Positions 1 through 64,000 of a stretch of DNA of 64,000 nt are shown in pieces (position 1 is the first letter of the stretch; each line of letters begins with the position of its first letter). The position numbers were made by a program, and so were the translations under genes. The DNA comes from Tomocerus qinae (taxonomy: Eukaryota; Arthropoda; Collembola; Entomobryomorpha; Tomoceridae). The notes beneath the pieces were generated by a model, which worked only from the letters and a program-made list of their open reading frames with translations, ran no database searches and was not told where the DNA came from. The stretch is taken from NCBI GenBank assembly GCA_020055645.1, contig CM034549.1, forward strand, positions 25,317,930 to 25,381,929, in the 5' to 3' direction.

Positions 1-2547
1 TTTTGGCTTTCGTATTTCAGTTCAGGCTTCTTTTGATCTTACTTGCATGAAACAATTTTGTCAAATACCCCGTAAGGTAAACCATTGCACAACATAGAAG
101 TTTATTTTTTCTGTTTTCATCTTTTTCCCTTGTCAGGGGGTAACTGTAACTTAAGTAGTAGTGTCCCAGAACCATTTTGCTGTCGAAGAAGCTATTGTAC
201 GACTTTGTACAACGAATAGAATGGAAGTTTCATCGATTTTCAGTTATTTCTAATATTTTAATCCCTACCTCAGTCAGCGGGTGCCACCGATTGTGCCCGT
301 TTACGAACTTGGCTTTTCTATTTACCTGTAGATTGTATCCTGATAATTTGGACACTCTAGCTCAAAACGTTTGAACGTTATCATGCGCAGGGATTTCTGG
401 ATAGACAGAAATAGTATTCACATACAGAGGAGATCAACTTCTAATTAAGTATTTAAGTGTATTTAAGTATATAAAAAATTAATGTCAATAAATGTCAATA
501 ATCTCAATGATTCATTATCAATTATTAACCACAACTACTAACTCAAGCATAACAATTGTTCTCCTTAATTTGCATAGCAGAAATTATTGCAACTGCAGAT
601 ATATGCGTGCGTATTTTTCTACCGCTATATTTTGTCTGCGACAGTATTGCTGACAATTACCATGTTTGACTATACTTCTATATTTAGCACAATGTCTAAT
701 AGAATGCTATAACACAATATTACAAGAAATTAATCACAAGTGCCGTAATGGTGAATACATGGCGAGAACTTTTGGAGCCTGGTTTGTGTATAGCTAGAGC
801 TGCCAAGTAAATAGAGTGCCGGTGTTCGTGTTCGTCATGGACATTTTTTATCTAGAATTGAATTGATGAGTATGGAGTAGGAAAGATATTGTTGTTGTCC
901 TCATCCTTTCATGCCAATTAATAATGATCATGTTCATTAAAACGTTGACGACTCTTGAGAGAGAGGAACGAGCGAGGGTAATCTTTCTCAACACGAGATA
1001 AATTTTATTATAGTTAGGTAGCATGTATTAGTAGCCAGTGTGTTTAGGTAGTCCTGTCATTACTTATCTCAATGTCAGACCATTCTGTTGTATAGCGTTG
1101 TAGGATGTATTGCTCCAATTGGCTGCGTGTATATGTCGTCCCATGCTCTTCACAGACAACTTTCGATGGGGGCAATTAACCAATGGAATAAAGTATAATA
1201 TTGCCATTTACAACCATTCTAAACTATAATTTACATGCATTTAACTATTACTGTTTCATATTCACATCATAAAACATCTTATAGTCTGATAATAATGTCT
1301 GTGCTTTCATTTTTATACAATCTGCACTGCTGTATAAAAATGCTTCGTTGCAGAATGTTGAATATTTATTATTCTTCAATTCTACTGAAAGGTATATCAG
1401 GATGTCCACATTTATAGATGTGATTGTGCTATAATTTTTATGCTGCTAATACTTGGTACCTCTTAGTGTGCAGTGAAGAAGCAGTGCGTATAAAGCCATG
1501 GAGCCATGCTTTGTCTACAGGAAAGAGTGTAGACTGTAGAGGCATGGAAAATCGATATCATTTAATATAAAATAGCTAGCAATCATATACAATATACACT
1601 GCATTGCCACTCAGTCCTTTTGAAAACGTATACTGGAGAGTTTTCGCAACTTTTTGCACTGCTGGCGGAAATAATTCATAGCAGTTTCAATTTCTGTATT
1701 TCATTCTCTGTGTTCGCATTTACACTAAATTGGATCAAAATATTTGGAGAATTCTCACTACAGAATACACTGTCCTTTGTACCTGGAAGTTTAACAGGCT
1801 CTCAAGACTCAAGTACTTCTGTGATTATAAAATTAACACTATCACCTGCCTTATAGGCTTATAAGTAAGTATAATGTCATTTTAGAAACTATTGGTTGAA
1901 ATTTATAAAGAGCTTGGAATATTATAAGCGATTTTTGTCTCTTGATATTTTTGCTAAATATAAACGTGTCCTTCTGATGAAACCGGTGGCGGTCTTTGTG
2001 TCATGATACATTGATACACAATACGAAACACTTATCTTGTAGTACATACTTAAATTTTTTGCAATAATTAGCCCACTGATATACAGAGTATATGTATTTA
2101 TTCATGTGAGCACATGTTAATCTCTTATTAATATCTAGAATCATTGCTAAATCTTCTGACAATCATTTGGTTTATTACAATTTACGTCATCGCAAAAAAT
2201 ATTGAACAAGATAATCTTTATGGCATTTTACACAAACTTTGATATCAATTTTTTACGCGTGCAACAAAACTTGAGATAACTAGTGAGGAAACTGCACTCA
2301 AGCATTTTTAGCCAGGTAGTTTTAGCCTTAAATTGTATCTTAGCGCAAGGGAATCATTAGTGAGTTTCTGTTTTACTGATATCTTCCTACTTAGTACACC
2401 AAACATATTGAAGGTAAGTTACAAAGTTGAATTAACTACTTGGTATGGGTTTCTGATCACAATTCCATACAATCTACTGCAATTGTACAAAAGAATCTTA
2501 ATTAAAACTAGTGTCGATTTCATTTTAATGATTGCATTTGATTTCAG
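1..2547. other. No gene recognised
   Basis: AT-rich sequence with only short open frames that lack protein-like composition and do not extend through plausible splice sites. No RNA gene or clear repeat was recognised. The last few hundred bases precede the start of the TMEM53-like gene and may hold its promoter. Confidence 0.5.
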
Positions 2548-4336
2548 ATGTTGCCCAAGAATTTGTCACTGATTCCAACTCTTACGAGTAAATGCCTTTT
2601 CTCGGGATCTTATTCTAGCAATGTAAATATTTTATTAAAATTAATTATTAAAATAAGATTAAAAATATTTAGAGCATAAGTAATTCGGAGTTTTAAAATG
2701 TATAATTTATTTTAAGGCACCGGCTGCAGCAGGGTTATTGATATCTTGTCTCAAAACTCACAATGTTACCTCAAGATCATTGACAACAAAATCCTTAAAT
2801 CAGTCTCTGGAGCTATTCACCAATTCTTCCAGACCTATCACATTGAGTGGGAATGGGCCCTTCCAATTAAATATTAATGAAGAGCGTCCATTGACTGTTA
2901 TCCTTGCGTGGCTAATGTCCGAAAGGAAACATATCCACAAATATGCTAAGTATTATCTAGACAATGGATTCGATGTTCTGACTGTGAGAACCACGCCGTG
3001 GCAACTCCTATGGCCTGTCACAGGAAGTCATGTATGGATAATTAAGTCACATTCACATCTCAACTTAAGGCTGCCTCCACTACCAACTTTCTGTTATACC
3101 ATGTCTTGTTAAATGAAGAAACTAGAAACCTGGTCAACTATATAGCAAACAATTAGGACAGTAGAATACGTACAATTTCTGGCGATTTTGTCATAGATAT
3201 GGCGTCATAGATTTTACCTATGTCATTCATTAGGAGAATTTCAAAAATACACATTCCTGATCATGGGTTGGAAGGCAAAAACTGGTATCAAAAAATAAAT
3301 AAATAAATCGAGGAAAGAATTTAGCGGGAGGGGGTGAAAGGCAAGGTGAAAGACAACAATTTAGCGGGAGGGGGGGGGGTGAAAGGCAACAATTTTCTTG
3401 CATTCAGTTTTGAATAGTCCAGAATTGAGGACGGTTGCCAATTTTGGAAATAAGACCAAATATTGAAAATGCTAGCCGAGGCAGCCTTAATTTGCGATGG
3501 CCTTTAAAATGTTATTACTCCTGTCAACCTACGATAATTTTTATCCTTAACCTTCCAGATGGTCGCCAATGATCTACTATCATTCTTGTATCAAAATCCA
3601 AATTACTACAAGACAGTTCTCCATGGTTTTTCGGTTGGTGCCTATTTGTGGGGAGAGGTAATGGTTAAAATGAATGAGAATATAGCGAAGTACACTCCAA
3701 CAATAAACCGTATTGCTGGTCAAATATGGGACTCTGCTGTAGACTATGGCCAAATCCCAATTGGAGTCCCAAAATCTGTCTTCCCTACTAATGATTTCCT
3801 CAGAAAATCTTTAGAACGATATGTTGTGTAAGAGTACAAGCTAATTTTTCCACAAAGAGTAGTAATTTTAGTTCTACAACAAAGTATAACTATTTTGAAA
3901 TATTGTTTTTAGATTTCACATGAAAACGTATCAAGACTCAGCTACAAAGCATCACCTGAAAGCAACTGATCTGTTTTACCATAGCATTGTTGGTGCTCCG
4001 GCAATGTTTTTATTTTCGCTCAACGATCCTATGGTGTCTCTTAAAAGTATTGAGTCAGTCAGGGATTTGTGGCAGAAAAACGGCACTTCTGTACGTAACT
4101 GAATTAATACTTATTTGATAAGACATCTCTGATTTCAATTCATATCAAACTATAATTTATATATCTTTGATAAGGTCAATCTAAGAGCATGGCACGAACC
4201 TCCCCACGTGGGAATCTTTCAACGACACCCTGAAGAGTATCAAAATGAAATACGACAATTCATGGAAAAACACGTCTTCCCAAATCTTAATAAAGATAAG
4301 CCTGAGCTTAAAACAGCTGTTGCAGCGGTAGCTTAA
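2548..4336 (+). CDS. TMEM53/DUF829 family alpha/beta-hydrolase-like protein
   Basis: Five exons can be read: 2548-2622, 2717-3031, 3559-3827, 3913-4090 and 4175-4336. They join in frame through GT-AG introns to give about 332 residues. The first 45 or so residues are Ser/Leu-rich with few acidic residues and could be a targeting leader. The core follows the DUF829 pattern: a strand around PLTVILAWLMSE, a conserved VRTTPWQLLWP segment, then the nucleophile-elbow-like GFSVGAY (GxSxG), a later LNDPMVS and a final PPHVGIF. These supply a candidate Ser-Asp-His triad. TMEM53 relatives are nuclear-envelope or mitochondrial proteins of poorly defined chemistry; a hydrolase activity here is inference. 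The family call is firm, the first exon and start less so. Intron 2 contains a small G-rich duplication. Confidence 0.85.
3321..3395. repeat. Small G-rich duplication in an intron
   Basis: Two copies of a TTTAGCGGGAGGGGG-type block followed by GTGAAAGGCAA lie in intron 2 of the TMEM53-like gene, with a run of nine or more G in the second copy. Simple replication slippage is the likeliest origin. Confidence 0.6.
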
Positions 4337-5289
4337 TTATCTCGACAATAATTTCTATTATATACGTAAACTATATCAATACGTCTTACTACACATGTAG
4401 TAACCTTTCAAACATAATTTTTTAATGCCCCATATCCCCACCATCAAATTAGAGGTCATATTTGTATTAAAATCACTACGTCAGCGTTTGTCGTTTCACA
4501 TCACATGGGCACCGTAATTTGGTGCAATAATATATCCATAAATAGGAAAACCAATTATTATGAAGAAATCTGTCGGTCAAATCTTCTTGAGTTGTATAAG
4601 CAAAAACAGACGTTTTGTTATGAACATTGGTATTGATGTGCTAAATATACTGAGAATGCAAATACATTATGTGCAAGTATCATAATACAAAGGGGATAGT
4701 TAATTTGACCTAAAAGCTATTTGTGTGTGTTTAATAAAAGTGGCTAGGAAAATAAAAGCCAAATCAATTGCCAAGTCCTAAAACACGGCCATGTTTCTAT
4801 ATATAAATAAATTGTTGATTTTATTCGTTTCCGTAAAGCCATAAATTCTTTTAGATGTTTTAGATATGTCGCATGATACATTCAACATTAGATATAAGTA
4901 CAATTAAACCATAAGGCGACGTGTATTCCATAATATAGATTGTGTGTATACTTTACTGGACTGAATATTGACATGCTGTCATTTAGCATAAATGTAGGCT
5001 AAAAAACTCCGTTACGTATACGTTCCAGTCAATATCCTTCCTTCACAGGTACATAAACAGTTCATAACAGTTACTTATACAGGTACATGTCTACTGGAAT
5101 ACCTATAAGCATCCCATTCACATAAACATAGTGCAATAAATTCTTAACTAAGTAGGCAGAAACCTGTTTCTGCCCTTTCCCAATCATAAAAGGACGCATT
5201 ACTTGATACAAAATATGGTTTTCACTGCTAACTTAATTAAACATGTACTAGAGTTAGCTAATATACAAAATGGTAATTTCACTTTATTA
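4337..5289. other. Intergenic between convergent genes; nothing recognised
   Basis: Holds the 3' ends of the TMEM53-like gene (plus) and the gustatory receptor (minus). No RNA gene, repeat array or additional conserved coding stretch was seen. Confidence 0.5.
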
Positions 5290-6801
5290 TTATACTGCGA
5301 AAAGTAATAAAATGACATTTTCAGCTGCTGCTTGCAGGAATTGGAGCGGAGACTCATTATGGAAAAAATAGAATGGTCCAACTTCGATACGAATGGGTTT
5401 GCAGGATCGAATGAATTTCTGCATTGTAATGTCAGTAGCTGGATGTTGTTTCCAGGCGATAATGAACTCATCATATGCACGATTCATAGAAGACAATGTA
5501 GAATAAAACCAAATGATGGTACCAATCATGATGCCAACTCCAAATAATATAGCAAAGTAGGCGAGGGTGGGGACAATGGAGTAGTAACGAATGCTTATAA
5601 AGCTCCCTACTACGATCATACAAAATGTGGACAGTTTTATAGGGGCTGTAATCGTATTTCGTACTAGCAGATTGATATAACCATTAAAAAATTGCTGGAT
5701 TCGAAAAATATACATCGCTTTTGCAATGCGAGCTTTCCAAATATAAGCCTGTGTTACCCCCGGGAAGCCACTTTGCAATACATTGAAATCTATAAACTTA
5801 CTCTTAATAGAAGGGGAATGGGTACTGTAATCAGGTCGACATTGATTCAACCAAAATCTTGTACTTTGAATATACATAGCTCCAACTAGCAGAAGGATCA
5901 TACTGGTATTCCAACAACAGAGAAGAAGTTGAAACTCGTATAAAAACAGAGTAAAATAAACCCATTTAATTGCTGGTTCTGGAAGCAATTTCCTGATGTA
6001 GTAATGAAACGGCTCGACTCCTGCAACAAATAAACTGGCCTGGAGCAGAGGAACACTGTAGCCAGCATACAACAAAATAGCCATCAATTGCATATGTCGT
6101 TTGGCACTTCCTGCTTCTTTTGCTTTCTTTCCCCGAGATAGATATTTTTCTAATTAGACAAAGTAATTAAAATTCAATAATTACAAATTGGAACACCTAA
6201 ACCAATATCTATATAAGCGAGTTTGATTTTTTCCAAATAGTACAGATTCAAGTTCAGATTATTCCAAACATTTACTACATACTGCACACTGTACTTACTA
6301 TTTTCTATGTTGTGTTTTGTGAAAAAAAGGTGTTCGAAGAACGTTAACGAATGAACTAACACCATTAATAAAAAAATAAATACTACTTATAGCAATAGAC
6401 AAAAAAATAAAAACTTTTTGTTTTTGACAAAATAAAATGATACCTTGAAGAAGAAAATCAACTTTAATCAGTTGATTCATTGTTTCCCTGAGATCTTTTC
6501 TCATTCTGGCTCCAGTTGCCATCAAGCTGAAGAGGATACTTCCATCTCCGATGTATACAAACATGATGAGCATTTTAGTGATCTTCATGTCAGCATGAAC
6601 CAACTCGCGAATTAATGATACGAAGGCAAAAGTGACTCCCATACTGATATTTAGTAGTTGCCAATACCATCTGCGAAGAAGTAGAGGCTTGGGTTCGATT
6701 AGTTGTCGTGTTTTTGCGTCCCACTCGTAGGGAGTGCATTGTGTCAAGTAGCCGATTCGAAATACAAAACTGAACAAATTGAGAACTTCTGGGGTGATCA
6801 T
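5290..6801 (-). CDS. Gustatory (chemosensory) receptor, 7-transmembrane
   Basis: Two exons, 6801-6444 and 6149-5290, join in phase (codon G|AA) to give about 405 residues, the usual length for arthropod gustatory receptors. The protein has multiple hydrophobic helices, an intracellular loop motif YLSRGKKAKEAGSAKRHM just after the junction, and a family-like C-terminal block containing CKPIRIEVGPFYFF followed by LQFLQAAAENVILLL. Such receptors are ligand-gated cation channels in chemosensory neurons with an inverted topology; the ligand cannot be told. The insect C-terminal TYxxxxxQF signature is not seen: the frame stops right after the last helix, at GCA GTA TAA, where GTATAA could also be a donor into a small last exon that I could not place. 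Confidence 0.85.
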
Positions 6802-8897
6802 TGTCCTGCAGAATTTATCTCAATTCTCCATTTCAATATCTGTCTATGAAGATACGTCGACACAATTCACATACTCACACTTCGCCTGTGATATTTAAAC
6901 ATTTTAACAAGTAGTAGATAGTAGAACTATTATAACTAAATCTCAAACCTGTTTAACCTAAATCCTACAACTTGTAAAATAACATTTTATCACAATGATC
7001 GTGGTTTAAATTAATGACATTTTGAAGGTAAGTATTATAATTAGATGGCTATTGAATGCAGATAATCCGTGGTTGGATTAAAAAAATGCTTTAGCTGCAT
7101 AAATAATTAATACTGGGTTATGGTTGTTTATGATGATAGGTATATGAAAGAAATTAATGTGTTGATTTACTGTATCTACCTTAATATTAGCTAAATTCCT
7201 ATACAATTTGTCTAATCTCGAATTTTTTGGCTTGCCAAGTTTAACGTACAAATATCTAATCCAAAAGCTATGATACTTCTGGTCACGGCTACCAGTTCCA
7301 AAAGCATAAAACCCTAGTTTAGGTGCATAAACCAATGGCAATATATTCAACTAGCCAACCCAGAAAACTATGAATTCATATGCACGTATATTTCCCGTTT
7401 ACTATGGCTGAAATGCTGTCGGGTTGCGTATCTAATGTCGGGTTTGAGTTACTTTCCCCGAAATGGACACGGCTGAATGTTTTGTCCTTCTTCTATTATT
7501 TATATAAATTATAGATTTCATTAGACGCAAGCTCAAAATGCCTACCTATTATGCTATTAAGTTACTATATACGAATGACATTATCTTGTATACGTTACGA
7601 GTCTATAATGTCCCGTCTCTTTGGCTAATACGTATTTATACTTCCTAAATAATGATGTCAACTGAACTTTAGAGTAGTACAAATACCGCCTTTTACAGTG
7701 AAAGTGTCTTAAGAGATCTTCAGTTAATTTTAGAGTACAATTCTTAATTTATGGTTGTAACATTTACCTATTTGTGCTTTCCCCTTCTTGATGATAAAAT
7801 GGACTAGCTGAGAAAGAATTGACTAAGCCAACAGTATTATATTGCTTAAAGAGTCAGTGAAACTATATGGGTTGCAATTATTCATTAGAATAAAGAGTGA
7901 AGACATGTTCGACTGTAAAGGGAAAATGTAACGATCAAACTACTTAATTATTTACAAATGCCCTTCCTTCCAGATTCTACATGTTCAAAATTGTCCAATG
8001 TGTCAAACCTAATCAAAATGGATGCTGACAGAACCCATTTCCCTCGAAAAGAATGTAAATTAGTATGCACACATTTAGAAAAAGATGGACTAGTCTTTCA
8101 CGAACATTAAAGTTTACGTAGTGAATTTTTGGCTGGTTTGGCAAATGGAGTTTAGAGATTGTTATGAGACTGCAACTGGCTGTGGTAAATTAAATTTTAA
8201 AAATTGATAAAGCGACATACGGAAATATCTTAGGGGGGAAATATCATCGATCAAATCTTGATGATAACATTATCTTATAGTATTAGCTTCATTTCCTTTG
8301 TTTACTATGATTATTTAATGAATGTTTATCCACTAAAATGCCAGTAAATTGGCAACGAAGATTTCATAATAGCTAAAATTGATTTCCTTAATTTGGAGTA
8401 GCAATACCAGAAGTTGAAGTACCAGTTTTGCCAATTTATTTTTGTCGCATGTCGAGTGTTGTGTAAATGAATTGATTGCTACGTAAGTATAATTGCCTAT
8501 TAGGAAATATATGCATCCAGGTATTCATACAAATGAGAATTGTATTTAGGTGATTGCGAGAGCCCGTTTAGCTGGTGCTACGAAACTGATTTATTACGGT
8601 ACGATTTCGGTTAGTCAAATAAGGTTTATAAAAATGTTTACTTTGAGGTTTCACAAACGAACACTGTCAACAATGTTGAATAAATAATAATTCTTAAAGG
8701 ATAATTGATTGCTGAAAATATGATTACCACCCCTAAACCGTTAGAATACTGGTCTATTTAATTTGTATATATCACGTATAAACTTGCTACATGTAGTGGA
8801 AGCTGAAGTAGAGTTACACATTGTATTAAAATAATGATATGTTTCGTTGGTCTGTTAGTAAAGAAAAGCAAAAGCTGGCAATTAAACCATTAAAGGA
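6802..8897. other. Gene-poor interval
   Basis: No gene supported. One 90-codon open frame on the minus strand (7350-7078) is not protein-like enough and has no recognised relatives or splice partners. The upstream region of the gustatory receptor must lie in its low-coordinate part. Confidence 0.5.
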
Positions 8898-9586
8898 TCA
8901 ATAGTAATTAAATTCCTGAGGATTTTCACCATCGAGCATTGAGTCGACTGCTAGTGTCTCTCGCTGGGGTCGCTGGATGAATAAATCATTAAAACGTCCA
9001 CCGTTCCCAGAATATGATGCGGCCAAAGGCGGAAGAATGGGACCAGTTAACCGTGAATAAGGCCTGTCATTGGGATAATGCGTTATTTCCTTGGCCCCGG
9101 TATCTTCATACTGTAAATTAACTGTAGGAACTTCAGTAGCAATTTCTGGTGGTTGAACTTCGGCTGCGGCATTTAAGTCTGGTTTTCGTAGAAGGACATT
9201 GATAGTAGAACCAGGAATTATAGTTCGTTTGAATCCAGCTTTGATTAATTCGTCAATTTTATAGTTGGGCACTTCAATGTCAACAATTTGCTGTTCTTGT
9301 CCATTAGTTTGCAACCAGAGGATATGCTCACGTCTAATTGTCAAACGATCTTTAGGAACTCCATCACAAGCGAATCGAAAGCGTCCAGGACTCACTTCTC
9401 GTCTAAAGCACTCAGTACTTAAATACCCGGGTGATATTTGGCTACCGGGCTCCCTAAATTGAGGCCGGGCGGAAATGCAAATTACAAGTACTGCTAATAC
9501 TATCTGAAAATAGAAAAATGTTGAATTTTAACAGACTAACAAATATTCAGCTATTTACAAAAAAATCTTACCAAAATGCTCTCCAT
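8898..9586 (-). CDS. Small secreted protein, function unknown
   Basis: Two exons, 9586-9572 and 9503-8898, join at phase 0 to give 206 residues. The start codon sits in a tiny first exon (MESIL) that splices onto IVLAVLVICISA, together making a standard signal peptide with cleavage probably after the last Ala. The mature protein contains PGRFRFACDGVPKDR, a compact region with several beta-type stretches up to about residue 130, then a Pro/Asn/Tyr-rich tail ending NPQEFNYY. Only a few cysteines are present. I do not recognise the family. A TATA-like stretch lies about 180 bases before the start. Splitting the signal peptide across an intron is a common arthropod layout for cuticle and secreted proteins, which supports a genuine gene; a role in cuticle or secretion is only a guess. 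Confidence 0.7.
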
Positions 9587-9754
9587 TCCGTAATTCTGAA
9601 AATACAGTTTTTGTACAAAAAATCCCGATGCAACTGTAAAAACACTTTGTCAATGTTAATAGTGAGTTAGAGATGAAGACAGAACAGTTGAGATAGAAGA
9701 ACGAGATAAAAAATGAGACTGATCCTGTACATAATGGATCTCATCTATTTAAGC

Positions 9755-9772
9755 CCACGTTATAAAAGCCGC
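9755..9772. promoter_or_regulatory. TATA-like element near the secreted-protein gene
   Basis: CACGTTATAAAAGCC lies about 175 bases upstream of the minus-strand start codon at 9586. The TATAAAAG reading is on the plus strand, while the minus strand reads TTTTATAACG, so the direction is uncertain. Confidence 0.3.
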
Positions 9773-12364
9773 TCCTGAATTTTACCTTTGATTTATGAGA
9801 ATGGTAAAACAAAACAAAGTTTAAACCAAGAAGCAAAGAGCAGAATAAATTATATAAGACACCCTTTCTAATTCCTAGAGAAGCTCATCCCATGTCTTAA
9901 TAATTTATAGCATGACCTTAAGTAAAGTAACAATCAGGCCTTTACTATTATTCTATCATATAACATGATGCGTCAATTCACTTGTAAAATTGCTACCTGT
10001 TAAACAATAACATTTTGGTACGTATTAGATATGCATAGAACATTCATATAATTATGACAAGACAACAGTTGTAAATCTTTTACAAAGTATAGGCGGATGA
10101 AGATTTAAATGTCACAACTTTACTACTGGTCGTGTAATAAATGGTGGATGCAAATAACTATTGTCATAATACATAAGGATTTTTTGCTAACACCACCAGG
10201 GGTTTTCTTAAGGCACAAAGGAATCCAGGGGACAATAAGCTAACCTACAATGTACAGCAGTAGTTCGAATGGGAACAAAGTGTTTAAGGCATAAAATACT
10301 CGTCAGTTAGTGAAAGGGACGTCAACCAACTCCTTGCTACTCAAAATCGCCTACCTGAATGCCAAAAACAAAACAATACCTACAATCAGAATACACTCCT
10401 CAATGGACTTTTGTATAGTCTATGAACTTTCAAGCATTGGCCCTAGACAAGAATTTAACGTGAGGCAAAACAAAAGCGAAACAGTAGTTAAAGATGATAA
10501 TAGTCATAATGTTATGTAAGCAATCAATCAACTAAGATTAGCTTCTTTATTTCTTCACAATACGTGCACCTTCCATTAGAATCGATCATAATTTACCATG
10601 ATGAATGAGTATTAAATTAAAGACTTTAATTCGTATTTAAGATGCAATTGCAATACAAATTATAACTAGAATGCAATTCATAATGCACTATCCTTCGGAC
10701 ATTTATGGGGGTACCTTAAGTATTATCTTATGATCATGCTCAACTAGATATTTGTAAATAACGACATAATAACACTATTACGAGGACAGAGAAGTGTCAA
10801 TATTTAAATGCACTTGCACTTTTTCAATACAAAGCAAATTGAACTTTTATTGTAGAACAAATGTCTACATCTGCATACTGTTTCGTTGAAAGCCAAAATA
10901 ATAGATGATGCAGCATTAGTGCTACATCTTGCAGAGTCAACTCGCTTGTTCTAGTTCTCATTGAAAGTTAAAGCAGAAGGATCTGATGGTCATAGTCATA
11001 ATTGTGTTAGATAATTACATTGACTTGTTTACTTCCTCATTTTAATGATTTTTTACTCATACGAACATGGATAAATAAAATTACTATCTATTTATGAAAA
11101 CTGCTATAGACAATCTTGACTTTGAAAAAGGATACGATACAAAGGTAACAATGGTATATACTAATTATAACTTATGCAGTTACTTCTACTGTTTGGGGCT
11201 ATATGCCTTAATAGCTAAGTAACATGAAAATAGTGTAAATTACAAACAAACGTTGTTATTTTATTAGATGTTAGTTTTCATAAAAAAGTAGAAATAGAAT
11301 TTATTCTTGTCGCAATCAGGCTAAGAGTCACACGTCACATTCGTCCTCTCGTCAATGTCCATTATTTGTCAATGTTTTCAGAGTTAAAGTAAATTGTGTT
11401 CCATAAAACTACAGTCCTTTCGTCATCTGCATCAGCAGCATACATCTACAGAACATCAATATATTATTTCGATTCTTTTTCGTTTTGGTTTTAGGAGGTG
11501 CGTGGTTAATTAACATTTTAAAATTATTATTATTTTCAATTGGAAGAAAACTTTTCGTGTGTACAAAGTACAAACAATACTTGTATGAAACAGCTTCGGG
11601 TACGGTACAACGGACCAACAGATCCAGACGCTGACTATAATGAGAAGAGGGTATATTTATCGTTTTCGTCGCACATGCTGCGTGGGTTCAAGTTCAAGAC
11701 AAGGTGAAAACTATTGAAAATTAAGACGCTGTTGAGTTGTGAACTTATCTATATAGCAGGAAAAATCAACTTTTGTACAGCGAATAATTGTTTACATTGT
11801 TGTAACAAAATGTGAGTTTCTTGAAATTCATAAATAACTTTTGTGGTTATCACAGACATACACGGAACACTCGTTAAACATTAGATTGATTATTTCTGAA
11901 AGACAAAATAGGAATGAACCATAAATGAACTCTTGATTTTTCATGGATAACCAAAAAAAGATTTTAAAATATAAAATTAGGTACATTTTTCCTACTTACA
12001 TTTTTCCCACAGGAAAAATCGTGTCATCGTTAGTCGCGGTCATGAGTCATTACTATTCACGTACTTAGGAGTTTAATTACGGTAATTGTCAATTTTGCAT
12101 TGCTTATATTAGAAAAAATTCTGAGGAAACATTTATTATTGCGACAATGAGTGCGTTAATCCGACTGGTAATGTCAGTAAATGCGGACAATGTGGTAACA
12201 CAAGGAAATTTAATTGCCTTTCTAAGGATTCAGATTAGGTATTTAAGTAGGTTACATTTGGAGAGACCCGCAAACTTTGTTTGACTTTCGACCTGTTAGG
12301 TACGACAGGAACCTTTCATTAACGAAAATTTCAATTTAATTTGAAGGTTTCTCATTTAACAATC
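9773..12364. other. Gene-poor interval between divergent genes
   Basis: AT-rich, without a supported gene, RNA or repeat family. It lies between the minus-strand secreted-protein gene and the plus-strand amine oxidase, so it should contain both promoters. Confidence 0.5.
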
Positions 12365-15300
12365 ATGTCTTCCCCACTTCACCCGTTCGATCCGATTACT
12401 CCGGATGAAATCCGAAAGGTAGTGGAGATAGTCAAAGGAGGGAATTCAGTTGTAATTCCTCCTCAACTCGATCGAAATTCTTTTACATACAATTCTATGA
12501 TGAACCTCGAACCACCAAAGGCTCAATTACTACCAGCTTTACGAAACAAAAGTAGTCCTCAACAGTTGGCTGACAATTTTCCCAGAAAATCCCTGGTCAT
12601 TGTTGAATTCCCGGGAAGTCAGGGGAGCAAGGCTCTTAATGTTGCCCAAGTGGTTGTCAATCATAAAACCCAAACCGTTGAAGCATTTCAAATGGCTCCT
12701 GGTCGATTTGCTTCCCTTACGGCTGACGATGTTGCATTGGCAGAAAGAGTTGGAAAGACAGACCCAAGAATTCGTGCAAGATTAACGAATGAATATAAAA
12801 TTCCAGGTTCGAGTGTTTTCCTTATTAGTCTAAGTACATTGCAAATAGTAACAATATTATGTTACAGCGTGTATTGTAACAATATGTTTTACAACTCGGT
12901 GGTTTGTAGTTTAGGTAGTGTATATGAAGACTCATGATTTTCAAATGCATATCAAGTAGGTACATGAACATTGAATTCTTTAAGCAATGGTGTTCATTTG
13001 ACTGTATTTAACGATTTTTTACTAGGTAATTGAAAATCATGGATTTTAATACAATTCATTGTGTTTGAAAACAAAAACACATCAAAAGTAAATACACACT
13101 GTAAGATTCACAAACCACTATCAATATTAACCACGATTACGAAACAACCTGTTAAAATTTATGTTTTTTTCAGACAATCAAATTGATACAATGGTATTGT
13201 GTGATGTCTGGTACGTGTTTCCTTAATTTTGTACCAAATAATTCTAATAATTTTTGATTCTTCAACTGCAATGATATTAAATCTTCTATAGGACATACGG
13301 GTACAATGGCGAAGGTCCTGATGATGTAGAGTTCAATAAGATGCGCGTTGTCAATGTTTACTATTACTTCCGGAGACAACCTGACGAAAACCAATACGCC
13401 CACCCAATTGGATTTCAATCTTGTATAGTTGCGCTCATTCATCTGCATTTTATTATTACTGCTATAAGTTATAATATTAATAATTGGTAAGCCTTTTTCA
13501 TTTGTGTAGTGATCGATCTTGCTCCACCAGGAAAAGTGGTGCAAATAAAAGATCTGCCGATTCAAAGTGACTTTAGTACATCTCAAAAAGGACTGGAAAT
13601 CCCTGAGAAACCAGATAATTATATCCCAAAATATCTTGGATTAGAAAATTACAGAAAAGATTTGAAACCTTTTATTATCGAACAACCTGCTGGTCCCAGC
13701 TACACAGTTAATGGAAATGAAATATCATGGCAGGATTGGAAATTCCGTAATAAAAATAATAATTCAAGTTATTTAGCATATAATTTTTTCTGAGATCTTT
13801 AGAATAGTAATTTAGGAAAGGAAATTTTAATGTTCTTGTTTGAATAGGAATCAGTTTCAATTACCGCACTGGCTTGGTATTCCACTACATTACTATTAAA
13901 GACCATGATGTAGGCCAATATGATACTCCAGGGGATGACGGAAGGGGTAAAGGTCAAATCATTGAACGGGAGGTTATGTACCAAATGGGTCTGTCTGAAA
14001 TGGTTGTTCCATATGCAGATCCGCGTCCTCCTTACCATAGAAAATCGGTAAGATTTGTTGAAATAACTGCAGAAAATTGTGATTAGCTTTCAATCAAACG
14101 ATCAAATCGAGAATCATAATATTCGTAATTGTTTACATATTTTACAATAATGAAGGCCTTCGATATGGGGGAATTTGGAATGGGTTTAAACGCAAATTCT
14201 TTGTCACTTGGATGCGATTGTGTTGGAGTCGTGAAATATTTTGATTTCTGGTATTCCGATCAACAAGGAAACCCCATGAAGATATCCCAAGCCATTTGCT
14301 TACACGAGGAAGACGCAGGTTACAATGTGATATAAGCTTAGTAAAAATTTTAGCGGAAATTACTCTCAAAATCCTGGGATAAAAAATACTAAAATATTTT
14401 TTTTTTTGATATTTACTATAGGCCTCTCGCACAAGCACACAGAATATCGCAGTGGGAAGGCTTTTATTGTCAGATCCCGTCGACTTGTGGTCAGCTTCAT
14501 TGCTACTGTGACAAATTACGAGTATTTATTCTACTACTATTTTTATCAAGGTACAGATACGGCCAGACTAAAAGGCCCCACGACAAATCAGTTTATTCCA
14601 TATCTTAGTAGTTCAATTCCTATGATAAATCGTTAACAATTTGTCTTTACAGATGGTACTATTGCACATGAAATAAAGGCTTCTGGTGAACTAAGTACTA
14701 ATCTAATGGCAAAGGGTGCCACCACAGGTGGATATGGAACAGTCGAATTTCCATTGGTTAATGGACAGTACGGACAGTTCAATTATTGTTTCTGGATATT
14801 TACCTGTCTTTTGTGAACGGATATTTCATAGATTTCTTTGACTTTCAGATATCATCAACATATTTTCTCCATGAGAATGGATTTCATGGTGGATGGTACG
14901 ATGATGCTATGAAGTTATCCTATCCAGAGAAGAAATGAATTAACAGTATGAAATTTTCTCTTGAACAGGTGAAAACAATACAGTGGCAATGACAGATGTT
15001 ATTCCTGTGGAAGGGGAATTTGGTTCCAAGACGAATCCTTTTGGTCAAGGTTTCACTGCAAAGTCAACTGTGTTCAAAACGTCCAAAGAAGCTGTCACTG
15101 ATACTAACACAAGTACTGCCAGATACTGGGAAATTCGAGTAAAGAATGACAATATCTATGCAAATTATTTTATCTATGAAAATAATGTCGGTTTAGTAAT
15201 TTGCAAATATTCGCACAAATAATTTCTTACAGAATACCAACCCTAAGAGCTTCAATCCTATTGCCAATAAACCAAAAGCGTACAAACTGGTTCCTGGAAC

Positions 15301-16111
15301 GCAAGGATTTGCTCGTCTTCTTGCTAAAGAAAATAGCAACATTTGGAAACGAGCTCGTTTTGCCACCCATTCATTTTGGGTGACTCCGTATAAAGATAAT
15401 CAGCTCTATGCAGCTGGTAAGTATTTCGTTGCGTTTCAAAAGTTTTCTTCAAAAAATTTAATATAAATTATTAATTGCACCGACGTTGTATTGTACCGTG
15501 TATTTACAGGATTTTTCATTAATCAATCGAAGGGAAATGAAGGTTTGATTCAATGGTCAGAGAAGAATGAGAACATTGAAAATAAAGATATCGTTGTGTG
15601 GCACACTTTTGGTATGTTTTGGCTGCATATACTACATTTCCTTTAGTATAATATGTAGCTTGAAAGCGAACGGATTCTGTCATGATTTTATAGGTTTAAC
15701 TCACATCCCCAGGACGGAAGATTTTCCAATTATGCCAACAGAGTAAGTTACACTTTAAACCAACTTTTATTAAATAACTACATTTACAAGACAAACTTTT
15801 TATGCCCAATACTAATGAATATTTTGTGCACAGAGGATGCGGTTTTATGATCAAAGCGTACAATTTTTTTGCTAATAGCCCCGCTATGAATATTAAGGTT
15901 CGAGCGTTTAATGGCATTTTCGTCTCGTGTATTAAATAAAATTAATTAAATGTTCATTTTATAATTTTAGCCTGAAAAAGGGTGTGACCAAAACAACCCA
16001 GACAATGATGACGAAGTTAATGCATGTGATAAATGCTGGTGGGGTAATCGCCGTACATTGTCTACGATTACTTGTGCTCATAAAGAAAGATATGCAAAAG
16101 GCCGGGTTTGA
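12365..16111 (+). CDS. Copper amine oxidase (primary-amine oxidase, TPQ-dependent)
   Basis: Fifteen exons: 12365-12806, 13174-13210, 13292-13422, 13510-13746, 13848-14047, 14156-14318, 14422-14550, 14653-14767, 14849-14895, 14969-15138, 15233-15416, 15510-15611, 15694-15742, 15834-15897, 15971-16111. They sum to 2211 bases in one frame, 736 residues, a full-length enzyme. Such enzymes oxidise primary amines to aldehydes with release of ammonia and hydrogen peroxide. The catalytic base Asp is in AFDMGEFGMG, the cofactor tyrosine in TVTNYEYL (NYEY gives topaquinone), two copper histidines in YHQHIFSMRMD and the third in GLTHIPRTEDFP. No signal peptide or membrane anchor is seen, so it is probably intracellular, unlike vertebrate VAP-1. 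The last exon gives an unusual Asp/Asn- and Cys-rich tail (ACDKCWWGNRR). The open frame extends eight codons upstream without a Met, so the first ATG was taken. Confidence 0.95.
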
Positions 16112-18914
16112 AACTTCGAAATATGTCATTTTGTTATTAATTTCCTACTTTAAATTGAATGTAATTGCTATTATTATTTCATTCCAGTCAGTTAATTAAG
16201 TTTATGTATTACGAATTCGTGGTTAAAATAGCAATTCCGTCATTTTTGCACGAGTCCTTTCCAAAAATAAGTATATGGTGAAATTAGCAATACGTAAGTG
16301 GAAAGTATCGCAATAATTATAACTAATCCTTCGCTGACTTACAATAAGCAATCTAGTTCTTTGTACGTAATCCACTAGTTTAGTTTCTACTTCACATACG
16401 TATAAAATCTTGATAACGCATTTCTTTTGACTTCAACGTATACTTATACTTTGTATGGTAGTTAGAATGTGGGTAAGAGTAACAAACAATTCTCCTGAAA
16501 AAATAAACAGAGACATGATAAATAAACTACTCAAATTCCTGAGATGAAACTGAGGTCATAGAATGTGTCTTGGGCTTAACAGATTAACGCATATTCCCAT
16601 ACATACTCAATAACCCATGTTATATTCAAAGTCAATATTTCGATTTTACTTTGCAGATAACAGTTGTATGTAACTTTTTGAAATACCTACAGATGTGAAC
16701 ATACTACGGGTTATCATATTAGAACAATATTGTCTTGACTGTACCAATCATCGTCAACAAACTATATTGCCAAATCGTAATATCATAAATATCATTTACA
16801 ACAAAAATTGGTGAAGCAGTTATAGGCAGATACTGTATGCATGATGAATTAGAGTAGAGCATGAGTAGTGAGACATAAAATGTAGAAGATTTAATTACAT
16901 CTGCGATAATATTATTTTCACCCGAGTAGTTCGTGCCTGTTAAAACAAATAAACACCAATTTAATTTTTAAGCAAATTGAACTACATTTCTTTATCTCTT
17001 TTGTAGATTTTGCAAGCTGCACTTTGTGATGGGTACACATGTACATATATGAACTTTGCAACTTTTAGGTTTTAAAATGCTGGATAGTATGTGTATAGAT
17101 CATCATTTCGTAGATTACGTCATGTATGAATATATCTATGTAGGTACGTATACATTACGAGAAGAAACGTTGGAAAATAAGTGGGATTATACGACCTAGC
17201 ACTAGTTAACACTTAAGATTAACATTGCTAAAAGAGAGGTTACAACTGTACATCGGTACAAAATAGACACCGTCTTGGCAAACATAATGAACAAGTGAAG
17301 TTGATAAACTAATAACAGAATCCGTTTTAAAAAACATCCTGTTCCATGCTTAACAAACAAACCACGAAATAGGCGGGCATTCTTAATGTATACACATAGT
17401 GCACATTTTTAGGGAATAGATTGCTGATTTCTCAGTGTTCATAGGTTAATAATCATTACTTCTTTAAAAAGAACTTGGTTAATTTGCAGAATTGCCAAAA
17501 GTTAACTATAGAGTCTGGCACAGAGATAAAAATTAATTAGAAAAAAATCTTTATGCGTAGGCACAGTTTAATTCATAAAGAATTGTGCATAGCTTCCCAT
17601 GACCTTATCAAGTACTTGTACTTGTTAAAAAGAATCTGTTTAGTACTCTAAATACTTTGTAGTCGCATTGTTCTTGTAATTGTGTTGAATGCACAAGAAA
17701 TGCCCCTTTCTCAACTGACAGTAATAGTAAGCAGTATAAATAGATGCGGGAATCCATAACTTAACAAGTCTACTCTACGAAAATGCTCCAGTTCCAGTAA
17801 AAGCTGTAACCGGATGAAGGGAGCACTAATTTGTTTGTGAAAGTGAAAAAATCGTGAAAATTCACCGCCTTTTCAATAGGCATTCGGTTGAGGATAATTA
17901 GCTCTTGATTGAGACGAAGACACATAATGACATTATTTTGTTTGTTTAGGCACACATATTAAGTTTAATTTGTTCTTTCGTGTACAAGAATACCGAATCC
18001 ACGTTTTTGAGTGCATCCTTTGGTTACCTATTTGGATAATGCATTGTGAGACTTAGAGGAGGAAGTCTAATTTGATAGCATACAGATACAAATGCAATAT
18101 CTTATTTACAATCAGGATATAGAATTTTCAAGCCAAGACATTGCCAATCGCTACTGTTAATGTAACACCCTGAAGAATAGTAAAATAATTAAGGCGTTTG
18201 TAGATAGAGTACTTTAAAGAGTTGGTAGATATAATGATATAATCCGACTATTTATTCTTATAATAGTGTGACAGTGGAACTGAAATGAACTTTTAGTCTC
18301 GTTGTCTATTTTTACACTTGAATCTGAGAGTAGTGTATAGTAAGACACCGTAACATTCCTTTTTGTTGCTTCACTCCTCTTTTTTCTCAGCGAAGATGAG
18401 TTTTATCTGCGAGAACTGCTTATGTAGTGCAGCCCGTATAATGTGACATTGCCCTCTTATCTCGATCTGGAAATTCATTCATCTTCATCACCCCGCAGAA
18501 TACAGAGTGCATTTCACGAATGTATATATCTTTATATTCCCCTTCCTTAATATCTCTTTGGTTTGGTTTTGACTGCCTAAAACTCGTAAGTGGTAAGTTG
18601 CTCTGTTTTACTATACAAGATACTGAAGAAAAAGCTCTGGAAGGAACCGCCTAGCGCCTGTATTTCCATGTCGTAGTTTTTGTCGACTACTTTTATCGTA
18701 GCATCACCCGTCAACTGGAAAGATAGTTTTCTCCTACAAATAGGTAACATAGTATTATCTTACCGTTTGTATTTAGGTTACCATAACTCATTCGGATGAG
18801 ACAGCCATGGCTATATAGCCATCAGCAGTTTGCAGCGGCTTCAGAATCTCACTTCATGCTCATGAAAAGTGATAAAGCAGATTCACCAGATTTTATTTGC
18901 CGAGAAGAAACGGA
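16112..18914. other. Gene-poor interval
   Basis: No supported gene in 2.8 kb. Short open frames such as the minus-strand one at 17955-17770 have no family resemblance. It separates the amine oxidase from the carboxylesterase-like gene on the same strand and should hold the latter's promoter. Confidence 0.5.
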
Positions 18915-21383
18915 ATGACTAAACTCAAAATGGCTCTGGGAATCTGTCATTGTATTTTTGTGGTCGCCCTTGTTTTTGTTATTGTCATTTTGACTGATAC
19001 TAAAGGACTCAAAGAAGTATTGGCACAAGTTGAAGGTGATCACGACCGAGTCACTTTAAACACCGCCGATGCAGGAACCTTTGTTGGAAAGAAAAAATCA
19101 ATAGAACTTGATCCGAATGAAGTACAACGAAATTATTTCGCATTTAATCGAATCCCGTACGCTAAGCCACCGGTTGGGCCTCTCCGCTGGAAAGTAAGTT
19201 ATCTACCATTCTATTTACTAATTAGATTCGTTATGCGTACCACTGAAAAAATTATATTCATGTTGGGAATTTAGCAAATACATATTTCATTCTCTAATAT
19301 TCTAGGCTCCAGTTCCAGTTGATGTGAAAATGCCCAGAGGAAATGCAACAGAAAATAAATCGGCTTGCTCTCAATGGAATGTATCTAAAAAGAAGACAGA
19401 AGGATCAGAGGATTGTTTGCACTTATCAGTGTTTACTCCATACATCCCAAGTAATAAGACGATGATTACTTTGATTACTTATTTGCTACTTAAAAATTAA
19501 AAGTGGTGGCTCAATATAAAAGTAATGAAAATAAATTCTGTGGAAATTATATCTTTCTAAATTTTTCTTTAACAGCTTCCATCATTCGGCCACCTTTGGT
19601 TGGTAATTTGACATCATGGACAGTAGTCAACCCAAATCTTCTTCCTGTTCTAGTATTTATACATGGAGGAGAGTTTTTGGTGGATTCTTCAATGTTATAC
19701 GATCCAGGACAATTCATGAAAGAAAATATTGTTCTGGTGACCTTTAATTATCGTCTTGGAATACTTGGTTTTCTCAGTACTGGCGACGAAAGCTTGCCAG
19801 GAAACTATGGACTACTTGATCAAATTGAGGCTTTGCGATGGATTCAAAGTCATATTCATCGATTCGGAGGAAACCCATCTAGAATTACAATATTTGGTGC
19901 TGTGGACTACTTGTTGATTTCACCCATAGCAAAAAATCTTTTCCAAGGAGCAATTCTCATCCCAATGTCAACTTCTGTTCTAAGTCCATTTCCTGGCAAT
20001 ATTCAAGATAGTCCTTTAGAATTATTTGATACTGTGGCCAAGGAACATAAATGTGCTGTAGAAAACATTGAAGAAACTATTTCTTGTCTGGAGACCAAAG
20101 ATGTAAACGAGTTAATTGAAAAGCAGCAGAAAATGCTAACCTTCTCTAGTTTTCCTAAAAGAATTTCTCCTGTTGTTGACACTGAATGGATGGATGAACC
20201 AGTTTTGCCCGACACTCCTGACAATCTCCTCGAAAAGGGAGAGTTTGCACAAGTTCCAATAATGATTGGTGTCAGTGCTTATGAAGGTTTCAATCATTTC
20301 GCAGAGTTTTACTTTAAATTGCACCCTGACAAATTTAAAAATGTGCTGAATGTACGTTCCCAATTGTACAATACAATTAAAGTGATTCTCCGTGAAGGTG
20401 ACGACAGTACTCAATACGACAGAGTTTTCGAAAGCATCTGGAGATATTACTTGAGTGGAATTAAAAATCTTACTGAGGAATCCGACAGGGCAACCTCCCA
20501 AATATTCAGGGTTAGCATAAAAATTTACCTGACCATTTTATTATTTTTAAACGCAGAATGATACATTTTTTGTGCTTTCTACAGCTTTTCGGAGATTTGA
20601 CAGTGTACAGTGGCCACAGGAAACTTCTTCGAGGGTTATCAATGTCATCGAAGATTCCCGTGTACAATTATGTTTTCAATCATAGCATTCAATATTTTCC
20701 AGAGTACTTAGAAAAAAAGTTGCAAGATTGGGAAAGAAATTACAACCATGATGATAACAGCATTTCGTTATTTGAGTGGAGCATTCCTCCGTGGAAAGAA
20801 CTGTTTTATCTTTTCGAACATTTTCAAACTTATAATAAAACGAATATGCTGAGTAAGGATATTGAAGAAGATACTGAAATATCAGAGTTTCTAGGGAAGA
20901 TTTGGATTTCATTTGCTAAATACGGGTCTATTTAATAAAAATTATCATATCTAAATAACTACCAACATAACATAAGTTTTAAAATTAAAACTTTAATTTA
21001 CAGATCTCCTAAACAAGCAGTTTCCAAATTCGAAAACTACACAAAATGGCAAAAAATTGGAGAAAATAATATAAATTATTACGATATACGAGCTCAACCT
21101 TATCCTATGAATTTAGACTACCGAAAAGCTGTAAGATTTTGTTTGACTTGCTATTATGAAAAATATTGCATAAATCAGAATTTCATTTTCTTTTTAGGAG
21201 GCTCAATTTTGGCTCAACACATTGCCTCAAATTCGTCATCTGTCAGACAAAATCAATGACCTGGAAGAATATCCATTTTGGTTCTGGATCTTTGCAGGAC
21301 TGTTTATACTGTTTTTACTTCTGTCAGCTATCCTCCTTGTGTTCATCCTATGCTACAAAGCAATCGAAGGCAAATATCGTTAA
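18915..21383 (+). CDS. Carboxylesterase-like membrane protein, catalytically dead (neuroligin/gliotactin-like layout)
   Basis: Six exons, 18915-19193, 19306-19450, 19576-20510, 20585-20925, 21004-21130 and 21198-21383, sum to 2013 bases and 670 residues. Residues about 5-30 form a hydrophobic signal or anchor. The esterase fold follows: FNRIPYAKPPVGPLRWK, EDCLHLSVFTP, the oxyanion-loop region VLVFIHGGEF, VTFNYRLGILGFLS and GNYGLLDQIEALRWI. Where active esterases have the GESAGG nucleophile elbow this protein reads ITIFGAVDYLLISP, so the serine and several neighbouring residues are missing. The acidic residue survives (MIGVSAYEGF), but the histidine region reads IPPWKELFYLF with no His. A strong C-terminal membrane helix (FWIFAGLFILFLLL onward) and a short basic tail follow. 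This is the architecture of adhesion-type cholinesterase-like proteins; a decayed digestive or detoxifying esterase is the alternative. The start is the first ATG after an in-frame stop. Confidence 0.9.
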
Positions 21384-21402
21384 AATAAAATATTATATTA
21401 AG

Positions 21403-22543
21403 TTAAGGGATATATTTAATGGGTCCCTGAAAAAATTTAAAAGTCCCTGAAAAATAATTGAAACGTCAATTGCTGATTTTGTCATATCGTTTTATTAATG
21501 GGTCCCTATGGAATTATTTAAAAAGTCCCTGCAAATGTTGAAATGGTACATGGACAAATAGTTGTCTTGCTTACTTAAAATAATGAAACTCGTTGACTCT
21601 GAAATGTCATTACTAGAAATGTTTTTAGAAAGTTTTTTAATTCCTTCTTTCGCTTCAAATAATTTTTTAAAAGTGGAAGTGAACACTTGTTGGAAAAATA
21701 AAAACGCATCCCCTTCATCGAAAACCAAATTTTAGGTTGAAGTAAGGCAGAGGTTACGCAAATACCTCTTAATGTTATTGTTTTAATTAAGTTAGTTCCC
21801 TCAAAATCTGGGTCCGGTATGCCCTGTGTATTTAATTGCGCGATTTTTAAAATAGGCAACCTTTGCCTTAATTGCATACCAAATTAATGTTTTCAATAAT
21901 GTACCCCAACGCATACCTCTATGTACTAAATTTAACAGATGAAGGTATGCGTTGGGGTGCATTATTGAAAACATTAATTTGGCTTACACGGACATTTTAC
22001 TCTGTTTGCACTAACAGTAGCACACTTCCACACTGCTGCTTAAATTCACAGATCTTTGAGTCCATAAAGTAAGAAGGGCTCTATTAGATTCTTCTTAGGT
22101 CTCGTATTGTTTCAAAAAAATCTTTTTTCAGCTGAATTTTGAAATATCAATGGTTATGTTTCCTCTGTGTCGGAGCTATATTATGTTAGTTGCGAAGTAA
22201 TAGAACAGAAGACGCGTCAATATCTTAATTGTGCAGAGAGTTGGAGACAAATGTGAGATTCTAGCCATAGTGAACTGGGTCGTTTATTTCAGCTTATCTG
22301 ATTGTACCTCCAAGTTCTCAATCTTAACACAATATTCATTTCCTTGTAGTCTTATACTAGAAATGACGTTGACAACACCACACTAATTGGTCCATGTACC
22401 ATTTAAGCATTTGTAGGGACTTTTTAAATAATTCCATAAGGACCCATTAATAAAACGAAGGGACATAGTCAACAATTGACCGTTTCAATTATTTTTCAGG
22501 GACTTTTAAATTTTTTCAGGGACACATTAAATAGCACCCTTAA
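21403..22543. mobile_element. Non-autonomous DNA transposon with TTAA target duplication and long inverted ends
   Basis: The unit 21407-22539 is bounded by TTAA on both sides. Its ends are imperfect inverted repeats of roughly 160 bases: left GGGATATATTTAATGGGTCC, right (reverse complement) GGGTGCTATTTAATGTGTCC, both continuing with CTGAAAAAATTTAAAAGTCC, TTTTATTAATGGGTCC and ATGGTACATGGAC. The interior has no transposase-like frame. TTAA duplications point to the piggyBac superfamily or another TTAA-using group. It starts 20 bases after the stop codon of the carboxylesterase-like gene and so probably forms part of its 3' untranslated region. A second small palindromic element lies inside it. 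Confidence 0.8.
21879..21982. mobile_element. Short palindromic MITE nested in the TTAA element
   Basis: Two 40-base arms with one mismatch, beginning CCAAATTAATGTTTTCAATA, flank a 24-base centre (ATGTACTAAATTTAACAG). Related copies occur at 34774-34847 and, as half an element, near 38646. It has no coding capacity. Confidence 0.75.
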
Positions 22544-24104
22544 GTTAACAATTGCTTTATGCCTGTTCGTTGCATTGCCTTATCAATCTTCTCTTCACTG
22601 TCTCTTCTGTCGGAGATATGCAAATGTGAAAATCACGATTCGCATGTTGCACACAAACATCTGCTTCGCTTACGTGTATAAGATCTCGCATAAGATGAAG
22701 CCGTAGTATGCAACTGTACATAAAGCAAGATTGCAGTTTTGCAGTAGCAAGAGATTTCTTTAATCTATGTTTATCTGTATTTCCCTGTTATGTAACAATG
22801 CATAGATAATGTGATGCTCTTTTTCAGTGTTAGCAAGAATGTACAATTTTATATATTTTTATAACATTTTGTGTCATTAAATACTGTCTACTAATATAGA
22901 GAGAAAACACCGAGAGGACAATGTGGTCATTCTTCATCATCACCGGATGTAGAAGTTCTCCCTTACGTTTTTTGATCCTACTACTTATACTCATATACTG
23001 ATTGTCTGTGTTCTTTATAATTAATGCACTTTACAAGATTTGTGGCCAATGATTTATTATAGTTGATAAACCTGTCTATGTGAATAATATTTATTTAGTG
23101 TATTTAGTATTTATGTGGTATTAAATTTGATTTTTATTTGTCCTTACCTTAAAAGTACATATATATGCCATTTTACTATTGACCTTGTATCTGATATGTA
23201 ACTACTATACACAAACCTTCCTAACTTGACCATGACCATGCAAGCACCAGCCAAAGGTCAATGATTATGTCTAGCAGATATTACGTAATAATCTCGAGCT
23301 CAAAGTAACATGTAAATTAATCGAATTCAGACTAATTTGTTATTTTGTTAGGTGCATGCTTTTTTAGTACTACTATTTATACACATAATAGGTTATGAAA
23401 AATGACAATGCACTAATTCACAATGTAGTAAATGCCGGTCATAAGCACTTAATGCACTTTCATAATCATGCACTTCATCAATCTCAAGAGCCATAAATTG
23501 TACTCATCCTCATCCCCTACTACATAGAAGTAATGACTAATGGACTTTTTATATAGATCATAGTAGTTAACAGTTAATTTAACCAATGTATTTAATTTTT
23601 GAATGTAAGTACCTGTACTTTTGTCTATTAAAAGATTTACTTCTCTCTTTGAGGTTTCACATGCAATTAAGTATCAAAGCGTTTAATTTATCACAAAAAT
23701 GTCCGATAAAATGCAAATCAAATCAACCAGTTACAAACATAATACACGTAGATAACACATAATAGTGCCACTTTTAGCAGAGATGGTCTAAACATGCATG
23801 GAAAAGGATTACATTATCCAGCTTAAAATTTTTACACGTTATTCAGAGTATATTATAGTCATAGTCATCTATTTGAGACGTACTGAATTTCAGTAGCAAC
23901 ACGCTTGGTTGAAAAAATGATTTTGTTGCATGTGCTAATAACGCGTTACCAATTATTACAGTTAAAACTTTTGATACCTTTCATAGTTTAGCTAAATAAA
24001 ACCAAAAATAATTATCAGCCATAATTTTATTTAGCACTGCATTAGTGTCCAATCTGCGTTTACTACTTGTACAATGTATAAGTTTACAAATTTCACGAAC
24101 CAAA
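22544..24104. other. Intergenic; nothing recognised
   Basis: AT-rich spacer between the TTAA element and the 3' end of the first P450 gene. No gene, RNA or repeat family was recognised. Confidence 0.5.
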
Positions 24105-26942
24105 TTACTGTGCTAATCTGTCATGTAGTACAACTTTTTGCGGCTTAGGGTATCTCATCTGGGCTCCTACAACTGTTTCAACATTTTTGGAGGTATCATT
24201 TGAGTCTAAACCAACTTTGAACCTTTGAAATAAACTGGCCGTGAATAAGAAGACCTGATCTCTTGCCAAACTTTCCCCAGGACAAAATCTTCTGCCGTAG
24301 CCAAAGGGAAGAACAGCGTCGTGTTTCACAAACTTTGTTCCATCTTCATTTAAAAATCGTTCTGGACGGAAATTTTCAGGATCGCCCCAAATTTTGGGGT
24401 CAAAATGAATACCATATACATTGGCCGTAACAACAGTTCCTTTGGGAATGAAGTATCCTTGAAACTCAACATCTTCTAGGGCCCTGCGCATAACCACTGT
24501 TGCAAGAGAACTGTATCTCATCAATTCCATTAATACTGCTTCTAAATATGGAAGACTGAAATAAAACGATATAAGCATTTAGATAATTCTAAGAAACAAA
24601 AAATGCATTTTGGTACATTATCACTATTTATATTTCTAAAAATGCTTTTGATTTTAGGAGATAGAGCAAGACTTATAATATTGACTACTAGATACATGGT
24701 CTCGGTCTCCCAAGTGGTTTAAATTACCTACTGTATTCGCAATGATAAGAGTAAATAGTTATAAACCGACGCAAAGCTCTTGACACTGTCATATGTCAGC
24801 AATAAAGGTTTGACACGTTTTATGGTGGTCATCTACTTGGGCCAGAGCTATGAAATGTCAAGTGCCCGCCGTAGAAAGCCTGGCAAGCACTTGATGCTGG
24901 AGTGTCATGAGCTTTGGGTGAGTGAATGCGATTACTTGGGTTTATCTGAAAGCGAGGGCAGCCTGGAATCTCCAACAACAGTTTTGATTTCTTCGTGCAT
25001 TTTTTCTTGGACATCAGGATGACGAGCCAAGACGAGAAATACCCACGTTAATGTATAACTCGTTGTTTCCGTTCCTCCAAGGAAAATGTCATATAAAGTC
25101 ATAGCCAAATGGGACTCTGCAAAGTTGAAAGCATTAAGTTGACAATAATTTATTTTACAAAAGTAGATAATCGCAATACATAAAGCTGATTGTACGTATG
25201 TCGCATGTTTACATAATTAATTAATGAATTAATTGCAATTATTTTAATTGAAACAATTGCACTTATTTCGAATTAATTGGAACTATTTTGAATTATTCCG
25301 AATAATTGGACCAATTCCTTTCAAGCAAACATACATTGATACATTCCCGTAACAATCGAGTGTACCGTAAATGCCGCACGCCGTAAATTGCCGCAAATGC
25401 CGCACAAAAATAGTGCACATGCCGTAAATGCCGTAAACTAAAAAATATCGCCAAAAATCGGATTTATTCCCTGTCAAAAACGATGTCTTTGCTTAATTTA
25501 CGGCATATGCGGCATTTACGGCATTTAAGGCATATACGGCATATACGGCATGCCGTACATCAAATCAATTTACGGCGTGCCGGCTTTATACTAATAATTG
25601 CAAAATGGTACGAAATTGTGGAATAAAGATGAGGCAATCCTGAAAATCGTGTCACTAGTAATTTATAATTTTGAACACCGTATTTTTGTGCCTTACCACC
25701 GTTTTCTTTGTAAAAACTAGATTCAGCATCATTAGTTTGATTCATGTGCTCGATATAACAGTCCAGTAAGTCTCTGTTATTTCCACTTTGGAAGGTTTGC
25801 TTGTGAGTTGATATAACCTCTTTTAAAAAATTATGGACAGGTAAATTATTCCTATGATAAGCATTCAAGCCAGAATATTCAGGTATCATTTTTGTAAGCC
25901 GTGGGAAACATATCAGTAATCCCATCATTTTTAAGGATTCCATATTTCTATAGCCAAAAATAAAAACAAGTTACACCAATTCATTCATTTTACTGGTATT
26001 ATAATTTAAAAATTAATAAATGTATTACGCTGTCAGATGGTGTATAAGATTTTGCATCTTTGTCTCGGATTGGGAATATCGTTCGCCAGCAACAATTGTC
26101 CACAATGCATTGAAAACAGCAATATTGAATCGGTCATTAATTAAAATGGGTTTGTTAACATCTTTTCTCAAGCTTTCGGTAAGTTCTTTAACCTCTTCAT
26201 GGACCAGAGACTCCATTGACTTTTTACCGAACCCAAAATCTCGAAGTGTTTTCAATACAAACCTCCGTTGTTCCATCCATGCTTTCCCTTCCGTGATTAT
26301 GATTCCTATCATTGGATGAAAGATAAATGAGCACAAAATATACGAAATGGTTGTTATATATTTTTCATATACTACAGCATGATATTATTTTACAGCCTAA
26401 CAAACATGTATAATATTATGCCTATTTTATACCCTTAGGCAATCCAGTCTCAGGTTCCATGAAATGTAGAAGTTGTGGTCTTCCGCCCATATTAGTATGG
26501 CTAAACAGTTCTTTAACTACCTTGGGATCATGAAGTACGACAGTTCTGTAATATTAACTTATCATTAAATATATATATTTTTATGGTCAACGCAATTTGT
26601 GTAGTAAATATTGCTTAAAATCAAGATTTAGTATGAATGAAGAAATTGTTCTTACTTTAAACTACCAAGATCAATCGCAAAAATATCTCCATATTTTTCT
26701 TTGATTTTTAAGTAATCAATATGTGGATCCGGACTCAATTGAAACATATTTCCAAAAATGGGCCATGAGTATGGACCTTCAAAATTTTAAACAATTACAA
26801 TAAGGCTTGAAAGAACGTAATTTGAATTTTAGATAAAATATTACTAATTACCTGAAGGGTAATTCTTTGGTCTTCCTTTCTTGCCCAAATAAAAAACAAG
26901 GAAAATGAAAGAAATGAAGAATATGACAAACGACACGATCAT
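24105..26942 (-). CDS. Cytochrome P450, clan 2 (copy A)
   Basis: Seven exons, 26942-26852, 26776-26656, 26545-26433, 26305-26029, 25947-25697, 25116-24936 and 24555-24105, sum to 1485 bases and 494 residues. It opens with a membrane anchor (about residues 2-20) and the GKKGRPKNYPSGPYSWP hinge. Landmarks are WMEQRR (helix C WxxxR), GGTETTS (helix I oxygen-binding groove), ELMR (ExxR, helix K), NFRPERF and the haem loop FGYGRRFCPGE with the ligand cysteine. It is an ER-bound monooxygenase needing NADPH-P450 reductase; the substrate cannot be inferred. It is very close to copies B and E. Intron 5 is enlarged by a GCCGTAAAT-rich repeat, and a retroelement now sits between its start codon and its ancestral upstream region. 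Confidence 0.93.
25360..25590. repeat. GCCGTAAAT/ATTTACGGC inverted repeat block in a P450 intron
   Basis: Within intron 5 of P450 copy A, many short units of GCCGTAAATGCCGCA type on the left are followed, after a spacer, by the complementary units TTTACGGCATATGCGGCAT on the right. The block can fold on itself. The homologous intron of copies B and E lacks it, so it was inserted after duplication. It is probably a foldback-type or satellite-derived element. Confidence 0.65.
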
Positions 26943-27001
26943 TTTTATCAAATACCTACTACAATATGTACCAATATGATATGAATATAGTTTCTTGTGG
27001 T

Positions 27002-27340
27002 ATAATTATATGATTAAACGAACGAACGTGACGTTCGATCTGAATTATGTAAGAGTCTCGCCTGAAAACCTCATAATAATCTAATAAAGTAGTCTCTCCT
27101 GTAGAGGTCGTTCGTCCACTATATTTTAAAGCCCAAAAGCTAAAAAATCTTCCCAATTCCGACTATGAGCCCGCTCTACCACTCTTTGTTTCTCATTCTT
27201 TTAAAGAGTTTTTCGTCCATATTTTGGGCGGGTAATGAAAATATTCTTTTCATTTAGGGAGGGTATTATGAGGTTTTCAGGCGAGACTCTTACATAATTC
27301 AGATCGAACGTCACGTTCGTTCGTTTAATCATATAATTAT
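27002..27340. repeat. 77-bp perfect inverted repeat with retroelement-end sequence in the loop
   Basis: Arms 27002-27078 and 27264-27340 are exact reverse complements, beginning ATAATTATATGATTAAACGA. Each arm contains AATTATGTAAGAGTCTCGCC, the terminal motif of the adjoining DIRS-like element, and the loop carries sequence matching the inner part of that element's right end (the CTCTCCTGTAGAGGTCGTTC region). It appears to be a small deleted relative of, or a by-product of, the neighbouring element. Confidence 0.7.
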
Positions 27341-30300
27341 GTAAGAGTCTCGCCCTCTACCTCATAATAATCTAATAAAGTAGATGTTTAAAGCTAAACG
27401 AAAAACTGTAACAGTTGCTGCGAGTGAAATGTGAGATACATAGTTTATTATATTATATAGGTATGTTACATGAATTAATTATGCAATTAGATTTCCTTGT
27501 TTGTGTTATACTATGTTAAATATTGAATTAGCGAAAGTACAAGGATTGACAATAGGTAAATTATAAAAATTTACAAAAACGGAAGAATTTTGTGACCATC
27601 CGGCTTTCTTCCGAATTTCTTCGATAGAAATACCTTTTTTATATGCTAATGATGTAGCTGCATGTCGACAACTATGGCTGCCAAATTCACTACTTATCCC
27701 TGCTTTTGATAAAACTGATTTCACCCAACGACTTAATGTCTGAGATCCCACTTTCTTGTGAGGTTTGGTTACTCCCAAAAAATAAGTATTGCTCACTATT
27801 TCTGATTGAAGATGTGCGAGAAACGTATTCCAGCAATAAATTGGCAACACATAATTCGGGTTGATCTTTAAATTTAGGTAAAATTAGCAAAGGCTGTGAT
27901 TTGCCAGGAGCACTAGTTTTAATTTTATCTGAAATAAATATTTCTAATCTATCATCGTGATAAGAAATATGGTCTAACTTAATGCACGATATAGTCTGTA
28001 TCCTGTGAGCGGTGATCAGTGCTAGGGTAGTAACTAATTTTTCTGAGAGTTGAATCAACGATAGCGTTTGCAAAGGCCACCATTTACGGAGAAAAGTAAT
28101 GACTATAGTTGGGTCCCAAGTATAATCATATTTTGGTTTTGGAGGTCTCCGGTTTGCAATACCTTTCATTAGTCGAGTAATTACCGGATGCTTCCCTACT
28201 GCATAACCGTCAATATCCAATAATAAAAGAGATAAGGCTGATCTTGGTGTTAAGATTGTTGTAACCAGTATTGTTGGTTGTCAACAGGGCTAAAACTTTG
28301 TTACTTCCGGTACGGAAGCGTTGAATGGATTTATAATTTCTTCTTGGCAAAAATTCATCCACTTATTAAATGTTGAGTTGTATTGTTTCCACGAGGAAAT
28401 TGAGAGTGAGTTTAAGATTATATCTGTAGCATCTTCGCCCACTCCACGGTCTAAAAATGCTTGCTTGACAAGACTCCTGCCATCAGTGTAATTGTATTGG
28501 CTAACGGGTGCGACCTATTGCCAAAAGTTAGATTATTTTTATTAGGTTTAATGAATACGATGTCTCCAACCAGTAACTTGAAATACAAAGGAAACCACGA
28601 CTGATTTTCCCAGTATGGGGCTACTACGATCCCCATTGCTCTATCGGTTTGAATTTTCTTAAGAACTCGTAACACCATATTAAAAGGTGGAAACGCATAG
28701 AAATTTAAATCGCCCCAGTACTGGGTAAAAGCATTTACTTTGTATGCTAAAGGGTCTGGTTTCCACGACATGTATTTTTTACACTTAGCATTACTTATGG
28801 AAGCAAATAAATCCACAGAAGGATTTCCCAATATCTTTGCTATTTTTGTAAAACCTTTGGTACTCAAAGACCATTCAGTTTCAGTAAACAGTTTTCTAGA
28901 TTCCATATCTGCTAGAATGTTTTTGGATGATGGTATATACGTAGCAAAAATCCAAATATTGTTACATTCACAAAAGTTCCAAATTTTACAGGTTATGTCA
29001 TGTAAATGGGAATATCTAACACCACCCATACGGTTTATGTAACTTATAGCAGTTGTATTGTCTATGTACAATAATATTTGTGCATTTCTTATTCCCTTCG
29101 CAAAGCTCGTAAGAGCATAATATGCTGCTAGTAGTTCCAAATAGTTTATGTGAAATTTTCTTTCTTTTTCAGACCATAAATTTCCTATAGACTTATTGTT
29201 ACACGCCGCACCCCATCCAGTGGTTGATGCGTCGGAATAGATCTCTATCTGATATGAATCAGATCGAATAGGGCCAACAGCTGTTCTGACATTGTTTACC
29301 CACCATTTAATATCTAAAACAACAGCTTCATCCAATGCAATTTCGACTGAATAGTTATTTCTATCAGGTAACAATGCTAAAAATTTCTTCCTTTCTAACT
29401 TTTTGGTATATAACATTCCATATGGTACGGCTGGGGTAGATGCTATCAAAACTACCGATGAACTCTGATAATTCTAATGCCGTGCATTTTTTCCTTCGTA
29501 AGAGTGAACCACACATTTTATAAATTTGTTCCCTTTTCTTCTCAGGTAATGTTATAGTCATATCATTTGTTTTGAATATGAATCCTAGAAATTGTATTGA
29601 TTTACTTGGTTCAATTTCAGATTTTTCATAATTCACTACTAAACCTAAGCGTGAAAACAATTCTAGAATATAGTTCATTGTTTCTCTGGCCTTCATTTTG
29701 CTTTCTGATAACGATAAGAGATCGTCTAGGTATATTACAATAAGAATTCCCATCTTTCTTTATAAGAGCCACGACTGGCTTCATCATTTTAGTGAACACC
29801 CTTGGTGCTGAACACAAACCAAATGGCAAACATGTAAATTCATATAGCTGGCTTTTCCAAATAAATCTTAGATATTTCCTGTCCTTAGATCTAATCGGTA
29901 TGAGATAATATGCGTCCTTCAAATCAATTTTGTTTAAATACCATTCTGGTTGCATTATTTGCAAAACCGTTTTATGATTTTCCATTTTAAACTTTCTCTT
30001 TGATTACGAATGTGTTAAGTTCTTTTAAATTAAATATGAACCTATGAGACCCGTCAGGTTTCGGGACAAGAAATATATTTGATAGAAACTGGTCGTGTTC
30101 AGGATGGCATGGTTTAATTGCCCCTTTAGCTAGTAATTCATTAATTGAATTCTGCATATTTTTCTCCTCGCTGGGACTAAGTGTAGGAGAAATGGGTAAG
30201 TTCGACTGAACTGGTTTTGCACTGAAAGGAATAGAATATCCCTTGATAATACTCATTATTACTTGATCAGCACCAATTTCTTTCCATTTGTTTGAGAAAT

Positions 30301-31791
30301 GTTTTAGCCTTCCTGCATGAATACTTACCTCAGCTGTCAACGGTGATACTTTCTCTGCCCGCTCCGTTCCCCGTCTTTTTGCTGGGTGCTTGGAACGGGC
30401 GTTTGTAGTTTAAAGATCGGGAAGGCTGAGACCCACTTGTGGATTTTGTAGAACTTCTATAATATTTGTCGTTTGATTTTGTAGTTGTGACGGAAGTCTT
30501 TCGGCTCTCGGTGGGTTGGATTAAGTCTTTTCCCACTTTAGCGATACTGCGAGCAGATTTTATTTTCTCGCTAAGGTCCGATCCAAAGAGTAAAGGGTAT
30601 AAGGGTACTTCAGAGAGTACGTCTTTCATCACTGGGTCCTTAATGTTTGATTGAACTGATTTGCGTCTAATTTTCGACACGAAATGCTGTGCACTTACCA
30701 GATTTCTTCCGGAAATGCTGAGTTGTTCAATTAATTTTGAACGGTCAATCTCTTTGTTATTTAACAATGAAGTTAAAATATTTCCGATACCTGTTATAGA
30801 GATAGTCAGGTTTGATTGAACCTTACGTAGATTAGTATCTCTGTCCCGAGCGTAAGAAGGAATTGCTTGATTTAATTCTGGGTTTAGAAGGGGCTCATTG
30901 TATTGCCCATTTACCGGTAAAGGATTATCCTTTGCAATCTTTTCTCTTTCTTCCTTAGAAATCCCGTTTTGAGCAATCGCATTCCAACGAACCGAAATTT
31001 TTTCATGTAAGGCCTTACCTTTTTTCTCCTCAGCCAAAGGGTTGGCTCCCAATAAATTTTCGGCTTCGTCGTCAGACGGGTCTATAATTAAGACCTGCTC
31101 GTCATTTTTGTCAGATGTTTCGGCTATAACTATGCCTTCGTTAGCTCCAATTGGGCTACTGACCTTACGCTCTGATCTTCTGGTGCTATTTGAATCACTT
31201 TTATGACTGGAGTTACTCTCACTGCTACTGGACCGTTGATTTCTTGAGCGGCCGAGAGGAGAACGTGATATATCTACGTGAGATGATCGATGACCCCTGG
31301 AAGAATCTTTATTCAGATGTTCTTCCATACGTTTTGATAATTTTTGTAACGAGTTTTCGATTTTGTCCAGCCGTGATGACCGCTTTTTCTTTTTTCTTTT
31401 CCTTTTGCGGTCTTCCGAAGAACTGGATGAGCTGGACCTAGTCATCTTGCTAGAAACTTCAAATATCGATATAATAGTATAATATTATAACTTTAATATT
31501 GATTCAATGTGATACAATGTGATTAATATATTTATTACCACTACCGTATTTTACCAACGATTTCACTTTATCAAAATTTTTGATAATACTCGCAGCTTGG
31601 TTTATTTCGATGCGAATCGAACGACCACTAAAAGAAGAATGAGAAACAAAGAGTGGTAGAGCGGGCTCATAGTCGGAATTGGGAAGATTTTTTAGCTTTT
31701 GGGCTTTAAAATATAGTGGACGAACGACCTCTACAGGAGAGACTACTTTATTAGATTATTATGAGGTAGAGGGCGAGACTCTTACATAATT
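27335..31791 (-). mobile_element. DIRS-like tyrosine-recombinase retroelement (fossil)
   Basis: A 4.5-kb element bounded by inverted terminal repeats of about 49 bases (27335-27383 and 31743-31791), with no target-site duplication seen. Parts, all on the minus strand: a gag-like protein with a Ser-rich, Lys/Arg-rich start (about 31445-30330), reverse transcriptase with the YLDD box, then RNase H (about 30340-28451), and a tyrosine recombinase with the SCRHAATS motif and a C-terminal Tyr block (about 28220-27506). This order and the inverted ends define the DIRS group rather than LTR elements with a DDE integrase. DIRS elements are known to overlap their frames. It looks almost whole, with roughly two or three apparent breaks; near-identical ends suggest a fairly recent insertion. 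It lies upstream of P450 copy A. Confidence 0.85.
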
Positions 31792-32510
31792 AGTAACAGG
31801 TTTTTAGTGCTAGTGAAACCAAAACAAAACGAAACTGCTTATCTTAGGTCGAAACAAAAATCTTTCCTTTCGCAATGTGTGCAACTGACTGACTAATGAC
31901 TGATACCAATTGAGTAGTGATAATATGCTATGGAATTAGTATAAATAAGCACTCTCAATTTAATCAGAAAAAGTTAAAGCGTATCATCATCATAAAGATT
32001 AAAATTAAACTTAGGTGTATATACATCCATCTCTCTATATAGACTTCCATTAAATGTCTACATTTTTCATACCAAAAAATATTTTGTTTTGAAATAATGT
32101 TACAGTTACAGTCAACAGTACAGTCGCAGTCGATTTTAGTAACATATTTTAATTTTCATCTAATTCATAATTCGATTTTGGAATTGAGATGAAACCTTAT
32201 AATATTCGCACTTATGGAACCATTAAGCATTTTTCCCAAAAATGTAAGTCTGGCGGGTCAATACTTTTTACACTTTGGTATACCCTAGGCTAAACTCAAG
32301 AAGCATTCCAAATTCAATGTTACGAAATTCCCTGTAATAAAATAGTAGTGTAATAAAATTACATAAAGTTTACATTATAATATTTGGATTCTTCAGAACT
32401 CAGAACCAAAGTTCAATTAGGCATCACTGTCAATTGCTAATAATTAGGTATCATAAAATGTTAATAAGATAAGATATAAAATATATCAATGAAGTAGTTA
32501 AGATATATAT
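31792..32510. other. Displaced upstream region of P450 copy A
   Basis: The stretch around 31850-31960 (including ATATGCTATGGAATTAGTAT and AAATAAGCACT) aligns with the region about 0.35-0.5 kb upstream of copy B (37620-37730) and, more weakly, upstream of copy E. It is therefore the ancestral upstream flank of copy A, now pushed about 4.8 kb away by the insertions. Confidence 0.6.
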
Positions 32511-32760
32511 ACTCTTTCGACTTTACGCTTTACGTTGCAAAGCAGTACGAAAGAGTTAAGAGGCTCAGGTCCAAAAACTGTCTCCGGAGGAGCAAATTCT
32601 GTCTCCACCAGGCTTATATATTTTCACACTTCATCAGAAGCGCCACATCATAGTATCACAAAACACCAAGGGAAGCCGCCTCGTCAAAGAGACGGATAGT
32701 TAGACACTGCGGCGGGGAAGCCTTACAAACATTCGGCTAAGTGTTTTATTGTTTTTCCCA
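32511..32760. other. GC-richer patch with a hairpin, unknown
   Basis: ACTCTTTCG at 32511 pairs with CGAAAGAGT about 35 bases later, enclosing a second small stem GCTTT/AAAGC. The next 200 bases (with AGACGGATAGTTAGACACTG and GCGGCGGGGAAGCC) are clearly more GC-rich than the surroundings. No coding frame. It could be a SINE-like insertion or a small RNA gene; I cannot name it. Confidence 0.35.
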
Positions 32761-33057
32761 AAAATAAGGTACCTTGCTTTGCGGTTAGTTTTAAATATCA
32801 GTCAGTGAACCCCTAGACTATCAATGAAGTAGTAACATGAGACAATCAACAACGGAGGCTTACTACGGACACGTATGCAAATGTCATGACTTAAATAAAC
32901 CGTAACAGACGGGTATAAGGGAATATCAAAGAAAAGTAATAGAATTGCAACTATAACTAATAATAACTATACTTAATACTTATCAAGTTATCAGTTAAAA
33001 AACAATGCTTTTAAGGAGAGAAAAGATGTTGCAATTTTTTGACACTTTATGCTACTT

Positions 33058-33213
33058 CTATAAAACTGCTTTTCATATTAGTACTATAAAACCACTTTTC
33101 ATATTAGTACTATAAAACCACTTTTCATATTAGTACTATAAAACCACTTTTCATATTAGTACTATAAAACCACTTTTCATATTAGTACTATAAAACCACT
33201 TTTCATATTACCA
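33058..33213. repeat. 26-bp tandem repeat, six copies
   Basis: Six consecutive units of CTATAAAACCACTTTTCATATTAGTA, nearly identical except for the first and last unit, with a more diverged seventh unit after them. It is a minisatellite in the spacer between P450 copies A and B. Confidence 0.85.
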
Positions 33214-34773
33214 CTATTTAACTAGTTTTTATACTGGTGAATTACCCGCTGTACTAAGCAAAATGCTACAGTTTTAATCAGTCACATGTCGATAGTGGAA
33301 CTACATCAACGGTTTGTAAAACAATGACTATTCTCGTGAAGGTCAAATGCCACAAACAACAACAAAGTGGAACGTGTATTTATTCTATGCCGCTACTCGT
33401 CGCAGTATGTTGTAGCACAGTGCACAGTGTATACTGCAATAATGCTGGCTGAACTGAACTGAAAGCTATTGACTGAAACTGAATTGACAGAAACTGAATT
33501 TTCGACGGAGGGACGGACAGACATGATGGGCATTTTTATATAATATCTTTGATATTCAATAAAAGAATCAATACAACTTGATGATAGTACATAGAAAATA
33601 AGTAAAATGCGCGTAGACATAATAATATGTTCATTTATTAATAACATACTCAAGGTACTAATCATTTTAACCTGTAACATAAAACTAACGCCAAGCCGTA
33701 ACAGAAGCTCGCCCGTTCGAATTTAAGCAAATAATAAATGTCTTAATCTTTGAAATTCAGCGAGTATATACTTATAGTACTGGTGTCCTATTTCTAACCA
33801 TAAAGCTTTTAAACCTACCTATCTCACATTTATGTATTTATGTTATAATACCATGAAGTTGGCGACTTTTACGAATTTTTGTTGAAATGCAAGCCCTTTA
33901 TAGGTCAACGTTATCATCTTTTCAAATTAAAGAAAATGCTGATATGCCTAAACATTTTGAAATTCAGCAGCAGTGGCCCAGTATTAAATAATTTCTAATG
34001 TTTCATTATGTCATGGGACGCTTTTTGAAAAGTACCGAATTAGTAATTACTTATTATCTCATTTCAAGTAGTGCATGCCCATTATCATGCAAATTATTTA
34101 TTACAAAATAACCCACCACATTTAATTTTAAAACGAATAAGGTGAATAGTCAAGTGCAAGGCTTATTCTTTATCAGTATGTGAATTATTACAGTGGAGTT
34201 AAAATGCAAATTTGAAGTACTTCGTTCAAATGATGAAGGTAAACTATATGGATTGGATATAACTTGAATAATAACTTATTATACAATTGCATTGCATTAG
34301 CCCGAAGCCCCTATTAGTTACCGTTAGCCTATTAGTTACTTTTGCACATAAATGACAGTCTAGCAGAGGTTAGTCCAAACACGCATAGTCAAGTTTTCAA
34401 AAATGTCACAAATCATTCTACGGATAATTTTTAATAAGATAAAATAATGTTTATATTATTGTTCTAAAATGATTTTTATGTGTTAATGACTTTATACTTT
34501 ATAAGTTACTAAGCCCCCCAGTACTATTGGTGAATTTAAAAATGATTAGGTATATAAACATTGTTTAATTTCAAGATAGGCTAATGTTAACTCATATGTC
34601 ATATGACTTCCTTGTTTTATGAAATATGCATTGTATGCACGCATGTGCATTGCAAAAAAAGCTGCACTGTCTATGGTTTAGATAGATAGATTAGCTAGTT
34701 GAATAATAACATTTTATCACCTACTTTTATTACAATTTTCAGCTAAACAAGAGTAAATATAATCAACCATCAT
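33214..34773. other. P450 spacer; duplicated upstream module, no gene
   Basis: No gene is supported. The part 33880-34240 aligns with 37900-38250 upstream of copy B, showing that the spacer was duplicated with the genes. It contains the shared motif CAAGTGCAAGG and an ATCATGCAAATTATTTATT stretch. Confidence 0.55.
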
Positions 34774-34847
34774 AATTAATGTTTTCAATAATGCTAAATT
34801 TAGTACATGGAGGTATGCGTTGGGGTACATTATTGAAAACATTAATT
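34774..34847. mobile_element. Short palindromic MITE (second copy)
   Basis: A 74-base element that starts AATTAATGTTTTCAATAATG and ends with the reverse complement of the same sequence, with GGAGGTATGCGTTGGGG inside; it lacks part of the left arm relative to the copy at 21879. The homologous spacer below copy E (about 43190-43250) lacks it, so it was inserted after the duplication. Confidence 0.75.
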
Positions 34848-34901
34848 GCGCATTGACATTGATTTGATTTACAATTTACTTTACAGATTCCATGAACCAA
34901 C

Positions 34902-37253
34902 TCACTGTGCTAATCTGTCTTGTAGCACAACTTTTTGTGGCTTAGGCATTCTCATATGGGCTCCTGCAACTGTTTCCACATTTTTGGAGGTATCATTTGA
35001 GTCTAAACCAACTTTGAACCTTTGAAATAAACTGGCCGTAAATAAGAAGACCTGATCTCTTGCCAAACTTTCCCCAGGACAAAGTCTTCTGCCGTAGCCA
35101 AAGGGAAGAACAGCGTCATGTTTCACAAACTTTGTTCCATCTTCATTTAAAAATCGTTCTGGACGAAAATTTTCAGGATCGCCCCAGATTTTTGTGTCAT
35201 AATGAATACCATATACATTGGCCGTAACAGCAGTTCCTTTTGGTATGAAGTATCCTTGAAATTCAACATCTTCTAGGGCCTTGCGTGTAGGCCCTTTTGC
35301 AAGAGAACTATATCTCATCAATTCCGTCAATACTGCTTCTAAATATGGAAGACTGAAATAAAACGATATAAAAATTAAGATAATTCTAATGAAACAAAAA
35401 TTACATTTTTGGTACATTATCACTGTTTTTATCACATTATCTTATGACGTAGCAATATTTTTTATATTCATTACTAGATACACGGTCTGGGTTTTCAAGT
35501 GATTTTGAGATACCTACTGTAAGAAATTCGCAATGATTCTTATCATTAGCCTTAGATAGATAGGTAGATAGATAGATTAGATAAATAGGTATTAGCCGAC
35601 ATAAAGCTCATGACACTGTCTAATGTCAGCAGTTAGGGTTTGACACGTTTTATCATCAGTAACGTGGTCAACTACATGGGCTAGAGCTATGAAATGTCAA
35701 GTGCCCGCCTTAGAAAGCCTGGCAAGCACTTGATGCTGGAGTGTCATGAGCTTTGTGTGAAGAATTACTTCGGTTTATCTGAAAGCGAGGGCAGCCTGAA
35801 ATTTACTACAGTTTTGATATCTTCGTGCAGTTTTTCTTGGACATCAGGATGACGAGCCAAAACGAGAAATGCCCAAGTTAATGTATAACTCGTTGTTTCC
35901 GTTCCTCCACGGAAAATGTCATACAAAGTCATAACCAAATGTGACTCTGCAAAGTTGAAAGCATTAAGATGACAATTATTTTATTTTAAAAATTCGAATA
36001 ATAATTTATAATCATGATAACCGCATTTTTGTGCATTACCACCGTTTCCTTTGTAAAAGCTAGATTCAGGATCAGTCGTTTGATTCATGTGCTCGATATA
36101 ACAGTCCAGTAAGTCTCTATTATTTCCACTTTGGAAGGTTTGCTTGTGAGCTGATATAACCTCTTTCAAAAAGTTATAAATCGGTAAATTATTCCTTTGA
36201 TAAGCTTTTAAACCAGAATATTCTGGTAAAATTTTTGTAAGCCATGGGAAACATATCATCAATCCCGTCAGTTTTGCGGTTTCAATATTTCTATAGCCAA
36301 AAGTAAAAACAAGTTTCACCAATTCATTAATTTTACAGATATTATATTTTCTTTAATGTATTACGCTGTCAGATGGTGTATAAGATTTTGCATCTTTGTC
36401 TCGGATTGGGAATATCGTTCGCCAGCAACAATTGTCCACAATGCATTGAAAACAGCAATATTGAATCGGTCATTTATGAAAATGGGTTTGTTGACATCTT
36501 TTCTCAAGCTTTCAGTAAGTTCTTTAATCTCTTCATGGACCAGAGACTCCATTGACTTTTTACCGAACCCAAAATCTCGAAGTGTTTTCAATACAAACCT
36601 CCGTTGTTCCATCCATGCTTTCCCTTCCGTGTGTATGATTCCTATATAATTAGGTAAAAGATAAATGAACACAAATACACAAAATGGTTTTATTTTTTGT
36701 ATACAGCCTGATATTTTATTACAGACTGACAGACATGCTTTTATACCCTTAGGCAATCCAGTCTCAGGTTCCATTAAATGTGGAAATTGTACTCTTCCGC
36801 CCATATTATTATGGCTAAATAGTTCTTTAACTACCTTGGGATCATGAAGTACGACAGTTCTGTAATATTAATTTGATTAAATATATATCTTTTTATGATC
36901 AAATGAATCTATGTAGTAAATATATATTGCCTGAAATCAAGATTTGTAATGAAGAAATCGTTCTTATTTTAAACTACCAGCATCAATCGCAAAAATATCT
37001 CCATATTTTTCTTTGAGTTTTAGGTAATCCATATGTGGATTCGGACTCAGTTGAAACATATTTCCAAAAATGGGCCATGAGTATGGACCTTCAAAATTTT
37101 AAACAATTACAATAAGGATTGAAAGAACGGAATTTGAATTTTTGATAAAAATTACTAATTACCTGAAGGGTAATTCTTTGGTCTTCCCTTTTTACTCAAA
37201 TAAGAAACCAGGAAAATGAAAGAAAGGGACAATATGAAAAACGACACGATCAT
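34902..37253 (-). CDS. Cytochrome P450, clan 2 (copy B)
   Basis: Seven exons in the same positions as copy A, from the ATG at 37253 (MIVSFFILS..., membrane anchor, SKKGRPKNYPSG hinge) to the stop at 34902, giving a complete protein of about 490 residues. Landmarks: WMEQRR, GGTETTS, ELMR, NFRPERF and FGYGRRLCPGE. Relative to copy A there is a clean in-frame loss before the segment RLPSLSDKP in exon 6 and several replacements after the K helix (SSLAKGPTRKALEDV), a substrate-recognition area, which suggests altered substrate choice. No break is seen. It shares an upstream module with copy A and lies in the same direction as all P450s here. Confidence 0.92.
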
Positions 37254-38483
37254 TTTTATCAAATACCTACTACAGTATGTACTTATACGATAAGAATATA
37301 TAGTTCCGGATGGACTTTACGGGCTGAATGGCTGAAGGCCCACACTCCTCTCACCCGAAATCCAAGAAAAATGGAAATTTTTTTCTCAAAATACCAAAAA
37401 AATCGCGCTCCGGGTGATTATTTGCAATTTTTAGGCCATTTTTGACTCATTTCCGTCAAAAAAATGCCAAAAATTTCATAATTAAAGTATCTGTTGGAAA
37501 TCTTAGCCCCCCCGAAACTCAGTTCTGTATACGTGCTTGCGTTGTGGAATAGTTACTGCTTTTTACTGTTATTACTTTTTTTTTACCTAAAGAAAACCAA
37601 ATATGCCAATTTTAGGTGTATAATACAGAAAACTTTCCTTTCGTAATCGAGTGCTACTGACTAATACTAACTGAGTAAAGACAATCTGACAATATGCTAT
37701 GGAATTACTAGCATAAATAAGCACTTAATAATGCAATATTCAATTATCAGTTTAATCAGAACAAAGTAAAAATCCATTAAAGAATTTAAAGAGTACATTA
37801 ATTTAACCATTAAAGAATCATTGATAGCCATTTGGGTATTTTTTCCTAAATATATGAGTTGAGCGGGTCAATACTTTTTACACTTTTACCCGGTCCACAT
37901 TATCACCTTTCCTAATTTAAACCAAATGCTGATTCCTAAGCAGTAAACACTTTGAAATTTAGTAGCAGTGGCCTAGAATTATATGAATCGTAATGTTTCA
38001 TTGCGTCATATGGCAATTTTGATAAATACCGAATTAGTATAATTACTTGTTATCTCATTTCAACTAATGCATTTGCATTATCATGCGCATTATTTATTGC
38101 ATAATAACCCAGAACTTTTAGTTGCAGAACGAATAACGATGTATCACGTCAAGTGCAAGGTTTATTTAGTCTTGATCTCAAAGTATTTGAATTAGTAATT
38201 AGTATACAGTGGAGTTAAAATGCTTTGAATATTTACATTAAGGACGCCCACCGCGCCGGGATAGAAATTACTTAGAGCAACAAAATGCATGTTAAAAACG
38301 TCTTCACACCTGGCTCAAGTCCTCCCGAAGGACTAGGTCTATTTTTATTGGGCTTACATTTATGGAATAGTGCATGGGATATCGGTGAACAATAGGTGGC
38401 GGCTATGGATTGTCCCGTTATAAGAACCAACTTCCCAGTATAAAACTTTGATACATACACGCTACAATGTAAAAAAAATGGAA

Positions 38484-38545
38484 GATGAATTCGGATGAAT
38501 TCGGATGAAATGAGATGAATTCGGATGAAATCGGATGAACTGGTT
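38484..38545. repeat. GATGAATTCG tandem repeat
   Basis: Five to six imperfect units of the GATGAATTCG/GATGAAATCG type in a row; a simple minisatellite. Confidence 0.7.
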
Positions 38546-38645
38546 TGAAGCTTAAAATAGGCACAGAATATGGGTTTACGGTTTCAGAATGATTTTTAGG
38601 GCTCCAAAAATCATGCATTCACTTTCCCCATTATACACTAGTTAT

Positions 38646-38678
38646 AAATTTAATGTTTTCAATAATATACCCCAAAAG
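38646..38678. repeat. Half copy of the palindromic MITE
   Basis: TTTAATGTTTTCAATAATAT followed by ACCCCAA matches one arm of the elements at 21879 and 34774. The second arm is missing. Confidence 0.5.
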
Positions 38679-39074
38679 CAGTTTACTAATAGCAAACTGC
38701 ATTTTTGTCAGGTAACATCGGAAGACAGGTTCATCTCGTTCCTTTGTTCTCTATCTATATTGTTCTCTATCCATTGAATTCAAGACATAATTTTGGATTT
38801 AATGGCTGACATATCAAGTTGACGAGACAGAGACTCAAGACTTGAGAGAAAAATTGGCACATATTTTATTCCTTATGATAACAATTGATTTTAGAATAAT
38901 GCACAGAGTTACAATTAAGGAACCCAAGGGAAGTAAGAAGTAATGATGTAAAAGGCATTAGAATGTAGAAATTATTTTATTTTATTCAAAATGAACTTTA
39001 AGTATTCCCTAAAAAATTGCATCAAAATAAACAATGAGAAATTACAACTATATACCCGTTTGTAGGTTTATACT

Positions 39075-41190
39075 TCATTGTTGCGCATATCTATCGTGCA
39101 GAACTATATTCTGTGGCTTGGGATACATCATCGAAGTTCCTGGTATTGTCTCGATCTTTCTCGATTCATTAGGTCCCAAAATTACTTTAAATCTTTGGAT
39201 TAAACTGGCAGAGAATAAAAATAGCTGATCCCGTGCTAAACTTTCCCCGAGACAAAATCTTCTCCCGTAGCCAAATGAAATTAAAGCTTCATTTTTCACA
39301 GCTTTTGTTCCATCTTCATTAAGAAAACGTTCTGGACGAAAATTTTCAGGATCGCCCCACACTTTTGGGTCGTTGTGCACGCAATACAAATTAGCCAGAA
39401 CAGCAGTTCCTTTTGGGATGAAATGACCATGAAGTTCAACATCTTCCACTGTCCTACGAAACGTTAAAGGGACAAGAGCGCTGAATCGAAGCAATTCCAT
39501 CACTACTGCGTCTAAATATGGCAAACTAAAGCCGGAAACTATATTAATTAACGCTGGTCAATTTATGCACAAGTTTATACAGAAACCATTGGGAAATTTC
39601 TTAAGCGAGCTCAATTGTATCCGCCCACTCCCGATTCAAAAGTTTATTTTATGTCGAGACAGTTGCGAGTTGATTTGTTTTTAAAAATTATTTACGTACT
39701 TAGGTTTATCTGCTAAAGATGGCAATCTGGAGTCCCCAACAACATTTTTGATTTCGTCATGCAATTTTTCTTGAATATCAGGATGACGAGCCATTATTAG
39801 AAACATCCACGTTAAAGTAGTACTAGTCGTCTCCGTCCCAGCCAGGAAAAGGTCGTATAAAGACATAACCAAATGGAAATCTAATTTGAGAAACGTTTGT
39901 ACAAATAAATATTTTTTGAATGTTTTTTGCGTAAAAATTAGTCTTGTGATCTATAAGTATTTTCAAAGTAGATGCTTACAAGAAATGGATTGATTTTAAC
40001 TAACCTCCATTATTTTTATGAAAACTAGATTCGGTGTCAGTTGTTTCGTCCATATGTTGTAAGTAGCAATCTAAGACGTCTCTATTGTTTCCGCTTTGAT
40101 AAGTACTTTTGTGATCTGCTATAACTTCCCTCATGAAATTATAAACAGATGTGTTATTTTTGATGAAATTATTGAATCCAGAATATTCCGGCATTAATTT
40201 AGAAAGCCATGGGAAAAACAGCAAATATCCTGTTACATCAGAGCTCTCCATGTTCCTATGTTATAAATATATACTTTAACTATGAATGATTATCCACAGC
40301 TCTGATATTGAGAAGTAATGGAATTAATGACGAACATTTAAATATAGAATACTAACTGTGAAAGTTGATTAATAAGTGCTTGCATCTTTGTCTCCGAGTG
40401 GGAGCGTCGTTCGCCAACCAAGATGGTCCAAAGTGCATTGAAAACAGCAATATTAAATCGGTGGTTTGTGTGAATGGGTTTATTAACGTCTTCTTTTAAA
40501 CTTTCAATGAGTTCCTTAATCTCTTCATGCACTAAGGACTCCATTGACATTTTACCAAATCCAAAATCTCGAAGTGTTTTCAACATAAACCTTCGTTGCT
40601 CCATCCACTCTTTTCCTTCCGTAAACAAAATTCCTACACACAATTTAAATTTGTTTTTAAACTATCTAGAACCAGATTATAATTTCAATGCCTTATGAAC
40701 ACACCTTTAGACCCCCCTGATTCAGGTTCCATGAAATGAGGGAACTGTGGTCTTCCACTGATGTTCGTGTGACTAAATGCTTCTTTGATTAGTTTATAAT
40801 CATTTAGTATAACTGCCCTGTGAATGTCATTTTCTTGGGTAAGATTTTATGGCTTTTAATTACATGCTTTTTCCTACCAGCAATTAGCACTTAATTACAA
40901 TTTTTTCTTACTTGAGGCTTCCCAGATCAACGGCAAATATATCTCCATATTTCTTTCTTAGTTCTATGAAGTCCCTATAAGGCTCTTTGCTAAGCTGCAA
41001 AAGATTTCCCACGATGGGAAATGGATATGGACCTTTAAAATTTATAATTCTTGTGTTATTCCACTGAAATTCTTTATAAGCAATAATTATTGATCATACC
41101 TGGTGGATAATTTTTCGGTCGCCCTTTCTTACTCAAATAAGAAATTAACAGTACAAAACTGATGAATAGAATGACAAATGAAAGAATCAT
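39075..41190 (-). CDS. Cytochrome P450, clan 2 (copy C)
   Basis: ATG at 41190 (MILSFVILF..., membrane anchor, SKKGRPKNYPPG hinge) to the stop at 39075, seven exons like its neighbours, about 490 residues. Landmarks: WMEQRR, AGTETTS (helix I), ELLR (ExxR), NFRPERF and FGYGRRFCLGE, where Leu replaces the usual Pro after the ligand cysteine. The protein is clearly divergent from A, B and E (for example MPEYSGFNNFIKNN), so it is a separate paralogue with probably different substrates. A collapsed second copy of this gene lies at 46770-47019. No break is seen. Confidence 0.9.
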
Positions 41191-42436
41191 TTTTTCTCAA
41201 ATCAAGTCTAATAATTTTTTCACTTAGCTTAGCTTTATGAAATGCAAGATGCACTCCAAATTGAATATTACGAAATGCCCACTGCAGCTGCGGTGTAATA
41301 AATTTAGTCCTTTTATATGGACATTTCGGATCCAAAGTTCAATTACGTATACTATTATTGCTAATTAGGTATCAATATATTAAAAAGATTAGATATACCA
41401 ATGAAGTTGTGCCATGAAACAACGGGAGTTTACAGGGGATAAATGCAAATGTCAAGGCTTACATAAAAAATCAACAAACCAGATAAAACTGCATTAGGTA
41501 AAAGTATTATAGTACGTCAATTTATTAATAAAATACTCAATTCCATCCCGTCATACATAAAAAAGCTCTCTAAAAATTCAATTTTATTAAAGTACATTAA
41601 AGTAGTTCGATTCTTGACATCAATTAAAGGATGGCATTCTTCATGGCTATTTTACACATTCTTTATGTTATAGGTAGACTATACAACATAACTTGACAAT
41701 GTTATATTTGTATGGTGCTTCTTGTTAGATCCTCCAGTTAGTAATTAATTTGTTATCCCATTGCAAGTACCAATTTAAATTATCATGCAAATGCCTTGAT
41801 CTTGATAAAAGTTATTGCAACATAACCTATGCACAATAAATTGAAAAGATAACGACAAAAATAAGTCAAGTGCAAGGCCTACTATTTATCTCAAATTGTG
41901 AAATACAAATAAAATTGAAATGCAAACTTAAATATTATTTACGTAACGCGATATTGATATAGGAAATGCTCATTACTACTGAACTGATAAACAAGGTTAA
42001 CGATATGAGTACAGTAAAGTGCACTGTGCATCGAGTAGACTAAACTGACATTGATTTACAATGTACACTTAACAGATTTACTACAAATTATATTAAATGC
42101 ATACATGATCTATAGGTATTTAGTTTACACTTGTAACATTGTAATCATCACGTGGAAGTTTGTTGCAGTTTATTTAATTCGAGGTGCAACTTTTTTAAAC
42201 TTATAAAATTAAATTGCCTGCAAATAAGGAATAAATTCAAATGATGCAGTCAATAAACGTCCTTGAGAGAAGGTGTAGAATGAATAGCAAACAATATGGT
42301 ATTTTTCAATAGAATCACAATTTTAACTAAATACCATATAATTTTATCATTTGAATTTAATTTATGGTGATGGTTCTACAGTATACAATTGATAAATATA
42401 AGGGTGAAATAAGATTATTCAAATGTTATTTATATC
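41191..42436. other. P450 spacer, duplicated; no gene
   Basis: Upstream region of copy C. It aligns nearly throughout with 47020-48170 upstream of the collapsed C copy, including the CAAGTGCAAGGCCTA motif at about 41867. No separate gene was seen. Confidence 0.6.
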
Positions 42437-42905
42437 TTAGAGGTAAGGGTAAGGGCAACATAACTGGAGCACTAGGAAAGCACGATAATGGAGTTTTCCT
42501 GGGACGAAAAACCAACTCTAAAACGTTGGAAAATAGCTGTAGAAAATAAAAAGAGTTCATCCCGAGCTAAGCCCTCGCCCGGGCATAACCTTTTTTCAAT
42601 GCTAAATGGAAGGAAAGATTCATGACGAATGACAGATTTTCCATCTTCACTGACAAATCGTTCCGGGCGGAAGTTTTCTGGGTCTCCCCAGACCTTTGGA
42701 TCGTGAAGAACGCCATATTGGTTAGCAACCACAATTGTATCTTTTGGAATTGAGTAGCCTTGGAACTTTGTATCCTCCATAGCCAAATGAAAAACCCCTA
42801 GGGGGACTATTGTGGCGTAGCGGAGTACTTCAATGATAACAGCCTCTGTATATGGCATACTGGAATAACACAATTAAAATGAAACATCGGATACAGGAAA
42901 GAGAT
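42437..42905 (-). pseudogene. Orphan last exon of a P450 (copy F type)
   Basis: This is the last exon of a gene like copy F at 48171-48635, without any of the other six exons. Similarity runs from about 42437 up through the exon and stops in the adjoining intron near 42905, where unrelated sequence begins. The haem loop reads FSIEKRLCPGE: the conserved Gly of FxxGxRxC is replaced by Glu. A small deletion after RFRVGF shifts the frame before the family's C-terminal end. Both fit relaxed selection on a truncated duplicate that marks the end of a segmental duplication. Confidence 0.85.
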
Positions 42906-43267
42906 CTGCCGAGCTGAGTGGATGAAGACAGATAAATCATATATTTAGAAGTGGTACCCACTTAAATCTATATAAAGGTGATTTTTTGTCAAAGAAGATT
43001 AAAAACGTGAAATATTTTCGCCCGAAAATGTTTTGTTAGTAAAAATCTATTGTGTTGGTGTAATATTTGATTTATGCAATACTCATTTTTAGAAATTAGA
43101 ACCCCGGTAAATTCAATTTCTAGATACGTCCTTGGCCACTAGTGTATAGTATAATAACATTTGATCATCTACTTTTACTACAATTTCTAGCTCAAGAAAA
43201 GAGCGAATTATAATCATTTGCGAATTGATTTTATTTACATTTTACTTTACAGATTTCATGAACCAAC
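42906..43267. other. Junction between duplicated P450 blocks
   Basis: Left part has no match elsewhere in the window. From about 43140 it aligns with the region just downstream of copy B (34700-34900). It therefore spans the seam of the tandem duplication. Confidence 0.5.
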
Positions 43268-45318
43268 TCACTGTACTAATCTGTCTTGTAGTACAACTTT
43301 TTGTGGTTTAGGCATTCTCATCTGGGATCCTACAACTGTTTCAATATTTTTAGAGGTATCATTTGAGTCTAAACCAACTTTGAACCTTTGAAATAAACTG
43401 GCCGTGAATAAAAAGACCTGATCTCTTGCCAAACTTTCCCCAGGACAAAATCTTCTGCCATAGCCAAAGGGAAGAACAGCGTCGTGTTTCACAAACTTTG
43501 TTTCATCTTCATTTAAAAATCGTTCTGGACGGAAATTTTCAGGATCGCCCCAGATTTTTGTGTCATAATGGATACCATACAAATTGGCCATTATGGCAGT
43601 TCCTTTTGGAATGAAGTATCCTTGAAATTCAACATCTTCCACAGCCCTGCGTGGGATCATTGTTACTAGAGAACTGTATCTCATCAATTCCGTCATTACT
43701 GCTTCTAAATATGGCAGGCTGAAACAGAATGATATGAAATGACATTTATTTGGAAATTAATATGTGACAATCCAATACAATGATAATTAATTAGTTACTT
43801 CGGTTTATCTGAAAAGGAGGGCAATCTGGAATCTCCAACAACAGTTTTGATTTCTTCGTGCAGTTTTTCTTGGACATCAGGATGACGAGCCAAGACGAGG
43901 AATACCCACGTTAATGTATAACTCGTTGTTTCCGTTCCTCCAAGGAAAATGTCATATAAAGTCATAACCAAATGGGACTCTACATAGTTAAAGGTTACAC
44001 CTCTCTGTAGATTTTATAATGTGTATATCTTAATTTCAGGTTAATTCTGGTTTAATAGCCTTTATGTGTCACTTACCACCGTTTTCTTTGTAAAAGCTAG
44101 ATTCAGAATCAGTAGTTTGATTCATGTGCTCAATATAACAGTCCAGTAAGTCTCTATTATTTCCACTTTGGAAGGTTTGCTTGTGAGCTGATATAACCTC
44201 TTTCAAAAAGTTATAAATCGGTAAATTATTCCTTTGATAAGCTTTCAAGCCAGAATATTCTGGTAGCATTTTTGTTAGCCATGGAAAGCAGTACATCATT
44301 CCAATAATTTTCAAAGATTCCATGTTTCTGTATCGGAAATGTGAGACGTGCTTTACTGATTTATAAATATAAATAGATTTGCAATAATTTAAAATTAATA
44401 AATGTCTTACGTTGTCAGATGGTGTATAAGAGTTTGCATCTTTGTTTCGGATTGGGAACACCGTTCGCCAGCCATAATTGTCCATAATGCATTAAAAACA
44501 GCAACATCGAACCGGTCATTTATGAAAATGGGTTTGTTAACATCTTTTCTCAAGCTTTCGGTAAGTTCTTTAATCTCTTCATGGATCAAAGACTCCATTG
44601 ACTTTTTACCAAATCCAAAATCTCGAAGCGTTTTTAATACAAACCTCCGCTGTTCCATCCATACTTTTCCATCCGTAACTACAATCCCTAAAAATAAAAT
44701 TGCGTGAAGAAAAATGAGCACAAAACTCTAAACGACTTTCGTAACTCTCATTATACGTCGTACATGTGCATGTGTGAGCATCATTATATTTTATATGGTC
44801 CATATACCTTTGGGCAATCCAGTCTCAGGTTCCATGAAATGTGGAAATTGAGGTCTTCCACTGATATGAGTATGCATATACGCTTCTTTAACTAACTTGG
44901 GATTATTAATCACCACAGTTCTGTAATATCATTGGTAGCTTATGTTTTAACGGCCAGGAGAATAATTGGTAAATATTTTAAATTTGTACTTAGATGAACG
45001 GAGAAAATTTTTGTTCTCCTTACTTTAAACTGCCGAGATCTATCGCAAAAATGTCTCCATATTTTCCTTTAAGTTTGATATAATCAATATGTGGTTCTGG
45101 GCTTAGTTGGAACATGTTCCCAAAAATGGGCCATGAGTATGGACCTTTAAAGTTTAATGACAATAAATTCCAGATTTTCAAAAAATATTTGTAACATAAA
45201 TTGAATTTTAGATAAATTATTAGTTACCTGGTGGGTAATTCTTTGGTCTTCCCTTCTTACCCAAATAAGAGACCAGGAAAATGAACGACAGAAACAATAT
45301 AAAAAACGACACGATCAT
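43268..45318 (-). CDS. Cytochrome P450, clan 2 (copy E)
   Basis: ATG at 45318 (MIVSFFILF..., GKKGRPKNYPPG hinge) to the stop at 43268, seven exons, about 490 residues. Landmarks: WMEQRR, GGTETTS, ELMR, NFRPERF and FGYGRRFCPGE. It is closest to copies A and B but differs in SLVTMIPRRAVEDV after the K helix and in DRFDVAVFNALW before helix I. No break is seen. It is the counterpart of copy B in the second duplication block (E - collapsed C - F). Confidence 0.92.
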
Positions 45319-45662
45319 TTTTATCAAATACCTATAAAATTAATACTTCGGTGTGAAAATTATTATTTTCTGCCTATTTATTGTTATATGCTACTCAAAA
45401 CTGCTTTTATGTCGGGTACATACTAAAGAAAGACTTCCCATTAGTAATGCGTAGTGCTGACTGAGCTCTACACTAATTAAGTAATGAAACTATATGGAAT
45501 AAATATGCAGAATAGGCACTGAGTAATGAGTAATGAATAATGAACGCAACATTCAATTACATTTCTAGTTGTACCATCATTTAGATAATAAAATAAATTA
45601 TTTACAGGGTGTTACAAATCCAATTTCGTCCCCTCTAAAAGAAGACCGTTCAAAGTTACATT
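45319..45662. other. Upstream region of P450 copy E
   Basis: The segment around 45420-45540 is a diverged relative of the upstream modules of copies A and B (GAAACTATATGGAATAAATA, AGGCACTGAGTAATG). No gene was seen. Confidence 0.5.
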
Positions 45663-45836
45663 CAGTGTTCAGTGACTGACCATTTTAACCAGCCATTTTA
45701 GCCTGCTTGTATTTTATCTGGCTGGTCAAAACGGTTTTTAGCCGAATAGAATCGAGCTATATGATCCAATGACTATAGCCATTTTAACCAGAGAAATTTA
45801 TCCGGCTAAAATGGCTAGCCGGGTGGTCAAAAAGTT
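45663..45836. mobile_element. Truncated or diverged hAT-type MITE
   Basis: Begins CAGTGTTCAGTGAC, like the element in the copy F intron at 48676, and has the same CGGCTAAAATGG and GGCTGGTCAAAA content. The matching right end (GAACACTG) is not found, so it is a partial copy. Confidence 0.6.
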
Positions 45837-45939
45837 AATTTAAAAAGCTTCCGAATGATTTAAACTACTTGCCTGTAATTTAGGTTCTTCCTATACAGGG
45901 AGTGACGTTAGATTTGTGCCTTTTATTAAGTGGTGTGCT

Positions 45940-46400
45940 ACACCGCTTTATAGCAATGCCTGATCTGTCTGTCTGTCCGTCGGTCTGTCTGTTAGCACGA
46001 TAACTCAAAAACGGTTGGAGATAATCAACTCAAACTTACTATGCGTGATGTAGGAATGAAAACGAAGTCGAGTTTGAAAATAAAATAAATTGGACACACT
46101 GCCTGTGGCCGTGGTCCAAAAATTATAAATTGGTGTAACTTTAGTTATTGACATTGTAGAACGTCATGAGATAGCTCGTTCGAAAGGTTTAGTCGTTAGG
46201 CCATGTCAATGACAAGTCGCACGTGTCAAAAGGTCAAAGGTCATTGAAAAAATTCACTAAAAACGTCGTGTAACGTCAGATCATCAGTTCAAACTTTTTA
46301 AGCAATTTCACACGACTTCTTTACATCCATTTGGAGATGGTTTATTTATATGCAGGCCACCTACCATGCCATATCATTACCTAATCGCACTGTCTGTTAG
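45940..46400. repeat. Interspersed repeat with CTGT run
   Basis: A TCTGTCTGTCTGTCCGTC run is followed by AGCACGATAACTCAAAAACG and about 300 bases of non-coding sequence with GGCCATGTCAATGAC and GGTCAAAGGTCATTG. I recall similar CTGT-run/ACGATAACTC sequences as dispersed repeats in other arthropods, but I cannot assign a superfamily. Confidence 0.4.
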
Positions 46401-46769
46401 CCTTTATTTCTCTGCCAGACACTCTCCATGTAAAAAAACTTATACATATCCGTGTGGACTACATTAATAGCTATATACACATTCAATGATGGATGTTAAT
46501 TTATTTAATCTTGTTCATTTGTTCTCTTATCATCGATAAAATTCAAGACACAATTTTGGATGTAATGGTTAAAATATTAAGTAGTAGATGAGACTTGAGA
46601 GAAAAATTGGCACATATTTTATTCCTTATGATAACAATTGAATTCAGAAGAATATACAATGGAAGTAATGATGTAAAAGGCAGTGGAATGTAGAAATTAC
46701 TTTATTTTATTCAAAATAAACTGGTAACTATTCCCAGAATTACTTGCATCAAAATAAATTTTAACTATA

Positions 46770-47019
46770 CCTCCATTATTTTTATGAAAACTAGATTCGG
46801 TGTCAGTTGTTTCGTCCGTATGTTGTAATCTAAGACGTCTTTATTGTTTCCGCTTTCATAAGTAATTTTGTGATCTGCTATAGATTCTTTATTAGAAATT
46901 TTAGCTTTTACGTTTTAAGTGAACATACCTGGTGGATAATTTTTCGGTCGCCCATTCTTACTCAAATAAGAAATTAGCAGTACAAAACTGATGAATAGAA
47001 TGACAAATGAAAGAATCAT
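46770..47019 (-). pseudogene. Collapsed duplicate of P450 copy C
   Basis: About 46770-46910 matches the end of exon 5 of copy C (the region of ETTDTESSFHKNNGG) with small losses. It is followed directly by a good copy of exon 1 (46928-47019, from MILSFVILF to RPKNYPPG). Exons 2-4 and all exons after 5 are gone, yet the downstream flank (46540-46740 against 38770-38990) and the upstream flank (47020-48170 against 41191-42436) are retained. One or more internal deletions removed about 2 kb after the block was duplicated. Confidence 0.85.
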
Positions 47020-48170
47020 TTTTCTAAAATCCAAGTAATAATATTTTTAAACTTAGTTTTATGAAATGTGAGATGTACTTCAAATTGAATATTACGAAAT
47101 GCCCACTGCAGTGTAATAAATTTAGCCCTTTTATATATATTGATATTTCGGATTTCTGAATCCAAAGTTCAATTACATATTACTATTATTGCTAATTAGG
47201 TATCAATATTATAAACAAGATAAGATATACCAATGAACTAGTGTCATGAGACAACGGGAGTATACAAGGGATAAATTCAAATGCCATGGGCTTACATAAA
47301 ATATCAACAATTCAGATAAAACTGCATTACGTCATTGTTACGTAAAACAGCTCAAATCTCTACAAACTCTCTACAAATTTATAGTATGATAGAAGGGAAA
47401 TAATATTTCCCCAATATCATTGGAACGAACATTAAAGTATATAGTTCGATTGTTGACAGCCATTTATAGGGTGGCATTATTCCTGGTTGTAAACTATAAT
47501 ATGTACATGGTCTATATAGACTATACAACATAATAACTTGATAATATATTTAATTTTGTGTAATGCTAATGCTTCTTATTAGATCCTCAGTAATTAATTT
47601 GCTATCTCATTGCAAGCACCAATTTAAATCAGCATGCAAATGCCTTGATCTTGGATAAAAAGTTATTGAAACATGACCCGTGCACAATAAATTCAAAAGA
47701 TAAGGATAAAAGTAAGTCAAGCGCAAGGCCTACCATTTATCTCAAATTGTGAAATTTAAATAAAATTGAAATGCAAGCTTAAATATTTACGTATAGTATG
47801 GCAAACCTTAGTTGTAAGGTCAGTTGCAATAAAGGCATTTCTTCTATATTATTGATACAGGAAATACTCATTACTGAACTAGTAAACAAGGTAAATGATA
47901 TGTACAGTAAAGTGCATTGTGCATAGGGCATCGCGTATTAATATTGTGCTAAACTGACGTTAATTTATATTACACACCTACCAGATTTACAATAAATTTA
48001 AATACATGTATGACCTATATGTATTTAGTTAACCCTTGTAACATTGTAATCATCAAGTGGAAGTTTGTTGCAGTTTATTTCAATTGAGGTGGTAGTATTT
48101 ATTTATATAAGGTGAACGAAGACACTAAGACTAAAAGACGACAGCTTTAAATGATACGTATATCTTAAGT
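47020..48170. other. Duplicated spacer upstream of the collapsed C copy
   Basis: Aligns with 41191-42436. It holds another copy of the CAAG(T/C)GCAAGGCCTA motif at about 47716. No gene. Confidence 0.6.
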
Positions 48171-50811
48171 TTAATTATTTCTGTCTTCCATCATCAATTC
48201 ATGGGGCAAGGGCAATAAAACTGGCGCACCAGGAAAGCACGATAATGTAGGCTTTGGCTTTCCAGGGACGAAACCAACTCTAAAACGTTGGAAAATAGCT
48301 GTGGAAAATAAAAAGAGTTCATCCCGAGCTAGGCCCTCGCCTGGGCATACCCTTTTTCCAATGCTGAATGGGAGAAAAGATTCATGACGAATCACAGATT
48401 TTCCATCTTCACTGACAAATCGTTCCGGGTGGAAGTTTTCTGGGTCTCCCCAGACCTTTGGATCGTGATGAACGCCATATTGGTTAGCAACCACAATTGT
48501 ATCTTTCGGAATTGAGTAGCCTTGGAACTTTGTATCCTCCATAGCCAAATGAAAAACCCCAAGGGGGACAATTGTAGCGTAGCGGAGTACTTCAATGATA
48601 ACAGCCTCTGTATATGGCATACTAGAATAACACAATTAAAATGAAACATTGGATACAGAAAAGCGAAATTACTACCAGTGTTCGGTGACCTGCCGGCTGG
48701 TTAGTTAAAATGGCTGGCTAAAATGGCAGGCCGGCTGGTTGAAATTCTTTGTTAGCCAGTGGCTAAAATGGCCAAAAAATAGTCAAATGGGGCTGTATGA
48801 ACTGAGAAAATCATCCTTGATTTCGTGTGAAATTTAAAAAAAACCATGATTTTTGGCCACTAGCCATTTCAGCCACTTTAGCCGGCTGGCTGGTCAATTT
48901 CATTTTTAGCCGGCTAAAATGGAACACTGATTACTACAAATATTTATAAGTCAATGTTTGATAATTTTATGATGTTTAATGGCTGCTAACCTTGGCCTGT
49001 CGGTTAAAGAAGGAGCTCTGCTGCCACCAACTACATCGTTGATTTCTTTGTTTAACTTTTCTTGAACATCTGGATGATGACTAAGAAGTAGACACATCCA
49101 TGTCAAAGTAGTACTAGTGGTTTCCGCCCCGGCAAGGAAGAAATCATACATAGTCATGATCAAATTGGCATCTGCACGCATTCCAAAAATATAAATCGCG
49201 ATCAAAAGTTTACGCATATGATTTACCTAAATTTTATTTGCATAAATACATATCTGCAGACAGAAAAAAATTTCGGACTGCATTTTTACCATACCTCCTA
49301 TGCTTTTGTAAAAACTTGATTTTTGGTCGCTTGTCTTGCTCATTTCTTCTAGATAGCAATCGATAAAATCTCTTTTGATACCCTCCTGATAAGTCTCTTT
49401 ATGAGATATTACGTAATTTTTCATCATATCATAAACTGGTGATAAATTTTCAATATATGCGTTACATCCCGACCACCTCGGAAAATATTTGGAATACCAT
49501 GGGAAAAAGACAAGACTTCCTTGTGTTTTTGCACTTGTGATGTTTCTAAAAATATCTTATGGAAATTAACTAAATGGCTAATATTGTATTGATATTGCAT
49601 GTCAGCAGGTTTAAATTAACAAATGGTGGCTGCAGAATAGAATTTAATAAACTTACTTTGCAATATTACTGATAATTAAATTCAGTTTTGGGTCATCTGG
49701 CTGCAATCTTTCACCAGCGACGATAGTCCATATTGCGTTGACTGCAGCTATATTAAATCGTAAATGGGTTCGGACGGGTTTCCCTGCACATTTTGCCAAC
49801 TCGTCTATTAATTCGTTGACTTCCTCACGGACTAAACTTTCCATTGACTTTTTTCCGAAGCCAAAATCTCGAAGATTTTTTATGGCGAAACGCCTCTGTT
49901 CTTGCCATGTTTCTCCCTTCGAGAAAATTATTCCTAATTGCAGGAATACACATTAGAGTGCTATCAATTACATCATCAATTGGGAAGGATTTTTTCAAAT
50001 GAAATTTTCAAATGAGAATTTATACCTCTATAAATTCCCGTTTCAGGTTCTGCCATGTGAGGTGCAAGGGCTCTACCGCTAAATTCAGGCATGCTGAAAG
50101 CTTCTTTGATGTGTTTACTGTCACTTAATACGATCGCTCTGTAGATTATATAGCTTAAATGTACATTTATACCAATATGTATGCATACCACATGCAAACG
50201 GTTTATTACTAAACGATTTTAGATGAACACTTCAAAGATTTGTTGGTGAAATAATGTAAAAGCGGACAAGGCCTTTAAAACATAAAATTCTCTTCCCACA
50301 GGATCAGATTTAGTAAAAATAATTACGTATTAAATTTAATACTACATACAATAATTTTCACTATGGTGTTTTATGATTATGAGTCTCAAGCTTTTATATA
50401 ATATATCAAGTCACACTCGAGTCAGGTCAAGTCAGGAAGAATAGGAAGGAAGGAGTACAGGCAAAATTGAATTTATACATTTATTTACCTATAACTTCCT
50501 AATGTCACGCTGAAAATGTCTCCATATTCCTTTCTCAATTCAATGAATTTGTGGTGTAGTTCAATTCCAAGTTGGTGAATGTTTCCTATAATTGGAAGAC
50601 CAGGTGGTCCTAACGATGAACGTAACAGAAAGTGAAACTAGGGTATACATTATATTCTCAAATGGATAAAATATAGTTTTTACAGTTTTTAGTTAATGAA
50701 ATTAAATAACAATAGCCAACCTGGGGGAAAATCTTTCAATTTCCTTTTAGAAGAAAAAAGGAGAACTGCTAATGAAGCAAAAAGGACACAAAATACAGCA
50801 GATATAATCAT
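48171..50811 (-). CDS. Cytochrome P450, clan 2 (copy F)
   Basis: ATG at 50811 (MIISAVFCVLFASL..., SSKRKLKDFPPGPPGLP hinge) through seven exons to the stop at 48171, about 490 residues. Landmarks: WQEQRR (WxxxR), AGAETTS, EVLR (ExxR), NFHPERF (His where relatives have Arg) and FSIGKRVCPGE. It belongs to a second subfamily with copy G, well separated from A, B, C and E. The C-terminus is longer (PHELMMEDRNN). A 254-base hAT-type MITE sits in the last intron. No break in the coding exons is seen. Confidence 0.92.
48668..48937. mobile_element. hAT-type MITE with perfect 8-bp target duplication
   Basis: The element 48676-48929 starts CAGTGTTCGGTGACC and ends GGCTAAAATGGAACACTG, so the outermost inverted repeat is CAGTGTTC/GAACACTG. 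It is flanked by ATTACTAC on both sides (48668-48675 and 48930-48937). The interior is rich in GCCGGCT and TAAAATGG units in both directions. The same intron of copy G (about 52790) shows the uninterrupted site, GAAATTACTACTACAAAT. CAGTG ends with 8-bp duplications are typical of the hAT superfamily. Confidence 0.9.
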
Positions 50812-52301
50812 TGCAATGGCAGTAGCTTTGGTTTATTTTAAAACAGAATATCTTATTAGATGTTAGAGGCAGAAAAATGAGAACTTCCTTTTATCAAGTA
50901 ATGAAACCTTTTTTCAGTTTGTTAGGACTATTTATAAGGTACGAAGTACTGACTATTTAATTCTAATGAAATAATTTTCTGTTAAACAGATTGATTCTTA
51001 TTTAAAAAATTCTCTTGAATCATAATCACTACAACATTTTTATGAGTATTATCTCTCTACCACTATTCACTATCCTAATGCATGTAATATCCGACTAACC
51101 AGTGTATATCCTAATATTTTGAAAATAGTCTACCATCAAAATGCATTGAATGTCCCCATGTAAAATACATTGTTCGATAAAGCTTACTGGATAGAAAGAG
51201 CATGGAAAAGATAATTTATTATCAGTTACTAAGTTTTTCATCACTTTCTACTGCGTACGAGACATATGCACATGCACTACTATATTGTGTCAGTGTCTAA
51301 AATGCATCATTTTAAGTGCATTAAATCTCGAGTGTACAAAAACAAATATTATTTAGTTCGGCGACAATACATTATTTAAACAGTGACTTCATCATTACAA
51401 AGTAATGTATAACTTCTCTTCTAAGTTAGTATCACACGCTGTGTTTTCATGGTTTTAAACTGACTCCAGCCTAAGGTCCCACAATTTAGGAATATTCAAG
51501 GTCACCTTATACAATAACAAAATTACTGCTTGGCCTGACTACCAATGAAAACCCTTGTGTTTGGATAATGTATAGAAATTGTTTATGCATTGGTACTGGT
51601 GGTAAAATAAAAATGGTGTAGGGAATGTGAAATGAAAGGCCAAAGTAAAGTAATCACTTAATAGGGGATAATCATTCATTAACTACAGATAACTTCTACC
51701 ATGACCACACAGGCTGTATGCATTTTCCTGGTCTACCTAATTACAGATTACTACGGTACGTACCTAAATACTTCAAATAAAGAGCTAATGTTGACAATGA
51801 GAGATAGACACATTATGTATGTAGTAGAGCAAAATTTGGAATGAATGACAAAAAATATTTCTCAATTTTAGCCAACTCTACTATCTGTATTGAAATGCTA
51901 CTATTTGTAGATTTTAGATTACGTGTACCATATTATTATGTAAAGTAATTAAAGTTGCGCCCCGTATGATACCCCTGATGAGGAGTCATGTCCATGTAGG
52001 AGTCTTTCCATGGAGCCCTTAGAGAATCCCTTTCTATCTCCGGCTCCTTTAAATTAATCAAGTATAGTTTTAGTAATGTAACTTTTTCAATGCTAAATAC
52101 TATATAATAAAATCAGAGGCAGGGAAAGATGTTCTTATCTTTGTAAATATTTATTTGTATTTACACATACAGTTATTATTACTGATATTTCCAAATTAAA
52201 ATCTGTTACAGTTTCCAATTACTTAAAATTAAAGTCATAATATTATAGAATATTACAGTAGTACCCGTATATATTGTATCTATGCTTAAGCCCCATTATC
52301 T
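50812..52301. other. Spacer between P450 copies F and G; no gene
   Basis: AT-rich, with no supported gene, RNA or repeat family. It contains the upstream region of copy F and the 3' end of copy G. Confidence 0.5.
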
Positions 52302-54359
52302 TTAATCATTAAATCTGTCTTCCATCATTAACTCATGAGGTAAGGGGATCATAGCAGGTGCCCCGGGAAAGGACGTTAATGGAGGTTTTGGTTTTCCAGG
52401 GATGAAACCAACTTTAAAACGTTGGAAAATAGCTGTGGAAAATAAAAAGAGTTCATCCCGAGCTAAGCCCTCGCCTGGGCATACCCTTTTTCCAATACTA
52501 AACGGGAGAAAAGATTCATGACGAATGACAGATTTTCCATCTTCACTGACAAATCGTTCCGGTCGGAAGTTTTGTGGGTCTCCCCAGACCTTTGGATCAT
52601 GAAGAACGCCATATTGGTTAGCAACCACAATTGTATCTTTTGGAATTAAATAGCCCTGGAACTTTGTATCCTCCATAGCCAAATGAAAAACTCCAAGGGG
52701 TGCAATTGTAGCGTAGCGGAGTACTTCAATGATAACAGCCTCTGTATATGGCATACTGGAATAACACAATTAAAATGAAACATTGGATACTCGAAAGTGA
52801 AATTACTACTACAAATATTTATAAGCCAATGTTTGGTAATTTTGTGATGTTTAATGGCTGCTAACCTTGGCCTGTCGGTTAGAGAAGGAGCTCTGCTGTC
52901 TCCAACTACATCGTTGATTTCTTTGTTTAACTTTTCTTGAACATCTGGATGATGACTAAGAAGTAGACACATCCATGTCAAAGTAGTACTAGTGGTTTCC
53001 GCCCCGGCAAGGAAGAAATCGTACATAGTCATGATCAAATTGGAATCTGCATTCCAAAATAGTTATTAGAAGAGCAATTTACGCTTACACTATTTTTGAA
53101 ATTATATTTGCATGTAAGTACGAACCTCCAGTATTTTTGTAAAAGCTTGATTTTGGATCGTTTGTTGTACCCATTTCTTCTAAATAGCAATCGATTAAAT
53201 CTCTTTTAATTCCATCCTGATAAGTTTCCTTGTGAGCCCTCACGTACTCTTTCATCATGTCATAAATTCCTGATATGTTTTTAATGTACGTATTACATCC
53301 AGACCATTCCGGAAAAGTTTTGGAGTACCATGGGAAAAACACGAGACTTCCTAATGTACGGGCATTTGTGACATTTCTATAAATGGACAGGATATTTAGT
53401 TATCATTTGCTGTAAACCATTCATGTTTAAATTCTCCATTATTCTTTGACTTTGACCAAATCAAAAATTTGTATTAGTCATTACTCTGTCAGATGTGCGA
53501 TAAGTAACTTCAGTTTCGGGTCATCGTGCTGGAACCTTTCACCTGCGACTATAGTCCATAGGGCGTTAACTACGGCTATATTAAATTTCATATGAGTTCG
53601 GATTGGCTGTCCTTTAAATTTTGCCAAATCCCCAATTAATTCATTGACCTCATCCCGAACTAAAACTTCCATGGACTTTTTGCCAAAACCAAAATCTCGG
53701 AGATTCTTAAGTGCGAAACGCCTTTGCTCTTGCCATATTTCACCTTTTGTGAATATGATTCCTAAATACAAAATACATACATATAGATTACATATTCATT
53801 TTTGTCATTGACAGGAAAATTTTGTAAATTGTAGATCTAATTACCTCTATGGAGTCCCGTTTCAGGTTCGGTCATATGAGGTGCAAGGGCTCTACCGCTA
53901 AATGCAGGTGAGCTGAAGGCTTCTTTAATATGTTTGGCATCACTTAATACAATTGCTCTACAAATATAACCATCAACATATTCTTACTATAAAGTTTTGC
54001 TTTTCTTTTCCTATTTCCTTAGACTAAATTAATTAGTATTACTTGCCTATAGCTTCCTAATGTAACACTGAAAATATCCCCATATTGTTTTCTCAATTCA
54101 ATAAACTTATGATGAAGCTCAACTCCAAGTTGGTGAAAGTTTCCAATAATTGGAAGTCCTGGGGGTCCTGTTAAAAATATTTAAAAGTAGACAAAAGGAT
54201 TTTCGCATGAAAAAACATTATTTCAGAAAATAATGAGAGAAACATAAGAAATGATAATAATAACGAACCCGGGGGGAAATCTTTCAATTTCTTTTTCGAA
54301 GAAAGCAGAAATAAAACCAGCGTAGCAAGACAAATACAAAATACGGCAGTTAGGAACAT
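52302..54359 (-). CDS. Cytochrome P450, clan 2 (copy G)
   Basis: ATG at 54359 (MFLTAVFCICLATLVLFLLS..., KKKLKDFPPGPPGLP hinge) through seven exons to the stop at 52302, about 490 residues. Landmarks: WQEQRR, AGAETTS, EVLR, NFRPERF and FSIGKRVCPGE. It is the sister of copy F; most exon sequence after helix I is nearly identical, while exons 1-5 differ more, which could mean gene conversion over the 3' half. It is the last P450 of the cluster and its upstream region faces the dehydrogenase gene on the other strand. No break is seen. Confidence 0.92.
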
Positions 54360-56230
54360 TTTATTGGTTAAAAGACACCTTACAAATGAAAGAGTTTTTG
54401 GTTTACTAATGTATTTAACTAAGAGCTTGTTTTGTTTACTCTTAACTAACAAAGTTGTATTATTGTCACAAAGAATTCCTATTATATCTATAGCCTTGCC
54501 TTAGCTCATGCTTATTGTTTTTCTGCATATCATTGTCAATCCTTTATTGAATGCATTGGATTGTATACGGTAGTAGGAAATAGTTTTCTATCAGTTATCT
54601 TTTTTGTAATAATATCAGAGAACGCAGCATAAGCACATTATATTTATATACATATGTAGGATCTATGAATGTATCTATTCTATATATGCATATCGTTGAA
54701 AAAATTGGACAATGTGGTGAGGTGTATTAATTATATGATTATTTTTATGATTACAAAAAATAAGCACTTCTGTCTGTATATCTTATCTATTTGTAATACT
54801 AAATACATTAATGCTTGCGTCCGTTTTATATGGTGGGCAGCAAGTGTACACCTCTTGAATGCAAGTGTAAATTGCTTTTCGCTTGAACTTGAAATCCGAC
54901 AAGAGGCTCAAAGACTTTAACCGAAGTTCACAATTCATTAAAATTCAAGGTTACTTTTTTCAGATATTTTATTCTTCTGGAGAATCTGCTATGTCACTGC
55001 ATTGGTTTTATAATGTATTTTTTTGTTTCCAGAATCTTACTTTTAAGTTGTTTGCAAAGATGCGTCTAAAAAGTAATGGAGGGATATGCTCCTGCATTAG
55101 GCCTATAGGGTCTAGCTAGTGTCCACGGAAATTAGTTTTAAATGGAGAGACAATTCAATCATTTTATATACTTTATAATCAAAATAATAACCGATGTATT
55201 TCCAATTTCTATACCCAAGATGTTCTTTAACAATGCAGAAAATAATGGAAAACATTGCATGCAAGTATTAAAAGTATTTAAACAAAACATTAGAGTTCAT
55301 TGTCTTGACCTTGAATTTACAAGCTGATATCTTCTAGTGAGCAGTTGCATATGCTGATAAAAAATATTGAGACAATTTTTCACGCATGTAACTTTTATTT
55401 ATATATTCACTAACCTTAATTAAAATACTAACATAATATTTTATTCACTAACATTTGTATCACTCTACAAATTCTTCTATTTATTACATTGAAATATGAG
55501 AATAATTATTTACTAGAAGTTCAGATTTGTAAGTGAGAATGAAAATAATCATTAAATTCTATGTAGCAGCATCAGATTGGGTTCCATTCTCCAATTGACA
55601 GTGAAATAGAATGCGAACTTTGAGCATCGTGTGAGTCATAGCTTTAGGTATTCAGATTTATTGGTTGTGCATGTAAATACACTGCATCCATGCAGTGTCT
55701 CATTTCGCATCTTTATGTCGAAATTTCTCTGACGTGTGCTGATAAACATTGACTACTGCATGTCAACACTGTAGAGGATGTAGATTGTTTTTCATTCAGT
55801 ATTTGTTTAATGGTCAGTCAATGTAATAATGCTGATGAGTTGTTTTTGTTCCAAACCCTCCTGATTGACTCAAGAGTTTTGCTTTGGTTTGAATGTAAAT
55901 AGTTTGTGGTAGAGATAGGAGTACTTGTAAGCAACAAGCTACAACATCATCCTAACAATTGCAAATCATTATCACATCTGTGTCCTTCAAAAGTTTACCT
56001 TTGTGCTTTCGCTCGTTTGTGTTGAGTCAATTTGAGTGGTGTGGTGTGTCTAAGCTTGGACTTTCCAGTATTTTTATTTTGAATTGCTTTATTTGTCGAA
56101 ACCAAGACCTAACACACAGTTGATTCTACACACCTTACGTCGTGTAGTTGATGTAAACAAATTACATAACTTACGTTTACGTAGCGTAACAATAGATTGG
56201 GAACTCTCTCGTGAAATTCTTGCGTTAAAC
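54360..56230. other. Divergent intergenic region; no gene recognised
   Basis: Lies between P450 copy G (minus) and the dehydrogenase (plus). The open frames present are short and not protein-like. It should carry both promoters. Confidence 0.5.
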
Positions 56231-57710
56231 ATGGCTATGTCACCTGTGGCAATGTCAATAGATTATTTGAAGGACAAAAGCACAAGAAGGGGTGATTTGA
56301 ATGAGATTCTTGCGGAAGAAAATCTCGAAGGGAAGATCATCATTGTAACTGGGTGTAATACGGGCATTGGCAAACAAGTGGTTATACGTTTGGCGAAGAA
56401 AGGTGCTATAATTATCATGGCTTGTAGGGATCTTAAGAAAGCTGAAGATGCAGCAGAAGATATTAAAAAGATTGTAGAAAATTCTCAATTGGTCCGTCTT
56501 TTTATGACTGTTTAAATTTAAAATATTTCTAACACAAAGTAAGGCATAATTGACCATGCCATTTCCCAAAGAGTGAAGTATACAAGCTATACAATTATAT
56601 TAAATGCTCCATCAATTACATATATTAATGATGCTTGCTTATAGTATGCTTATTTACAATCTCTAATTTTATACATTATTACCACAATTTGTGCTGTTGG
56701 ATTTTGTTTGATAGGACCTAATGAAATTAGATCTTGCGGACTTATCATCAGTGCGGCAGTTTGTAGAAGAATTCAAGACAAAGTATACCCATCTGAATAT
56801 TTTGGTTAACAATGCTGGATTCATGGATGTAAATTCTGTCATCAAGACTACGAAAGATGGTTTTGAGAATCACATGGGAATTAATCATCTCGGACCCTTT
56901 TTACTTACAACTCTCCTGATTGATCACTTAAAGAAAGGAACTCCGAGTAGGTAAACTGGTAAACATATACCCAAGAAAATGCTTTGAATTGAGATGTATA
57001 TTTTTCATTTCATTGTATTTAACATATAGTAACATTATTAATGATAAGGTTTAATTACAGAATCGTTTCTGTCGCATCTACCAATATGGTAATAAGCAAA
57101 TTGGATTTCGAAGACCTTATGATGGAAAAAAGTCCGAAGTTTGGAGACGGTGGAAAGGAGCCTTATAATAATTCAAAGTTTGCAAATGCCTTATGTATGA
57201 CAGAATTAGGTAAGAAGCTGAGAGCCCAAGCGATTGACATCAATGTCTACAATATTTGTCCCGGGCTCGTTAAAACAGATGTCTTTAGGAATGATGATAG
57301 CTGGTTGAGGAAGAAAATTACTAATGCAAAGTTATGCGTACTGGGATTAACCCCAGAGGAGGTTAATACTTTAAACAATTATTTTATTTTACATTTCGAA
57401 GATTTTACAAATGAATACTACATTGTTAATCTGCTGTTAGAGTAGCGTGTAGTGTAGAATGTACATCCTAGATTGATAAATTGTCGTACAATATTTTTAT
57501 AATGAGCTGAAATATCTGCCATTTCAGGGTGCTGAGACGATTCTTTATTGCACTATTTCAAGCAAAGTAGCAGAAGACACTTCAAAAATGTACCGCTTTT
57601 GTAAGGAGTGGGAGCATGGCACTAAAGCATTACACAACGAAGATTTGTCAAAGAAAATGTGGGATGTTACTCATCAATTACTGAATATCAAAGAAAGTGA
57701 AAAATTCTAA
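56231..57710 (+). CDS. Short-chain dehydrogenase/reductase, retinol dehydrogenase type
   Basis: Four exons, 56231-56491, 56715-56950, 57061-57361 and 57528-57710, sum to 981 bases and 326 residues. It is a classical SDR: NAD(P)-binding TGCNTGIGK at about residues 40-48, the acidic/basic ACRDL segment that favours NADP, NNAG in LNILVNNAGF, catalytic Ser in RIVSVAS and the YNNSK (YxxxK) active site, followed by NICPGLVKTDV. The final exon gives a region typical of RDH11-14-like enzymes (GAETILYCTIS). It should reduce or oxidise retinoid, steroid or other carbonyl/alcohol substrates; the exact one is open. The open frame continues upstream for nearly 50 codons with no ATG, so 56231 was taken as start, with a second ATG two codons later. 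Confidence 0.93.
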
Positions 57711-58096
57711 GCGCAAGTAAACAAACAGCTGCGTACATAAATAATGCCTATAATGAGGTCACAAATAATGCACAATATACAGGTAACTTTTTTAAACCGA
57801 GCGTGACTAATTAATAATAGATAATTGGTAAAGTTAATTGTTTCTTACAGTTATTGTGGTGCTAGAATAAGTAGTTATTTTTACTAGTTATTAATCTATC
57901 GATATGAGCGTTTAGTATTCCCCACTATTATCTAAGTACCAAGTACCTTCCTAATAATTATTATTACTAACGAATTAAATACTCTAGGTGCATCTTTGAC
58001 TGTTCTTTACATACACACTACTCTACGTGATACGAGACAACGTGAAATTTTCACTCGAAGAAAAGAAATCTACATGTTTCATCAGCTTAAGTATAA
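57711..58096. other. Between convergent genes; nothing further recognised
   Basis: 3' regions of the dehydrogenase (plus) and of the first selenoprotein gene (minus). No gene was seen. Confidence 0.5.
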
Positions 58097-58146
58097 TCCT
58101 TTTCCCAAGCATGATTATGTAATCATGTTTCCCAGAGAAAAATCAT
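58097..58146 (-). promoter_or_regulatory. SECIS-like element, type II, for the first PRXL2B-like gene
   Basis: On the minus strand about 245 bases after the stop codon: ATGA, then TTTTTCTCTGGG (12 nt), then unpaired AAA, then the perfect palindrome CATGATTACATAATCATG, then CTTGGGAAAAG and GATT. The 12-nt strand pairs with CTTGGGAAAAG using several G-U pairs, placing ATGA opposite GA, as in the SECIS kink-turn core. An AAA bulge followed by an extra small helix is the type-II form. Confidence 0.8.
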
Positions 58147-58388
58147 TGAAGAGATTAACATGAAAATTTTCTATTCAACTCGCTTTAATTTTTGTATGAG
58201 TTATGGCACAAGGGTGAATTGCCAATACTGCATTTTCCAGATTTATTCTAAAGTTATGATAATACGATAATAGTGTGGCTGTGCAGTACTTATTTAATAA
58301 ATAAAAATAATACGATTTTTCAACCTGCATTTAAATAACAAAATCGTCTTAGAGCATTTTTAAAATATATTATTAATATGCTAATTAA

Positions 58389-59521
58389 TTAACATCCATC
58401 AACACGCACTTGATTTCCATCTTTTCTAACATTCTCTGCTTCAGGTATGACAAAAATATCGTTATCTTGACTCATATCCTTCAGGATTGGGGCAGGGATG
58501 TTAAGAACTCGCAGGATGTCTCCAGTATTAACATGTTCGATCAAATTATCTTGTTTGAAGTGGAAAAGAACTTCTTCTCCACCTTTTTTAATGATGATCG
58601 TTCCACCATTCTGGAAGGTGTCTCCCTTCATGTCTCCAGTGTCTCCTTCATTAATTCCCTATACCAATAAATAGAAGTTCAACTCATAAAAAATATGAGT
58701 AGAAAAAATCAATAAGGAAATCGAAGGTTAATAAGGAAGGTTTAAAACATGTAAAGGGATTTCTTAGTTTTTAAATATTCATGTGCTTGCTCAACGTGAC
58801 GTGTAAGGACATGCTGATACAAATCCAGGGAAGCTTATACTTTGTACAAAAGTATGTCCTAGCTTTAGTTTATCGAATGCTAACATACACAGGCTATTTT
58901 TCTAGGACACTTGTATGATTTCTCAGAAAATGGGTTTTTACATATAGGAATAGGAATTAAGAAATTATCCATTTAGATATATTGTGTGAATAATGAAGGG
59001 ATTTTCTTGTTATGGGCATTAAGTTAATAATGCTCTTAATTATGATTATGAGTGCAATTAAAATTACCTTGATGATAACCGCGTATGCTTTTTTATTGAC
59101 CAGAGAGGAGAAATAGCTGAAAAGGGAATATTTCTTGTATTTTAAGGCCTTGTAGGTTTTCTTGTCTTTGTCAAGGTACAGCTCTCCGTTGAAATAGTGA
59201 TCTTCTAAAAAGTCATCTAGACCAACGTCGTCCAAACCGATACATACGTTCCTGATACTTCGTTCTTTTAGCAAGGGCGTAATGGCACTTAATTGCTTCG
59301 CCGCTTGCCGACAGAACATTCATCCAAAGCGACGGAGAAATGTGATGACAACTGTGTTCTCCGCCCACAAAGAACTCAGAAGTATCTCCTAGAATCAAAA
59401 ACTTTGTCTTGAACATGAAAATTACAGAACTAATTAATAATATGGTAGTAAATATTACCTCTGTAGACGGTGGAAGTTTTTTCACAAAATTCCCTTTGAT
59501 GGCTTCAATATCGGATGCCAT
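58389..59521 (-). CDS. Selenoprotein, PRXL2B/SelU2-like (prostamide/prostaglandin F synthase family), copy 1
   Basis: Three exons, 59521-59459, 59388-59068 and 58658-58389, give 217 residues if the in-frame TGA at 59322-59320 is read as selenocysteine. The thioredoxin-like core reads LWAENTVVITFLRRFG, then TGA, then MFCRQAAKQLS, where relatives have RRFGCxxCR. The resulting U-x-x-C is the redox centre. Past the TGA, family similarity continues: VCIGLDDVGLDDF, DHYFNGELYLD, YKALKYKKY and, in the last exon, FQNGGTIIIKKGGEEVLFHF. PRXL2 proteins are thioredoxin/peroxiredoxin-like; PRXL2B reduces prostaglandin H2 and prostamide H2 in vertebrates. That activity here is inference. A SECIS-like hairpin follows at 58146-58097. 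Gene callers would end or split the protein at the TGA. It lies in tandem with copy 2. Confidence 0.9.
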
Positions 59522-60240
59522 CCCAAGAAATTTTTAAGCTTATATTTCTTTGGTATGCTCTTACTTGGCCTTCGTAAATGAAACTAATGCTTTGTCGCAT
59601 GAAACTTGCACAGCATTGAATTCGTATATTGAGGTATTGCCATACCATATACTAGGAATACCTGGCACAGTCGATTAATATTTGATTACGTTGTAAAGTA
59701 AAACAACTAAAATAATATAAATGGAGAGCTAAAACATAATATTCCCTGTTCCATGACCAAGGTTCTGGTACAAAAAGTATTTTATATTAGTCACATAGAA
59801 CGGCAGATAAGTCTACACTATTTGCACCAATAATACGCAGTTTTTATTCTCTAAATGCACCAGCCGTCGGAATATTTGTCTAGCAATTTATTGCAAAATC
59901 GCTCTAGACCTATTCCAAACATAACTATTCCATTTTTCTTGTGAAATACTCTGAAAGGACGGGTTGAAATTGAAAATTATACTTATTCTAACTGAATAAA
60001 ACGATCCGAACGATCCGATTACGTTACAACATTTATTATTAGAATATTCGGACAAAGAATTGGTTTTCACGAGTACAAAGATTGATGATACAAACTAGAG
60101 ACAATTTTATAGTTTAGAGGGTTTACCCTTATGGTATCTAAACAATATTTTGAAGTAAATTATTGTAGAGTAAGTAAATGCAAAATACTATTGTACGTTG
60201 GTATACGAAGAAAGTGTGCGATTAAGTGCCAAACAGCGAT
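59522..60240. other. Spacer between the two selenoprotein genes
   Basis: No gene. It contains a TTTATT (AATAAA on the minus strand) at about 60030 that could serve as the poly(A) signal of copy 2 after its SECIS element. Confidence 0.4.
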
Positions 60241-60287
60241 ATCATTCTCCCAGGCTTGACAATGTCAGTTTACCAAAGAAAAGTCAT
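60241..60287 (-). promoter_or_regulatory. SECIS-like element, type II, for the second PRXL2B-like gene
   Basis: On the minus strand about 540 bases after the stop codon: ATGA, then CTTTTCTTTGGT (12 nt), then AAA, then CTGACATTGTCAAG (a small helix), then CCTGGGAGAA and TGAT. The two flanking strands pair well, with G-U pairs, and bring ATGA opposite TGAT. Sequence and spacing match the element of copy 1 (TTTTCT-TGG-AAAC on one side, CYTGGGARAA on the other). Confidence 0.85.
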
Positions 60288-60826
60288 GAGAATGGCAAAT
60301 AATAGCACACTGTCTAAACCACGTCATACATAATACTGACTACTACCCACTTCGCTTAACGATTTTCTAGGTTCGTAAGGTCATCCGAGCATTTATTACC
60401 AAATAAACTGCAATTTTCTACAGTTTATGCATCGACTACTGTAGACTATACTTATTACCAATTATCTTTTGTTTGATGCTGGTAAACAGATAACCATTTC
60501 AATATTTGACTATAAACTATACCTTGATGTATCTATAATAATATATGGCTATGATACATACAAGTGGTACGCAGGTATTATTATAAAGTAATATAGTATT
60601 TAGTAAGTATATAACAGAATCACAATATTCATACATCACAAAAGTAGATTAGCGACATAATTTTTTGTATTATCACGAATATAAAGACTATTCTTACCAC
60701 CATTCGAATTCCATAGTTTTGTTCATTACAAAACGTACAATTTCTTAGCTCAATGTCCTACGTATATTTTTACTCCCCTAAATTATCTACATGCGTCCTA
60801 TAATATAGTAACGTCACCGTATAATC

Positions 60827-61921
60827 TTACTCTGACTTCCTTCTATCGCCATCATTTTCCAAAGAACTTCTAGAACCACTAGTGAGTCCCTGTGTGTCTT
60901 TAATGCCCAAAGCTTTCAGTATGTCTGAATTTTCAGCATGATCGGCAGGATTGTCTTGTCTGAAGTCCATCAGAATTGGAGATCCTCCTTTACTAACAAT
61001 TAGGACACCTCCGTTTTGCAAACCGTTGCCTTTCAGATTATTAGGAATACGATCCTCCCTCCCCTGTTAAGAAAATAAGTTAATGCACATCACTTCAAAA
61101 GCCCCGATTTCCAAATGACCTTGACATTAAAGAGTTAAGCTTGGTGTTACTGATAGATTTGCTAAATAATGTACACTAACCTTAGCAATGGCCGCACGGG
61201 CCTTCTTGTTAAATAAAGACATGATGACGGTACAGAGATTAAATCTCTTATAGCCCATAGCTTTATAACTTGCTTCGTCAACATCGATGTACAATTCTCC
61301 ATCAAAAAATTTTCCTTCGATAAATTCCTCCATCCCAAATTCTTCTAATCCTATTGCAATCAGACGAACATTATTTTGTTTGAGCAAGGGCAAAAGAAGG
61401 CTGATTTCCTTTGCAGCTTGCCTACAAAATAATCACCCGAATCGTCTCAGGAATATGATGACAGCAGGACTATCCGCCCAAAACGATTCCATTTTGACAC
61501 GCTATTAGAAAACAATTTGTTTACATCATTTCTCTTGTGCAAAACAAATAAAACACGAACATAATTTGTGTTAATGCTCTAATCTGTCCATAATAATGCA
61601 ATGATAGAGTTAGATAGAGAATTATGAAAGGTAAAAGGCTATGTATTGATTAATTACACTTACGGTTTCCAAAGTAGGAACTTCCTTTACAAAGTTTTGT
61701 CCGATCTTTTTGAGATCAACATTATTGGATTTTGAAGCTGCCATGGTCAACTGCCAATATGCCGCCGATGTTGTGAGTGTGAATGCAGAAACTGATGGGT
61801 TAGAACTGAACACAAGTCTTAAAGCAGTGGTAGCAGCCACAGGCTGGAAATGCCACAGTCGGTTAAGCTTATTTAGTAGACTAGCTTCTTTAGGTAAAAG
61901 CCTTCGTGATAAGGGAAACAT
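60827..61921 (-). CDS. Selenoprotein, PRXL2B/SelU2-like, copy 2, with possible mitochondrial leader
   Basis: Three exons, 61921-61664, 61501-61181 and 61063-60827. With TGA at 61435-61433 read as selenocysteine the product is 271 residues from the ATG at 61921, or 212 from the internal ATG at 61744 (context GACCATGG). The core is FWADSPAVIIFLRRFG, TGA, LFCRQAAKEIS, then VRLIAIGLEEFGMEEF, KFFDGELYID, YKAMGYKRF and, in the last exon, LQNGGVLIVSKGG, the PRXL2B signature. The extra 59 residues from the upstream ATG are Arg/Ser/Leu-rich with almost no acidic residues (MFPLSRRLLPKEASLL...), as in mitochondrial presequences, so mitochondrial and cytosolic forms may come from one gene. Exon 2 has exactly the same length (321 bases) as in copy 1, showing tandem duplication. 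The SECIS-like element is at 60287-60241. Confidence 0.9.
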
Positions 61922-64000
61922 TATTTCTTTTGCTCATATGTATCCATTGGACATTGCAGGCATTACATGTACAGATAAATAAAGGGAAAATGTGAAACGT
62001 CATTGCAACAAATATGTACAAAATAACATTGACCATCTCTGGAATATCACCTGTTTATTATTCATATTCTTCCTGCCTCTGATAATCTGCTACCTGATAT
62101 TATGCTTGGATGTTGAATATACTTTACATGTGCATATCCACGACAACATAGCCCTTCATTTGCCTGTCATATCAACTAAGAAGGTGTTATGTGGCTGCTG
62201 ACTGCTGCTACTACGATCATTCATTGGACCCACTAACTGGCAGTATCAGTATTGTATTAGGTTGATAAAGAATTCTGCTGCAATCGCAGTATTGTAATGT
62301 AGCGAACGCTGGTTACAAAGCAGTCAAAGCACTAATGAACCAATTATATATTATAATTTAGTAGATAGGTATCCATATTCCACACTATAAAAAAGTTTTA
62401 AACATGTATACTGGCTTAATGCGTATTATGAAACTCTCTGCGATATTTAATTTAAATGGCCAGTGTAAAATAGAGATGCAACTATAACATCTAAAAACTT
62501 CACACAACAGTTGGGTCTGGCTTCGTTTAAAGTGCAATTGCAACATGGACTGAAACTATATACATACTTACCTATAGATAATGAACCAACTTTTAGGTGT
62601 AAGTTTGTAGGAAATTAAAAATAGGTGGTTTATAACATAACACATAACAAACCATGGGAAGATTAAACACACTTTACAAAATTGCTGTCAGTTTGTAGTT
62701 ACATAGTCCAAATAATAAGCTTGTTTGCCTTGAGATAAATAATTTATATTATTTGCATGCACGAGCAATAATAAACATGGAACCTATTTTTCAACAGCTT
62801 GAGAAACGCGTGATTAAATGAGATTTTAAGTTTGTACTGGAATTTACATGTAGAGCAAAGTCTGAGATTCTGACTCAGGGTCTACAAAAATGATTCACTA
62901 TATAATTACAGCACTTAATTGCACTGTTCAGAGGTTTTAGAATCCAACTTATGCAGATGATAATATAGAAATAAATAAAAATATTATTTTTGTTATATTT
63001 CAGAATGCATTAAATTCTTCACTATTCAATTTCTGGCACCTATTAGAATAAAAATGGTGATGGAAGATATGTATTTGGTGTAGGTATCAAAAATGAATAT
63101 AAAATATGTGAATATGTCTTTATATCAGTTAAAACAACCATATAATCCCTCTGTATGTAATACAGTTCCGCATGTAGTATTCCTTGCTATCGCATATCGG
63201 CATTTAACTGGAAGGATATACCTGTAAGTTCATGTAATGAGTCTAATGGGCGGAACGTAGAACTCTGCAAAACTATATAGGTACAAATAAGTATATAGTA
63301 ATCATAATAGTATTTTTATATTGGTATCAATTAATTGCTTGCGTGTTCCTTCATTTATTTATACAGTAGCATTTGCATGGCATTACGCTTGCAATGTATT
63401 TTGAGTTATTGGATTGACGAGACTTGGGTTACAAGACTAACATTTGATAGGAGAATCAAATACGGAGATATAAGTCTTGCAGTATTATGATGTTATAAAT
63501 GAGTTATCTATATGGACATGAATGTGGTAAGTTTCACCACACACAGACGGCTAATCCTTCATTCACGACAAGAAAATCAATTTTCTACCTTTTCACTACT
63601 CTGTATAACTTTTATCAGTATTTTCATCAATTAATATGATTTTGGCTATAAAGGAGGATTTGATATACTTGTATAGATAGCTGCTATTAAAGAGATGATC
63701 AATGAATTAATAGTACAGAAATATGACTGTATGATATGTAAATTATTGTACTGTATGCCAGTATGATTATGCCGTGGACAATGTAATTATCAGTATCGAC
63801 ATACATATATACAAAGAAAATATAATTTAGTGAATTTATTTTTGATTTATTTTTAATGCACAATAAACACAAAGGTATCGAATCGTATGTTTATGTACAT
63901 AATAATATGTATAATGAGTTTTAGTTTTATAACTTCTATATTTCTTAAATTAAGGGGCAGGTGGGCACTTGTACTTTGCACTGCACTTACTGTAATGTAC
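61922..64000. other. No gene recognised
   Basis: AT-rich sequence upstream of the second selenoprotein gene. Only short non-protein-like frames; no RNA gene or repeat family was recognised. Confidence 0.5.

Follow-up and report, generated by a model that had tools for sequence, protein, structure and literature searches.

The closest described relatives of the two genes treated here are the SelU proteins of invertebrates. In its accessible sections, PMC3473315 reports that each of the three invertebrate SelU groups includes selenocysteine (Sec) forms, SelU3 being the prostamide/PGF synthase branch, and it counts 8 SelU3 proteins in 7 species, the 3 Cys forms among them all belonging to deuterostomes. 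All Sec-containing vertebrate SelU proteins are placed in SelU1 in the portion of PMC3316567 available to us. For arthropods, 20 predicted selenoproteins with SECIS elements and machinery have been described from the centipede Strigamia maritima (PMC4244043; SelU has 0 occurrences in its main text as accessible), and 7 selenoproteins are given for Machilis, together with losses in Astigmata, in PMC5330540, in whose available sections the words Folsomia and hexapod are absent. As far as their accessible parts go, PMC2375036 notes that unpublished ESTs of shrimp contain many selenoprotein genes, PMC2500217 treats the insect losses and PMC3840058 a tick, both leaving SelU unnamed, and PMC3965025 merely lists SelU. 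Literature searches returned no on-topic paper by title on selenoproteins in Collembola or springtails and none pairing PRXL2B with selenocysteine, which is no proof in either case that such work is unpublished. Only PMC3473315 was found for prostamide combined with selenocysteine and selenoprotein, only a polysaccharide review for crustacean SelU, and only PMC2375036 for arthropod SelU with SECIS.

Here we describe two genes, A and B, in a 64-kb window (the whole stretch of springtail DNA that was analysed). Judged from their sequences, they are very probably tandem copies that have diverged from each other, each encoding a thioredoxin-fold oxidoreductase of the PRXL2B/SelU3 type that is translated as a selenoprotein. 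They share with the Sec-containing SelU3 proteins in the accessible part of PMC3473315 the same branch, by best structural match, and the same Cys-to-Sec exchange, but they come from an arthropod, whereas the six genomes newly surveyed there include none. In the sponge pair SelU3_b/SelU3_c described in the same sections, one copy is incomplete and without a SECIS; A and B, unlike that pair, are divergent tandem copies that both keep the TGA and a hairpin. Like Strigamia maritima, as presented in the available text of PMC4244043, the animal of the window is an arthropod outside Insecta, and very probably it too has Sec proteins. Sec forms of the subfamily had already been reported from other invertebrates in 2012, and A and B add a further case to this known type.

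In gene B, on the minus strand, a TGA at 59320-59322 stands in frame within FLRRFG-TGA-MFCRQAAK. This gene consists of three exons, and its spliced frame runs from an ATG at 59521 to a TAA at 58389. Exon 1 (59459-59521) opens with the ATG and closes at a GT donor in phase 0, exon 2 (59068-59388) carries RRFG-TGA-MFCR between an AG acceptor and a GT donor and was aligned to PGF synthase, and exon 3 (58389-58658) ends with the TAA of the spliced frame. Both introns, of 70 and 409 nt, are of the GT...AG type. The TGA, which we read as selenocysteine at the first Cys of a CxxC, is codon 44 of 217 and the sole internal stop of the spliced frame. As 173 codons follow it, the earlier note was right that the frame runs through the TGA for more than 150 codons with correct splicing.

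With Cys placed at the site, the gene B product matched PF13911 (E 3.1e-19, 69.9 bits; Pfam cut-off 27), and the gene A product matched the AhpC/TSA_2 domain with 65.8 bits (Pfam cut-off 27). Against the prostamide/PGF synthase structure 9us9, which was taken as human PRXL2B by its entry title, the gene B product aligned with an E-value of 4.5e-37 over residues 14-187. The TGA fell on the first Cys (Cys44) of RRFGCVVCR, the replacement that had been claimed for it. In 9usa, the C44S/C47S mutant, the TGA column is one of the two residues of the human protein turned to Ser. The redox motif RRFG-C/U-x-x-CR takes the form RRFG-TGA-MFCR in B and RRFG-TGA-LFCR in A. PGF synthase was the sole close PDB match, and the name PGF synthase is borne by 40 of the 44 organism-named homologues among the best 120 of 254, a name taken from PRXL2A by one, P0074 (hand count). 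When the homologue P0003 was modelled with AlphaFold (pLDDT 92.7), the structure closest to the model was 9usa, with a target-normalised TM of 0.96. In this model the site, residue 47, is predicted to lie directly before helix 48-58, and the stretch upstream of it would make the first strands of the fold. In thioredoxin-fold redox centres, the site stands directly before a helix. Human PRXL2B (9us9) is thus similar to gene B in sequence and similar in fold to P0003, but has Cys at the site. The family named earlier, PRXL2B/SelU2, probably stands as far as PRXL2B is concerned, given the match to PGF synthase; in the accessible sections of PMC3473315 the PGF synthase branch is SelU3, and not SelU2.

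The claim of one such gene was borne out for B as described, but the window holds two. Gene A (61744-60827, minus strand) lies 2.1 kb upstream of gene B and has the same exon layout, with exon 1 at 61664-61744 (ATG at 61744), exon 2 at 61181-61501 (321 nt, the length of gene B exon 2, containing RRFG-TGA-LFCR) and exon 3 at 60827-61063, where the spliced frame ends in TAA. Its in-frame TGA (61433-61435, codon 50) occupies the same alignment column as that of gene B. Both introns sit at matching places in the two genes and in matching phase. The two proteins are identical at 87 of 206 aligned residues (42%), and the split between them is old, since synonymous sites are saturated (pS 0.757, pN 0.384). 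For the 43 codons upstream of the TGA pS/pN was 0.705/0.355, with pS at or below pN in 1 of 2000 bootstraps; for the 162 codons downstream it was 0.772/0.392, with 0 of 2000. As judged from these codon comparisons, purifying selection is acting on both flanks of the TGA in the A/B pair, which argues for translation of both flanks as one protein.

Downstream of each gene, on the sense strand, lies a hairpin that we regard as SECIS-like on the strength of its motif, its conservation between the two genes and its long-flank folds. The scan covered both strands of the window and scored ATGA, a spacer of 11-13 nt, AA and a 3' GA that closes a helix; the script postdates the spotting of the gene B hairpin by eye and permits an apical stem beyond the AA. 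An earlier script without such a stem found no place in 56-64 kb and two weak ones elsewhere. The two top scores of the whole-window scan were these two hairpins, both on the minus strand: the ATGA ... AA ... GA core of gene B at 58097-58146 (score 6.7; folded with flanks as 58066-58176) and that of gene A at 60242-60287 (score 6.0; folded with flanks as 60211-60317). By itself, the motif does not settle the matter, because the third-best place, at 31105, scored 5.95, close to that of A. Dinucleotide shuffles of the downstream regions reached the hairpin score in 0 of 500 cases for B (701 nt) and in 6 of 500 for A (901 nt). When the two downstream regions were compared, the top local match was exactly the ATGA...GAT stretch (score 31, reached by 4 of 500 shuffles), and the distance from ATGA to AA is 12 nt in both hairpins. 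The hairpins did not appear in a BLASTN comparison of the same regions, whose best match had an E-value of 0.93.

The outcome of the folding analyses depended on flank length. With long flanks, which were picked after this dependence had been seen, the minimum free energy (MFE) folds gave z -3.26 for A (0 of 200 shuffles) and z -2.20 for B (3 of 200). Short-flank folds (78-82 nt) were no better than shuffles (A z -0.12, B z -1.07). The hairpin was missing from the MFE fold of A at flanks of 8 and 15 nt, from that of B at a flank of 20 nt, and from that of B when its core was held unpaired; in the favourable folds of B, its AUGA is shown as ordinarily paired. No SECIS was reported by Rfam, whether in the window at the gathering threshold or around the sites with E-values up to 10, and no tRNA was found within the 64 kb. 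For gene A, one poly(A) signal precedes the hairpin (60397) and an AATAAA follows it (60037). For gene B, three signals of the AATAAA/ATTAAA type precede the hairpin (58298, 58247 and 58189), while nearby beyond it there are only variants such as AGTAAA at 57885, an AATAAA not occurring before 57549.

We next consider what other organisms have at this site, an alignment that the earlier note had proposed. A search with gene B alone gave 2 homologues, and a profile of four sequences gave 254; the analysis covered the best 120 of these. Among them, 32 have Cys in the TGA column and 34 have Trp; the column is missing from the remaining 54, and no further residue occurs. The 44 organism-named records among them, sorted by hand, have Cys (24) or a gap (20) and Trp in none; the 76 other records have Trp (34), a gap (34) or Cys (8). 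All 34 Trp rows of this set are jgi, lgn or ena records without an organism name, as would be the case if a TGA had been taken for Trp. Among the 54 gap rows, 33 lack an N-terminus and begin 0-1 residue past the site; the remaining ones begin later or have the N-terminus joined past the site. Records that start MFCR come from Homarus, Penaeus indicus, two Daphnia and Meganyctiphanes, and in those of Crassostrea and Ruditapes an N-terminal piece is joined straight to PFCR. One ena record reads RRFGWMFCR; over 143 residues it shares 96.5% identity with a Penaeus vannamei record in which that stretch is missing, and over 127 residues 93.7% with the P. indicus record beginning MFCR. Most simply, Trp and most of the gaps would each stand for a TGA that gene callers came upon, and several crustacean and mollusc records appear to have been truncated at, or spliced across, the Sec codon itself. 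Cys was found in the named insects (except Ladona), spiders, a fluke and deuterostomes among the best 120 of 254, which speaks against a claim of wider reach; Cys is thus not confined to deuterostomes. The record of the dragonfly Ladona fulva (P0098) is without the site stretch. Two jgi records, P0061 and P0065, read RRWG-W-QMCR, with Trp in an RRWG context otherwise found here in insects.

Several readings other than selenocysteine have to be weighed against these data. Early decay of a gene would look like a single in-frame stop, so a nonsense mutation could have made gene B, and A with it, into a decaying pseudogene. We regard this as extremely improbable: the TGA stands in the identical column in both paralogues despite their 42% identity, pS is well above pN on either side of it, the splice sites are intact and the hairpin is common to A and B. 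That the TGA is a true stop, or that the product is a shorter protein beginning with a Met after it, is suggested by the ATG directly after the TGA in gene B and by the Homarus, Penaeus indicus, Daphnia and Meganyctiphanes records beginning MFCR. In gene A, however, Leu and not Met follows the TGA, purifying selection acts on the 43 codons before it, their counterpart in the P0003 model is predicted to make up the fold's first strands, and both halves are joined through Trp in 34 of the best 120 of 254 homologues; we consider a shorter product very unlikely.

The same 34 Trp rows among those 120 could be taken to mean that TGA is read as Trp, or as Cys, by a changed genetic code or plain readthrough. 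Yet Trp occurs in 0 of the 44 named records, where Cys is the only other letter seen, and TGA closes P450-type exons of the window whose sister copy closes with TAA. These last exons end RLAQ-TAA (24105; identified as p450 by Pfam), RLAQ-TGA (34902) and RLVQ-TGA (43268; these two identified by likeness). Because they end in TGA beside a TAA sister, TGA is an ordinary stop here and the code is standard, and we give reassignment or readthrough hardly any weight. Selenocysteine is thus by far the preferred reading of both TGA codons, and the hidden selenoprotein proposed in the earlier note is strongly supported, in our view to the point of high confidence, by the place of the TGA in the redox centre, the family, the intact frame, the second TGA copy, the SECIS-like hairpins and the homologues with Cys or an apparently misread TGA.

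The tree was built from 66 rows, namely A and B plus the 66 Cys or Trp homologues less the long Cys rows P0070 and P0046; the site was masked and the 54 gap rows were left out. A and B fell within an 11-row group (support 95/92) of 5 Sec-like rows, A and B included, and 6 Cys rows. Since the Cys homologues P0009, P0013, P0014, P0001, P0057 and P0104 belong to this same supported group, Sec-like forms are interspersed with Cys forms among close relatives. Counting Trp as Sec, at least 9 changes between Cys and Sec are needed on the 66-row tree, 5 of them forced by well-supported branches. A sister relation of A and B was neither shown nor rejected (AU p 0.385), and a quick tree of all 122 rows placed both in one group of 13 rows with support 83. 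On balance, we somewhat favor a broader picture in which TGA/Sec is the usual PRXL2B state in crustaceans, molluscs, annelids and nemerteans and Cys that of the insects and spiders seen here. The two states would have been exchanged many times, Sec would have been kept in two old tandem paralogues in this animal, and public records would hide the TGA by truncation, by splicing around it or as Trp.

Several other features lie in the window. A retinol-dehydrogenase-like SDR gene with four exons (56231-57710, plus strand) converges on gene B, whose hairpin is about 390 nt beyond its end; the three best matches of the SDR gene are all from the springtail Orchesella dallaii (327, 279 and 259 bits), and the next organism-named match has 221, so that this one gene points to Collembola, and away from an insect, as the source. 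An array of P450-like genes occupies 24105-54500 on the minus strand, with last exons at about 24105, 34902, 39075, 42472, 43268, 48171 and 52302, the first assigned by Pfam and the others by likeness. Retroelement-like frames at 27506-31484 (minus strand) have weak RNase H-type matches below the Pfam cut-off (region 26900-31700) and are accompanied by inverted repeats at 27135-27200/31635-31700 (66 nt, 100%, at the edge of the searched stretch) and 27002-27078/27264-27340 (77 nt, 100%); we take the element at 26900-31700 to be DIRS-like. Two long frames at 5290-6819 on the minus strand are without a Pfam match and possibly represent a chemoreceptor gene, which is a guess. Searches of viral contigs gave 285 pattern matches and no relative.

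From established eukaryotic Sec biology, the hairpin would act as a SECIS bound by SBP2, and eEFSec would bring Sec-tRNA to the UGA, which would place a U-x-x-C centre where helix 1 begins. By analogy with the family, the selenolate may then attack a peroxide or endoperoxide, the resulting selenenyl-sulphide being resolved by the Cys three positions further along, with thioredoxin or some other thiol donor carrying out the reduction.

Insects have lost most or all of their selenoproteins. The informative value that was claimed for Sec in an arthropod holds in so far as it helps to place such losses, but a springtail, though a hexapod, stands outside Insecta, and there retention is less of a surprise than it would be in an insect. 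It is as such a hexapod, with Sec in two PRXL2B copies, that this animal helps to place the insect selenoprotein losses. In addition, the site census points to a correctable annotation error, the crustacean and mollusc records apparently being cut or spliced at the Sec codon. Finally, that two diverged paralogues both keep Sec suggests that this residue is worth its cost in PRXL2B.
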